From positions 1 through 64,000 of the forward strand of contig LGRX02035263.1 of the NCBI GenBank assembly GCA_001247695.2: DNA of 64,000 nucleotides, read 5' to 3'. The notes under the pieces were generated by a model. It had not been told where the DNA came from. It was given only the letters and a program-made list of their open reading frames with translations, and made no database searches. This document shows positions 1-64,000 of the stretch, piece after piece. This stretch comes from Cymbomonas tetramitiformis (Eukaryota > Chlorophyta > Pyramimonadophyceae > Pyramimonadales > Pyramimonadaceae). Made by a program: the position numbers and the translations under genes. Each line of letters starts with the position of its first letter. Position 1 is the first letter of the stretch.

Positions 1-611
1 CCCTAGACCAAACGCGTGTCAGCTAGGGGCGGGGCGGGATCCTCTCGACCCATTGCCAAAACCCCCACAGACTCGCTCTAAAACCGAATAAAGTCCCAAA
101 TTTCGCTGCTCATCCACCTTCCCGCCCTACTTCACGTCGCCATCACCATCACCCGCGACGATAGCCGGGTGTGCGTCACCCGTGCATCACGAATGTGCCC
201 GCAGATGTGCGGTTGGCGTCGAATGGCGTTCCTAAAAACACGAGAAGTCGCCGAGTTCTCATGGTGCAGGAACCATTCGAGGCAGCATACCTTCGCGCGC
301 GTGATGGTGGTATCCGCGCAACTACCTCCCTGGACTGAAAAGCGTGCTGCTAGGGGGTCAAGCGGTCAACCATTTAATGCCATATATATATTATAATGCT
401 GGGACGTGAACACTTATAACAACGAGCAGACAGTCATCATTGACAATACGTTGTATGATACCAGGCAACGAACGAATAAACGGAAGACTACATTGACCCA
501 AGTTTTGAATCCACGACAACAAACTACCGAATAAGGCTCGGTATATGTACCTTACAAGCTTTTTGGTAAAATGGGACGTTAAGAGGAAAATAATAAGGCT
601 CTGTATAGCAA
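1..611. other. intergenic, no gene seen
   Basis: No reading frame here shows a recognisable domain or consistent splice sites. The short open frames look like chance. Confidence 0.5.
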
Positions 612-850
612 AAGGGCCTATATAGGGACATGTCCCTATGTGTGTCGGACACGTATAGGGACACTTGGACACATATAGGGACACGTTGACACATATAGGG
701 ACACGTTATTGACACATATAGGAACACTTCGACCCATATAGGGACACTTTGACACATATAGGGACAATGGGGACACATATAGGGACAATGAGGACACGTA
801 TAGGGACACTTCAACCCATATGGGAACACGCGGCATACAAGCACGCCGCG
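612..850. repeat. cluster of GACACATATAGGGACA motifs
   Basis: About nine copies of a 15-16 bp motif, consensus GACACATATAGGGACA, lie in the same orientation, separated by 2-8 bp variable spacers such as CTT, GTT and ATGG. The left edge has the inverted form (AGGGACATGTCCCT). The unit differs from the intronic minisatellites further on because the spacers vary and the motif returns, inverted, about 1 kb away. Confidence 0.8.
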
Positions 851-1719
851 GAAGCAATATGCATGAGCTGGATGTCTGATCAGCATCTTCTTAGTCGCGG
901 AGATTGCATATATGCACGTGACATTCTCAGTATATTTTTTTACTCGAATAAGGCCTTCTTGAATTTGGCGAAGATGCCAACTCAGGTTGCTAGCTGTACG
1001 CGTCAAGGTATCTAACTATATAGCGTATATATCATATGATTGTTCAATAATCATAAATTCTTGCACAGACGACGAGTATATAAAATAGCAGTGGGGTAAT
1101 ATAATCATATATTATCGCGCGTAACTTTGTGCTGGTAAATTGCTAAATCCTTCTAATTAAATCAATGCGATACTTTTATTGGCGTCGTGATCAATTACAT
1201 ATACCGATTTAGTATTTATCACACTTTCGCCGGGGGGTCTGCGGGGCGGCTGTGAGGGGGCTATTAGAGGGGCAAGGGGAGGGGGGCGTTGAGGGAGGAA
1301 GCCGAAGGACGATGGCTCCCCTCCCCCTCCCGAAATATGGTGGCGACGATGTAATTAAGTCGCGTGCTTCATAACAGGGGTATATCGCACCGGTAGAAAT
1401 TTTGCCTTGTCCCCTGAAATGAAAATCGTGGGGAGCCCCCCACCCCCTCCCCCTCTATCCCCTGCGAAATTCCCTCTTATGTTTTGTTCTTTGTGTTAGC
1501 TTATATATCCCCCCTAACAATATTACCCCCCGCCGAAGCATATTTCTAAATGCCTTGGGGAAAGCGAGCTGTCGGAGATTGCGCCGCCTTTGTATTTTGT
1601 TTCCGGCCTTTCACATTTTGTCGGAGGAATACCAATTTTAATACACTCTACTCTGTAAAATATAACGCCACGTAGATAATATTCGCACGTGGAACAGTCT
1701 AGGCATGTTTTGGAACGAT
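851..1719. other. intergenic, no gene seen
   Basis: AT-rich sequence with a purine/pyrimidine-skewed low-complexity patch at about 1230-1470 (runs of G, then runs of C). No coding or RNA feature could be supported. Confidence 0.5.
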
Positions 1720-1858
1720 CGAGGCACATATAGGGACAGTGGTGACACGTGTAGGGACACTTATTTGACACATATAGGGACATGTCCCAATATGTGTCAA
1801 AGTGTCCCTATATGTGTCCTACACATATAGGGACATGTCCCTATATGCGCCCTTTTGC
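1720..1858. repeat. second GACACATATAGGGACA cluster with a 24-bp palindrome
   Basis: The motif of the 612-850 cluster recurs here in both orientations. At about 1825-1850 two inverted copies meet to form a perfect palindrome centred on AGGGACATGTCCCT and extending to CATATAG/CTATATG on the two sides. Confidence 0.75.
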
Positions 1859-2593
1859 CTCTGTATATTGTAACTCTGAACAATACCACCAACAAGCATG
1901 CCAGTGCTCCCCCAGATGACGTGAACTGCCCATGTAAAATGTCGTACACCAAGCCCGCACATGCGACATGCATACGTTCATCATTGCGAATTAAATGACG
2001 ATGTTGATGCATTCATGCTTATCATTGTTGATCAAATGATGACGTGCGTACACCTCAATTCACATTTAATATAGATACCTACGTTCATTCTGTAGAATGT
2101 GTCTTACTATCCACACCCAAGCAGTAGGATACCGAAATGCCGACCCCTATACTAAATAGCTCATGCGATTAGTTCTGGCATAGCTTGGGGCAGTAGATCT
2201 ACTTTCACAACAACATGACTCCGATAAATATCAAGCACCTCATGAACTATCAGCGGACGCTTCTCTAGGACGAGAATGTTTCAAAACATATTCAATCGCT
2301 GAGATGGCACGTTGAGATACATACAAATCGTCATATTCCCTAATTGAAGTCCTTGAAGGATGATGGACATAGAGTACCATATGAGCGAGGAGTGCAGCGG
2401 GACAGCTGCCGAGTTCCAAAATGCCGCTCCCGTTTACAACTCATTTGCCAGGTTCTACCACTGGATGCTCCACATTCCGCTCTGGACATACCGCCTTGGA
2501 GAGTGCGGCCCTGAGGTGCTCGCACTGCCACCTGGAAGTGAAGCAATCACCCCAACTGCTGCCAAGCACCTGTCTGATTAGTAGAGGCTGCCG
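1859..2593. other. intergenic, 3' flank of glycosyltransferase gene
   Basis: No coding feature is supported. The 3' part is the downstream flank of the minus-strand glycosyltransferase gene, whose stop lies at 2594. Confidence 0.5.
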
Positions 2594-5524
2594 TCAGCTG
2601 GTGTGTGGGATGAGGCTGCCTCCTGACCGCACATCAGAAAGTGCAGCGTCAAACAGGACGGAGACCTGCTCAGCAGTGGTGCGGTTGGTCAGCTGCTGTG
2701 AAGGGAGGGGAATGCACGTGGGGGTCCGTGGAGGCTGGCCGGGAGGGCTCTTGATCCACACATTGTGATGGGGTCCTGCAACATAAGCCGGCCCTGGTGC
2801 AAGGCATGCGCATGGAATACATACATAACCCTGAGTGCGCGGAGCTCGGGCGGCGGCGTGGATGTCGTCCCCCGCAGTGGCCAAGACGTATGGGCAGTCC
2901 TTGAAACGCGCCGTGGTGTAGTCAACATGCCAGAGGAGTTGCGTTTTGGCAGTGAGCCCGCTTTTGAGCACATGCAGGAAGCTGAGGTTGTGACCGTACA
3001 GGCAGCGCTTTAAGGACATCTTCAAGTGCTCGCAGCCAAGCTGCCGGCGGTATTCAGTGAAGTCGTCAACCAAAGTACTGAAGCGGTCCATGTCCTTGGA
3101 GCCCGAGAGCCAGAACTCCGTGCGATGAAACCCGGCCGGCATGGCAAATGTGGGGGTCACATCCATGCTGGCGCAGGCGTATGACTCCGCGATGCCCACC
3201 TGGCTAACCGGATGCAATTTGGCAGAGCCGGGGAGAGCGGCCACTGGGGCGAGTTCGGCAACATGTGTGCCGGTGATTACGGTGCCTGCGCTCAGCGGTG
3301 CCGTGGACAGCAGCCAGTCACGCCGAAACCAAGTGTCAAAACGGAGGAGGAGTGCGTGGGTGAAGATTCGCTTGCGCTGCTGCTCGTATTTGATTTTGAG
3401 GCGGACGACGCGGCGGATGGAGGTGAACATCATGATGTGTTTGTTGATCCAGGGGTCCTTGTGGAACCCTTGCTCACTGGAGTACTCGCTGAGCGCTGGC
3501 CGATACAGCTGCTCGAGCTTGTGTTTGAAGTGGGTATCCCAGGTGTGGACGAACACGTCAGTGCACATTTGTTCGCGTTCCAAGTTTGGCTGGATAATGT
3601 GGCGCTGGATACTCTCCCAGGAGACACGTGGCGCATGCAGGTCGCTCGCGGCGCGGCCCGCCGTGTTCACCATGTTGCCCACTTTGCCGAAGAAGAGGAG
3701 CGCAAGGCGAGAGGAGCACTTCTCCGAGTCGGGTGCAGGCATCCCCTCTTCCGAGCCGCCCTCTGGCGCAGCTTCTCTCTCAACCTTAGGGGTGGGATCA
3801 GTGGTTGATGGCTGTTGCGCTCCGAGAAGCGCCAGATTGTCCCTATCCTTGCGTTCCAAGTGCCCCACCGTGGTTGCTTTGTTGTGGAAAGCAAACACAT
3901 AGGGCAGGACATAGGCGCTCGTACCACGGTCGACCAGCAAATCTCTCTCACCCCCCATATTCTTCAGCGCGGGATTGAAGAGCTGATCGGCATTGCTATC
4001 GAATTCGCCCTTCCGGTCCGCGCGAGGTCCGATCATGTCCGCGTCCACTCCGAGGATGTACCCGAGAATCCAGGGTGCCCTGCGTGCCACTGGGCTTCCC
4101 CCGCCGCCCTGCACCTGAATGTCACTGTTCTCACGCCTCTTCAGCCAGCGGCTGATCTCCTCCAAGCTTTCCGGCAGCCTCTTCACCAGGTCCCTTCCAC
4201 TGCCGCGTTTAGCAAAGTGTGGGTGAAGCTCCTCCAGGATCTGATGCTTCAGGTGTCGAGCTGAGATGGTTCCGATGCCCGCTGTTGTTGTAAGGGGCCC
4301 CACCTGAAGCGTCCCACAGAAAGACAGCCCCGAGGCGAAGCCATTCTACCCGGTCATTACGCCAAGGATATTCCCACTGTCCACAAGGTCTTTACGAACT
4401 GTTTAGGGTTTGCGCAGTATTAAATGCTTCCCCTTTCGACACTAAACCTTAGACAGCTTCCAGGGTTAAATCTATTTTCCCACAGCAGGTCTACACGAGC
4501 ACTGACTGACTCCGCGAGGAGAGACAACTGTGCCAGGGGAAAATTGGAAGCTTTGCAAACCTAACAAGTCCTCGCCTCAGACTACCCACGTTTGTCGTTG
4601 CACAAGCTATCACAGCGTGATACATAAGAGGGCTAAGGAAATCGGGTGGCGTCTTACCGCCGCAGGCTCGTGCGTGCGTGCGAGAAACTGGCTCATTGCC
4701 ACATAGCTCCCTTGGGACATGAGGACATCGTTGTTTGAAATCACAACTGCCCCAAACCGTCTTCGAGGCAGATCTTCCCGCGCAACGTAGCGCAGCGGAG
4801 ACCCGGGCTTAGATGAGAGTTCATCGGCTTGCAGCCGCTGAAGAGTTTGTTGAAGATCTCCTGGGTCGGTTGGAAGGCTCTGCCAATCCAGCTGGTGCGC
4901 AAACTTGAAATACGCCCAGGCTGTGTTCCAGCTCAAGGTGAGCCCTTTGGACTCTCGCGTTTGCCCAATCACTCGCAGCCCCAAAGCGCGCGCCTTCTGG
5001 GGAGTCCCATCATCGCTGCAGTCATCAATCACGAGGATTTCAATAGGATCTTGAAGGTCACGAAGGTTCCGTATCATTCGTTGTGTGATTTCCCAGTGAT
5101 TACGCGTGGTGATAGCAACCAGAGTCGGCTCATGGCCTTGAAACCCGGCCGGTGGAGAGCCCTGCCGCTGAGATCGAGTCGGCGTCGGCAAACTGCTGTG
5201 TCGGGTGTTGCGACCTTCGTTCTGCGGCTGAAAAGGTCTCTCGTCGGCGATACCAGGCAAAGCGTCTGAGCTACTATTGCCTGTGTGCGGTAGCATCGCG
5301 TGCGGGTGGTGCTCGTCGCCAACAGACACATTGGAGCTTTTTGAAGCGGAAGACGCGTACTTTAAAGTCAAGCGAAAGTGTTCACCCTTCTTGAAAGTAT
5401 GTGAAAAATAACCATACTTTGGAGGGATGAGATGATATATCCATAATACAAACACGCCGCAACCAACAAAACCAATCAGAAGAAAGAGTAGTGGGCCTGT
5501 ACGGACTCCTGCAGGCCGACCCAT
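2594..5524 (-). CDS. type II membrane glycosyltransferase, GT2 domain plus second GT-like domain
   Basis: Two exons on the minus strand, 5524-4658 and 4303-2594, give about 858 aa. The intron (4657-4304) has a GTAAGA donor and a CAG acceptor, phase 0. ATG at 5524 is chosen because a basic start (MGRPAGVRTG) leads straight into one hydrophobic segment (about residues 10-35, LLFLLIGFVGCGVFVLWIY), a signal anchor for a Golgi/ER type II protein. GT2 features follow: LVAITTRNHWE, an EILVIDDCSDDGT nucleotide-sugar/metal motif, and SNNDVLM. The splice joins EPAA to VGPLTTTAG, reproducing the usual GT2 'vvGPlT' block, and exon 2 continues with ILGYILGVDADMIG and NMGGERDLL...R. The C-terminal half (from about VSWESIQRHI) has DVFVHTWDTHFKHKLEQLY and HALLLRFDTWF, resembling another family of sugar-transferase-like proteins. 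Sugar and acceptor are unknown. Confidence 0.75.
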
Positions 5525-7945
5525 TCTTACAAGTCGTAGAGCCTCGCCAGTCGACAAAGAAACGTCCCCATCGGCGACGTCAACAGCGTCTATGCTGACG
5601 ACAATACCGTGATATTTTTTTTCGCTTTGATTTTCAAATAAGAAAAGGAAATCGAAAACCTTTGGAAGTAGCTGGCAGATTCAGGAGAGTTGGGCACCGC
5701 ATTGACACAGCACGTGTGGCCACTAACGCAAGGGCACCCGGAGTCGATGCCGACCGAAGCCATTCTGTGTGCCGTTGAAGGTCACCAACACATGCAACCT
5801 ATACCTGTGCACGTTGACCACATTCGTCTTGTCAATAGTCTCGATTCTAAGAAACTGCGCCTCGGTCTTGTCTTGCTGGTTAAGGTTTATGCGAAATACT
5901 TACTACAGTAAGATGTAAGTACTTGTAGTTGTATGGCGAACTCGAAACTGCAACATAATTAAGGGGTCCGTGAAACCGTGAAAAAAAAGAGTTGGCTTCC
6001 TATCCGTTTTCACGCGAAGGACGCTCGACGCGACGCGACGGTCCACGCGACGGTGCGGTGATCGGCTGAAACTTGATTCTTCCTGCCAGAAACGCCAGAA
6101 ACGATTTCCAAGCGCAGCATCCGATAAAATTGTACACGTCACACACACAGGCAACCAGGTTTTTTTTTGCCTCAAAAACTCCTGGTAACTCAACCTTACC
6201 TTCGCTTGGATCTTTGTGAGGATTGCCCAAACTGCGGTGCAGATCGAGATGCCACGCGATGGGGATGAGCTCGCACATTGGCATGTGATATCAATAGAGA
6301 GTTTCACGCAAAATTCGGCAGCCAATTCTTTCGCTAGGCCGACGTGGACGTAAAATATCCATCTTGTTGCAAAAGTCCGATGTTACTGGTGAAGTCTGCG
6401 AGCGCCAATTTTGGTTGGGTCTGAATCGAATATTCATGCTGTACAGTCAGCCGAGCGAATTGAGTCGCTGCCGAATTGAGTTCTCATTTCGTTCGAATTT
6501 GGCCTCGATCGAGCGAATTCAAGCGAATTCTCACGAGCGAATTGAGCAAATCGGCAGCCGATCCGACGTGGACCGACGTGTCCCCGAAAAATGCGGCATC
6601 TCCTGACGTCGGACTAGCGAAAGAATTGGCTGCCGAAATTTGCGTGAAAGTCACTAATATCTTCGACGGAAGAGCACGTCCTGTCGTACGTCTGTCGCAA
6701 GCCTCGGCTGTCGTCTGCTGTTTGTGTTGTGTGGGAGGAGAAATTTCAGTTGTGAACTCTTGAAATCTGAAGTCATTCTCGAAGTTGAGTATCGTGAACA
6801 GCCGACGCGAGGCTTCTTTTGAACGGATACCATCATAGCTGACGTCTCAGTCTGCTATCGAACTCCTCCAACTGCAAAGCTTGTCCCCAGACATCTGCAC
6901 ACACATCTTCCGTGCGACGAGGACAGTGATACGGCGTAATCGGAAGTGATACTCCAAGAAAAAAACTTTTAACGCCCAAACATGATCCAAAATCACGGGC
7001 AAGGTAGGTCGTTTTCCCCCTTAACTTGGATACTTCCCCCTTCCGCTTACGTCACAACACGGACGCACTGTGGGCACGTCTGCGCGGGCGCATGACCGTT
7101 CAAAACCTTTCCGCCACTCAGCGCCAGAACCAGATACAACAGTCGAAGAAGAATGCGACAGCCGTTGATAAAGGCACCTCTACTCGCAGAAAAGTGAGGC
7201 AGCTCTGCGCCAAGACGCCGCAAAGGATCGCAAGGAAACCAGACGACGGAGGACACCTAGTCGCAATATCTTGAGACATCAGTGGTCAAAGGGGCCTCCT
7301 TTAGATATTGCCTGCAGTGGACAGTCGCAGAAGAGATCGAGAAGGAAGATTTGTTGCGCTCCTAGTTGCAAATGTTTGAGACCGCAGTGGGTAGAGGCGC
7401 CTCTAATCGCAGCAGATAGAGACAGTGAGTAGAGGCGTTTCCAAATGCAGAATATTGAGGTAACCGTAGAGAAGCCTTCAGGTGCAGAAAAATTAGGGTA
7501 CAGTGGGCATAGGCGCCTTCTACAGTAAAAAGTTTTAGACAGCAGTGGGCATAGGCGCCACTCGTCGTAGAAGATTGCGACAGCAGTGCGCGGAGGCGCT
7601 TCGAGTCGCAGAGGAACGACCCAGCAGTGGGCAGACGCGCCTTCATTCGCAGAGGCGTGAGAAGTGAATGCTGCGCATATTCTGCATACACATGACTCGA
7701 GCAAGCATCTTTTTTTTTAAACAAGTGAGTGGGGAAACAGAATTCCTTAGGCATCCTGTCCCTAAATATCGATTTCAGCTACCCCCCATAACTTCTGAAA
7801 CAGCTGCGAGTTCAGCATTCGAGTACAGCTATACCCGGGACCACTGGAAAACGACCCAAAATTTTGGATTAAAGCTACGTCCACAGCGAGGGAAACCTGT
7901 GCATGTGATGCCGATCTCTTGTGGCCCCGTGCGCGCGGAAGTTTG
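5525..7945. other. intergenic; degenerate tandem repeats at about 7280-7660
   Basis: Space between the minus-strand glycosyltransferase gene and the plus-strand PPR gene, so both promoters should lie here, but no core element stands out. From about 7280 to 7660 there are five or six degenerate copies of a 60-75 bp unit containing GCAGTGGGCAKAGGCGCC. The long minus-strand open frames there come from the repeat and show no domain. Confidence 0.55.
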
Positions 7946-10900
7946 ATGGGCAGGCGGTCTTTGCGCGCAGGCTGTCACGCGCTTCCAGAGGCTTCCCGCC
8001 TTTGCTGGAGCCTGCCGCCGGGGAGGCTGCCTAAGCCCGGCTCGCCGCACGCCGCCCGAGGCCAAGCCGCAACCAATAGCTCCTCCAGCTTCAAGCTCTT
8101 ACAGCGGCCTCCGCCGCGCGGCCTCCGCGAAAAGCACGTGGTGCATGCAGCTTCGCCGGACTCGGTGGATATCTCCGAGGTACCCCGCACGCCTTCTCCT
8201 TCCCTGCGATCCTACATCCCTCCCCTAGCCCGTAGAACATGGTGTCTGGGTGGCGGGACTGTTATCTACTGTCTGTTCCGGATGGCAAGATGTGCGCAGC
8301 AAGTGCCCGCATTCAATCGGCGGAGAGCATACACGGTTGTTGCACTCGCTAGATGTGCCCGCAAATACAGGCCCGCGGGGGTGAGACGCGAAGCAGAGTA
8401 CCACAGGCCCCGCGGGGGTGAGACGCGAAGCAGAGTACCACAGGGCCCGCGGGGGTGAGACGCGAAGCAGAGTACCACAGGCCCCGCGGGGGTGAGACGC
8501 GAAGCAGAGTACCACAGGGCCCGCGGGGGGGTGAGACGCGAAGCAGAGTACCACAGGGCCCGCGGGGGTGAGACGCGAAGCAGAGTGCCACAGGGCCCGC
8601 GGGGGCGAGCCGCGAAGCAGAGTACCACAGGGCCCGCGGGGGTGAGACGCGAAGCAGAGTACCACAGGGCCCGCGGGGGTGAGACGCGAAGCAGAGTGCC
8701 ACAGGGCCCGCGGGGGTGAGACGCGAAGCAGAGTACCACAGGGCCCGCGGGGGTGAGACGCGAAGCAGAGTGCCACAGGGCCCGCGGGGGTGAGACGCGA
8801 AGCAGAGTACCACAGGGCCCGCGGGGGTGAAACGCGAAGCAGAGTACCACAGGGCCCGCGGGGGTGAGACGCGAAGCAGAGTACCACAGGGCCCGCGGGG
8901 GTGAAACGCGAAGCAGAGTGCCACAGGGCCCGCGGGGGTGAGACGCGAAGCAGAGTACCACAGGGCCCGCGGGGGTGAGACGCGAAGCAGAGTACCACAG
9001 GGCCCGCGGGGTTGAGACGCGAAGCAGAGTACAAACGCTCATCTGAAATTTCGGGGCAGAAAATCGCAACGGAGCCGCGGGATCGAAAATTCAGGGTTTC
9101 GGCCTCAGGGTATCAATTTTCATGGCCGCAAAAATCAAAATTTGCGCTCGGGGTCTTTTCAGACCTACTGATATGCTTCTAAGGAAGCATACTGGTAGGT
9201 CCATGTCGTTCAGTTGTTGTTTAGTGATAACAACTGAAGCAAATCCCAGCATTGGGTGTGATTTGGCTCGCTCAACGTTCCGAACGCTCAATCGAGCATT
9301 CGCTATACCTGACTCGCTCGTGGGGTATATCGGATGAGTGCAATCGATGCGCAAGAGCCTCAGCATTCCATTTCTGTTTTACTTTTTTTAATGCGGTTAG
9401 CGAGGCGAAAGTTATCCTTGCGAATTACCTACCGAATTAGCTTTTGCGTGAAAACAGATACTCCCGCAAGTGGGCGCAAGTTGCCCGCTTGAGTGGAATC
9501 TGAAAATGTGAAGAATGCGTTAGCGGATCCTCAGATTGTTGGTACCTACTTGTTACCAACAGTCTTAGTGATTTTATTCTATGCATGCATATGCTTAGTA
9601 TCATGTTTTTTGTGCAATATACACGGTCAAACAGGCAGTAAGACTCCTCCCGTGAGTTCTGCAAAAAAGCAGTGAACGCGAATGCTAAGAAGAAAAACCA
9701 GAACGGGTAAATCAGAACAATCGAACGACTGAGATTCGCGATCTGCGATTTCCGCGTTTCTGAACCGTTCCTCGATTTCCAGCTCCGTTGCATAAAAAAA
9801 GGGCGACGTGCCTCGAAATTTCAAATGAGCGTTTGTACCACAGGGCCGCGGGGGTGAGACGCGAAGCAGAGTGCCACAGGGCCCGCGGGGGTGAGCTGCG
9901 AAGCAGAGTACCACAGGGCCCGCGGGGGTGAGACGCGAAGCAGAGTGCCACAGGGCCCGCGGGGGTGAAACGCGAAGCAGAGTGCCACAGGGCCCGCGGG
10001 GGTGAGACGCGAAGCAGAGTACCACAGGGCCCGCGGGGGTGAGACGCGAAGCAGAGTACCACAGGGCCCGCGGGGGTGAGACGCGAAGCAGAGTACCACA
10101 GGGCCCGCGGGGGTGAGACGCGAAGCAGAGTACCACAGGGCCCGCGGGGGTGAGACGCGAAGCAGAGTACCACAGGGCCCGCGGGGGTGAGACGCGAAGC
10201 AGAGTACCACAGGGCCCGCGGGGGTGAGACGCGAAGCAGAGTGCCACAGGGCCCGCGGGGGTGAGACGCGAAGCAGAGTGCCACAGGGCCCGCGGGGGCG
10301 AGCCGCGAAGCAGAGTACCACAGGGCCCGCGGGGGTGAGACGCGAAGCAGAGTACCACAGGGCCCGCGGGGATGAGACGCGAAGCAGAGTGCCACAGGGC
10401 CCGCGGGGGTGAGACGCGGAGCAGAGTGCCACAGGCGGGGGTGAGACGCGAAGCAGAGTACCACAGGGCCCGCGGGGTGAGACGCCAAGCAGAAAGCAAC
10501 ACAGGGCCCGCGGTGAGACTCAAGCAGAGTGCCACAGGGCCCGCGTGAGACGCGGGCAGAGTAACCACAGGGGCCCGCGGGGGTGAGACTACAGAGTACT
10601 CAGACACCGCGGCGAGCCGCGGCAGAGTACCACAGGGCCCGCGGGGTGAGACTCAAGCAGTGCTGCCAGGCCCGCGGGGGTGAGACGGGCAGAGTGCCAC
10701 AGGGCCCGGCGGGGTGAGACGCGGGCAGAGGCTCACAGGGCCCGCGGGGAGTCGCGGCTAGAAAATACAGGCCCGCGGGGGTGAGACGCGAAGCAGAGTA
10801 CCACAGGGCCCGCGGGGGTGAGACGCGAAGCAGAGTACCACAGGGCCCGCGGGGGTGAGACGCGAAGCAGAGTACCACAGGGCCCGCGGGGGTGAGACGC

Positions 10901-13900
10901 GAAGCAGAGTACCACAGGGCCCGCGGGGGTGAGACGCGAAGCAGAGTACCACAGGGCCCGCGGGGGTGAGACGCGAAGCAGAGTACCACAGGGCCCGCGG
11001 GGGTGAGACGCGAAGCAGAGTGCCACAGGGCCCGCGGGGGTGAGACGCGAAGCAGAGTGCCACAGGGCCCGCGGGGTGAGACGCGAAGCAGAGTACCACA
11101 GGGCCTCTGGGTGAGCCGCGAAGCAGAGTACAATGTGGCCTCGGGGTGAGACGCGGGCAGAGTACCACAGGGCCCGCGGGGTGAGACTGGCAGAGTACCA
11201 CAGGGCCCCGGGGTGAGACGTTACAGAGTACCACAGGGCCCGCGGGGTGAGATCGTCGGGCAGAGTACCACAGGGCCCGCGGGGGTGAGACGCGAAGCAG
11301 AGTGCCACAGGGCCCGCGGGGGTGAAACGCGAAGCAGAGTGCCACAGGGCCCGCGGGGGTGAGACGCGAAGCAGAGTACCACAGGGCCCGCGGGGGTGAG
11401 ACGCGAAGCAGAGTACCACAGGGCCCGGCGGGGTTGAGACGCGAAGCAGAGTACCACAGGGCCCGCGGGGGTGAGACGCGGCGTAGTTCAGTTCAATGCG
11501 CTCCTACGTTGTTGGTATGTGATATAAAACCCTTCTGGGTTTCGTGCGGCTGCTGGCCGTTATGCAGGAGGTCACTGCTAAGTTCCTGGAAGCCCTCGAA
11601 TTTGATGACCCAGAATCGTTGGTCATACCAAACAGCCGGTATCCAAGCACCCCTCTGCAATTTGATGGAATTTAGTCCCGCGCTTTATGTACATGAGTGA
11701 GTTGAGGAGAGCGGGTTGCTTGAGCATGAAAGAACGACCGAGTTGAGGGTGGTGGGACGGGGGTGCTGATTGAGCGTGAAGGGCGTCGGAGCTTAGGGCG
11801 GCGGGAGGAGGGGCTGGTTGAGCTTGAAGGCGCATGGGAAAGCAGGGCGGCGGGAGGAGGGGGCTTCTTGAGCATGAAGGCGCTTCGGAAGTTGAGATAG
11901 CGGTGGGGGCTGCTTGTGCAGCAAAGCTTACAATGATCAGCTGCACGAATGCGCCATCAGCAGGCCCGCTCAGGTGGAGAAGGTACCACCCCGCCGCCAA
12001 CCCTTGCGTGCCTCGTTCTGGTGGTACCCATGGCAGTGCTGCAGATTCGGGCACGAGCATGCCCAAGTCGACCAGGCCGGCTTGGAACTTTTGATGTGCT
12101 CAGCGGTGACTCCATCGAGGTAGAACAACGGGTGCTAGAACGCATGAGACTAACCTTCGACCCTTCGAAGTCATCGTTCAAGATTGGAGGATGAAGCCTC
12201 TACCCTTTGGGAGCTGCTCTGGTGCGTGGTGGGGAAGGAAAGGGCGATGTTGGCTCACTCATGTGATAATGGCGCAGGCAGAGATGCTCCTCGAGCGGAT
12301 GCAGCAGTCTGTGGAGAGCCGCATCAGGCCCAACACGGTGACCTACAACCTGGTGCTTCAGAGCTACGCCGAGGCCGAGCCTCCCAGGACGGAGGCGGCC
12401 GCTACGCTGCTGGCGCGCATGGAGGTGCGCCTTGAGGCCCGCGCGAAGGCGAGCTGCGGGGAGGCCAGGGGGAGTGTCACGAGGGTACCACGGCAGGGTC
12501 CGGCAACGGGGTGGGTGGGCCATGTACAGTGGTGCAACCGTGCGACGGTGATGTGGAGGCCACGTGGAAGGTGGCCGTGGAATCCCAAGCGGCGTTTTCT
12601 CAGAGTGTCCTGCACGGGGGACGGGGAGCAATGGGATGACCGGCTGTCAGTGCTGGGGGGAATGGAGGAATCTTCAGGGATCTCGATGGAAGTGGATGCC
12701 TCCCCCCGCCCCCGCCCGCCCCGTGTAATCACGGATCAACGCTACATACTGCAACGCTGCCCACTGCTGAGTAGAAGTCTGCCCCTGAGCTGCGGGCTGA
12801 GCACTGAGCGTGTCGCTGGCGGACTCGAGAGGCCTGCAGGAGGCGGGGGCGAGCGTGGACGCGGAGGCGAGCGAGGAGCCGGGGGTGCATCCAAATGTGC
12901 TGACTTACACAACAGTGATGAAGGCGTACGCCAATATGGCGCCCCCCAAAGCGGAGGAGGCGGCGGCCATACTGAGGCGCATGGAGGCCTCGGGGATCTC
13001 CGCGGACGTGGTGGCGTACACCACGGTGGTGAATGCATACGCCTCCTGCCTCCCAGCCAGGGACGCCCAGGCTGGTGCGCTGCCTCCTTGCGCCGCCTGC
13101 TCCACACCGCAGCTGCCGCAAATCCTCTCAACTGCTGCCAGGTTGCCGGCTGGCTTTGCAGCTCCGCATCTCTGAGCTGGGTCTACGTGCCGAATGAGGA
13201 GTGAGCACGGCGCTCCGGACCTGCCTTGAGCTGCCCCGCTATCCCTTCCTGGAGGGCAGCTTCGAGCCTATACGCCGCGTTTCACTCATGAGCGCGTGTG
13301 ACGGGAGCTTGGGAAATGCGTGTGAGGGGACCCCCCAGAGGCGCTGGTGAAAGAGATGGAACAGCTGGATGACGAAGACGCGCAACCGAACACCGTGACA
13401 TATAACTCCCTGATCACCGCCCTCGTGCACGCACGCCCGCCTCGGCTTCAAGACGCGGTGGCGCTCTCCTCCCTCCTCACTCTCTCTCTCTCTCTCGCGA
13501 TCGAGTGCACTGACAAAGCGTCTTTGATGCTGCGGCTTGCGGCATGGTATCCTCTGCCTGCATCTGCGGTGTGTGCACGTCACCACCACCGCCACGTGGC
13601 ATTCTTTACATGGCTCGCGGTGTCATTCTCTGCTGCGTCGCTGGGGCCGCGTGTCCCGGCAGCGTACCACCTTTACCAAAGAATCTGGATCCTCAGTGCT
13701 GCAGAATGTCGGATCTCTGATCCCCTTTGTCAACCCTAGAGTGCTCTGGTCCCAGCGGCCCTCCTCTTGCCTGTCCCAAAGGTGACCGAGTCCATGATCC
13801 CCATTTGTCTCCCTGCCCAAGGGCTCTAACAACCCTGGTCCCCCTAGAGTGAAGCTCCCGGTAGGGTAAAGCTCCCCCTAGGGTGAAGCTCGCCCTAGGG

Positions 13901-16900
13901 TGAAGAGCCCCCTGAAACACCCTCGGCGCCCCATGTCCCTAGGGTGAAGCGCGCCCTGAAACACCCTCAGCGCCCCATGTCCCTAGGGTGAAGCGCGCCC
14001 TGAAACACCCTCGGCGCCACATATCCCTAGGGTGAAGCGCGCCCTGCAACACCCTCGGCGCCGGATGACCTCGGGATTCCCAAATTATGCACTCCGCAAA
14101 TACAGACGCGACTTGGAGAGCGGCCACATGCCTCGTTCCAGGCGCGGGTGGCGCTGAGGCGCTGCATGCAAGGAACAATGCTGCGGCTTCCAGCCGGTGA
14201 TATCCGAGGGCAGGGGCGTGCGGGCTCACAGCGCGCGCCCTGCGCCGGCCCCGCATGCGGTGCACTGACCGCGCCACGGTGGCCGGGTTTGGTGGCGCCG
14301 GCAGAAAGAGGTGCTCGAGCGCATGAGGCAGTCACCCTCCCGGGAGCAGCGCCCCAACACCAGCACGCTCTCTATCCTCATCAATGCCTTGGCGAACGCA
14401 GATCCCCCACAGGTGCTCCGCGAACACATCACCCACTCGGCGCATCCATCGCTCCACCCACCTACCCATGTTGGACCTGAAGCGCTGATCCAGGCGGCGT
14501 CCGACCGGCTCACACAAGACGCTGAGCATGGAAGCACTTGGGGGTCATCAAGCATGCTGCACCCGGGGGTGCATGCGGATTGCGTGCAGGGAAGGAGCAT
14601 TGCCAGCGAGGTCCGGGGATCCAGCAACACGGGGTAGACGGAGGACGGGTTGGTGCTGGAGCGCAGGGTGCAGAGGCGGAGGCTCTCCTGCGGGAGATGG
14701 AAGAGTCTGATGATCCGGACATGCAGCCGGACATCATCGCATACAACAGCATGATGCACGTCTACTCTGTGACGGGCGATCCCGTCTCTGGGAAGGTCTC
14801 TCAAACGCCGCCCGAGCGCGGATCTTTCAGCAGCCAGCAAGTGCCGTCGATACAGCCAGTGTTTGGTGATCTTTCAGCAGCCAGCGAGTGCCGTCGATTC
14901 AGCCAGTGTTTGGTGATCGGTGCCGCCTTGACGCAGGGCCCCGCAGGTTGGGCTGTGGGTGAGGTATACGCCTTGACGGGGGGGGATGGGAGGTCTCCTT
15001 TGCATCGTTTCAGCGGCTCCTCAAAACAATGGAGGCGGTTGGCAAGCCCAGCATCATGCCGAGCCTCTTCACCTGTAACATGCTCATCTCGGCCTATGCA
15101 AACGCGGACCCGCCCCAGTGCGCCCATCCTCCAACCCCACCAACAAGCCACACCGGAATGCGGCTCGCTCTTGCGTGGGCGGAGTGCAGGCCTCCTTGCA
15201 CTCCGCCGCACCTTGCATCTGGTGCCTGCCCGCGGTGTCTGTGGCTATCCTGGCTGCGGGCTTCTCTGCTGCCTGCGCGCCCGCACCGGGGAAGCCGGGA
15301 GCTAGGATGCCTGGGTCCTTAGAGTCGGGCTGAATTAGGCTCAGAGGGCTGCCATGGGTGTTGGCTAGGGAGCCTAACTCCCTACTCCCTGAAAGGGGAG
15401 AGGCGTGATCCTTTTTTTCTTCTTCTCTTTCTTTGGATGTGCGAGGATGCATGCGGTGCGCGGGCGCAGGCCCGAGAATGCACAGTACGTGATGCGCCGC
15501 ATGGAGCGGTCGCGGGACGCCGAGCTCCTCCCGGACACCGTGTCCTACTCCGCCTTGATCGCCGCATACATCAAATGCTCCCCGCCTAGAACGCAGGAAG
15601 CTGGTACACTCCCCATGTCCTCCAGGGATCCCCATCCCCCCACCCTGAGGTCACCGCTGGATCCTTATTCCCCCACCCTGAGGTCACCACTGGATCCCCA
15701 TTCCCCCACCCTGAGGTCGCTGCTGGATCCCCATTCCCCCACCCTGAGGTCGCTGCTGGATCCCCATTCGCCCACCCTGAGGTCACCGCTGGATCCCCAT
15801 TCCCCCACCCTGAGGTCACCGCAGATCCCCATTCCCCCACCCTGAGGTCACCGCTGGATTCATTCCCCCACCCTGAGGTCACCGCTGATCCCCATTCCCC
15901 CCACCCTGAGGCCACCGCTGATCCCCATTGAGGTCACCGCTGATCCCCATTCTCCCCCCACCCTGAGGTCACCGCTGGATCCCCATTCCCCACCCTGAGG
16001 CCACCGCTTGATCCCCATTCCCCCACCCTGAGGCCACCGCTGATCCCATTCCCCACCCTGAGATCACCGCTGATCCCCATTCCCCCACCCTGAGGTCACC
16101 GCTGATCCCCATTCCCCCACCCTGAGGTCACCGCTGATCCCCATTCCCCACCCTGAGGCCACCGCTGGCCACCGCTGATCCACCCTGCTGATCCCCATTC
16201 CCCCACCCTGAGGTCACCGCTGGATCCCCATTCGCCCACCCTGAGGTCACCGCTGGATCCCCATTCCCCCACCCTGAGGTCACCGCTGGATCCCCATTCC
16301 CCACCCTGAGGTCACCGCTGATCCCCATTCCCCACCCTGAGATCACCGCTGATCCCCATTCCCCCACCCTGAGGTCACCGCTGGTCCCCATTCCCCACCC
16401 TGAGGTCACCGCTGGATCCCCATTCCCCCACCCTGAGGTCACTGCTGGATCCTTACCCTCGCCCCCCATCTTGGCCAGCTGTGTATATACACGATTGTAA
16501 GTGACCAGATCGGTGCTACCTTGGACACATTCCGAGCTTCCGCTTTGCAGCGGCCGTCCAGTCAGGGGACCCATCTTGGCCCAGAAGCGTGGTCAGGGTG
16601 GTGTCCAGGTCCCAAGAGAGACGGAATGTATGTGGACAGATGGTGAACATTCAAACGGACTCAGGGAGGTCTAGATCGCCTGCACGATGGCATACCTCCA
16701 GCCATAGATTGACATCCAGGGGACGCTCGCACTCATCCAGCGGCCGTCACAGATCGAGGTCTAGAGACTCATACAGTCGTCGTTCGGATTGTTCGCTCGA
16801 CACGAAACTTTCGGGTCTACCATCGGCTGCCTGGCACAATGCGCCAGCCATCAACACCCCGCAGTACCAGTAGCTTTTTGACATCGGGTCATATGACCGG

Positions 16901-19900
16901 TGCAGCCGGGTGGCCCTTCTACCAGGGATCCAGGCTCTCGTTCTGATGTAACTCTGCTGGAATTTTTTACACCTCCAGTAGAGCCACGGTCATCATGGAC
17001 CGCTCTAGGGATGACACTATTCTGTCCGTCCCGGTCACCCCATACTCTCCATCATCATCACCGCCGAGGGTGCGAGAGTCGGCACCGGTCATATGATTTA
17101 GATGCCGGCCAGTGGATCCCGCAGGGGAACCTGCGCTGAAGCTTCCTGCTCCACATTTGTGATTTTTTGGAGAGCTTCTCGCGAAAGTTGGTTTGCCGAT
17201 TCTTTTCCTGGCCGATGCTGACATCAAAGATGCTGAATTTTCTGTGACCCGTCAGCAGCCCGAGGAGAGGTTCAGCACCGGCAACACCCTTCTTCCTGAA
17301 CTGTTCCTGGCAGGACCCTGGAATCGTCCAGTCTCGTGGAAAGTTCAGTCGAACTTCTTCCTGTTCGGTCATGACTGCTCGCGTGACGCCAGCAGAATAG
17401 AACATGAAATATTCCTGAATCGCGAACGTGAGCGCACGTCACAGAATATTTGTGTGAGGGTGTCGTGCCATTCTCCTCGGGCTGATGAATCGGCAATTTG
17501 TGCCACGTCAGCTCCGAACAGGACACGTTTATAACAAGCAAAGTGACTTTTGAGAGAAGCGCTGTGATTGGCTTGCCCGTTCCCAAATGACGACCGCCAA
17601 TGCAGCCAGAGCCAAGGCCAGGAGTCGATGGTTTAAGAGCGCGCCGCCGCACGGCACTGTTGATAAGGCGGTGGTTGAGGCCGTCATGTAGAGGACATTC
17701 TGGTCTTCATGGAGGACTCGGGGGACCCCTTCGTGATGCCCAACACCGTAACATACAACAACCTGCTCGCCACCTACGCCAACACCAGGCCGATCAAGCT
17801 CAAGAAGGCACTGCAAATGCTCGATGACATGCACAAACGGTTGCTCCTACCTCCCTTGGTCACGCTTCACCCCTCTTCCCTCACCCCGGCCCTCGGGCTT
17901 ACCTAACCGTCATCCTCTGGATTGTCCAATCACGTTTGTCAATGTGTGAAAGTGGCAGTCATCCGCTGGATTGCCCAATCACGTTTGTCAATGTGTGAAA
18001 GTGGCAGTCATTCGCTGGATTGCCCAATCACGTTTGTCAATGTGGGAAAGTGGCAGTCATCCGCTGGATTGCCCAATCACGTTTGTCAATGTGTGAAAAT
18101 GGCAGTCATTCGCTGGATTGCCCAATCACGTTTGTCAATGTGTGAAAGTGGCAGTCATTCGCTGGATTGCCCAATCACGTTTGTCAATGTGTGAAAGTGG
18201 CGCTCAGGTGGCTCGCATCCTGCGGCGCCACTCCACGCTGTCCGAGGCTAATGTGTGGAGCCTTCACTCCCCTAGCTCCTTTCAGGATGGCCATTGCCTG
18301 TGGGCGCTCGCGGCAGCAGAGCACAGGCACTGCACTGTGGGTGCAGCAGAGCACAGGCGCTGCGCTGTGGGTGCTCGCGGCAGCAGAGCACAGGCACTGC
18401 GCTGTGGGTGCAGCAGAGCACAGACACTGCGCTGTGGGTGCAGCAGAGCACAGGCACCGCGCTGTGGGTGCAGCAGAGCACAGGCACCGCGCTGTGGGTG
18501 CAGACACTGCGCTGTGGGTGCTGCGGCAGCCCAGGCGGTGGTGCTCGAAGAGGGAGTGAGGGGACATGGGGGGAGGGCCTCGGAATTTCCGGTACCGGGA
18601 GTACAGACCAGAGTCGAAGCCCGACACCTTGAGTTATAATAACATCCTCAACGCGTATGCTAACTGCCGGCCGCTGCAGCTAAGGGAAATGGAGAAGATT
18701 GTGGATCTGATGCTCGAGAGCAGCGACCCTTACGTCAAGGCAAGCCACGGCCCTCAGATGCTCTCTCGGCAAGCCGCGGCCCTCAGATGCTCTCTCGGCA
18801 AGCCACGGCCCTCAGATGCTCTCTCGGCAAGACCTCTTTCCGTGCAGACAGCACTTGCTGGACACTCTTTTGCACTGGGGTTTCATGACAGGTTGGGGAA
18901 ACCCTTTCATTTGCACTGCAGCTGGGTCTGCCCTGTGCTCTTCTGCACTGTGGGTAGCCTGGCCCAGAGCACTGACACGGATTATCTTTCCATGTGGAAC
19001 CTGCACCACTGCGTTGGATGGATCTCCACCGGCCGCACACTCTCGTGGTTTATGAGGATCTGTGTAGGTGTGTGATAATGTGTGGTGTGACTGCATTCAT
19101 GACATAACCATGGACCAACAGGTCCCATCCATCGACCGGGAGCCACTGGGGGGCATGCCAGCAGGGTCCGCTTACTCCGTTACCCAGAGACCAACAATTG
19201 TTGGGCGATGATCGGTCACATCGTATCATCCTTCCATGCTGCCTTGCATCTGGGTTGGGAATATGTATGAGTTTGTGGTATCTTGTCACGGCCCCGCCCT
19301 GCTCTTGATTTGCTTTTCACATCCACTGGGATGATGATGGGCTGGCTTTTGTTGGCCGATCTCATGCCGTTCAGTGTGTGATAATGGGTTCGGTTTTCCT
19401 TTGTTGACGGGTCACCAGCCTCTAGAAGAGAGGGACGCGCAGCAGAGGAAGCTTTGCGCCGTCCGTTGCATTGTGCGGGGAGCGCGCCGGCGCCCACCCT
19501 TGATTTCTTCTCATTCTCCCTCCGTCATTCCTCCTGGCAATTCTTGCTGGGAAACTTGCTTGAGCCGCCACGTCAGGGGTGGGGGAGTTCATTTGCATTC
19601 GGTTTTTACTCACCCAGTGCACCTGGGCTGTCACACTGGCACTCGGGGGACCCTCGCTTGGAGGGTCCATCACTTGCGTTGTGCGGCTTCTGCGCCGGTG
19701 CTCACGACGCTTTTGGCGAGGTCCACCTGCTACTGGGGTGCGATTGCCTCGATTAGGGCGCCTGAAGGCAGAGGGGCCTCCGGGATCCGAGCGTGCTATT
19801 GGGTCGCACGGAAAGGGTGTGGGCACATCCCTCACCTGCCGAAGTGATTAAACTGAATCAGGGCTGTGCTTATCCTTGGACCGATTCCTTTGGCACACCG

Positions 19901-22900
19901 TAGCCGCAGAAGACCGGCTGCACAATGTACCCACGCCGGCGTGTGTGCTGCGTGGCAAGAGTGCTTGCGTACCGAGCTCTTGTTGTGATGTGCCTGATGT
20001 GGTGGTGGCGCCTTCCAAGGCTCTCCTCCCATCTCCCGCTGTGTGCTGCGAACTCCGAATGGATGCCGTCGATCCCGAGGACTAGGCCCGAGGGCACGCC
20101 AAAAGTAGCCGGGGCTCGAGGACCCTCCGAGGCGGGGCGCATGCATGATGTCTGATGTCCCTCAACATGCCCCGCGCCGCATTTAGGGTTTTTAGGTCCT
20201 TGCCACCCTGACTCGGGGTATGCTCCTTGCAGTATGCTGCGCCATTGCGGGCTGCAGGCGCTGATGTGGCGCATCCACCCGTTTCATTTCATGGATGCTC
20301 ACCCGAGGGGCGGAGTGCGGACCTCCATCATGGCGTGGGGGGGGCTGACTCCGAGGGCAGGGTCCCCTCGGGGCACTCATGAGCGCCAAGCGGGCCGAGC
20401 GGAGCTTGCGGGGTGAACTCTTGGCAGGGTCCCCTCGGGGCACTCATGAGCGCCAAGCGGGCCGAGCGGAGCTTGCGGGGTGAACTCTTGGCAGCGTCCC
20501 CTCAGGGCACTCATGAGCGCCAAGCGGGCCGAGCGGAGCTTGCGGGGTGAACTCTTGGCAGGTGGACTCTCGGACGTTCTACTGGCTGGCAATGGCGTAC
20601 GTGCGCAAGAGCGCCGCGGCCGGCTTGGAAGTGGTCAGGCGGATGAAGGCAGCGGGTGTCGCGCCAAACATCCAGATCTACAATGTCATCATCTCCGCCG
20701 TCGTGCAGCAGAGGCATGTGGACACCGAGATGGTCAGGAGCATCCTTCGAGAGGCTGAGGACGAGGGCACGCAGCCCCACCCAAGCCCCGCCCCCTCTGC
20801 CTCGACACTTGTCGACACTATGTCTCCTGCGCTCGCTTCCTTGCTCCTTCATTCTTGTTCCTATACCCCCTTGCCTTGCTGGGCTGCTGCACGCTCCTCC
20901 CCCCCCAACCCTTCGTGCTCATGCCTGGACGACAGAGAAGGCATGCTGCACGGGTTGCGGCGCGGCCCAGGGACCAAGGATCGGCTCGCTGAGGCCCCGC
21001 TGCGAGTTGTGGTGCGCTTCGGGTGCGCTGCTGACAGTGGGCATGGCTTGCGTGGGACGCGCACCCAGGGCTGACACCCGACACGGTCACCTACAACACA
21101 ATGATGAACGCGTACGCCAGCTACCCGGCGCAGATCGATGAGGTGCGCTTGGGGGAGGCAGAGCGAGGTGTGGTGATGTGGCGATGCAGCGGTGTGGTGA
21201 TGTGGCGATGCAGTGGATGTGATGTGGCGATGCAGCGATGTGGAGATGTGGCGATGCAGCGATGTGGTGATGTGGCGATGCAGCGATGTGGCGATGCAGC
21301 GAGGTGGTGATGTGGCGATGCAGCGGTGTGGTGATGTGGCGATGCAGCGGTGTGGTGATGTGGTGATGTGGCGATGCAGCGAGGTGGTGATGTGGCGATG
21401 CAGCGGTGTGGTGATGTGGCGATGCAGGGATGTGGTGATGTGGCGATGCAGCGGTGTGGTGATGTGGCGATGCAGCGATGTGGTGATGTGGCCTTCGAGG
21501 GGAGCTTGCAGCTTGCGCCATACCCTGCTAAGGGGGGGGACGAGTCCAGGGAGGGCTTGTGGGGCCTTAGGGACTTCCTGCTAGCACCGATGTCCGACTC
21601 GCTGGCAGGAGGAGAGGTCCGCGTTGTGAGAGAGAGCAAGGACGGGTCGCGGTTTGGGACGGTCCCAGGCGTACGAGCTGCTGGAGCAGATGGAGTCCAG
21701 AGGGGCGGAGGAGCCTGGGCGACCGGACCTCATCACGTACAGCACGCTGCTGAGCGCGCACGCAAACTCGCGCGTCCCGGATGTGGAGCGGGCGGAGGCC
21801 TTGCTGCAGAGGATGGAGGGAAGCGAGGTGAGGGGTCTCCGTCCCCTCCCAAGCGGCGGACCTGGTCGCGCACGTTGGCACGCAGAGACGCGCCTCGGCG
21901 ATGTGCTGGCGATGGCCCATCAGCGGTGGTTGCGCCTCCCTGCACTTGCGCGCGCGCTGCGTTTGGCAGACGAGAAGTCTAATGGCGCTGTTTCCGGTTG
22001 GCATAACCTGCGCACAGCAGGAGCCTTCCATGTCCGCCAGGCCTGCCGCCTCCCACACCCTCGGGCGTCACCCTGCGTGTCGCCTCCCACACCCTCGGGC
22101 GACACTCTGCCTGCCTTGACTCTGCAACAAGCGAGATGCAAGGGCGGAGAATAACCGGAAAGGGCTCCCGCCGAGCCGCCAGGTGTGGGCTGATGAGTGG
22201 CGGGCCGCGCAGGATGTCTCGCTCCGCCCGAACACGGTGGCCTACAACACGATGATGAAGTTGTACGCAGGCGAGGGCGTGGCCGGCCGAGGCGGGGCTG
22301 CTGCTGTGCGCCCTGCGCCGCTTCCCAAGCATCCGCCTGCACCCACCAATGACCTAGCGCGGGCCATTACAACCGGAAGACGAGTTCGTAGCTGATACCC
22401 TTCTGCATCCCAGTGCCGCTGCACCACCGCAGGCATTGGTGACACCATCAGAACGCATTGGCAATGCGTCAGCATGAAAACCCGAAGTCAGGCATTGGTG
22501 ACACCATCAGAACGCATTGGCAATGCGTCAGCATGAAAACCCGAAGTCAGGCATTGGTGACACCTCAGAACGCATTGGCAATGCGCCAGCATGAAGACCA
22601 AGTCAGGCATTGGTGACACCATTAGAACGCATTGGCAATGCGTCAGCATGAAGACTCGAAGTCAGGTGTTGGTGGCACCATCAGAACGCATTGGCAATGC
22701 GTCAGCATGAAAACCCGAAGTCAGGTGTTGGTGGCACCATCAGAACGCATTGGCAATGCGTCAGCATGAATACCCGAAGTCAGGCAGTGGTGACACCATC
22801 AGAACGCATTGGCAATGCGTCAGCATGAAGACCCGAAGTCAGGTGTTGGTGACACCATCAGAACGCATTGGCAATGCGTGAGCATGAAGACCCGAAGTCA

Positions 22901-25900
22901 GGCATTGGTGACACCATCAGAACGCATTGGCAATGCGACAGCATGAATACCCGAAGTCAGGTGTTGGTGGTACCATCAGAACGCATTGGCAATGCGTCAG
23001 CATGAAACCCGAAGTCAGGCACTGGTGGCACCATCAGAACGCATTGGCAATGCGTCAGCATGAAGACCCGAAGTCAGGCATTGGTGGTAACTATCAGAAC
23101 GCATTGGCAATGCGTCAGCATGAAAACCCGAAGTCAGGCACTGGTGGCACATCAGAACGCATTGGCAATGCGTCAGCATGAAGACCCGAAGTCAGCATTG
23201 GTGACACCATCAGCAACGCATTGGCGTCGTCAGCATGAAAACCGAAGTCAGGCATTGGTGACACCATCAGAAGCATTGGCAATGCGTAAGCATGAATACC
23301 CAAGTCAGGTGTTGGTGGGTACCATCAGAACGCATTGGCAATGCGTCAAAGCATGAAGACCCGAAGTCAGGCATTGGTGACACATCAGAACGCATTGGCA
23401 ATGCGTCAGCATGAAAACCCAAGTCAGGCATTGGTGGCAATTCATCAGACCATTGGCAATGCGTCAGCATGAAGACCCGAAGTCAGGCATTGGTGGCACC
23501 ATCAGAACGCATTGGCAATGCGTCAGCATGAAAACCGTCAGGCATTGGTGGCACCATCAGAACGCATTGGCAATGCGTCAGCATGAAGACCGAAGTCAGG
23601 CATTGGTGACACCATCAGAACGCCAATCATGAAGACGCATTCAGGCAATGCGTCAGCATGCAAACCCGAAGTCAGGCATTGGTGACACCATCAGAACGCA
23701 TTGGCAATGCGTCAGCATGAAAACCCGAAGTCAGGCATTGGTGACACCATCAGTTCACCGTCCAAGGAGGCTGCGTGGTGGAGATTCTCACGCGGCATCG
23801 ATTTGCGTGATGCATGCCGCCCTAGGGGCTTGCGCTCCCTCCCTCGAGCGACCCTTGGGGCTGATGCTGCCGGGAGGTTGTGGCCCTTCAGGCCGAGGAG
23901 CTTTTGGTGCGCATGCAAGCATCGTCGAGGCAGAATGTACGGCCGCGATCCTTAAGGCCTTGCCTCTGAGCCCTTTGATCTCCATCCAGAAGCTAATCAC
24001 GCCACGTGGATTGCCACCAGTTGAAAAAACGGCGCAGCAAGGGTGGAGCGGTGTCCAGTGCCTGGCATGGGGGTCACGGAGAATAAGCCATGACATAACG
24101 TGATCTGCAATGCGATTCTGCCGATTTCAGTGATTCCCATGGCAATCTTGCAGTGCGGTTTAGGGTGTTTCAGCGGTCGCAGTGTTGAGTGGAGTCACGT
24201 TGCAAGGTTACAATGGGAATCGCAGAAAACGGCTTAATCGCATTGCAGGTCGCGTTGCATCAGGTCTCACTCTCCGTAACCCCCATGCCAGGGCCAGGGC
24301 TGGGGGCGCTCGGAGGCGTGAACCTTACATGTACCCGACGCGCATGCGTGCTCTCGATTGGCTCGTGCGGCTGTGTGGAACATGGCAGAGGTGACGAGGA
24401 GTCTATGTGAAGCTCGATGCGTATGAGTCTATGTGAAGCTCGATGCGTATGAGTCTGGGCTTGCCACCTGGCACAGGGTGACAGCATGCTAGCGTGAGCT
24501 AGGCAGAGGCTGCAGACCACAGCCGCCCGCTCTGCTGGCAGGGCAGGTTGCAGCACTCCTTTGCGTGGCCCGAAGGGAGAGCGTCGCGGATCCTCGGACC
24601 AAAGCCAGTTGAGGAGGGGCGCGATGGGAGGGCTGAGCGAGGGCTGCAGGCTCAGCCCACCACGGTGAGTTTCAACACGCTCATCAGCGCCTACGCCAAT
24701 GCGCTTCCCGCCGAGGTCAGTGCCCTCACATGCACGCGTGAGTGTGTGTGTGTGTGCGCGCGCTTCGACCGGGAGCCACTGGGGGGCATGCCAGCAGGGT
24801 CCGCTTACTCCGTTACCCAGAGACCAACAATTGTTGGGCGATGATCGGTCACATCGTATCATCCATCCATGCTGCCTTGCATCTGGGTTGGGAATATGTA
24901 TGAGTTTGTGGTATCTTGTCACGGCCCCGCCCTGCTCTTGATTTGCTTTTCACATCCACTGGGATGATGATGGGCTGGCTTTTGTTGGCCGATCTCATGC
25001 CGTTCAGTGTGCGCGCGCTTCGATCCACTCATTCACTCTGAAGCCAGCATGGGGCGTGCCAGCAGGAATCGCTTACTCCGTTACCCGGAATTCAGCACGC
25101 ATTGAGTTGCATGAAGTTGCGCAGACTCGTGTGTTTGGCAATGATTGGTTCATTTGTACATTCATCTATGCTACTTTGCATTTGTATAGAGGTGTATGTG
25201 TCGGTGGTATCTTGGCACAGCCCCACCCTGTTCTTGAATGATTCAATACAGCACACTACTTAATAGTAGTGTGCTGGCATTCATCGGCGGAACTTGTGCC
25301 GTTCAGTGTGTGCACGTCGCTTGATATCACGGCCTGAAATCTGCGCCAATGGCAGGGGTGCCTGAGACACGTGTCGCTTGATATCACGGCCCGAAATCTG
25401 CGCCAATGGCAGGGGTGCCTGAGACACGTATCGCTTGATATCACGTCCTGAAATCTGCGCCAATGGCAGGGGTGCCTGAGACACGGGTCGCTGATATCAC
25501 GTCCTGAAATCTGCGCCAATGGCAGGGGTGCCTGAGACACGGGTCGCTTGATATCACGTCCTGAAATCTGCTCCAATGGCAGGGGTGCCTGAGACACCTG
25601 TCGCTTGATATCACGGCCGAAATCTGCGCTAATGGCAAGCCTGAGACACGTCGCTTGATATCACGGCCCGAAATCTGCGCCAATGGCAGGGGTGCCTGAG
25701 ACACAGGTCGCTTGATATCACGGCCCGAAATCTGTGCCAATGGCAGGGGTACCTGAGACACGTGTTGCTTGATATCACGGCCTGAAATCTGCGCCAACGG
25801 CAGGGGTGCCTGAGACACGGGTGCGAGAGAGGACACGGCACCAAATAGATTAGGCGCAGAGGGGACGCGGGCTCTCTTAAAAGTGGCTTTGAGAGCTGCA

Positions 25901-28194
25901 GCACTGCGGATGGCCGAAGTTGCTCATTGGGCAATCGGGATGTGGCTCCAGGTGGATGCCTGTGAGAAGGTGCTTAGTGACATGGAGAAGCTGGAGCAGC
26001 CCGAAATGACGCCAGATCACATCAGCTACAGCTCCGTGATCAATGCCCATGGCAAAGCCAGCACCGTGGACCCAAACAGGGTGAGCCCAGGCACATGCAA
26101 CAGGCGCATTGGAGGGGCAAAGGCGCAGCGCAGCAAACAGGCGTGTGACGCGGAAGAGGCGCAGCGCAGCAAACAGGCGTGTGACGCGGATGAGGCGCAG
26201 CGCAGCAAACAGGCGTGTGACGCGGAAGAGGCGCAGCGCAGCGAACAGGCGTGTAACGCGGAAGAGGCAGCACAGCAAGCAGGCGTGTGACGCTGATGAG
26301 GCGCAGCGCAGCAAACAGGCGTGTGACGCGGAAGAGGCGCAGCGCAGCGAACAGGCGTGTGACGCAGAAGAGGCAGCGCAGCAAGCAGGCGTGTGCCGCG
26401 GATAAGGCGCAGCGCAGCAAACAGGCGTGTGACGCGGAAGAGGCAGCGCAGCAAGCAGGCGTGTGACGCAGAAGAGGCGCAGCGCTGCGCGGTCGCAGAT
26501 GATGCGCGGTCGTCCAGCGCTTTGCATCCGCTTGTAGCTCTTCTTTGCCGCGCGGCCGCAAGTCCTGAAGGCTCGGACGCCGCGCGCTTTGCACGTGCGG
26601 TACGACGTGCTAATGCGTGGGGAAGTGCGTCGTGGAGATGCCGCGCGTGCATGATACGGAGCGCCGCATGTTTCACTCTTGGCCTTTTGCCCCCGTTATC
26701 CTCAGATCAGCAACCCTGCTCCCGTCTGCCCCCTCGAGGGCGGTCTGCCCGCTGCGTACTTCTTGTTTGCAAGGTGGTTCCCCATGTTCTGGTGAGTGCG
26801 TCCCCCTTGGGAAGGGATACCAGCATTGTAGCCTCTGAAATTTGTCTCGAACGGGGCGAGGGTCTGGAGTTGAGAGCAGAAGGGGGGGCTGTGTTTGGGC
26901 GAGCAGGCTCGCGGCATTCTTGACCGGATGCTCAATAGAGGTGACTGCGTTCGTCCCTAGATCCACGCGTCAGATCTCACGGCTGTGGGTCGTCCCCAGG
27001 TCCACGCGTCAGATCTCACAGCTGCGGGTTGTCCGCCATGCAGCGCACGCATCGTCAAGGGAGGCGCCCGAGAAACTCTGCAGGGCGAGGTGTATATGGG
27101 ACGCGGAAAAGCAGGTGGCGCGGAGCCGGAAATTCTGCGCGTGAGGCGGAAGGATACGAGTCCTGAACTGTCACAGGGCTCCAGGGGGCTCCCCGTCATT
27201 GCTCGGATCAGTGGGCATCCACCATCTTCAGTTCTTAGTTTTTATCCAGCGCCAACGATGTGTTTGGTTAGCGCCGTTCTTTTACCGCCGCCCTTCCAGA
27301 GCTTGCTGCCACGCCGATGATGAACCGTTTGAGTTACTGCATGTGGCAGTGGCAGAGGCTGCCGGAATTGCAGGCCATGCGCACAGCTTACCCGCGGAGT
27401 GAGCCTCGAGACGGTGGCGTGCCCGTGTGGTGTACAAACAGGGGGGGTGATGGAGCCTGGATGTGGGCGCTGAGGGCCGCAGGATGCAAGGCAGATGTGG
27501 TGCTATATTCCTCGCTGATGGTGGTGTGCGCGAGGGCGGACGATGAGTTTCTTGAAGATGCCGTGACCATTGCGCAGTGGGCCTTCGACCAAGTGGAAAA
27601 ATGCAACAGTCACTGCTATGTCCAGCTCATCAAGGCTCGCCCCTGGACGCGCTCATCAACACCGGCCCCCACGCAGCTGCCCGAGAGTGGAAGCGGTTAC
27701 AGCTCTGCCTCATTTTAGCATGAAGCCGTAGGCCAAGTCTGTGTGCCGAGGCGGGGCTCGTGGTGAGGTACCCAATCGGCTGTGTTCCGGCAGGTTTTCG
27801 GAAGGTGCGGGCAACATGATCAAGTCATGCGTTTATTGAAAAAGGTGTGTCCCTTTGCTTGGCTCGAGCTCGGCGCTCGACCGACACGCTGGCACCCTCG
27901 CTCTCACCCGTGCTCAACCAAAATCATGGCGCAACCTTTGGATTATCTCTGTGCGCTTTACTTCCCTCTCCAAGTTTACGTGCAGAGCTCTCCTTCTGTA
28001 ACGCGCATGCCCGTGGCAATCCGCTCTCGGTCCACGGTGGCGTCCAAGCAAGCAAGATGACTGATTCCGTGGTCCATGTGGCGCCCTGGTGGCAGGCGCG
28101 TGCTGAGCACGTGGTCAACCGCTTCGTTTATAACGCGGCAATGCAGTCGTCGGGCACTGCAGCGAACGTCCTCGCCATATATGAGCATATGCAG
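7946..28194 (+). CDS. multi-exon pentatricopeptide-repeat (PPR) protein
   Basis: Exons read from splice sites and phase agreement: 7946-8179, 11568-11638, 11922-11982, 12278-12424, 12840-13074, 13339-13457, 14305-14412, 14667-14795, 15014-15117, 15470-15603, 17692-17839, 18607-18739, 20562-20766, 21069-21142, 21669-21827, 22183-22278, about 24554-24715, 25952-26080, about 27437-27634, 27794-27844, 28096-28194. Each unit has the PPR pattern (PNTVTYNSLI, PDTVSYSALIAAY, RPDLITYSTLLSAHA) followed by a second helix (AEALLxxME). I count about a dozen units, suggesting an RNA-binding organelle protein. Exon 1 (78 aa; basic, Ser/Ala-rich, no PPR) may be a plastid or mitochondrial presequence. Phase 1 and 2 junctions rebuild sensible codons, for example R at 11638/11922 and E at 13074/13339. 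Donors after 18739, 20766 and 27634 are GC. The first exon, possible missed exons in intron 1 and the 3' end are the least certain parts. Confidence 0.8.
8383..9030. repeat. 37-bp minisatellite, array 1 (PPR intron 1)
   Basis: About 17 tandem copies of a 37-bp unit containing CAGGGCCCGCGGGGGTGAGA and CGCGAAGCAGAGTACCA, with a few point variants (GTGCCA for GTACCA, GAAACG for GAGACG). It lies in the long first intron of the PPR gene. Because 37 is not a multiple of 3 and the unit lacks stops on several frames, it creates long false open frames on both strands. Confidence 0.95.
9031..9834. other. unique spacer between minisatellite arrays
   Basis: Intronic sequence without repeats and without a supported exon. 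Short open frames exist but none continues the PPR pattern or has matching splice phases. Confidence 0.45.
9835..11480. repeat. 37-bp minisatellite, array 2 (PPR intron 1)
   Basis: The same 37-bp unit as at 8383-9030, in about 40 copies. The stretches 9835-10430 and 10770-11085 are clean. The stretches 10430-10760 and 11085-11270 are ragged, with many 1-10 bp losses. The array ends at about 11480, shortly before the PPR exon at 11568. Confidence 0.95.
11700..11890. repeat. degenerate ~58-bp tandem repeat (PPR intron 2)
   Basis: Three copies of a unit with TTGAGCRTGAAGGCG and GGCGGGAGGAGG, between the PPR exons ending at 11638 and starting at 11922. Confidence 0.6.
13838..14065. repeat. 45-bp minisatellite (PPR intron 6)
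   Basis: Three clean copies and several decayed leading copies of a 45-bp unit with CCCTAGGGTGAAGCGCGCCC and TGAAACACCCTCGGCGCC. It lies in the intron between exons 13339-13457 and 14305-14412. Confidence 0.85.
14814..14920. repeat. two-copy ~50-bp direct repeat (PPR intron 8)
   Basis: Two adjacent near-identical copies containing GATCTTTCAGCAGCCAGC and CAGTGTTTGGTGAT, just after the exon ending at 14795. Confidence 0.75.
15620..16455. repeat. ~30-34-bp minisatellite (PPR intron 10)
   Basis: Roughly 26 copies of a unit with CACCCTGAGGTCACCGCTG and GATCCCCATTCCCC. Copies differ mainly by presence of GG before ATCC and by the number of Cs. It lies in the intron between exons 15470-15603 and 17692-17839. 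Confidence 0.9.
17921..18215. repeat. 49-bp minisatellite (PPR intron 11)
   Basis: Six copies at an exact 49-bp period, starting at 17921, with ATTGCCCAATCACGTTTGTC and AATGTGTGAAAGTGGCAGTC. It lies in the intron between exons 17692-17839 and 18607-18739. Confidence 0.9.
18300..18530. repeat. ~30-bp minisatellite (PPR intron 11)
   Basis: Seven or eight copies of a unit with GCAGCAGAGCACAGGCACTG and CGCTGTGGGT. This is a second, unrelated array in the same intron as the 49-bp repeat. Confidence 0.85.
18750..18835. repeat. 29-bp tandem repeat (PPR intron 12)
   Basis: Three copies of a unit containing GCCCTCAGATGCTCTCTCGG, directly after the GC donor at 18740. Confidence 0.8.
19081..19373 (+). 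mobile_element. short retroposon, full-length copy
   Basis: A segment of about 293 bp is flanked by a direct repeat of 13-14 bp (GTGTGTGATAATG, ending at 19080 and again at about 19386). Most of it recurs almost unchanged at 24769-25010. The 3' end is TCATGCCGTTCAGTGTG, with no poly-A tail. The recurring copy is 5'-truncated and also flanked by a long target duplication, which fits target-primed reverse transcription (a SINE or a LINE 3' fragment). No clear pol III boxes were found. Confidence 0.65.
20378..20561. repeat. 66-bp tandem repeat carrying the splice acceptor three times
   Basis: Three near-identical units with GAGCGCCAAGCGGGCCGAGC and GGGGTGAACTCTTGGCAG. The last unit's CTTGGCAG is the 3' splice site used for the PPR exon at 20562. 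The two earlier units keep the same CTTGGCAG. Confidence 0.85.
21155..21490. repeat. 12-25-bp minisatellite (PPR intron 14)
   Basis: Tandem mixtures of GATGTGGCGATGCAGCG and GTGTGGTGATGTGG, about 14 higher-order units, between exons 21069-21142 and 21669-21827. Confidence 0.9.
22430..23755. repeat. 59-bp minisatellite (PPR intron 16)
   Basis: About 22 copies of a unit with GACACCATCAGAACGCATTG, GCAATGCGTCAGCATGAA and ACCCGAAGTCAGGCATTGGT. Small deletions accumulate in the 23150-23650 part. It occupies most of the intron between exons 22183-22278 and about 24554. Confidence 0.95.
24769..25010 (+). mobile_element. short retroposon, 5'-truncated copy
   Basis: Nearly identical to 19136-19373, but it starts inside that element. 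It is flanked by a direct repeat of about 16 bp (TGTGCGCGCGCTTCGA, at 24753-24768 and again from about 25007). It lies in the intron after the PPR exon ending at 24715. Confidence 0.7.
25011..25312 (+). mobile_element. older diverged copy of the short retroposon
   Basis: It shares CTTACTCCGTTACCC, the GTGGTATCTTGGCAC stretch and the 3' end TGTGCCGTTCAGTGTG with the copy immediately upstream, with many substitutions and internal differences between. Confidence 0.5.
25313..25825. repeat. 57-60-bp minisatellite (PPR intron 17)
   Basis: Nine copies of a unit with CGCTTGATATCACGGCC, GAAATCTGCGCCAATGGCAG and GGGTGCCTGAGACAC, upstream of the PPR exon at 25952. Confidence 0.95.
26095..26480. repeat. 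36-bp minisatellite (PPR intron 18)
   Basis: About eleven copies of a unit with AACAGGCGTGTGACGCGGAA and GAGGCGCAGCGCAGC, starting right after the PPR exon that ends at 26080. Confidence 0.9.
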
Positions 28195-28560
28195 GTGCGC
28201 CGCGGCCATCTTGTGTGGTCTCCAGCCCGCAGCCCGCAGTGGAAGAGAGGCGAGTCCGACCAAACCTGGCTCCGCGCGAGACAGCCTGGCGACAGGTGCT
28301 CCTGCGGGCGGGAGTCTGGCGGCTGCCCACGCTCTCACCGGATGATGGTGTGGTCACGCAGAAGGATGCAGTGGCCGGGGACACGCTCACGACCATCCTG
28401 GTGAACCAAGCGACACAAGGGGGGGATCCTCGCCCTCCTTCGGGCAGAGCCAAGCAGACGGGCAGCCGGGGCATCACACTCCGCAAGGGTGAGTGGCTTA
28501 TCAATCCATCGCATCATGCATCCACGCAGCCTGCCGGCAACGAGCAGCGCGTGACGGTCT
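28195..28560 (+). other. possible last exon of the PPR gene
   Basis: Past the exon ending at 28194, a plus-strand frame reads VEERRVRPNLAPRETAWRQV and stays open to the stop at 28560. It looks like a C-terminal PPR tail, but no intron of reasonable length joins it in phase, so it is recorded only as a candidate. Confidence 0.25.
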
Positions 28561-28594
28561 AGCACCCAGCAAGCACAGCATGTTACACATGTGA

Positions 28595-28835
28595 AACGTT
28601 CTGAGGAAGCATGTCCCTGTAGCAACTGACAGGCAAGCAAGCATGTCCCTGTAGCAACTGACGGGCAAGGAAGCATGTCCCTGTGGCATCTGGCGGGCAA
28701 GGAAGCATGTCCCTGTGGCATCTGACGGGCAAGGAAGAATGTCCCTGTGGCATCTGACGGGCAAGGAAGCATGTCCCTGTGGCATCTGACGGGCAAAGGA
28801 AGCATGTCCCTGTAGCATCTGACGGGCAAGGAAAC
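28595..28835. repeat. 32-bp minisatellite
   Basis: Seven copies of a unit with GAAGCATGTCCCTGTGGCAT and CTGACGGGCAAG, downstream of the last recognised PPR exon. Confidence 0.9.
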
Positions 28836-29904
28836 AACAGGGAAGTTCTGTTCTAACAAAGCTTGCGGAATATTGATGTATGAGCTGAGGTTGCACCCAA
28901 TGTCAAAGAGAGCACAAATTTGTGTTCGGTGGGCGCGTGTGGAATCTTGAGGGACTGAAGGTGCAAGGGGTGTGGCAGCAGATCGCGGCGATGCGGAGAG
29001 GATAGTTACGTCAGCCGATGATGCCAGCGGTAACCGACAGCCGCAGCGGCGTGAACGTCCAATCATCCGCAAAAGCCGTCCGGTAATCATTAAGCGCAGT
29101 GATAAGAATGCCTCCTGATGCGACAGCGCCGAGACTCTGGGCTTCAGGTGAAAACTGATGCGGCAAATCACTTCACGTGGATCGCCGTGGTCCGCAACGC
29201 CGCTGGACATGATGGAAGTGCCCTCCATTCATGTGGACACCCAAAAGTACATTTTTTAATGAAAATATTATGTTGCGTGTCAATACTTTCATCTCACAAG
29301 CTGTGATAAAGAAACAACTTGTTGCAGCCACCGCAAATTGACAAGCAACAACGATTCGGAAACAAAATGAGCTGATCCCTGAACACGTCTAAGGTCGAAA
29401 TCACATCACAGAGCTGCATAAGGTTATATTGGGTACTATTGATGGCACACGATCATACGTGCTGTTCCCTCATGATATGTGCAAGAGTACGCTTATGTAT
29501 ATATATGCATGTATGGATATGGGTGAGTGTGGCTTATCCTGTGGTACCATTCTGACGGGCACTGCCTCTTGAAGGACTTTGCAGTTTGGTCCCTCTCTTG
29601 TCTAGTTCCTCTGGGTTGTTACACTTGCCGGGGGACTCGTGTTCGTTAATCGGGATTTTAGGCACCTCGTTTTTAACGGGGACAGCCGCTGGTTGAAGAT
29701 GGGTGATTGGGTGCGGCTGCCCCCGTGGTACCTTTCTGGCGGGCACTGCCTCTTGAGGAATGAAGCAGGCTACTCTGCTCTCTCAAGGAGAGGCAGGGTG
29801 GGGTGGCAGCCTCACTCTATGTCCTCCCTTGATCTCTACGGGGAGCGCCTCCGTTTCCCGCTTATGTTTTATGCTTTGATGCATCTTCCATCGTCAGACC
29901 ATTG
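28836..29904. other. intergenic, no gene seen
   Basis: It contains two related segments, at about 29535-29580 and 29730-29765, with the common core GGGCACTGCCTCTTGA. No reading frame with a domain was found. Confidence 0.45.
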
Positions 29905-30585
29905 ATGTGCACTCATCGACCAACAGGCTCCATTCATCGTACTATGAGCCAAGGGGGGAGCGCGCCACCAGGATCTTCTTACTTCAGACCACCTGCTGGG
30001 ATTAACATGCAGAGGTTGCGTAAAATTGTGGAATCTCACAAAATGTAGCAGTAATTAGTGCATACATCAATCCAAAAGCATCCATACGACTGCATTGAAG
30101 CTGGTTTTATATGGTCGGGTAGATTCCATATGTCTTGAGTGCAGCTTTAAAGTTCATCGATGCATCACTGGGATGATGGTGGGCTGATGACTTTTGTCGG
30201 CGGGCCGCCTCATGCCATTCAGTGTGTGGTTTAATCTTAGACCGAATCCTTTAGCACCATTTAGCCACAAAGTATCGGCTGCAAATACCGACACCAGGGA
30301 TAAAAAAATTCAGCACACACGTCGGGACACGTATCCGGATTTTTCAGAGCTTGCGAGTGGAGAAACTAAAACCCTGTAACGTTTCTGAATACTTCCACGT
30401 CCACTGGGATGATGGTGGATTGGCTTTTGTCGGTGGGCCTTATGCCGTTCGGCGTCGTGTGTGGTATTTTGTCACGGCCATCCTGAAAAGGCATGAAAAC
30501 ACGTCCTGTTCCTGAATGCTTCTCACTTCCACTAGGATGATGGAAATTTGGTCGACGGGCCTCATGCCATTCAGTGTGCGTACAA
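29905..30585 (+). mobile_element. decayed copies of the short retroposon
   Basis: One diverged copy spans about 29905-30232, with a start like ATCGACCAACAGGCTCC and an end TCATGCCATTCAGTGTG. Two 3' fragments follow at about 30390-30445 and 30458-30580, each with GGGATGATGG-like and TCATGCC(A/G)TTCAGTGTG-like ends. Target duplications are no longer clear. Confidence 0.45.
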
Positions 30586-32227
30586 ACAATGTGTGGTACA
30601 AACATTATGTATCAATCATAGGTGTGTGTTGATTACAGGTTTGCGCGCACACTCGGGTCGTTGAGGTTCAGGTCGGCTGCTTCAACGACATCTCGAGGAT
30701 CAAGATGACCTCGCTTGGATGAAAGTTTTGACGGTGCGCTACGGAAACAGCAGCTCGATAACTTGAGAGAACACGACAGGTACTCAAGTTTTCAAACGAC
30801 CTTCAAGGAGGCAGGGCGGAGCATAAGGAAAAGCCCGGCCCTTGTTTTAGGCCGGACCGTCTTTTTTTTTATGAATTCTGAGTAAACGTCGAACGGCATG
30901 GCGTTTGATAGAAGATGCGTCGTTATTAGGCTGCGACGCCAACCCAGTTATTAACATTGATGGTTACCGAGGTACCAAATGACGCCGCAGCTCGTTTACG
31001 TTTGGCGACGATCGCATGTTTAAGGAGGGCATCCACCTTTATGTGACTGGGGGATGTGCCCTTAAATTTATCAGGTTGTCGTAGACCTATCGGCGGCAAA
31101 TAACGGCATGGCGGTATCCGGCGTTTGAGCACACATAATCAAATGACCAGCAACCCGGCATGCAGCATGCATCCACGCACGCTGATGAGGAAACGGGTGA
31201 GGGTATTGTTTGAAAATTCGCCCTTACGAGGACGGTGAACAAACGGCTCGGGAAAATATGGGTACGTCGGTAACTCAGGTACGTCCCGATATACCTAGCG
31301 AAGGGTCGGGTAGTGGACAACAATGGCCGTTGAGTACATTACTGCGTTTCCAGCCATGTTCGCGAGCAACAAGTGGCATTATTTGCCATGCAAAACAGGG
31401 AGCGGCGCATGGTCGCATGCAAAGCAATCGAAGTACGACATCCACGCACACACCTACCCGCACAAATAATCATAAGTCTTCAAAATTAGGCATTGCATGC
31501 ATGGGTCCAATTAAATGCTTAGAATTCCATTACAATTAATTATTAGAATGAACACCTTATTAAATAAATAAATAAATAAATTTGCCAGAATCTGCCTCCC
31601 GGGAGTCCCCGGGTAGGCCCTGGCGGCAGATTCCACAATTTGTCCTAAATCGGGCGGCATGTGTCACAAACTCACAATGTGTCGCTCCTCTGCAGTCTAT
31701 GTTTATGTCACCGATCGGAGCAAGCAGCCGCTGAGGTATATTTTATGTTCCAAGATAACAGTCAACTGTGTATGCCCACTTTCGGGAATATAATACAATC
31801 CGAGTACATTCCACAACAAACCCGCACCTAAAATTTTAAAAAAATTCGGAGTTTACGGCATACCGAAACTTCAACAAGGAGGAGATACAAATAGCGCCCG
31901 TGGTTCCTCTCTGGTGATGTAGAGCACCAAACTTCCTCTACGGTCTAGCACAGTCTAGTTAGAGTCTATTGCACCAGGTTGGGCGGTAAGTAAAGACTTT
32001 CACGTTGAGGTTGGCCACACAGTGCATTTCGATTTATTTTGGGCCGAATCGACTTCGGTGTCTAATTACCACTTTTGCAATGCGTATCTGCGTAAACCTG
32101 CACGAAAACGGCGACAACTCGTGTTTTACTTCGCCGAATGCATTGTATATCTTTGCACATGTCTTCAGATGAAGCGGACATGCCATGGAGCGCACGCAGG
32201 TACCGCAAGTGGGCACACTAGTGTGAC
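30586..32227. other. intergenic, no gene seen
   Basis: AT-richer DNA. At 31580-31640 an inverted repeat (GAATCTGCC with GGCAGATTC) surrounds CCCGGGAGTCCCCGGG. An (AAAT)n run lies at 31560. No coding feature is supported. Confidence 0.45.
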
Positions 32228-32232
32228 GATAT

Positions 32233-32426
32233 TGTCAGATATATAGTGCTGACTATATCTTGTGGTGGTAGAACACAGAATGCTTTCACTTAAGATAACA
32301 TAAGAAGTCCCTTAGATTGAGTGAAGCTCGGCTTAAGCCGGAAACCCTAAACTTGTGACACCCGTACTGTACGGAGTACTAGTACAGACAAAGGACTGTG
32401 ACACACACGGGGTGTCACATCCAGCA
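32233..32426 (+). repeat. 5' LTR of element C
   Basis: 194 bp, TG...CA termini. It includes GTGACACCCGTACTGTACGG and GGAGTACTAGTAC, both found again in the split 3' LTR. Confidence 0.75.
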
Positions 32427-32784
32427 CACCACCCTGTACTATCACGTAGGAAGAGTTAGGGTGGAGCAGGCAGATTGTTAGGGAAAACAAAACACACCAT
32501 CTCAAGCGGTGGAAACAAATTTCTAGTGGGGGCCTGTGCTCTTGGCCAGGGCGGTCCCAATTCTAGCTAGCACTACACACTGAAGGCTGCTGTGCCCGTG
32601 AAACAGATATAGTTGTGCTACTAGGCTTCCGAAAGCAACCCTAGCCACCTTGGAAGTGGTCCACAGAGTAGAGTTCACGCAAATTGTAGTCGTTGTAGTT
32701 CTCAAATTGGAAGTTCAGACTGTAGATGCCGAAGCAGTCAGAGTCCAGGAAACCAGAGTCCAGATTGAAGATGTTGTAGGAGTC

Positions 32785-32953
32785 TGCTGGAAGTGACGCC
32801 CCGACTGTCATTCCTATAGTTAGGGTGTATGACTGTCACCGGTCCCGGAACCCTAGACCCCGAACATATAATGGGAAGACTGAGTATTGTCACCGGTGAT
32901 CTATTCTGATTATCTGTCTCACCGAATATACAGTCCAGCTGATATATTCAGCA
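32785..32953 (+). repeat. single LTR of truncated element A
   Basis: 169 bp, from TGCTGGAAGTGACGCCCC to GATATATTCAGCA, very close to the two LTRs of element B. It is followed by a possible primer-binding site, TTTGGTCCCACGCAC. No matching 3' LTR exists, so element A is a 5' fragment. Confidence 0.75.
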
Positions 32954-33356
32954 GGTTTGGTCCCACGCACTCTTAATTTTTACACTGCGACGTTGGCCAT
33001 GAGTGGCTAAACGCCGACGCTTGAGATGGGGTGAGGACCCGCGTTAGGTTAACCGAGAGAGGTTTTCGGTATGGGCGGTATGGCTCAGTTACGGACGCGC
33101 GGTTGATTGGACATGAATGGGGCGCGCGTTACGGCAGCTTATTTTCCGTGCAGTATCGTTGGGCTGGATTTTGTTGTTAACGGTCACTAGTATACCGTCC
33201 GGCATTGGTCAAGTCCTTTCGTCCCACACGACCGCGTATGATTTGCTGTTTCCCCGGATTGTCCTCGACGACCCGCCACAACTCCCAAGCCGTCGCCCAC
33301 ACCGTTAGCCTCACCTCGCATTATTCACCTCACCCTGTCTCTTTAGTCATTTCATC

Positions 33357-34179
33357 ATGGGTACTTCTACGAGATCGCACACTGCGGCCGCACGCCGCTC
33401 CCTAGTTACCATTTTCGACGATGCCGCAGCCAGGAATGCGACTACGCCAGCCACTCCTACGGTTGCAGCTGCGCCGGCTGCCCAATCGGCAGGAGCACTG
33501 TTCCTCGACGCGGTCAGACGTCTGGCGAAGGAATCCTTCGACGAGCGAGCCGCCAAGCTCGTCATCAAGAAGGTGTACGACGACAAACATGGGCGTTTTC
33601 ACGGTACGGAGTCGAACGTCGGCTCCGTCTTCGCCCGTCTGGTCCTGGCGCTACGGGACATTTTCGTCACTGAGGAGGACGCGTTTTCTTCCCTGTTCGA
33701 CCTGGAGGATGCTACCCTGCCCGTCCGCACCGAGGCGAACAAGCTGCTATTTTCGACACTGGAATTCATCATCGCTCCGGTGTCGCCCGCGGCAGACTGG
33801 ATGGAGTCTTCGGCGGAGGCACACCCGTTTGATGGGAAACGGGTGTTGCTGGAGATCGCCAGAATGCTTCTGGATTCAGGCGGGCCCTTTCAGGGCACCG
33901 CAGACCTTCTGGCCATCAAGATCACCCAGTTCGACCCGTCGCGGACTATCGCCGCCTTCAACGCCGCTCTCCGGTCCGCTCGACGGAAGAGCACCCCCGA
34001 CGACATGGAGGTCAAGTCCCTGTTCATCAAGTCCCTCGACCCGGTTTTCTATGCCCCGGTTGTCAACCGCCTTTTGCTGCACGACCAACGCGCGGCGGAG
34101 TCCCTTGCCACCATTCAGCAATGGACCCGTGAGTGCTACGCACAACACGGGACGGACTCGCGCGTCCCGCCTGCTGCGC
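33357..34179 (+). pseudogene. truncated gag of LTR element A
   Basis: ATG at 33357 opens a frame of about 274 codons nearly identical to the gag of element B (FDDAAARNATTPATPTVAAA, FLDAVRRLAKESFDE, LLEIARMLLDSGGPFQGTAD). It reads glutamine where element B has a stop at 37012. Similarity ends abruptly at about 34179, after PPAAR. The frame then runs 173 bp into unrelated DNA and stops at 34352. The zinc-knuckle region is therefore missing. It is the capsid half of a Gag protein, probably Copia-type by analogy. Confidence 0.65.
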
Positions 34180-34981
34180 GCAACGAAGTCAAGGTCGAAA
34201 AGAGGATCGCATTGAAGATGGAGTTGACCTCCTTCGTCGCGTCTGCCAAATCAAAAAGAGCGGCATTGGCGGAGTCCTTCTGCTCGAATGCGCGCTGTAA
34301 AGACTTCACAATGGATGTCCAGAGCGTGTTACGGCGTATTTCGTCCCCATGAAAAGTGTCATCCTTCGAACCCAAGGCGTCACGAGAAATTCTCTTGATA
34401 ATGTCCACGTCCCAAGTGGAATTTTGGACGGCCGTGGCGCGAGCCCGGCCCGGAGCCGTGAGGGCAACTCCCGGAGAATTTGGCGTCGGCCTGTAACGAG
34501 ACCCGACGTCGCGTGAAAAAATGTGTCTAGTCTAATTCGGTTGTGAGCCCCCAAGGGAGGCGTGACGTGGGAATTTACACTCATAATGAAAATCCAGTAG
34601 GCGGGAGCGTTGGGGTAGAGGGCCGATGTCGAAAGAATACGTCAAAGCGATGGTTGAGAGCCGTGAGAAGCAGTGCCGGAACGGATAAATAAAGAAGCCG
34701 TAACTGTGAAATTGAAAGATCGAAACGCGGCGGCCAAGGAGTCTCACGACAAAAAATTGATCAGGTTCCAGTCGAGTGAAATCCAGCGCGGACAATCCAA
34801 AATAATCCCAGATAGGCGCACGCTGCAGCGAGCCCAAATTAATCCGCCCGTAAACTAGCTCTCAAGCAACCGCAACCGCGAAAATCACGATATCAAATTG
34901 GTCCCCCACGCCCCACCAAGCGGAGCGGCTTAGCCACTCATGAAATCAAAAGTAGTGGAAGGTGCCTGGCGCACCATAACC
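34180..34981. other. unassigned internal segment of element C
   Basis: It begins where element A breaks off and ends at the split 3' LTR. No frame resembles reverse transcriptase or integrase. It may be internal sequence of element C or a further remnant. Confidence 0.4.
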
Positions 34982-35093
34982 TGTCAGATATATAGTGCTG
35001 ACTATATATTGTGGTGGTAGAACACAGAATGCTTTCACTTAAGATAACATAAGAAGTCCCTTATATTGAGTGAAGCTCGGCTTAAGCCGGAAA
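34982..35093 (+). repeat. 3' LTR of element C, first part
   Basis: 112 bp matching 32233-32344. The LTR resumes at 35631-35691 and finishes at 39839-39864. Confidence 0.75.
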
Positions 35094-35630
35094 GGTTTCT
35101 TGCACCTCTTTATCTCTTCGGGAGATCATCACCCACTCGGTTATTTCCATGTTGGAGAAATGTATATGATTCTTTGTAGAATTTGCATTATCATATTTGT
35201 ATGGAATCCATATGCACATATAGCGATTTCATACATCCCCGACGCGGTTCACATTCGGAACATTCGGAGAACGTCCCGATACCTTTAGACTACCTCTAAT
35301 GCTCACCCAAGTGCCCGAAATCTCAAAGTTGAAAAAATAGTCAATTTGGAAATTAACGTTCTCAATGAGAATAACAAAAACGAATCGGTTTTCATAAATT
35401 ATTGTCTACTTCACATTTAACGCGCATACGAAAGATTCGGAGAGACGTTTCCACCTCGGGTGGGCACCCAACTGCCCGAAATCTCAGAGTTGAAAAAATA
35501 GTCAATTTGGAATATGATATTGTCATACGAAATATGAAAAAAACAGTCATCATATATTCTTAAACCCTCTTTAAAAAAGTTATGCGCCTCTACATACTTA
35601 AGCTTATCAACTAATTTTGCAACCCATCAA
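35094..35630. mobile_element. 537-bp insertion in the 3' LTR of element C
   Basis: The intact LTR copy shows the uninterrupted site at 32344/32345 (CCGGAAA joined to CCCTAAAC). The insert begins GGTTTCTTGC and ends GCAACCCATCAA. It contains two ~40-bp direct repeats at 35311 and 35472 (core AAATCTCARAGTTG, then AAAAAATAGTCAATTTGGAA). No clear terminal inverted repeat or target duplication was found, so its class is unknown. It is not an intron, because it lacks an AG end. Confidence 0.55.
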
Positions 35631-35691
35631 CCCTAAACCTGTGACACCCGTACTTTACGGAGTACTAGTACAGACAAAGGACTGTGACACA

Positions 35692-35859
35692 TGCTGGAAG
35701 TGACGCCCCGACTGTCATTCCTATAGTTAGGGTGTATGACTCTCACCGGTCCCGGAACCCTAGACCCCGAACATATAACGGGAAGACTGAGTATTCTCCC
35801 GATCATCTATTCTGATTATCTGTCTCACCGAATATACAGTCCAGCTGATATAGTCAGCA
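35692..35859 (+). repeat. 5' LTR of element B
   Basis: 168 bp, TGCTGGAAGTGACGCC to GATATAGTCAGCA, followed by TTTGATCCCACGCAC, a candidate tRNA primer-binding site. Confidence 0.8.
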
Positions 35860-36252
35860 GGTTTGATCCCACGCACTCTTAATTTTACACTGCGACGTTA
35901 GCCATGAGTGGCTAAACACCGACGCTTGAGATGGGGTGAGGGACCGCGTTAGAGAGGTTTTCGGTATGGGCGGTATGGCTCAGTTACGGACGCGCGGTTG
36001 ATTGGACATGATTGGGGTGCGCGTTATGGCAGCTTGATTTTCCGTGCAGTATCGCTGGGCTGGATTTTGTTGTTTATGGTCACTAGTACACCGTCCGACA
36101 TTGATCACATCCTTTCGTCCGACACGACCGCGTATGATTTGCTGTTTCCCCGGATTATCCTCGACGACCCGCCGCAGCTCGCAAGCCGTCGCCCACACCG
36201 TTAGCCTCACCTCGCATTATTCCCCTCACCCTATCTCTGTAGTCATTTCATC

Positions 36253-38569
36253 ATGGGCACTCCTACGAGATCGCACACTGCGGCCGCACGCCGCTCCCTA
36301 GTTACCAGTTTCGACGATGCCGCAGCCAGGCATGCGACTACGCCAGCCACTCCTACGGTTGCGGCTGCGCCGGCTGCCCAATCGGCAGGAGCACTGTTCC
36401 TCGACGCGGTCAGACGTCTGGCGAAGGAATCCTTCGACGAGCGAGCCGCCAAGCTCGTCATCAAGAAGGTGTACGACGACAAACATGGGCGTGTTAACGG
36501 TACGGAGTCGAACGTCGGCTCCGTTTTCGCCCGTCTGGTGCTGGCGTTACGGGACATTTTCGTCACTGAGGAGGACGCGTTTTCTTCCCTGTTCGACCTG
36601 GAGGATGCCACGCTGCCCGTCCGCACCGAGGCGAACAAGCTGCTATTTTCGACACTGGAATTCATCATCGCTCCGGTGTCGCCCGCGGCAGACTGGATGG
36701 AGTCTTCGGCGGAGGCACACCCGTTTGATGGGAAACGGGTGTTGCTGGAGATCGCCAGGATGCTTCTGGATTCCGGCGGACCCTTTCAGGGCACCGCAGA
36801 CCTTCTGGCCATCAAGATCACCCAGTTCGACCCGTCGCGGACTATCGCCGCCTTCAACGCCGCTCTCCGGTCCGCTCGACGGAAGAGCACCCCCGACGAC
36901 ATGGAGGTCAAGTCCCTGTTCATCAAGTCCCTCGACCCGGTTTTCTATGCCCCGGTTGTCAACCGCCTTTTGCTGCACGACCAACGCGCGGCGGAGTCAC
37001 TTGCCACCATCTAGCAATGGACCCGTGAGTGTTACGCGCAAAACGGGACGGACTCGCACGTCCCGCCTGCTGCGCGCACGTTCTCCGCCCTCACCCTGAC
37101 TGGACAGAGCGACGACGAGGACTTCAAGACCATCTTCAGCGAGCTCCGCGACCAGCTCTTCGACATGAAGAAAGAGATCAAGGCCCTTCACAACCGTATC
37201 GACGACACGAAGGGCTTCACGACCCGCAACGACAAGAAGAACGCCATCGGACGAGGTGGACATGGTGACGGAGTCCGCTTCGCAGCGAAGCCCCTTCCCG
37301 AGCACGGCAACTTCCCGCAGACCTTCCGTGGGAAGCCTTCGGGGAAGGTGGCTTTCCACAAACCCACCGGTACGTTCGGTTCTTTGTGCGGGAGCCCGAC
37401 ATGCTCCGCTACGGCGGATAAACATTGGCATCGGGACTGCCCGAACGGCGGGCCACGCGGACATGTTGGCGCACACGGCTTCAGCGTTGCGGACAGCGAG
37501 AACGACGTCTTCGCCGCGCTGTTCCAGAACGCCATGGACAACAACGACGCCGCTCGCTTCGACGCCGTCTGCTACATTGCAGACGGCAAACCGGAGCTCT
37601 ACGACACCGTCTCCGCCTTCTCCTTCGCTGTCGCCGAGGAGCGGGTGCCCGACACCATCGACGAGTATCTGGAGTGCCGCCAGCCCGCTGACACCCGCTT
37701 CGGGGTTTGCGCGGTTGGTGGTGCTGTGAACGTCAACAACTTCAAGGTCCATGACGAGGTCCATGCCGACGCTCTGGTCGCACCCAGGGTAGATATCTTC
37801 CGCGGAGGTGACTCGGCCCGCATTGGGAATTTACTTCGGCCACATTTCGGCCCGACTCGGCCCGAACCCAAAATTGCCCGCCGCAGGCGCAAAATTTTAA
37901 TTTTAAGTATGACAATTTGTCAAAAATCGATAAAATTTTGGAAATTTATCGATTTTCCCCTCCATGCGACTCGGCCCATCCGCAACTTTTCCTTCGGCCC
38001 GCCTTCGGCCCGGGCCTCCGTGACACGGCCCCGGGCCGGCCAATCCCAGGAAGATATCTTCCCTGGTCGCACCACCGCCGCCAGCACCGTCCTCCGCTCC
38101 GCAGTCGGTGGTGTCCGACGAGGAGGTGTACCCCGTCAGCGCGTTGCACGCGCACGAGCCGCACATGTCCTTCATGGACAAGTTCGCGGTCAACTTGGAC
38201 CTCACGGGACCGGAGCCGACCCTTGCGATGCACAGCATGGGGACCGTTGCGCCCGTGGACTCGGTATCAGTGGCAGCAGACGACTCCGAGGATGACGACG
38301 AGTGTCTTCCGTCACCGCGGCGGGCCTTGGGATGCGGCAGGCCACCGATGGGTTTTGGGTTCTCCGCCCTCACATCTCTCGCAGTATGCTTGCTGTTCGT
38401 TAATTGTGCGACTGCCATGCCTTCCCGAGGTCACTCCGCACAAGCGTCATCAGCAACACAACACACCGGCGACGGGGTCGGTGGTGCTGGTGTGCTGACG
38501 CCCACAGCCGTCCCGCCGGCGCTCTATTGGCGCCCGGAGGGATGGTACCCCAACGATCACGGTGGTTAA
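36253..38569 (+). pseudogene. gag of element B, with nonsense codon and MITE insertion
   Basis: ATG at 36253. Capsid-like residues run to an in-frame TAG at 37012, where element A has CAG. The same frame continues (WTRECYAQNG, a coiled-coil FSELRDQLFDMKKEIKALHN) into a zinc-knuckle-like CGSPTCSATADKHWHRDC at about 37387-37440. A 278-bp MITE (37785-38062) interrupts it. Skipping the MITE and one 11-bp duplication keeps the frame open (ALVAPPPPAPSSAPQSVVSD) to the stop at 38569. The tail has an acidic segment (DDSEDDDE) and a hydrophobic stretch (FSALTSLAVCLLFVNCA). Confidence 0.7.
37785..38062 (+). mobile_element. Mutator-like MITE, copy 1
   Basis: 278 bp flanked by an 11-bp direct duplication, CTGGTCGCACC (37774-37784 and 38063-38073). 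Both ends carry GATATCTTCC in inverted orientation. The interior is GC-rich with repeated CGGCCC and a hairpin core built on AAATCGATAAA/TTTATCGATTT. The same element is found in reverse orientation at 60010-60286. Duplication length and structure fit non-autonomous MULEs. Confidence 0.75.
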
Positions 38570-39156
38570 CTCGGCACCCTTTGGACGTGGTCCCCGGGTC
38601 CCTCGCAGCCGCCCGTAGCGGCTCCGATTGTTACCGTGCCGCCCTCGCCGGGTGGTGCTCCGCCATCGCCGGTCTACGTGCCACCCGCCTGGGGGGGCGA
38701 GTTGGACCGGGGATGAACCTTCTTCTTCAATCCAGCACCGGGCCCGACTGGTTGCACCCGGTGCAACTGACTACGGCGACATCGGCGCATTCTCGACTTT
38801 CTCAATTTGCTCTACGCATGATTTACCAGACAGTGGTACCAGCTCTCCTGGGCGCTGTAGCAGAGGCACCGGCTCTCCCGGGCACTCTCGACGTGGCTAG
38901 AGCTGACGAGATTGAGTAAGCCTGCCTCTGCCTCCAGATTGTGATGCTGTTGGTTCAGGTTGCCCCAAGATGGGCTTGATTTAGGATTTTAACTGTATCT
39001 GTATTCTGCAGTATGCCTCACTGACTGCTAGTTTCAGGAGTTACCCTGCCAGAAAGGACAGGTTCTCCTGTAGGATGCTTATTTCCACCGAAGCTGAGTA
39101 GGTGTTTGTTTCAGTTCCGTGACCACCTAGTTTGCCAGTCACCACCCTAGGTGGTG

Positions 39157-39838
39157 TGCTGGAAGTGACGCCCCGACTGTCATTTCTATAGTTAGGGTGT
39201 ATGACTGTCACCGGTCCCGGAACCCTAGACCCCGAACATATAACGGAAAGGCTGAGTGGTAAACACTTTCACGGTATTAAGCCAGATTCCACCGTTAAGA
39301 AGTCGCCTTTGACGTTTTGGGGGTCACGATTTTAAAAGTGATTATTTGCATTGGACTAAAAAAATAAGGGGAAGAGGTCCGAAATAAGGAAGGCCGTCGC
39401 TGACTGGCATGCTTTCGGCAATCTTAAGATAAGGAATTGACGTTGGCATAGCTTGACGCGGTGCACATGGCTTTAGGCTAATTATTGCACATGGCATTAC
39501 AGTAGGCAATTATTGGTGTTATCCGTCATGTCCGTGTGAAGCTCTCTAAGCTGTTGCCTACTCGCTGGGTCCATTTTATCACTTCGAAAAATCAGCACAC
39601 CGTTTTCTCGAAAATTTCAGTTTGTAAGGCTGGGGAAGATAACGAATGGCGCTGGCTGGCTCATGAATCGCGTTTCTTCTAATGAACGAATTCATTAGCA
39701 CCAGGTGGGGGTCACGATTTTAGTGATTTAGTGGAATGATCTCTGTTTCATTAAATATGAGTGTTTACTGTATTCTCCCGATCATCTATTCTGATTATCT
39801 GTCTCACCGAATATACAGTCCAGTTGATATATTCAGCA
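39157..39838 (+). repeat. 3' LTR of element B, split by a MITE
   Basis: LTR sequence at 39157-39257 and 39771-39838, ending GATATATTCAGCA. The break between GCTGAGT and TATTCTCCCG matches an uninterrupted stretch in the 5' LTR. Confidence 0.8.
39258..39770. mobile_element. Tc1/mariner-like MITE in the LTR of element B
   Basis: About 513 bp. The right end read inward is CAGTAAACACTC and the left end is GGTAAACACTTT, so the termini are inverted. A TA lies next to the right end, consistent with a TA target. A subterminal GGGGGTCACGATTTTA occurs near both ends (about 39319 and 39706). There is no coding capacity. Confidence 0.6.
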
Positions 39839-39869
39839 ACACACACGGGGTGTCACATCCAACAGATAT

Positions 39870-41321
39870 GCAACCATAATATGAGCGGTGCGCAGGGAAG
39901 TTCCGGACCTTTTGAGGCATGCCATCGGCGATATATTCCAAGATCGCCGGTGCGTGAGACCTTGGAATGGGTCGAGGGATGTCTCAAGATGTTGGGCATA
40001 TGCCACGGGCCGCAAGTGCGGGGCATATCGCTTGTCGCCGGCGATATGCCACCATACGATGAGCGGTGGCCCGCGGAGAAGTTCGTTCCGGCGCTTCTGG
40101 GGCATGTCCACGATGATCGTTTCGCGAGATCGCCGGTGAGTATTTCGAGATCATCGCCGGTGACGCGCGGAGATAGACCTTACAACGAATGTGTCTACGA
40201 GATGATGGAGATATGCTATGGGCCGCACCGATACGTGCCGCAAGTGGGAGTAATGTACTCAAAGGTGATGATTATGCGGCAAAGCTTGTCAAAATACCGA
40301 GGTGAATTCGCCTTTTAGGTGTTAATAAGGGTGGGCCGCTTCGAGTTCAAGGCATCCGTTTCTGGTACATTTTGGTATCATTTTTAGGGTTTAGTGACAT
40401 GTTAGAATTCTATCGAAACATGTTTGAAATGTATTTCATGTGCGAGGCTGGGTACAGTAACGAGTAAGTAAAGACTTTCATCCGGATCGTGGTCGCTACA
40501 ATTTTCTTTTTCAAAAAACGATGAATGTGAAACCCATACGGTATGTCGAATACACCCACTCTCGACTCTGACTCTCGCATGATTATGATTAATGAAACTA
40601 TTAATGATACCAAACCCTCGCCTGTAAACAGGGGGCATTTATACCCTCCCGTCTCCGACGGAGGGCCCATGCGGCGTTTAATGCGTGTACGTGTACGTCC
40701 GTCGTTGTCACACTTTCGTGATCAGGTAGGTGGTCGCCAGGTTTTACGACATGTGACGCAGTCCGCAAAGCTCCCAGAATGAAAGTTGGTGACAGTGTCA
40801 TGAGCGTTGGGAATTATACACAGGAGCTCGCAGAGCTCGAGCTCCCAGAGTGCAAGTTGGTGACAGTCTGAGACAGTGCAGTGTCACAGGACACGGATAG
40901 GAATTGCAAAAACGGTCACGTTTCTGCAAAAGCCGACACTGGCGCGTCAGACGGAAGTGAACGAGTCAGTCAACGATGAAAACAACGACACGATATGACA
41001 TGGAAACTAATGACGATGATGACGGAATAGCAGTGCGACGATGAGAGTGTGACATAAAATTCTCGCCCGAGAATTCCAAATTCTCGCCCGAGAATTTGGA
41101 ATTCTCCGCGGGCGAGAATTGAAATGATGATGACATGCCGCCAGTGGTTACTTTTATAGAAATCTGTCGTTTTGTACAGATTATGTCACTTTTTTGCCTG
41201 ACGTTTTGTATAGTGGAAGCCTAAAGGGTTACGAAACTTTCAGTCAACTGCTGTGATATCCCATTGGCACCTTTTTCTTTCTTTATTATATATCTTTTGT
41301 ATATTTTTACGCACTTACGCA
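39870..41321. other. intergenic; promoter side of the next gene
   Basis: It starts just after the GATAT duplication of element C. The open frame crossing 39761-40318 begins inside an LTR and is not thought real. Imperfect repeats of ATGAGCGGTG/GGGCATATGCCA lie at 39880-40110. No domain was found. Confidence 0.45.
41058..41120. repeat. triple hairpin of TTCTCGCCCGAGAA units
   Basis: Three copies of an inverted-repeat unit. The middle one is CCAAATTCTCG, loop CC, CGAGAATTTGG, an 11-bp perfect stem. It lies about 200 bp upstream of the ATG at 41322. Confidence 0.7.
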
Positions 41322-43308
41322 ATGGAAGACTTTACCCAAGACGTGGACGATTCTTTGGTACGCTTCGTTGTCTGAAATTGTGAGCGATCTTCGTTTGTTA
41401 TTTGCCTTTGTTCATTTTGTTGTTGTTTGCTTACTTCATCTTTGCAACGAAAGTTTGCGGACCTACGGTCGGAACCTTCGTTTGCAATTCATACCAGGCC
41501 TGCGGCTCTATGAGCGAGGCTTCATCATACTAACCTACAACCTTTGACTCATAGTCGAGGTTGCATTAGGTGTTAGGGTATGAGTTCAATTTTAAGCCTA
41601 ATGGGCGGAAGCGCTGCTGAATTTTTTCCGGTATTAAAGGGTTTCTTGTGCTTGGTGCTTGCAGCGTTTGCCTCGCAAGAGTGGACCAGTGGAACCACTT
41701 GAGCAAGCATATGAGGAGCGATGCCTTGCCGAGGTCCAAAAAGGTGCTATACCCGTTGTCATCCTATCAAGAGAGGAAAGCGAGAACTTCTACAAGGGTA
41801 CCTTGTATAAAATTCTTCGTAAGTACGTGATCCACTCGCAAGGGTGTAACTTCGTCGCGCTAGTCGCGACGTATGGGGACGTTGACTTGGGGAATGGGCC
41901 GAAGTGCTTGGGGTTGGTGGTACTTGGGCCATTCTTCTCCTTGCATTTACCCGAATTCCCCCACCCCAGCCCTTGGACAAGAGCGGAATACGCAAGTTTG
42001 AGAGACGATCGAATGAAGCTTATGGCTCTTACTTTGAGGGCCCAAGACCAAAACAAGCGATGGGAAAGCCCCTTCTTCAACCCTATCAAAGTGCATGCGT
42101 CCTCTTACGCGTATCGCGTTCAAATGATTATGGCTCTTCCTGACTCAAGCGATGCCAACAAAACCTGATGGGGTCCTTGAAAAAACAACGTTCTCAAGTG
42201 AGGTGAAACACCTCGTGGCCAATGGCCTAGTCAACGACAAAGACGAATCGCGTTTTTTTCGATTCTTGAAAGATCTTTTGGAACCACGACGCTACAACAA
42301 ATGCAACGCGCGTCCATTGCAAGTGTTTGGCCCGCAAGAGCTTGTCCCCACTCGCTTGTCGCATGAAGACTTCAACCTTCTTTTCTTTGGCGGAATGAGC
42401 GCTTCCCAAGCAAGTGGCTTTTTTCCGAGAGGCGTGGAACGAGCATGGACACGCCTTTGGCATTGGAGCCTTCCATTGTTGGCGTGGAGCCCGGCATCCT
42501 TCGCGTGGTTCATGAGTTGAGCCCGCCGGACATTTCCTTCCTTGTGCACTATCTCAAAAGCAAGGCTCATGCGTGTTCGGGTGGGCGTGCATCCACAAGC
42601 CCCATCTCAACTTGGTTTCGGGTTGGGGTGATTTCCAACCACATCTACACATATCGGCTCTCATCCCAAGGTGTCCAACCACCGGACTTGGTCACCGCCA
42701 AACTCTTCGCGTTGGTGGGCGAAGAGGTGAATCGGGCGATCACGTTGCCAATCCCCTTTAGAGTTGATGCGGTGCAAGCACACATGCTCCCCGCTTGTTA
42801 CAACCTTGGCAATGTACCCGTCCAATTTCCTTTCGTCGATGATACGTCCAAGGATTCCTTTTTCCTAGACACCGTTCGAGCTCTTTTATTTGTCTTTGAG
42901 TCTCCGCAAGAGACACCCGCCCCCGAGGAACCACACCCTCCCGCGGAAGCGGTTGTTCCGGCCGAGTTCGATGATCTTATGGCTCAAGCGGCCGCGGCGG
43001 TAGAGCCTTCTCAGGTTGCCTCTGAGCCCGCATCCGACTCCACCTTTCGCATCCCGCGGGTTTTCTCCGCGGTAGATACCGCTTTGGAAATGGAGGTCAA
43101 GTTTCAAGGTGCTCATAAGATTCTTGTTGGAAATGGTCGGTTGCTAGTTTTGACGGGTGACATTGCGGCTTCCCATATCCGCCTCCACAAAATGAAAAGC
43201 CACATGGGGTTCCGAGGTGTTTTTGTGTTTCACCAATTTGACATGAACACTCTTATCCGCACCAACAGGAACCTGAAAAGATATCCTATGGACCAACCCT
43301 CCGTGTGA
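41322..43308 (+). pseudogene. uncharacterised gene with two compensating frameshifts
   Basis: Exon 1 is 41322-41357 (MEDFTQDVDDSL). The intron is 41358-41664 (donor GTACGC, acceptor TTGCAG, phase 0). Exon 2 starts RLPRKSGPVEPLEQAYEERC. The frame shifts near 42160, in an AAAA run (SSDAN to KPDGVLEKTTF), and again near 42445, returning to the first frame (PLALEPSIVGVEPGILRVVH) until TGA at 43308, for about 545 aa. I recognise no family. Visible traits are a hydrophobic VILSREESENFY/NFVALVATYGD core, a Pro/Ala/Glu-rich linker at about 42900-43030, and a C-terminal block (KILVGNGRLLVLTGDIAASH). It lies directly upstream of the dioxygenase gene and is probably part of the same mobile unit. The shifts could be sequencing errors. 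Confidence 0.5.
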
Positions 43309-43723
43309 ACTAGCTTCTATCTTGTATTAAATAGCATTTTATCTTGTATTAGCTTTTTGCTTTAGCAATAACAACTAGCATTTTATTTTGTGTAAGCTTC
43401 TTGCTTTAGCATTATTACCTAGCATGTTATCTTGTATTATATACCTGCAGTGTTCTCTAAGACACCGAAGTCCGATCGAAGTTTGATCATAGTTAACATA
43501 TATCACTTGTTTAGAACTCATATATCTACACGCTATATATATCTAGATATAAATATTAATCTCGTGTGGTGCGGTGCGTGTGGGGAATTCTTACCACACA
43601 TATGTTTGTGTGTCGTGACGTGCGGTGCGTGCGGTGAATTGTTATCACACACACACACACACACATATATATATGTATCTAGATATATATATTAATCTCG
43701 TTTTCGTGCGGGCTTCCTTGCAG
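43309..43723. other. AT-rich spacer or intron with microsatellites
   Basis: It contains (CA)n, (TA)n and duplicated TAGCATTTTATCTTGTATTA-like segments. It ends in a good 3' splice site, TTCCTTGCAG, at 43723. The matching upstream exon was not found. Confidence 0.5.
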
Positions 43724-44958
43724 CTCCCAAAAGCACGACATCGAAATATTGCCAATGCGGTAAAACGGACAGTCGTGGTCAACTCGTAACCTGCAAGAAT
43801 AAGGAACCCGACCATCAGCCCGGCCAATGCAAACGGCTGCATGTCGCAAAACTGCTACGATGCTATCGATGCAACAACAGTCCCAAGCTAAAACGGAAAG
43901 CAACAGAGGAAGCGGTGAAGCTGGACGATTTTGATCGCGCAAATGCCATAGGCTTCGCCACCCCCTTCACGGTGTCTCTCCCCGAAGATACGCTTAAACA
44001 TCTTGGAGAGCGGCACGCGAGTATGTGGACGGACAGCTTGGCCAAGGTCGAAGATTGGAGTAAGCCTGGAGTACTTGACGGGGCCGTACCGTTGACCGGA
44101 GGGAAATTGGAAGTTTTTCACACTTCTTCGGGAAGCGGAAACTCGAACGTCAATACCACCTTCTACGATACCCTCCTTGACGAGGAAGACCGAAGGCATT
44201 TGGACATTTTCGTCGAACACGTGAAGGCATACACCCTACAACACGTGAAGGGTAACTACACTCTTGAGAACTCCGCGTTTTTTATCAACATGGACCTTCA
44301 GCAACAACGCAAAAAGAAGCACGTCATTCTCTCGACGCTAACGGGGTGGCAACCATGGCATCTGGACCAACCTTTGAACAGACCCCTCGACGCGCCCGCC
44401 CATCACTTGGCGGTTATCGCATATCTTGGCCCATCCTCTCCGACGCGAATTTGCACGGCCCCACACGTGTCGGTGCATGAGATGTGTCAACGATTGGGCG
44501 CGTCCACGCTTCAAGGAATCAGCCCCGCCATTTTGGCTAGCGATAGGGATTTCATGGAGCAGTATCCGCTCATGCTCCCCAAGGAGCACCTCGACGCCTT
44601 CGCTGCCAATGTAGGCGGAAAGACACAAGTGCAGCTGGGCGATGGCGCCCTTGTGGGTGGGGTACACCAAGGGGTGGCCAACGCGGATCGCACGCCTCGT
44701 GTGGTTTTCTCCGCGAACTTGGCCTTGCGTGGTGTGGACTCCTACAACCCGGATGTGCAGTACAATCCGATGAACACGGCTTTGTACTGGGGGTTTTGGG
44801 AATTCGGCGTCAAGGAGTACGTCAAATACCTCTTAGCCGGCACGGACCTCGCCTCAACATGTGATGACGAACACAAGAAGATTCTCGCATCCTTGGCGGT
44901 GGATGTTTCAAAGGTTTCGAAGAAGGCAGTTGACTGCGCCGCAAAAATAGGAAAGTAG
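43724..44958 (+). CDS. Cys-rich zinc module fused to a 2-oxoglutarate/Fe(II) dioxygenase
   Basis: The frame is open from the splice acceptor at 43723 to the stop at 44958 (about 410 aa, 5' end missing, entry phase 1). Residues 10-50 hold closely spaced Cys/His (CQC, C24, C36, H40, CYRC), a PHD- or treble-clef-like zinc site. The C-terminal half has the double-stranded beta-helix signature: HLD at 44359-44367 (GWQPWHLDQP), and about 102 residues later GALVGGVHQGVANADRTPR, giving the distal His (44665) and the 2-oxoglutarate-binding Arg (44698). These are the three iron ligands plus the Arg of the superfamily. The substrate is unknown. A nucleic-acid base is a reasonable guess, since TET/JBP-type dioxygenases are known passengers of algal and fungal transposons, but the sequence does not prove it. 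Confidence 0.65.
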
Positions 44959-45086
44959 GAATGTACGAAACTTGGAGTTGGACTTATGTACCGCTTTTTA
45001 AGTTGTAGTTGACTTGATATATTACGCGACTAGAAAATACGATTTTAGAGATCGTCTCCGAGCCTCGTAATTATGTGATATATGTG

Positions 45087-45520
45087 GTTCCAAGGCCTAT
45101 TGCGACTCTTGCCCTGGAGTACGTTATTATGGTTGCATGCCTTGACCCTCGAAAACATGCGAGAATAATTCACCGCATTCTTCAATATCCGACATTCAAT
45201 TATTATTGTTTGGGAAATATGTCACTCGTTGCTAGACGACTCGCGAAAAGTCGACACCTGAATGTGGCTCCAATGCTCTCAGCACACCGCCGCATCGGGT
45301 GAAAGATGAACGGAAAATAGGTACTGCGTATCCGTGGGGGTGTGGGGGGGCGGAGCTTCCTAACGATTGTCCGCTGTAGTGGGGGATCCTATTGTGACTC
45401 TTGCCCTGGAGTACGTTATTATGGTTGCATGCCTTGACCCTCGAAAACATGCGAGAATATTTCACACAATAGCCGATTTCGATGGTAGTATGTATTCATC
45501 CGTGCTTGACGACTCCCGAA
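45087..45520 (+). repeat. coding-like direct repeat, two copies
   Basis: About 90 bp at 45097 and 45390 are almost identical and read, in a plus frame, LALEYVIMVACLDPRKHARI in both. A weaker third copy starts the next gene (45655, SVIATLAIM). Downstream parts also correspond loosely (ARRLAKS, LDDSRK). They may be duplicated exons of the Ulp1 gene. Confidence 0.6.
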
Positions 45521-45645
45521 AATATGTTGTAAATCTTCTCATGCCGTGGCAATAGTTCCGCATATTTTCGGTGGTCCAACATTCTTAATTTTGGGTATTC
45601 GGTGTCTTTGATATACAGGCAATTGAAGATTGGTGACTCCGCCTG

Positions 45646-46581
45646 ATGGGAATCCGGAGCGTCATTGCAACTTTAGCCATTATGATCAACAAACGGCTCA
45701 TACGGGCCTTATTATGTTTGATGGTGTACTCCGCCGTGAATCCTACTTCTCATGATGCGATCTTCGACGATAGCATCGCTCCCATGGGGTACGTGGTCCC
45801 CATCACGAGAACACCTTCCTCCACGACGCCCGCACAGGTGGCACTCACCACGACGGCCGGTGTTGGGCAGCAAAGGATACCGAACGCGTCGTGGAGGCGC
45901 GAGCACTTGCAACGGACTCGTAAAAACCGTATTCTCGCGTCCCGTGAACGACAACGTGCACGGTTGATGGGACGCGCCCGTCTTGCACAAAGAACTCGTC
46001 AACAGGCTGTGGCTATGGACATCGACCATGATATGTCCGCCATCATTCCTCCCTCCGCCGATGCGGCCGTGGCGACTACGGGTGTGCGCGAGGCACCGAT
46101 ACTCCGAGCTGACCATGCCCCTGTCCAAGCACCGCCTTCCGCCCCTGAGGTCGACGATCCACTACCTTGCACCCAACTTGCTCGGCAGGCCGTGGCCATG
46201 CTCCTCGACAAGGGTTTGTTACCTACAGCCGCCACCGTTCCTCCCTCCGCCGATGCGGCCGTGGCGACTACGGGTGTGCGCGAGGCACCGATACTCCGAG
46301 CCGACCATGCCCCTGTCCAAGCACCGCCTTCCGCCCCTGAGGTCGACGATCCACTACCTTGCACCCAGCTTGCTCAGCAGGCCGTGGCCATGCTCCTCGA
46401 CAAGGGTTTGTTACCTACAGCCGCCACCGGTCCTCCCTCCGCCGATGCGGCCGTGGCGACTACGGGTGTGCGCGAGGCACCGATACTCCGAGCCGACCAT
46501 GCCCCGGTCCAAGCACCGCCTTCCGCCCGTGAGGTCGACGATCCACTACCTTGTACCCAACTTGCTCAGCAGGCCGTGGCC
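45646..46581 (+). pseudogene. N-terminal part of Ulp1-protease gene, split by hAT insertion
   Basis: ATG at 45646. A basic segment (RTRKNRILASRERQRARLMG) precedes nearly identical 64-aa (192-bp) repeats, each with PPSADAAVATTGVREAPILR, QAPPSAPEVDDPLP and QAVAMLLDKGLLPTAAT. The third repeat is cut at 46581 by the hAT element and resumes at 57916 in the same phase: 936 bp, or 312 codons, precede the join, and the next codon is the ATG of MLLDKG. The repeats are Pro/Ala-rich and probably disordered. The true start could lie further upstream. Confidence 0.7.
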
Positions 46582-46599
46582 CAGGGCTCTTCATGAATA
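46582..46599 (+). repeat. left terminal inverted repeat of hAT element
   Basis: CAGGGCTCTTCATGAATA, preceded by the 8-bp duplication CCGTGGCC. Confidence 0.9.
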
Positions 46600-46604
46600 G
46601 GATT

Positions 46605-46770
46605 AGTAATCATGATTTTTGATTTGATTAGGCCTTATTTCCTATTAATCAAGTCATGATTTGGACCCCTACCGTACTAATCAAGTCATGATTTGGACCC
46701 TTTCCTATGAATCAAGTCATGATTTCGTCGCGAGCCTATAAATCATGACTTGATTCGAAACGTGATTACT
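46605..46770 (+). repeat. subterminal repeats of hAT left end
   Basis: Several copies of ATCAAGTCATGATTTGGACC and inverted forms, typical of subterminal transposase-binding repeats. The block starting AGTAATCATGATTTTTGATT recurs at 49470. Confidence 0.65.
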
Positions 46771-46945
46771 ATGCACGATTTTCCCGCGCCACCCGACGGA
46801 CTGACGCAGTTCCAGTTCTAGCCATCTATTCGTTGCGTCAGGTCTGTTCGACAGCCCACAATTTTCACTCCCCCGCAAAGCCGTTTTTCAGCTTCCGGCA
46901 ACACCACTGGTTCGTTCATTCAGCAGACCTCCTCATACCGACAAT

Positions 46946-49209
46946 ATGGGCCGACGGAAGAAAGAGCTCTCATCGAAGCAGCAAACACTTGCCGTCCAAC
47001 AGTTTCCGGTGTTGAAGAAACCCCTAGATCATATTGGAAAGCAAATAAAGGTCCCCGGCTCGTTTTGGACCCTAGCGTCAGGAAAGATGTCAGAAGACGA
47101 GAGCAACACCTTTTTCTTGTGTACTATCCGCGAGTTTTCGGTTGCGCATAAGAGCCCAGGAGAAGCGACACTTTCGCAGGCATTTCAATTACAAGAGATG
47201 GGCCCGACTGGTACGGGCAGCCTAGAGCTAGGAGATGCAAGCGGCGAGATTTTCTGGATGAAGTATCCCATGCCTTTTCTAGAATTGTTTTACGACACCT
47301 TTCCTTTGTCTGACGATCAGCAGAGTTCTCAAGCGCCTCAGCCTTTAGCTATTTCAGCAGACCAATCCAATAATCGTACCCCTCATCATCCCGACTTTCC
47401 GAAGCTTGCGTTCCCTGTCGCTGAAGTTTACAAATATTTCGCTGTCACTTCAGATACCCTATGTGAGATGGGGCCAAAGGTAGGACACTATGCTGCAGAG
47501 TTTGAGTGTACTATCGTTCACAATAATGACGGCAGAACGTGTGGGACAAAGCGCAAACTGTATCACAAGGCCGGTAAGGCAGTGAGCACCAGCAATCTCG
47601 TAACGCATATCCGAGAGAAGGCAAGCAAGTGCGATAGCCATAAGTCAGCTCTTTCAAACATCGATAAGAACAATAGTAAATATGCCGAGGTTGATGGCGA
47701 GCAGGTTTATAGTTTAAGGTATATAACTTCTCTGAATCCTTTGAGCATCATGTGGACCTGTTGTGGTTGCGTACAAAAGGCCTCTCTTTCAACATGACTA
47801 CTCAGACCGAGTTTAGGGACTACGTACGTGGATACGATCCGCGTGCTGCCTTCCCGCATTCCGAGACGCTTCGTCGGATTGCGGTGTGTGTCCAGCAACT
47901 GCAAAAGGAAGAACGTGTTGCTAGGACTGCTCGCCACATCAAGAAGTTTAAGGGCGGACAGTGCGTCGGGATCCAGCTTGATATGTGGACCGACACTGCA
48001 ACGCATACTGCGTATGCCGCTGTCACACAAACCACTTGCGAAGATTCAGAGGACGAGAATAGTGACAGTGCCGAACTTTTCCTGCGTAGTGAGGTAATGG
48101 AATTCGGTGTTTTCCCAATGAGTGCAAAGTCAGGGCCCAACATCCGAGTTTGGTTCGTAAAAGTGTTGAAGGACAATGGGATCCCTTACGATGCGGTTAG
48201 CGGAGTGACCCCAGATGGTGCTGCAGATGGTCAGTGTGCGCTCAGTCAGATTGAAGAAATATCGGAGAAGGTAGATACGTGCCTTTTGCACCAGTTGCAA
48301 CGTGGAGTTTTGTACAGCGTTGGGCTGGCTGGAGTGAAGTCGAAGAACCCGGAGTGCAAGTCTTTGCTTAGAAAGCACAATAGAGTTGTCATGCTCTCGC
48401 GCCAATCTCTCGCCTATGGTAAAGCTCTCAATATTGTACAGACCAAAGCTGGGGTACCAAGTCAGAGCATTTTGAACTTGGAGGTGACTGCAACCACACG
48501 ATGGGGGAATCAATTCAAGCAGATCAATAAAAATAACCTGTTGCGGCAAGCGATTGATGCAGAGTTACACGCGTACAAACAAGCAAACCGCAATAATTTA
48601 GATGCGATCGTGGAAACGAATGAGTCAGAAGAGGGCAGTAAGGTTGGCACACCAGTTGCTGCGGCAGACATCAGACTGCACTTGATTGATTGGGACAACT
48701 CCGAGGAACTTGAGAGTTTCTTGTCTTACCCTTTTGAGATTAAAGAAACCTTGGAGCACAGTGGTATTTGCACAGGAAGTCAAGCAATGATTTTGCTGCA
48801 CGACTTAAAGGAAGGCTTTTGTGACCCTGGTGCACATCTTGACGTGAAGGAATTCCCACTCAGCTTGAAGCTCATTCACCGTGAACGTGTCGTCAGCATC
48901 AGAGACGCTGAGGACTTGAGTTCAATCGTGACCACTGCGCGCAATGTCTTGAGTGATGAGCTTGAAAGTCGTATATTTGCTCTTCGTCCATCCAACTCAC
49001 GACTAATTCAGTGTTACATGACCAAACAGTTGGACAGTAAGACTTTTTTGTCACCTGCCCAACATGAGCTAGCTCGAACTCTGTACTTGGGTGCTATGCG
49101 GGCTGCAGCATCCATTCAAGATGAGACCAAAACGTATGCAAAGTTTCGGCCGGAAAGACCTCGTGTAAAAATGAGAAATACTCCGGAGTCACGCGTCACG
49201 CGAATGTGA
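46946..49209 (+). pseudogene. hAT transposase with BED zinc finger, frameshifted and truncated
   Basis: ATG at 46946. A BED-type finger spans about 47505-47645 (CTIVHNNDGRTCGTKRK, then TSNLVTHIREKASKCDSHK). Near 47716 the frame shifts by one base. The second frame continues NFSESFEHHVDLLWLRTKGL and SFNMTTQTEFRDYVRGYDPR, then the RNase H-like core (QLDMWTDTATHTAYAAVT; GVTPDGAADGQCALSQIEE; VDTCLLHQLQRGVLYSVG). It ends HELARTLYLGAMRAA followed by repeat-derived residues. The C-terminal dimerisation (hATC) domain is absent, replaced by a ~60-bp tandem repeat, so this copy is very unlikely to be active. Confidence 0.8.
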
Positions 49210-49330
49210 TAGGGGAGATGATAAATATTCCGGAGATGAGAAATACTCCGGAGTCACGCGTCACACGAATGTGATAGTGGCGATGAGAAATATTCCGGAG
49301 ATGAGAAGCCTCCCACGTGCTTGCGCCTAT
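49155..49330. repeat. ~60-bp tandem repeat replacing the hATC end
   Basis: Copies of GAGAAATACTCCGGAGTCAC and GAATGTGATAG, starting inside the last codons of the transposase frame. Confidence 0.75.
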
Positions 49331-49469
49331 CGCGGGAAATGAATGCAATGTGAATTGAACTTAAAACGTTCACCGCATATTGAGTGTAAATTACCCCTCG
49401 GATTTTAATTGATTGATTGATTGATTGATTATAATCGAAAATTCGAAGTATGGGTACTAATCACACTAG

Positions 49470-49662
49470 TAATCATGATTTTTGATTTGATTAGGCCTTA
49501 TTTCCTAAAAATCAAGTCATGATTTGGACCAACCCCGTACTAATCAAGTCATGAGTTGGACGATCGCGGTACTAGTCAAGTCATGATTCGGACCTTCGCC
49601 GTACTAATCAAATTATGATTTAAACACACTATTCGATGAAAATGATATTATCATATGTCATT
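49470..49662 (+). repeat. internal copy of hAT end sequences
   Basis: The first part repeats the left subterminal region (AGTAATCATGATTTTTGATT..., compare 46605) in direct orientation. The last part (AAACACACTATTCGATGAAA ATGATATT) is the inverted counterpart of 57820-57860 near the right end. The segment reads like the left end, minus its TIR, of an element whose right end is 57907. Confidence 0.65.
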
Positions 49663-49895
49663 TTTGGATTTATATATATTTCAAAAAAATCAGGGTTTAG
49701 TGATATTTATGCGCGAAATAGGGATACATAAAGGCAACACGGTAGAAAAGTGCAGTATGCGTACAATGAAAACGCCGAAATATGCATACATGTATCATTC
49801 TTTATTCAAATGTTTACGAGTAGAGTACTTTTCACCCTATACCGTCGAGGCATGACTGATACTATCAGTCAGGGCGGTCGACAAATCCTACTATT
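49663..49895. other. 3' flank of the methyltransferase gene
   Basis: AT-rich, no feature beyond the short intergenic spacer. Confidence 0.4.
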
Positions 49896-52800
49896 TTATT
49901 CATCATTCTCATCTTCCTCATCTGCATCATTCTCTTCTTCCTCAGATTCGGCAGTGGCCGCTTCCTTGCCCTTCGCCGTCGGTTCGCTCTTCTGTTTTGG
50001 CTTCGTCTCGGCGTCCTGATCGGGCTCGTTGTCGAAATTGATCAGCCGTTGCTGCGCAGAGCTGACCATGAACTGGTCGTGGTCGAAGCCGATCGCGTTC
50101 ATACCACACCTCATGGCGGCCATGGACGTCGAGCCGACGCCGCAGCAAGCGTCGAGAATCCAGTTGAGTGGATGGCCGTTCTCATCCATCTTGCCCGGAT
50201 TGTCACCGAGCATGTGGCACTGGATCAGCTCCATCAACAGAGCTTGGGGTTTCTGATGGTTATTCACGGCTTTGTTGTCGCGTTTGAACATCTGGTGCAC
50301 AACCGGGAAGCCGCGCAAAAGTGACGCGCGGCTCACACGTTCACCTTCTCCAGTATCAAAGTTGAACATCCACTCCGGCTTTTTAGTAGACTCCCCCTGG
50401 GCATCGCTCTTTACATGGTACCCCAGGACGCCACATTCAACGTCATTGTAGCGCACGGTCCTGTTGGGGTTCATGTTCACGTTCTGCTTGTGCCAGAAGA
50501 ACCGCTCCGCGCGGCCGGAGCAGTAATTGTCAATCACCTCCAGGAAATCGCTTTGTTGGACGAAACCGCAAAAGATAGCGATAGTCCATGCCGGGGCGGT
50601 GGTCTTGGCGTTGAAAGACTCCAGGAACGGTTGCACCTCCTCCTTGGTCATCGCGTCGGGAGTCTTCTCCTTGTCAAGGGCGTAATTGCAGTCGATGATC
50701 GTCCCCGTGAAGGGCAGCCTCGGGACGTCCTTCATATCGCTCATGCTGCCCTTGACGATCTTCCAACGAGGGAACATCGGCACGTTCGTCTCATGTGTGG
50801 GCTCGTCCTCCTCAAGGCCTGCCTCTCCTGGAACCTTAAGCTCCGGCCCCTCGGTCCGCGCCTCCCGATAGAGTTTGATGTCGACTTTCACCTCGACCTG
50901 TTGCAAGCCTAGGATGTGCCCCGCGCGTGGCGCCTGCGCTTCTTGGAGATTCGCCCGCGCGTTCTCGACGTAATTCAAGATCGCGTGCGGAACTTCCCCA
51001 GACCCCCCCGGCGCGCTCCCCCCTGAGTTGAAGGTAAGCAGCCGATCAACGACTCGATTTTCTCTTGGGAGCTCCAGTAGGGGGTGAACTCGGCCTTGAA
51101 TGCGTCCCAGGTTTGCAATCCCGCCGCGGACACCAAGTGCTTCTGCACCATGCGTTCCTTCTTGAACTGGCTTATCATCAGGCCCCCCTCTTTTACTGAC
51201 AACTCCTTGTTGAATAATCAGGCGCAGATACGTGTCCACCTTGTCGAACTCCGCCTCCCCCGCCAAGCCGCCCAAGTTAATCCAGAACGTCATACCCATG
51301 GATTTGGCATTGTGGAGAAACTGAGCTTCTTCCACCAAAATGCCTGCCCCTTTAGACGAGCCCGCTCCGTGGTCCCCGCCTCCTCGTTGCACCTCGTCTT
51401 CCATCTGCAAGTAAAAAAAACATTTTTAGAATGTCTTAAAATATAGAAAAGGATGCTTTGGGGGGGTAAACACTGTTTGAAGCAAAAGTAAAAAGTAATT
51501 TACCTGTCGGTTGGAGGTGCCTTTTTTGCCAGCTTTCTTGGCGGGTCCCTTAGCGGGCGAAGATGAGGCCTTGCGCTTTTTGGTCTTCGAAGCCAAAGGG
51601 TTTTTCATGCCCTTCAGGTCAAACCTTCTGTAAGCCTCCATGATCTTAACGCAGAGGTCCCACGTCTGCGGCCGGAAATTGGCAATTGTCCAGTGCATGA
51701 AGTAGTGGTTGATTTGCACGCCGCCGAACACAGAATGCTTGGACATCGCTACTTCCTTCACATGCGTCTCCATCGACTGGTTCAAGTGAGACATTACGGG
51801 GTACCAACTTGTGACCCGATCGAGGTGAGCGTTGATGTCATCCTCCAGCGTCTTCACCGTCACGTCTGCCTCAGGGAGGGTCTCAAGGTCTCCCTCGCGC
51901 TCAGACGTCTCCACATCCTCGATGTACTGGAATCCCTTGGGATATTTCTCGATATCCGGGACTGCAAATCCATGCTCTGATTCGAACTCCGCCATTTTTT
52001 GCACCAGCCCTCCGACCTCGTAATACCCAGGTTGATAAGAGGTACCCTCTTCGGTGTCCTCGGGGACACCGGCGACGAACTCGGAGATCAACGCATCTCG
52101 GTAAACCTTGTACACGACCCCATTCTTTTCGAAAAGGGTCGAACGAAGCCCTTGCATGAACTGAGTGTGGTCTTTGCCTTTCGTCTTCTGGTCGATTTGG
52201 TTCTGCATCTCGCCTAAGAACCGAATCATGTCAGGCGTGAGACCGATGTAGATCTTGCTCTCGAAGAACTGGAAAGCTATCTCCAACGGGATTTCCTCGT
52301 GACACTCGTCGGTGGCTTGATAACAGTGCTGGTGCCCAAAAACCTTGCCTCTGTATTTTCCCGCGAGAGCTTTTTTTATGGAGAATTCGGCACGGGTTTT
52401 GACATCGTCGATCGCAACAAGACCCGCATTGAAAGGGGCCCACGGGTTCTCCTTCCTGCTGTTCTTGATCTCGTTCACCCAGCCCCTCTCTTGATCCCGG
52501 CAGGCCTCGTACCCCGTCGCGTGGTACAGGCATCCAATGGGGAGACGAAACACACTCCCTTGCTCCGCCGCCTCGTCGGTCGACATCGGGTTCGGCCACC
52601 GGTGCTCCATCTCGATTTGCCTGCACAGCTTTGCTTTCTCCTCAAAATCCATCTTTGCTGCATGCTCCACTGTTAGCTTAGCGTGCCACCCATGTGCAGC
52701 CACCTCGGCTGCCTTCCTTGCCTCAGATGGGGTGGCCACTTGAGACATATCCACATTGGCGCCCGCTCCAGTAAAAGCTCTGGAGCCACTAGGTCCTTGA

Positions 52801-53947
52801 AGGGCGCGTTCGGCAGCACGCTGCACATCCGTTCTCCTGGCAGCCTGGGACAAGACGAAACTGTTCATTAGCTAATGAAAGCCTTCCGCCCCGGTCAGGG
52901 CTCAGGGCGCGCGGTTCGAGGCGGAAGGCGTTCATTAGCTAATGAACGCCTTCCGCCCCGGTCAGGGCTCAGGGCGCGCGGTTCGAGGCGGAAGGCGTTC
53001 ATTAGCTAATGAACGCTTTCCGCCCCGGTCCAGGCGCAGGGCGCGCGTTTCGGGGCCGAAAGCGTTCATTAGCTAATGAACACTTTCCGCCCCGGTCCAG
53101 GCGCAGGGCGCGCGTTTCGGGGCCGAAAGCGTTCATTAGCTAATGAACGCTTTCCGCCCCGGTCAGGGCTCAGGGCGCGCGTTTCGAGGCCGAAAGCGTT
53201 CATTAGCTAATGAACGCTTTCCGCCCCGGTCAGGGCTCAGGGCGCGCGTTTCGGGGCCGAAAGCGTTCATTAGCTAATGAACGCTTTCCGCCCCAGTTTA
53301 GGCTCAGGGCGCGCGTTTCGAGGCCGAAAGCGTTCATTAGCTAATGAACGCTTTCCGCCCCAGTCCAGGCGCAGGGCATGAAAGGGACGTACCGAAGCCT
53401 CTACAAATGGTACCTCGCCAGCAAGTCCGAGGTCATCGATCACTGCCGCTGGTCTCCTGCTTTGCCAGAAAGGAGCTGTAATCGACGCTTTCCACGCCTG
53501 GTTTACATAGCTCGCTAGATAGAATTCTTTGCTTTTATTTTCGTCTGCTGCTCTAGTTTTCAAACTTTGAAAAGCCAAAAGCCGATTTGTGTGCTTTGGA
53601 AGGCTCAAGGCTTCCTCAAAGTTTGCGCTGTCTAATTCGATCACAGTAAGCTTTCTGTTTCTGTACGCGACGAAATACAGAATTGGAGTCTCGTTCTCAA
53701 TGATACTGTACGCTACGCGTTTCTCAGGAACGAGGCTACCCCCGGTTACAGTCGAAGAAGTAAATTTAGGAAAACTAAAAATTATTTCTTCATTTTGCTC
53801 GGAAGGGTCCTCAGAGTGAATCAGTAATTGCAGACTGTCCGAAGGATCGTCGGCTTCAAGGGTTCTAACAATGCTCCACTTGTTACCAAGATAGAGCTGG
53901 AAAATATGTTGAGCCCTCAGTGCTTGAAATGTTTCGAGTGTCGCCAT
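49896..53947 (-). CDS. large protein with C-terminal beta-class DNA methyltransferase domain
   Basis: Three exons on the minus strand: 53947-53393 (185 aa), 52844-51504 (447 aa), 51404-49896 (502 aa plus stop), total 1134 aa. Introns are phase 0 with GTACGT/CCCAG and GTAAAT/TTGCAG ends. Exon 3 has motif order IV-X-I: DCNYAL in the motif IV position (50682-50693), NNHQKPQALLMELIQ as motif X (about 50224-50272), and DACCGVGSTSMAAM as the AdoMet-binding motif I (about 50133-50160). That order marks the beta class of N6-adenine/N4-cytosine enzymes. The usual (D/N/S)PP(Y/F) catalytic motif reads DCNY, so activity is uncertain. The middle part (WVNEIKNSRKENPW, then GKVFGHQHCYQATDE) is reminiscent of a ParB-like domain; this is a weak call. 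A Lys-rich linker (KKRKASSSPAKGPAKKAGKK) precedes intron 2, and the acidic C-terminus ends EEENDADEEDENDE. Confidence 0.7.
52863..53350. repeat. 67-bp tandem array built on an 18-bp palindrome (methyltransferase intron 1)
   Basis: Eight copies of GTTCATTAGCTAATGAAC at exact 67-bp steps (52863, 52930, 52997, 53064, 53131, 53198, 53265, 53332), one slightly altered. In several copies the palindrome extends on both sides (GGCGGAAGGC...GCCTTCCGCC, 38 bp in all). The array lies wholly inside the intron 53392-52845. Confidence 0.95.
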
Positions 53948-54271
53948 TGCGAAATGAGAGAAATTGGCTGTCAACTGTGAAAGGGGTGTGTGTGAAAGAA
54001 CTTTGAAAAAGTGATGTAACTTTAGCACAATAATAAAAGTCATTTCTGGCGGCTAAAAATGACATGTCGAATATCGATGTCAATTTTAATCAAAAATGAC
54101 ATGCGCTGTCGCTTTTTGATTCGGTCTGTTCAGATCAAGGATATGATTTTAAGATATCCTGGTGTCATTTGCGCTGAAATCGAGGATCGATCGATTCAGT
54201 AAGATAGAAATTCTTGGTTGACTCGCAAGTCTATATCATTTTTAGAACGTAAAAAACGGCTTCATAAGCTA
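53948..54271. promoter_or_regulatory. divergent intergenic region, presumed bidirectional promoter
   Basis: 324 bp between the methyltransferase ATG (53947, minus) and the first DUF7869 ATG (54272, plus). It is AT-rich. Short inverted similarities (AAAATGACATG/TGTCATTT) occur at about 54055-54170. Promoter function is inferred from position only. Confidence 0.45.
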
Positions 54272-57200
54272 ATGACGGCTAATTTTGACGAAAATATGTT
54301 TTCTATTCCTTTCGATGAAGGTTGCGAGATTATCTGCAAACCGTGCCCGGGAATAGTTATTGAAGATTCCATGGAAATAGGGGCTGACTTTTTCAATCAT
54401 GAGCCAATTCCAAGCACAGCCCCAAGCGCGAATACGCAATTGGTTCTTTGGAACGCGCCTTTGACGTGTAGATCGGAAGTTAGCTCTAATTCTTCACGCG
54501 TTTCCGGGTCACGCGCTTTGCGCGAAATTGACTTACAAGAGATAAAAAGCAGACTTGATACAGAATTTTCAGAGACAAGTTTGGACTTGAGGAATGAAGA
54601 CCCTCTTGTTTGTTTAAATGGTGAAGTAAACAAGCAGATTGTCGTGCGCAAACCGTACGAATCCGACATACGCAAGAAACAATATACGGGCGTAATTAGT
54701 ATTAAGCAGCGACGTTTGCAGGCTGACAGTATATCAATGGCAGAAACAATTAAGTGCAATTGCAAGTCGCACTGCTGTCTATCTTTCTCATCCGCAGATA
54801 TTCAGTCTTTTCGCGAAAATATTTTCAGTATGTCGCAAAAAGATAGAAAGGAATACTTCATCAAAGACTTGCTAAAAAACAGCTTTCGATCTGAGGACAA
54901 GTTCGACTTCAAATACTTTTTGGGCAAGAAGCAGGTATGTTTTTTTTTGAACTCGTTCATTAGCTAATGAACGGCCTCTGGCCAAAGCGCGACTCACAAT
55001 TAGACACTTTGGCTACGGGAACCGTTCATTAGCTAATGAACGGCCTCTGGCCAAAGCGCGACTCACAATTAGACACTTTGGCTACGGGAACCGTTCATTA
55101 GCTAATGAACGGCCTCTGGCCAAAGCGAAATTTTTCTTGGACCTTGTGATAGATTGTGTAATGTCATCACAGGAATGTGGAATATTGTATCATAAATTTC
55201 TAAATAAATTTCTTAAAGTACATTCGCGACGCGTTGGTCGAGTTGGTACGGCGCTAGGCTATGAACCTCGCACTCGTGGGTTCGATTCCCACTGAGGGTC
55301 TAGGTTGCGCAGATTTAAGGCGTGGTTTGGAGAGTGCTGACGAGCATGCGACGGCCGTCCCGCCTGCAGACGTGCAGTGTTGGGGGTGTCTCCCAAGCGT
55401 CTTAAATTGGCATGACCTACCAAAACCCTTATGCATTTTCTAGATAATGTGTTATTAATTTTTGAGTGACGGTTTTTTTTGTAACAGGTGTGCTTTAAGT
55501 TCTACTATATGGCTTACGGCATCAGCTACGGGTATCTTCACGACTGTCGGACACGCGTGCTCGAGGGCCGACACACGTTTGTTCATGGATTGACGTATTT
55601 GACAAAATATTTGACGAAGATTGCAGGAAGTGGCTCAAGATTCCATCGACGAACCGATTTTCTCAGTGCGATGTTTGCGCGTCCTTCAAGTTATTGAAGG
55701 AAGGCTTAACCAAATCTCAAAAAGGTGAATATTCATGAATAGCTTTGTGATGTGTTTATATGCTTATGTAATTTGTTCACTGACCCAAATTTGTGTATCT
55801 TGCACAGCGCAATACAACGGGCCTCTCAACAAACATCATGCAATCGCACGAGCGGAGCGCCAGAAGTTCTACAAACATGGTCGTAAAGCGAATATGACCA
55901 AGAGCATTACCATGAACAAAACTTGGCATAAGTATGCCTCGGTGATCATCGATGGCATGACGCAGTGGACCACCCGACTGCCACACTTTCGACGTATCCC
56001 TAAACATCTGGACTCTAAGGACTTCCTTGACGTGCACAACATGGGGAGCATGATCGAGAACGTGGGCCGCTTTATGGATTTCAACTACGCCAACTTCAAG
56101 GACGATGCGAACTTCCTTGTCAACGTTTTGCACCGGGATATCCTCCGCATTCAAGAGCATCGACGCAACGGGGACGGGGAAAATTCATACCCGATGCCGG
56201 AAGTATTGTATGTACAGCTTGACAATGTGAGCACCAACAAGAGCAAGTTGATGTTGGCATACGCAGCTTGGCTGGTGCACACGGACGTCTTTCGCAAGGT
56301 GAAACTCAACTTTCTGTTGGTGGGACATACGCACGAGAACATTGACCAGATGTTTTCACGCTTCTCCGTGCGTCTACGACGCAAGCAAGCTTGGACGCTC
56401 GACGAGATGATAGAGGTCGCACAAGAATGCTTTACGGATGGTGTAACGTGCGAGCACACCGAGAAGATCTTCGACTTCAGCTCTTGGTTTGATGGTCACG
56501 TCTTCGATTGCCACAATATTTTGGCACAGCAGGCTTTCAAGTTCAAGAAGAACGAGCACGGCGAAGTGGGCATGCAGTACAAACAGTATTCCATTTCACC
56601 CAAATGGTTACCCGAGACTCCATTGCCAAAGCTTGTTTCTACACCCCCTGTCACGGGGCCTGGATACATCAAGCCGATTCCTTTTACCGAAGAAGGCATC
56701 GAAAAGCTTGAGCATACCTTACAGGCGTTGAAGGACATTTTGGGCACAAAGCTGACGGAGGTGCACGAAAAGTTTTGGCGCGAGGATGTCATCGAGAAAC
56801 AGCGCCACCTAACTGCTGGTGGAGAATGTCAAGCGCCCGCGATACCCTTCCAGCATCCCGAGAAAATCGCCATCGAGCGCAATACCACCTTGGTTCGACT
56901 GATAGAGGCGCCCGCGTTGGCGATAGAAGCTGCCGAGGCTGCCGCCGTCCCCGCTATACCGGTGCGCATCCAACGCCGAATTGATCGAGCGCCGATAGAA
57001 GTGTACAACGGTAAACGGAAACACCAAGGTCGAGCCCAAAAGCGAGCAGAGCAGTACGTGGACAACGCCCAGTGGGAGGTCACCTACGGCCAGATGACAG
57101 TCGGCAGCTTTGCAGTGGCTCTCGCGGTGGAATCTGAAAACGACAAGTTCGCGTTCCGCGTACAACTGAAGCGAAGCGAATGGTCGGATCCGTTGTACTT

Positions 57201-57588
57201 GGTGAAGGTGGAGGCGCGCTATCCGTCAACTCAACAGCTGCTATATCGCTATTTCCAACCCAAAAAGCACACCGACACCAAGAAGAAGCACCTCGGCAAG
57301 CAGCTTGCGAGTCACCCAGGAGCTTTCGCAGCGCCACCGGGGCACCGACCGTCTACCGAGACTTTCGATAAGAATGAAATAGTGCTGGCATGGAATGTGG
57401 ATGCGAATGACCCCGAACGGAGTATACCGAACGAGCAATACGCGCAGATAGTCGTCGCTTTGCTTGCACAACAATCCAAACGCACGCGCAAGGACCTAGG
57501 TGACTTGAATGAATCGGATGATTCCGATGAAGACGAAGCTTTTGATAATTGCGTAGCGGTAGCGGTAGCACCTGAAGTGGACGCGTAA
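54272..57588 (+). CDS. DUF7869 protein, RNase H-like and transposase-like
   Basis: Exons 54272-54934, 55488-55724 and 55808-57588; introns GTATGT/AACAG (phase 0) and GTGAAT/CACAG (phase 1). The start is the first ATG (MTANFDENMF). Exon 1 ends with a Cys cluster (CNCKSHCC) and FLGKKQ, spliced to VCFKFYYMAYGIS. Exon 2 needs one extra base near 55588: the frame leaves ...RHTFVHG and resumes DVFDKIFDEDCRKWL and FSQCDVCASFK, and only a 1-nt loss makes the exon phases agree. Exon 3 holds the conserved core, with SVIIDGMTQ (here ASVIIDGMTQ, Asp at 55951), VLYVQLDNVSTNKS (Asp at 56221) and LLVGHTHENIDQMFSRFSV (about 56319). These acidic residues fit an RNase H/DDE-like fold. About 893 aa. The function of the family is unknown; transposase ancestry is inference. 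Confidence 0.75.
54955..55125. repeat. 69-bp tandem array with the same 18-bp palindrome (DUF7869 intron 1)
   Basis: Three copies of GTTCATTAGCTAATGAAC at 54955, 55024 and 55093. The spacer (GGCCTCTGGCCAAAGCGCG, then CACAATTAGACACTTTGGC) is unrelated to the spacer in the methyltransferase intron. Confidence 0.95.
55228..55300 (+). tRNA. tRNA-like sequence with A and B boxes, probably a SINE head or decayed tRNA
   Basis: A box TGGTCGAGTTGG at 55235-55246 and B box GGTTCGATTCC at 55279-55289. The D stem (GTCG/CGGC) and T stem (GTGGG/CCCAC) pair. The anticodon stem has one mismatch and the loop would read ATG. The acceptor arms (GACGCGT and TGAGGGT) do not pair, so it is unlikely to be a working tRNA. 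It lies in intron 1 of the DUF7869 gene, followed by about 140 bp that may be a SINE body. Confidence 0.4.
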
Positions 57589-57889
57589 AGCAAGACGAAA
57601 AAAAAACATGTAAATAATATGTGTATAACGTGTATATAGATTCTGAGTCAAAAGTTCTGTGTGTTTTCACTCCTCCTAGATTTCGAAAAGTGCATTTGAC
57701 CTCAATTTTGTACCATAAAAACCATTAAATCTAATGCACAACCTGCACTTGCATGTTCTTGACTGTTAAAATGCGGCTTTTTAAGCCTATCATGAGGTAA
57801 ATAAGGCAATATCATTTTCACATGAGAATATCATTTTCATCGAATAGTGTGTTTTTAAGCATTTTAAAACTAATCAAATCTAATCAAAG
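57589..57889. other. right subterminal region of hAT element
   Basis: AT-rich. It includes the inverted counterpart of the internal end sequence (ATATCATTTTCATCGAATAG TGTGTTTTTAA at about 57826-57858) and CTAATCAAATCTAATCAAAG next to the TIR. Confidence 0.5.
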
Positions 57890-57907
57890 TATTCATGAAG
57901 AGCCCTG
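57890..57907 (-). repeat. right terminal inverted repeat of hAT element
   Basis: TATTCATGAAGAGCCCTG, the exact complement of the left end, followed by CCGTGGCC. Confidence 0.9.
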
Positions 57908-60009
57908 CCGTGGCCATGCTCCTCGACAAGGGTTTATTACCTACAGCCGCCACCGGTCCTCCCTCCGCCGATGCGGCCGTGGCGACTACGGGTGTGCGCG
58001 AGGCACCGATACTCCGAGCTGACCATGCACCGGTCCAAGCACCGCCTTCCGCCCGTGAGGTCGACGATCCACTACCCACCACTCAACTTGCTCAGCAAGC
58101 CGTGACCATGCTTATCGACGAGGGTATCTTTCGCCCCTTTCAGGCGGCCGCCTCCGTCGCCTCTGGGCCCGCTCAGCCCGACCCCGCTGTTGTGCTGCGT
58201 CAACCTCCTCTCGCCGACTCTTTCTACCCCGATTATGGCGGAACACTTACGCAGATCGCGCAGCAAGCCGTGGCCATGCGCATCGAAGGCGGTTTCTTGC
58301 CGCCTCCGGCTGTCGACGCTGCTCCCAATTTTATGCAGGCGGCCGCCTCAGTCGCCCCCAGGCTTGGTCCGCCCGATCCCGTGGTTGTGTTACGTCAACC
58401 ACCTTTCGACATATCCCACCCCGATGCGGGCGGAACTCTTACGCAGTTCGCGCAGCAAGCCGTGGCGATGCGCACTGAAGGCGGCATATCTCCTCCTCCG
58501 GCGGTCGACGCTGCTCCCAACTCTCTCCAAGCGGCCGCCTCAGTCACCACCGGGCTAGCTCAACCTGACGCCGTTGCTGTGCTATGTCTCCCACCTCTCG
58601 ACATATCCCACCCCGATGATGGTGGAACACTCACGCAGATCGCGCGGCAAGCCGTGACCATGCGCATCGACGCCGGCGTATCGCCCCCTCCGGCCATCGC
58701 CGCGGAGCCCTTTATCTTTCAGGCGCCCGCCTCGGTTGCCACCCTCAGTACTCCACGTTCGCGCCGAAAGTCTTCGACTCCTATTCGACGTTCTTCTAAT
58801 TCGTCTGGATTGCAAACGACCACCCCACGTTCCGAACCCTTGTCCAAGACTTCCGCTCGGGTTGAGCCACTAAGTCCTCTACGACCGCTTACTTTATTCC
58901 AAGCTTTCAGGGGTGGGTGTGATACCACTCGATCTGCGCGTTTAACCACGACGGATATTCCTACGCCTACCCCACCGCCGATACCATCTCCGAGTACGGT
59001 TCCTTGCATCTCGTCGCCTGCGCATGCACCAAGCCCGATGGACCGTTTACTCCCCGGGCGAATGCTAAATGACGAAATTGTGGATTTGTATCTAGCAAGC
59101 GTACCTACGTCACGTCGAGAAGCAACGACATTCATCTGGCCAGGCCCCACGTATCCACTATTTCTCGGCTAGGTTTTATACGAAGTTAACGGAAGTATTC
59201 AACCCCGACCATCGGACGCACGCGGTGCAACTAGTGGGAGACACGTTCGTGGACATTACACCACCTGGTTCTCAGGAGCCCATGGCCATAGACCCACAAG
59301 CCGCCCCCGTGTACAGCCGCAATGTGCGCAGTTGGAATACCGAGCGCGCATTAGGGTATGGCATAACGTGTTGCGATATCTTCATGGTGCCTATCCACCA
59401 TCCCGGGGACCCGGGGCATTGGTCATTATTCGTGGTTGACGTTCCACGGAGCTGCATCACCAAGTACGATTCAATGTGCGACGTGCACCATCCCGAGGAT
59501 ATTTGCTTCATCAATCTAGAAACATTTATTCGTGAGGAATTCGCCGCACACAATTCTGCACGCCTCTCGGGTGTCACTTGGTGTAGGCAGACCGCTGTTG
59601 ATGCCCCTCAGCAACATAACACCATCGATTGCGGGGTCTATATGCTGCTCAACGCTACATTAATTTCTAAAGACGAACCTCTCAGCTATACCTTCGTTAA
59701 CATCGCCGCCGCCAGATCCACCATCTCCGAGCGCATCTTGAGGCACGGTGAACAGTTGTCGACTGAGCGACACTTGCGTATGAAAGGCCGAGGGCTGGCT
59801 GGAAAGCGTCGTAGCTCCCTTACTTCATCCTCACCATCGATTTATACCCCGAGAACCTTGCGGCGGAGCTCCAACACTCGTCGCCAACGAGCCCGTCGCT
59901 CCCAACCCGGGGTGATGGAAAGCGTGGCTCAAGGCCAACGAGACCGTCGCTCCCAACCCGGGGCGAAGGAAAGCGAGGCTCAAGGCAAACGAAACCGACG
60001 CTCCCAACC

Positions 60010-60286
60010 AGGGAAGGTATCTTCCTGGGATTGGCCGGCCCGGGGCCGTGTCACGGAGGCCCGGGCCGAAGGCGGGCCGAAGGAAAAGTTGCGGATGGGC
60101 CGAGTCGCATTGAGGGGAAAATCGATAAATTTCCAAAATTTTATCGATTTTTGACAAATTGTCATACTTAAAATTAAAAATTTGCGCCTGCGGCGGGCAA
60201 TTTTGGGTTCGGGCCGAGACGGGCCGGAATGTGGCCGAAGTGAATTCCCGATGCGGGCCGAGTCACCTCCGCGTAAGATATCTACC
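60010..60286 (-). mobile_element. Mutator-like MITE, copy 2
   Basis: The same element as 37785-38062 in reverse orientation, flanked by 11-bp CGCTCCCAACC on both sides (59999-60009 and 60287-60297). The target is itself part of a coding tandem repeat, so the duplication alone is ambiguous, but its length equals that of copy 1. Confidence 0.75.
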
Positions 60287-60454
60287 CGCTCCCAACCCAG
60301 GGTGACGGAATGCGAGACTCAAGGCAAACGAACCGACGCTCCCAACCGGGGTGAAGGAAGCCGAGGCTCAAGGCCAACGAGCCCGACGCTCCCAACCCGG
60401 GGTGAAGGAAAGCCGAGCTCAAGGTGAACGAGACCGACGCTCCCAACCCGATGA

Positions 60455-60612
60455 TCACATCTCGCCGCATTATCTCACCTCGCCGCATGATCACATCTCA
60501 CGGCATTGTTACATCTCACCGCATGATCACATCTCACCGCATTATTACATCTCACCGCATTATTACATCTCACCGCATTATTTCATCTCACCGCATCATT
60601 TCATCTCACCGG
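60455..60612. repeat. 18-bp repeat inside a coding region
   Basis: Eight or nine copies of CGCATTATTACATCTCAC-like units, inserted between two parts of the QPGVKE repeat region of the Ulp1/DUF6570 gene. Confidence 0.85.
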
Positions 60613-61479
60613 GGTGAAGGAAGGCGAGGCCGCAGGAGCGCAGCAGAAACGTCAAGATAAAAGGCGAGACGAGTTAGAACGGCGAATGCGCGTAAACGAA
60701 ACCCTCCCAACAGCTTCAGCCTTCCCAACCCCGCAAGACTTGGCGAAATTCGAGCAATGGCCAAACATCGCGGTCGCTGCCTTATGGGAGAGCACTGGCA
60801 TCGCACGATACCGCCGACATGAAGACATTTCCGATCCGGATGTACGGGAAAGTTATGTGAAAGAGATTGACGCCGCGGTGGTGACGGACGATATTTTGCA
60901 GCGATGTGTGAGTGCGTATGTGGACCGTACGTCTAATAAGCGGACTTTGGCTTCGTGTGCATCGTGTGGCATCCGTGATGTCGATCGTGAATACCGCCAA
61001 GATCTCCCTTTGAGCGAGTTGCATGACTCGTGCGTCGAGCTTACACGGGTTGAGCGTGACGCTTACTTTGCGTTTGGAGCGTATCGTTCATGTTACTCTC
61101 GGTACGAGTCACGCCACGAAGGCCGTGTGTTTATCTTCATCCGGACTTGGTGTATGTTAAAGCTAATGAGAATGCGATAGGCGTCGAGATGACCACATTG
61201 TGCTTGCCATGCCTCAATGGCGTCGAGAAGATGGATACCGACAGAAAGCCAGCACTTTCCATCGCCGCCGGACATGATTACGGTCATCCGTCGCGGGCCC
61301 CGTGCACGTACGATGGCTATAGTGGACTGCCTTCTTTACATCTCTTTGAGAAAATGGTGTTGCAACGCGTGGTTCCTTTCATGAACGTGGTCAAGCTCAC
61401 CGTAGGCATGTGGCACGCGTGGGTGGTACGTTTATGCATAATTTGACGATTTTTCGAAAAAATGACATTTAGAAGTGTT

Positions 61480-62340
61480 AGAAGGTTGGAGAAGTTTGGA
61501 GAAGGTTTGGACAAACTCAAAAATGTAAAATTTTGACATTTCGGGTTTTGGAGTAGCCGTGCGGGGCCATTTCGTTTACTGTACTGCAAATACCAGGGAA
61601 TCAAGTTGTGCACATGGAATGCTCGCGCGACACATTAATACGTTTATAAAAGGCCATTACAAGGTTTGGGAAGGTACTACATGCTAATATAAGGCAGTAA
61701 AAGGTTGCATATCAAATATTTTAGGGTTTTAGGGTTGCTGGCGGGGTGGTGTGGGTGAAAAATTAGCTGTGAGAGGGGGTTCGGCGTATGCGGGGTTCGC
61801 TATAAAGTGCACAATTTCGGGAAATGATGATATTACACGGTTTGATACTTTTAGAGAAGTTTGGAGAAGGTTTGGACAAACTCAAAAATGTAAAATTTTG
61901 ACGTTTAGGGTTTTGGAGTAGTCGTGCGGGGCCATTTTGGTCATTGCAAACAGCAGGAAATCGTGTTTTGCACTTGGCATGCATGCGCGGCAAATGAATG
62001 TGTCGCTACGAGGCCAATGGCAAGTTTGTGAAGGTGCACCATGCTAGTAGAAGGCATTAGAAAGTTGCATAGCCCATATTTTATTGTTATCGGGTTGCGG
62101 GGCCGTGTGGGAGAGATACTAGCTGTGAGAGCGGAGGTTTTATTATGTATGGGCTATGGGGCGGGGCGCTATAAAGTGCATGATTCCGGGAAATGATATT
62201 ATATGACTTAATATTTTTGGAGAAAATCGGAGAAGGTTCGTAGAAACAAAACCGATGCAATATTTTGACATTTTAGGTTTTTGAGTAGCCGCGCGGGGCC
62301 AATTTGTTCACTGCAAATATCAGGGTGCCATGTTATGCAC
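61480..62340. repeat. three degenerate ~365-bp tandem copies
   Basis: Units begin near 61487, 61853 and 62215 with GAAGTTTGGAGAAGGTTTGG or a decayed form, contain TTTTGGAGTAGCCGTGCGGG, and share CTATAAAGTGCA(C/T)AATT. No coding potential. They lie downstream of the last recognised splice donor (61426). Confidence 0.75.
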
Positions 62341-62650
62341 ACGGGAGATGTTTTTGAAAAGAGCAATTCACTATGCAAGTGCATTTCCCATGTTCATATT
62401 TCCACGTTCATATACAACCTAATGTATGGATACTTGCAAGTGGCATTATGGTATACGGCTATTATTATCGTATGCAAAATTACGTACTGTGCAAGATGCT
62501 GCAACGGAAATATAGTGTATGCTTATGCGTATGCGCGAGATGCTGTAGTGAGCACAATGTGTGCGCTTGTGCGTATGCTTATGGTGGGATGCTTTGAATA
62601 TGGCTTTGGGCGCACACTCGGCCGGGCACTGCCGAGAGTGCGCCCACCTC

Positions 62651-62709
62651 GAGGCGGTCAGGGATTCAACCTGAGCTGACCGGTGGCGAACCGGTCAGGC
62701 TGCCGCCCC
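62651..62709 (-). ncRNA. tRNA-like three-stem structure without D arm, copy 1
   Basis: Read on the minus strand: a 7-bp outer stem (GGGGCGG/CCGCCTC with one G-T pair), a 6-bp stem GACCGG/CCGGTC with loop TTCGCCA, and a 5-bp stem TCAGG/CCTGA with loop TTGAATC that resembles a T arm. Only six bases stand where a D arm would be. Expression is unknown. Confidence 0.35.
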
Positions 62710-62889
62710 TATCACCTGAGACGTGCCGTGCGAGATGCTGCAACGGAAATACAATGTATGCTTATGCGTATGTGCGAGATGTTGTAGTGCGCACAATGTG
62801 TGTCCTTGTGCGTATGCTTATGGTGGGATGCTTTGAATATGGCTTTGGGCGCACACTCGGCTGGGCACTGCCGAGAGTGCGCCCAACTC

Positions 62890-62948
62890 GAGGCGGTCAG
62901 GGATGCAACCTGAGCTGACCGGTGGCGAACCGGTCAGGCTGCCGCCCC
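62890..62948 (-). ncRNA. tRNA-like three-stem structure without D arm, copy 2
   Basis: Identical to copy 1 except for one loop base (TTGCATC). All stems are preserved. Confidence 0.35.
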
Positions 62949-63078
62949 TATCACATGAGACGTGCTGTGCGAGATGCTGCGGTGAGCACAAATTGTGTGC
63001 TAATGTATGTGCTTATGCATATCTGTATATCTATGCGGTGCGGTGCTTTATACATATTCAACTATAAGGAGCGCTCAC

Positions 63079-63760
63079 CTTTAGTTGTGGGTCAAGAGTA
63101 GCTTTGGGTGCGGAGATCTCAGAAGCCCGAGATACAGGGGTCGCCGACGGCGCCAGTTGCAGTGAACTCTGCATCACAAAGGGCATACACGCAGTTGTGA
63201 GTGTTGCGAGGCATAGAACTAGAAATGCGTTGATATATTATATTTGGAATCTAGTAATTATGAGTTGCTGACCTTTTTAGGGACTACAGAAGCTGGCTCT
63301 TGGGTCGACTGTGGCGTAGTTCCACAGGTTGCGGCATATGAACCCTGCAACACACGATGCTGAAATTCTTTTGGCTAAGCCACATGTGAACGCAAGTAGT
63401 GTTAAGGTTAAGGTTCACTCACTTTTGTGGCGTCTGCAGCTTCGAAAATGAGTCTTTCGGGCGGGTTAACAAATGATTCTCGGAGGTCGGTCAGGTCGGT
63501 CAATACGGTTTATCGCCAAAAGAAATTAAAATAAAAATTCTGCCGAAATGTAACGCTTTGTGCCCCCCCGCCCTGAGAACCACCTCCATGGCACGTCTTA
63601 CATTTGATCGCCGGTGCAATAGTTTTGGGGACCGCACAATCGGGGACCACACATTTCTCTACAACCTTTTCTTGCTTCCTCGAAATAGCTTTCTTGACAG
63701 CCTTTGTTCCACGGTTGATCCCCATGTTTCTTGGGCAAGGCGTGCTACTTACTCTTAGGT
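63079..63760 (-). CDS. 5' exons of an unrecognised small-exon gene (partial)
   Basis: Minus-strand pieces with good splice sites. A first frame, from about 63725, has MGINRGTKAVKKAISRKQ and a Cys cluster (CVVPDC...CKTCHG). An exon ends at 63423 (donor GTGAGT). Exon 63344-63273 is 72 bp (GSYAATCGTTPQSTQEPAS) and exon 63168-63079 is 90 bp (SSLQLAPSATPVSRASEIS), each with TGCAG acceptors and GTCAGC or GTGAGC donors. The product would be Ser/Pro/Thr-rich with a small zinc-binding site. How the first two pieces join was not resolved, and the gene would continue to lower coordinates. Confidence 0.35.
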
Positions 63761-63797
63761 TTCAGGAGCATAAAGTCCATTAAGTAAAGTCCGTCCA

Positions 63798-64000
63798 GAA
63801 CTCCAAAGCGCCACATGTTCGTGCACATAGAAATATCCCACGAAAACATATTTGGGCGTGGAACGCTAACAGATTTGGAGTCCGTCGATAAAACTTGATC
63901 GAACTCCAAAGCGCCACATCACGATGCACATAACATTATGTCCCGGATATGAATTTTGATGTGGAACGCTGACAGATTTGGAGTCCGTCGATAAAACTCG
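63798..64000. repeat. ~103-bp direct repeat at the window edge
   Basis: Two copies, each starting AACTCCAAAGCGCCACAT and ending GGAGTCCGTCGATAAAACT. The second runs to the end of the window. Confidence 0.8.

Follow-up and report, generated by a model that had tools for sequence, protein, structure and literature searches.

Two nested DNA transposons in the window

The window, i.e. the whole stretch of DNA analysed, is made of 64,000 nt of contig LGRX02035263.1 from the alga Cymbomonas tetramitiformis. A preliminary description had reported in it an 11.3-kb insertion with perfect 18-bp terminal inverted repeats (TIRs) and a perfect 8-bp target site duplication (TSD); all of these are exact in the sequence, with a copy of the duplication at each end. 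The features of this outer, hAT-type element are the following.

46574-46581, no strand: left copy of the outer 8-bp TSD, CCGTGGCC
46582-46599, plus strand: outer left TIR, exact 18-bp inverted match, starting with CAGGG
46638-46757, no strand: subterminal repeats of the left side, ATCAAGTCATGATTT, the final copy being inverted
46946-49209, plus strand: hAT-type transposase remnant, with a frameshift near 47720 and without its C-terminal part
49467-49622, no strand: subterminal repeats of the right side, matching the left set at 93% over 95 bp and split by the inner element
57890-57907, minus strand: outer right TIR, exact 18-bp inverted match
57908-57915, no strand: right copy of the outer 8-bp TSD, CCGTGGCC

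The chance expectation for the pairing of the outer TIRs is 0.03 matches when up to three mismatches are allowed, and a 733-codon host frame stays open when the flanks are joined over a single copy of CCGTGGCC. The TIR consensus of hAT elements is of the CAGGG type. The outer element shares with this superfamily such a TIR and the 8-bp TSD, and it holds a hAT-like transposase remnant, which is 97% to the CYMTET_30770 protein. A C-terminal dimerisation domain is typical of hAT transposases. As previously noted, this transposase is broken (frameshift at about 47,720, then truncation); one of its relatives, P0068, extends beyond the truncation point. The hAT-like motifs of the remnant and of its relatives (P0067-P0088) were judged by eye, and the Pfam search gave no match for the truncated window ORF and no family for P0068-P0070.

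A second set of ends, missed in the preliminary description, lies inside the first.

49619-49622, no strand: left copy of the inner 4-bp TSD, TTTA
49623-49649, plus strand: inner left TIR AACACACTATTCGATGAAAATGATATT, perfect over 27 bp, and 94% over 36 aligned columns
57827-57853, minus strand: inner right TIR, 27 bp perfect
57854-57857, no strand: right copy of the inner 4-bp TSD, TTTA

The inner element is 8,231 bp long, its TIRs begin with 5'-AACAC, and it exactly encloses a divergent pair of genes which is not part of the hAT. Its removal leaves a hAT element of normal size with repeats at both ends. The window holds two nested DNA transposons, the inner 8,231-bp unit being inserted in what is a ~3.1-kb hAT remnant. 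The gene pair is probably not hAT cargo, because it has its own TIRs and TSD; the cargo reading offered in the preliminary description was dropped once these were found. The other option given there, a second self-contained module, is the one favoured here.

Could the junctions result from the assembly of repeat-rich DNA? The published long-read assembly, which may not be the source of the window, is a hybrid one with 68.3% of interspersed repeats according to the available part of PMC10675990, and the frame breaks of the methyltransferase gene described below could come from sequencing indels. However, two independent, base-precise TIR and TSD signatures and a host frame open across the outer empty site are unlike mis-joins, which leaves artefactual junctions very little credit.

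The divergent gene pair of the inner element

The genes and repeats enclosed by the inner TIRs are listed below.

49896-51404, minus strand: methyltransferase gene exon 3, beta-class methyltransferase domain near the C-terminal end, ~70 residues out of frame at ~50985-51210
51504-52844, minus strand: methyltransferase gene exon 2
52864-53348, no strand: eight exact palindromes TTCATTAGCTAATGAA with 67-bp spacing, in methyltransferase intron 1
53393-53947, minus strand: first exon of the methyltransferase gene, with the start codon at 53947
54261-54276, no strand: degenerate copy of TTCATTAGCTAATGAA with two mismatches, overlapping the DUF7869 start codon
54272-54934, plus strand: DUF7869 gene exon 1
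54956-55109, no strand: three exact palindromes TTCATTAGCTAATGAA with 69-bp spacing, in DUF7869 intron 1
55488-55725, plus strand: DUF7869 gene exon 2, 3' end approximate, internal deletion of ~69 codons and frameshift
55808-57588, plus strand: third exon of the DUF7869 gene, its 5' boundary approximate, encoding the RNase H-like domain and its DDD triad

The divergent, spliced arrangement announced earlier stands, with a DUF7869 domain match at 2e-48 (Pfam) for the plus-strand gene and the methyltransferase gene opposite to it, but both frames are damaged, as is the hAT transposase, i.e. all three genes of the window copy. In DUF7869 exon 2, about 69 residues are missing and the frame is shifted relative to P0001. 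A mini-intron was considered there and rejected, because P0001 and P0012 carry ~69 further residues at that place.

The predicted DUF7869 model is RNase H-like; its best solved-structure matches are integrases and mariner transposases, and the fold search made with it returned DDE enzymes. A putative DDD triad, D230/D320/D361 in P0001 numbering, is found in 49 of the 59 aligned rows (the fused models P0008 and P0051 were left out). On the basis of fold prediction and alignment, DUF7869, an RNase H-like protein of the DDD kind, most likely serves the pair as its own transposase. Its appearance is that of a transposase, not of cargo with an unexplained RNase H-like fold, and an unnamed domain is thereby given a likely function; the term DUF7869 was absent from the limited open-access collection of literature searched.

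With splice sites placed by eye, the minus-strand gene gives a spliced reading of 1,134 aa. That this protein ends in a beta-class methyltransferase, as first described, is upheld by a PF01555 match close to its C-terminus, with two reservations. The score of the match (2e-5, 25.1 bits) is slightly under the cut-off of 26.7, and ~70 residues are out of frame relative to P0061-P0064, the sequence resembling these relatives being present in another frame (ORF 50975-51217). P0062 (23.1 bits) and P0065 (21.8) are also under the cut-off, while the plant-bin domain (59.4; for this bin see below) and the metagenome relative P0066 (31.9) are above it. In the alignments, motif IV comes first, then KP/X, then I, which is the order of beta-class amino-methyltransferases. 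Among solved enzymes, CcrM, DpnA, MboIIA and RsrI come nearest, and the best ones are mostly named as adenine enzymes; members of this class methylate adenine at N6 or cytosine at N4. Judged from these alignments, the product of the second gene carries in its C-terminal part a beta-class amino-methyltransferase of the phage/bacterial type. Motif order and sequence similarity bring it close to the phage and bacterial enzymes (phrog_67, CcrM, RsrI). It differs from them in that it is encoded by a spliced eukaryotic gene, in its altered algal motif IV and in a long N-terminal region without convincing family match. Fold prediction of the methyltransferase gave a model of low confidence (pLDDT 35). 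By eye, the N-terminus gave the impression of a ParB-like domain and the palindromes that of parS-like sites; this idea is only a lead, because no family, PDB or phage entry matched.

The beta-class catalytic form of motif IV is (D/N/S)-x-P-(Y/F/W). It is matched by DIPY, present in all five plant-bin copies, and not by the DCNY of the four Cymbomonas proteins or the DCVY of the two metagenome relatives; two phage relatives have DLPY. The algal protein may have lost catalysis and act only as a DNA-binding or transposition accessory, without methylation in the algal element. This is a possibility to be taken seriously, though one to which we would not commit: the motif IV variants and the PF01555 scores of the window piece, P0062 and P0065 speak for it, whereas motifs I and KP show good conservation, motif IV keeps its D and Y, and P0066, although a DCVY protein, scores above the cut-off. 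It concerns methylation alone and is compatible with nested transposons. Methylation activity of the algal methyltransferase is unproven, since the window genes carry damage and motif IV reads DCNY in the alga; the earlier proposal that the element could mark or shield its copies by methylation stays hypothetical, this copy being damaged and its lineage having a non-standard catalytic motif.

Relatives in Cymbomonas and in a distant lineage

By protein evidence only, Cymbomonas has at least five distinct DUF7869 gene models and at least four distinct methyltransferase models, and one pair is adjacent by tag number (CYMTET_38921/38922). This answers, at the protein level, the objection that the two could be single-copy host genes in one fixed position. 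Eight distant DUF7869 loci (L005-L012) were found in a single cyanobacterial MAG, the plant bin. A methyltransferase homologue lies head-to-head with DUF7869 in all five loci whose contigs are long enough, and three loci have TIRs at both ends beginning with AACA, as in the alga. A 4-bp TSD is present in two of four copies (TTTA in the window, AACA in L007; absent from L009 and L012), and the element measures 8.2 kb in the window and 7.7 kb in L007, where the DUF7869 protein is 867 aa long. Both genes of the plant-bin pair are under purifying selection (L012, with its broken frame, was left out of the DUF7869 test). Palindromes concentrate around the shared promoter in both lineages (L013 left out of the count).

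L005-L012 are probably host plant DNA, of a fern, because the MAG is titled 'uncultured Trichormus sp.', the methyltransferase frame is split there as if by putative introns, and Riccia, Chara and Adiantum are among the named DUF7869 relatives. Trichormus azollae, with strain 'Nostoc azollae' 0708, belongs to this genus, and the name is that of the Azolla symbiont; no link was found that makes run ERR2144891 part of the Azolla study PRJEB19522. Since probable fern DNA holds relatives that carry both genes, the pair seems to form a mobile unit that is both old and self-contained.

These loci bear on two alternatives. In the first, the locus is a single transposon of 11.3 kb, and its hAT transposase was once responsible for moving both genes. 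Perfect outer TIRs and an 8-bp TSD do surround everything, and fungal hAT7 elements are known to carry extra TET/JBP genes (PMC12730594, available part). Yet the inner ends fit exactly around the pair, a normal-sized hAT remains without it, and the plant-bin pair has its own AACA-starting ends. By tblastn (E up to 1e-3), the 22 relatives of the window hAT transposase match the window but none of L005-L013, and the exact outer TIR is absent from these loci. Cargo is therefore a poor candidate, and a very unlikely one. The second alternative, host genes trapped by chance between repeats, can invoke that no copy was observed moving; it is already largely refuted by the multiple Cymbomonas models and by the presence in an unrelated bin of this divergent pair, TIRs included, and we regard it as highly improbable.

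Comparison with known elements and proposed function

The Sola superfamily was reportedly first described by Bao et al. in 2009. Its members have a DDD transposase, a 4-bp TSD, a size of mostly 2-9 kb and variable TIRs, and occur in a moss (PMC10741241, available part). Compared by features only, the inner element resembles them in its DDD triad and size, with a 4-bp TSD in two of four copies; unlike it, Sola is not mentioned as having a methyltransferase gene in that part of the source. Fungal DNA transposons (KDZ, hAT7, IS3EU and others) similarly carry a DNA-modifying enzyme, TET/JBP, beside the transposase, but this is a dioxygenase acting on methylated bases, and the part of PMC12730594 available makes no mention of DUF7869. 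DIRS retrotransposons with a Dam-like adenine methyltransferase and LINE, DIRS and Gypsy elements with DNMTs (PMC5890265, available part) also encode their own DNA methyltransferase; they are retrotransposons, not TIR transposons, and the DIRS enzymes are described as Dam-like, whereas CcrM, DpnA, MboIIA and RsrI are the closest solved enzymes here. Transposons with methylation-related enzymes are already known, as dioxygenases in fungi and methyltransferases in retroelements. The limited open-access literature searched, partly as excerpts, yielded these cases and no DUF7869-methyltransferase element.

Our main reading, with a probability of about 0.82, is that of nested transposons, the inner one being a two-gene unit with DUF7869 as probable transposase and the methyltransferase kept as partner. 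We infer that the DUF7869 DDD protein would cut and join the inner TIRs. The methyltransferase, retained by selection as its partner, may modify the element's own DNA, likeliest at or near the palindrome clusters by the shared promoter. As to its role, a self-regulatory or anti-silencing mark on that DNA is proposed tentatively. A bolder and rather unlikely version would see an undescribed, superfamily-level plant/algal transposon lineage whose obligate head-to-head pair would join a DDD transposase, DUF7869, to an adenine methyltransferase of phage origin. The palindromes would be a methylation-sensitive switch, the element would count its copies or time its jumps by its own mark, and the algal motif would be a later methylation-independent or retuned form.

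The association is that of a bacterial-type methyltransferase with a probable transposase in a two-gene cut-and-paste element, found both in a prasinophyte alga and in a probable fern, and under purifying selection in the latter. Such a lasting pairing suggests that self-methylation has an enduring part in transposing the element or in letting it evade silencing, and makes it testable whether part of the adenine methylation of algae and ferns comes from mobile elements.

Scans of viral contigs with DUF7869 or methyltransferase queries gave no relative beyond L002, a distant phage-type methyltransferase. One viral contig, L001, contains the outer TIR in exact form, with no relative inside it.

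The insertion comprises two transposons

The insertion is two transposons rather than one. The preliminary description had placed the head-to-head DUF7869/methyltransferase (MTase) gene pair in a hAT insertion; the outer terminal inverted repeats (TIRs) and the flanking duplication, CCGTGGCC on both sides, are borne out:

46582-46599, outer TIR, left, CAGGGCTCTTCATGAATA
57890-57907, outer TIR, right, inverted CAGGGCTCTTCATGAATA

The hAT element as vehicle of the pair is not, because the pair has inner TIRs of its own bordered by TTTA. When the stretch left of the MTase gene was compared pairwise with the insertion's right end, a second inverted repeat was found (AACACACTATTCGATGAAAATGATATT; perfect over 27 bp, 94% over 36 columns), with TTTA directly outside it on both sides. 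A scan of 8 end positions and 6 target duplication lengths gave, besides TTTA, only trivial 2-bp agreement. The inner element measures 8,231 bp, and the outer one without it 3,091 bp. Between its left and right TIRs this remainder holds the transposase remnant with repeats on either side, the subterminal repeats (46604-46698 on the left, 49467-49561 on the right) being 93% alike, and by its layout it reads as an ordinary hAT element. Its transposase is indeed broken, as first described: the reading frame breaks near 47,720 and stops short of the C-terminal part present in its relative P0068. At the break (about 47720), reading by eye gave 8 extra bases (GTTTATAG) relative to the reading of P0067, a further relative; this excess might be an excision footprint.

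The window genes of the pair are themselves damaged. The DUF7869 gene misses ~69 residues of exon 2, with a shifted frame. The 1134-aa MTase protein announced earlier was obtained as a reading, with ~70 residues out of frame (genuine or a sequencing error). The database proteins include relatives free of the hAT, DUF7869 and MTase defects at those places.

Copies in Cymbomonas and elsewhere

The main finding is the DUF7869/MTase pair itself: a transposon of two genes that is old and whose methyltransferase is of bacterial type. The best protein match was CYMTET_15056 of Cymbomonas tetramitiformis (97% identical, 96% of the query covered). Distinct Cymbomonas gene models made up 5 of the 60 DUF7869 proteins returned, 4 of the 6 MTases and 5 of the 22 hAT relatives; none of these five hAT models adjoins, by tag number, the pair genes listed. 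CYMTET_38921 and CYMTET_38922 have adjacent tag numbers, and 106,345 bp is the longest contig listed for both. The published long-read assembly of this alga is hybrid and repeat-rich (PMC10675990). One gene model, CYMTET_16163, combines a DUF659 (hAT-type) portion with the C-terminal half of DUF7869; the fusion may be genuine, or a further nested copy may have been modelled with a wrong join.

A DUF7869 profile scan of contigs from 84,980 prokaryote species genomes yielded 464 candidate stretches, of which 9 were confirmed: eight (L005-L012) in one MAG titled Trichormus, probably plant DNA that ended up in the symbiont's bin, and one fragment (L013:7-621), at a contig end in a marine MAG binned as Flavobacteriaceae, which is probably eukaryotic contamination. 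The public cyanobacterial MAG (Trichormus, ERR2144891) seems to hold several eukaryotic-transposon contigs. In L006, L007, L009, L010 and L012, Cymbomonas-type MTase proteins matched upstream of the DUF7869 gene, on the other strand; L005, L008 and L011 were not assessable, since their DUF7869 match starts 549-676 bases from the contig start. L007 retains a DUF7869 ORF of 867 aa. With 22 proteins as queries, no relative of the window hAT transposase was found in L005-L013.

A search for TIRs similar to AACACGTTTGCGTGAAGAACAGG (at least 24 of 34 bases) found both ends of three plant-bin copies:

L007, 391 to 8114, AACACGTTTGCGTGAAGAACAGG-like TIRs at both ends
L009, 4642 to 12446, AACACGTTTGCGTGAAGAACAGG-like TIRs at both ends
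L012, 177 to 6220, AACACGTTTGCGTGAAGAACAGG-like TIRs at both ends

Complementarity of the inverted pairs was 79%, 81% and 94%, respectively. L005, L006 (first bases ACCAC), L008 and L010 have such a TIR at the right end; none reached the threshold in L011 and L013. AACA borders L007 on both sides, and a target duplication is absent at the ends of L009 and L012. The chance of two of four copies agreeing at a fixed end is ~0.0003 at 70% A+T, a value which ignores the choice of the window end position.

The methyltransferase

The PF01555 scan of algal-type proteins, which covered the window piece, P0062, P0065 and P0066, gave weak matches of 25.1, 23.1, 21.8 and 31.9 bits, respectively (cut-off 26.7). 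P0062 matched phrog_67 at 3.9e-13, and the P0066 piece matched phage methyltransferases with a best E of 3e-6 (best 20 of 345 records). The motifs are still arranged as IV, KP, I. At motif IV, all four Cymbomonas proteins read DCNY and both metagenome proteins DCVY, whereas the two annotated phage enzymes in the alignment have DLPY; the plant-bin MTase ORFs have DIPY (5/5). Given its altered motif, the algal MTase may have a non-catalytic role.

The L007 MTase domain, assembled by eye from three ORFs, scored 59.4 bits with PF01555 and matched CcrM, among solved structures, at 1.1e-9. In a comparison with six sequences it also matched P0066 (2e-13) and the Cymbomonas proteins (4e-8 to 8e-7), and both genes of the pair are thus homologous between the lineages.

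Pairwise counts gave nonsynonymous proportions of 0.03-0.23 against synonymous ones of 0.64-0.93 for three MTase exons (4, 5 and 3 loci), and of 0.08-0.30 against 0.44-0.84 for DUF7869 in L005-L011, all seven with an open frame of at least 873 codons; synonymous sites were often saturated and exons were taken as stop-to-stop frames. L012 was omitted from the DUF7869 count and the long MTase exon because of a broken DUF7869 frame and a shorter exon frame. Judged by these counts, both genes are maintained.

Palindromes and proposed working

The window holds 11 exact copies and 1 degenerate copy of TTCATTAGCTAATGAA. None of them lies outside the inner element: the exact copies occupy intron 1 of each gene, and the degenerate copy (54261-54276) contains the DUF7869 start codon. 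The two arrays have little in common except the palindrome. In the eight plant-bin loci, 55 of the 58 copies of the half-site GTCGATG/CATCGAC lie in the gap preceding the DUF7869 gene (shuffles predict 0.3-1.5 per locus). L012 has none in that gap; L011 has no half-sites, but a related palindrome. The palindromes may serve as operator or methylation target.

The DUF7869 protein most likely pairs and cuts the AACAC ends and inserts the element with a 4-bp stagger. The MTase, expressed from the common promoter region in the opposite direction, would mark the element, most likely altering its expression or transposition, in like manner to the effect proposed for TET/JBP genes in fungal transposons (PMC12730594).

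The insertion site

The outer element lies in a coding tandem-repeat region, the flanks of which, once joined, form an open frame of 733 codons. Farther away in the window, at 4613-5680, an ORF encodes a glycosyltransferase family 2 domain (PF00535, 2e-9). The gene split by the outer element (45637-46581 and 57916-60151) contains coding repeats of ~192 bp in tandem, and just downstream of it lies a Ulp1/C48 protease domain (PF02902, 2e-19); this region is perhaps part of another mobile element.
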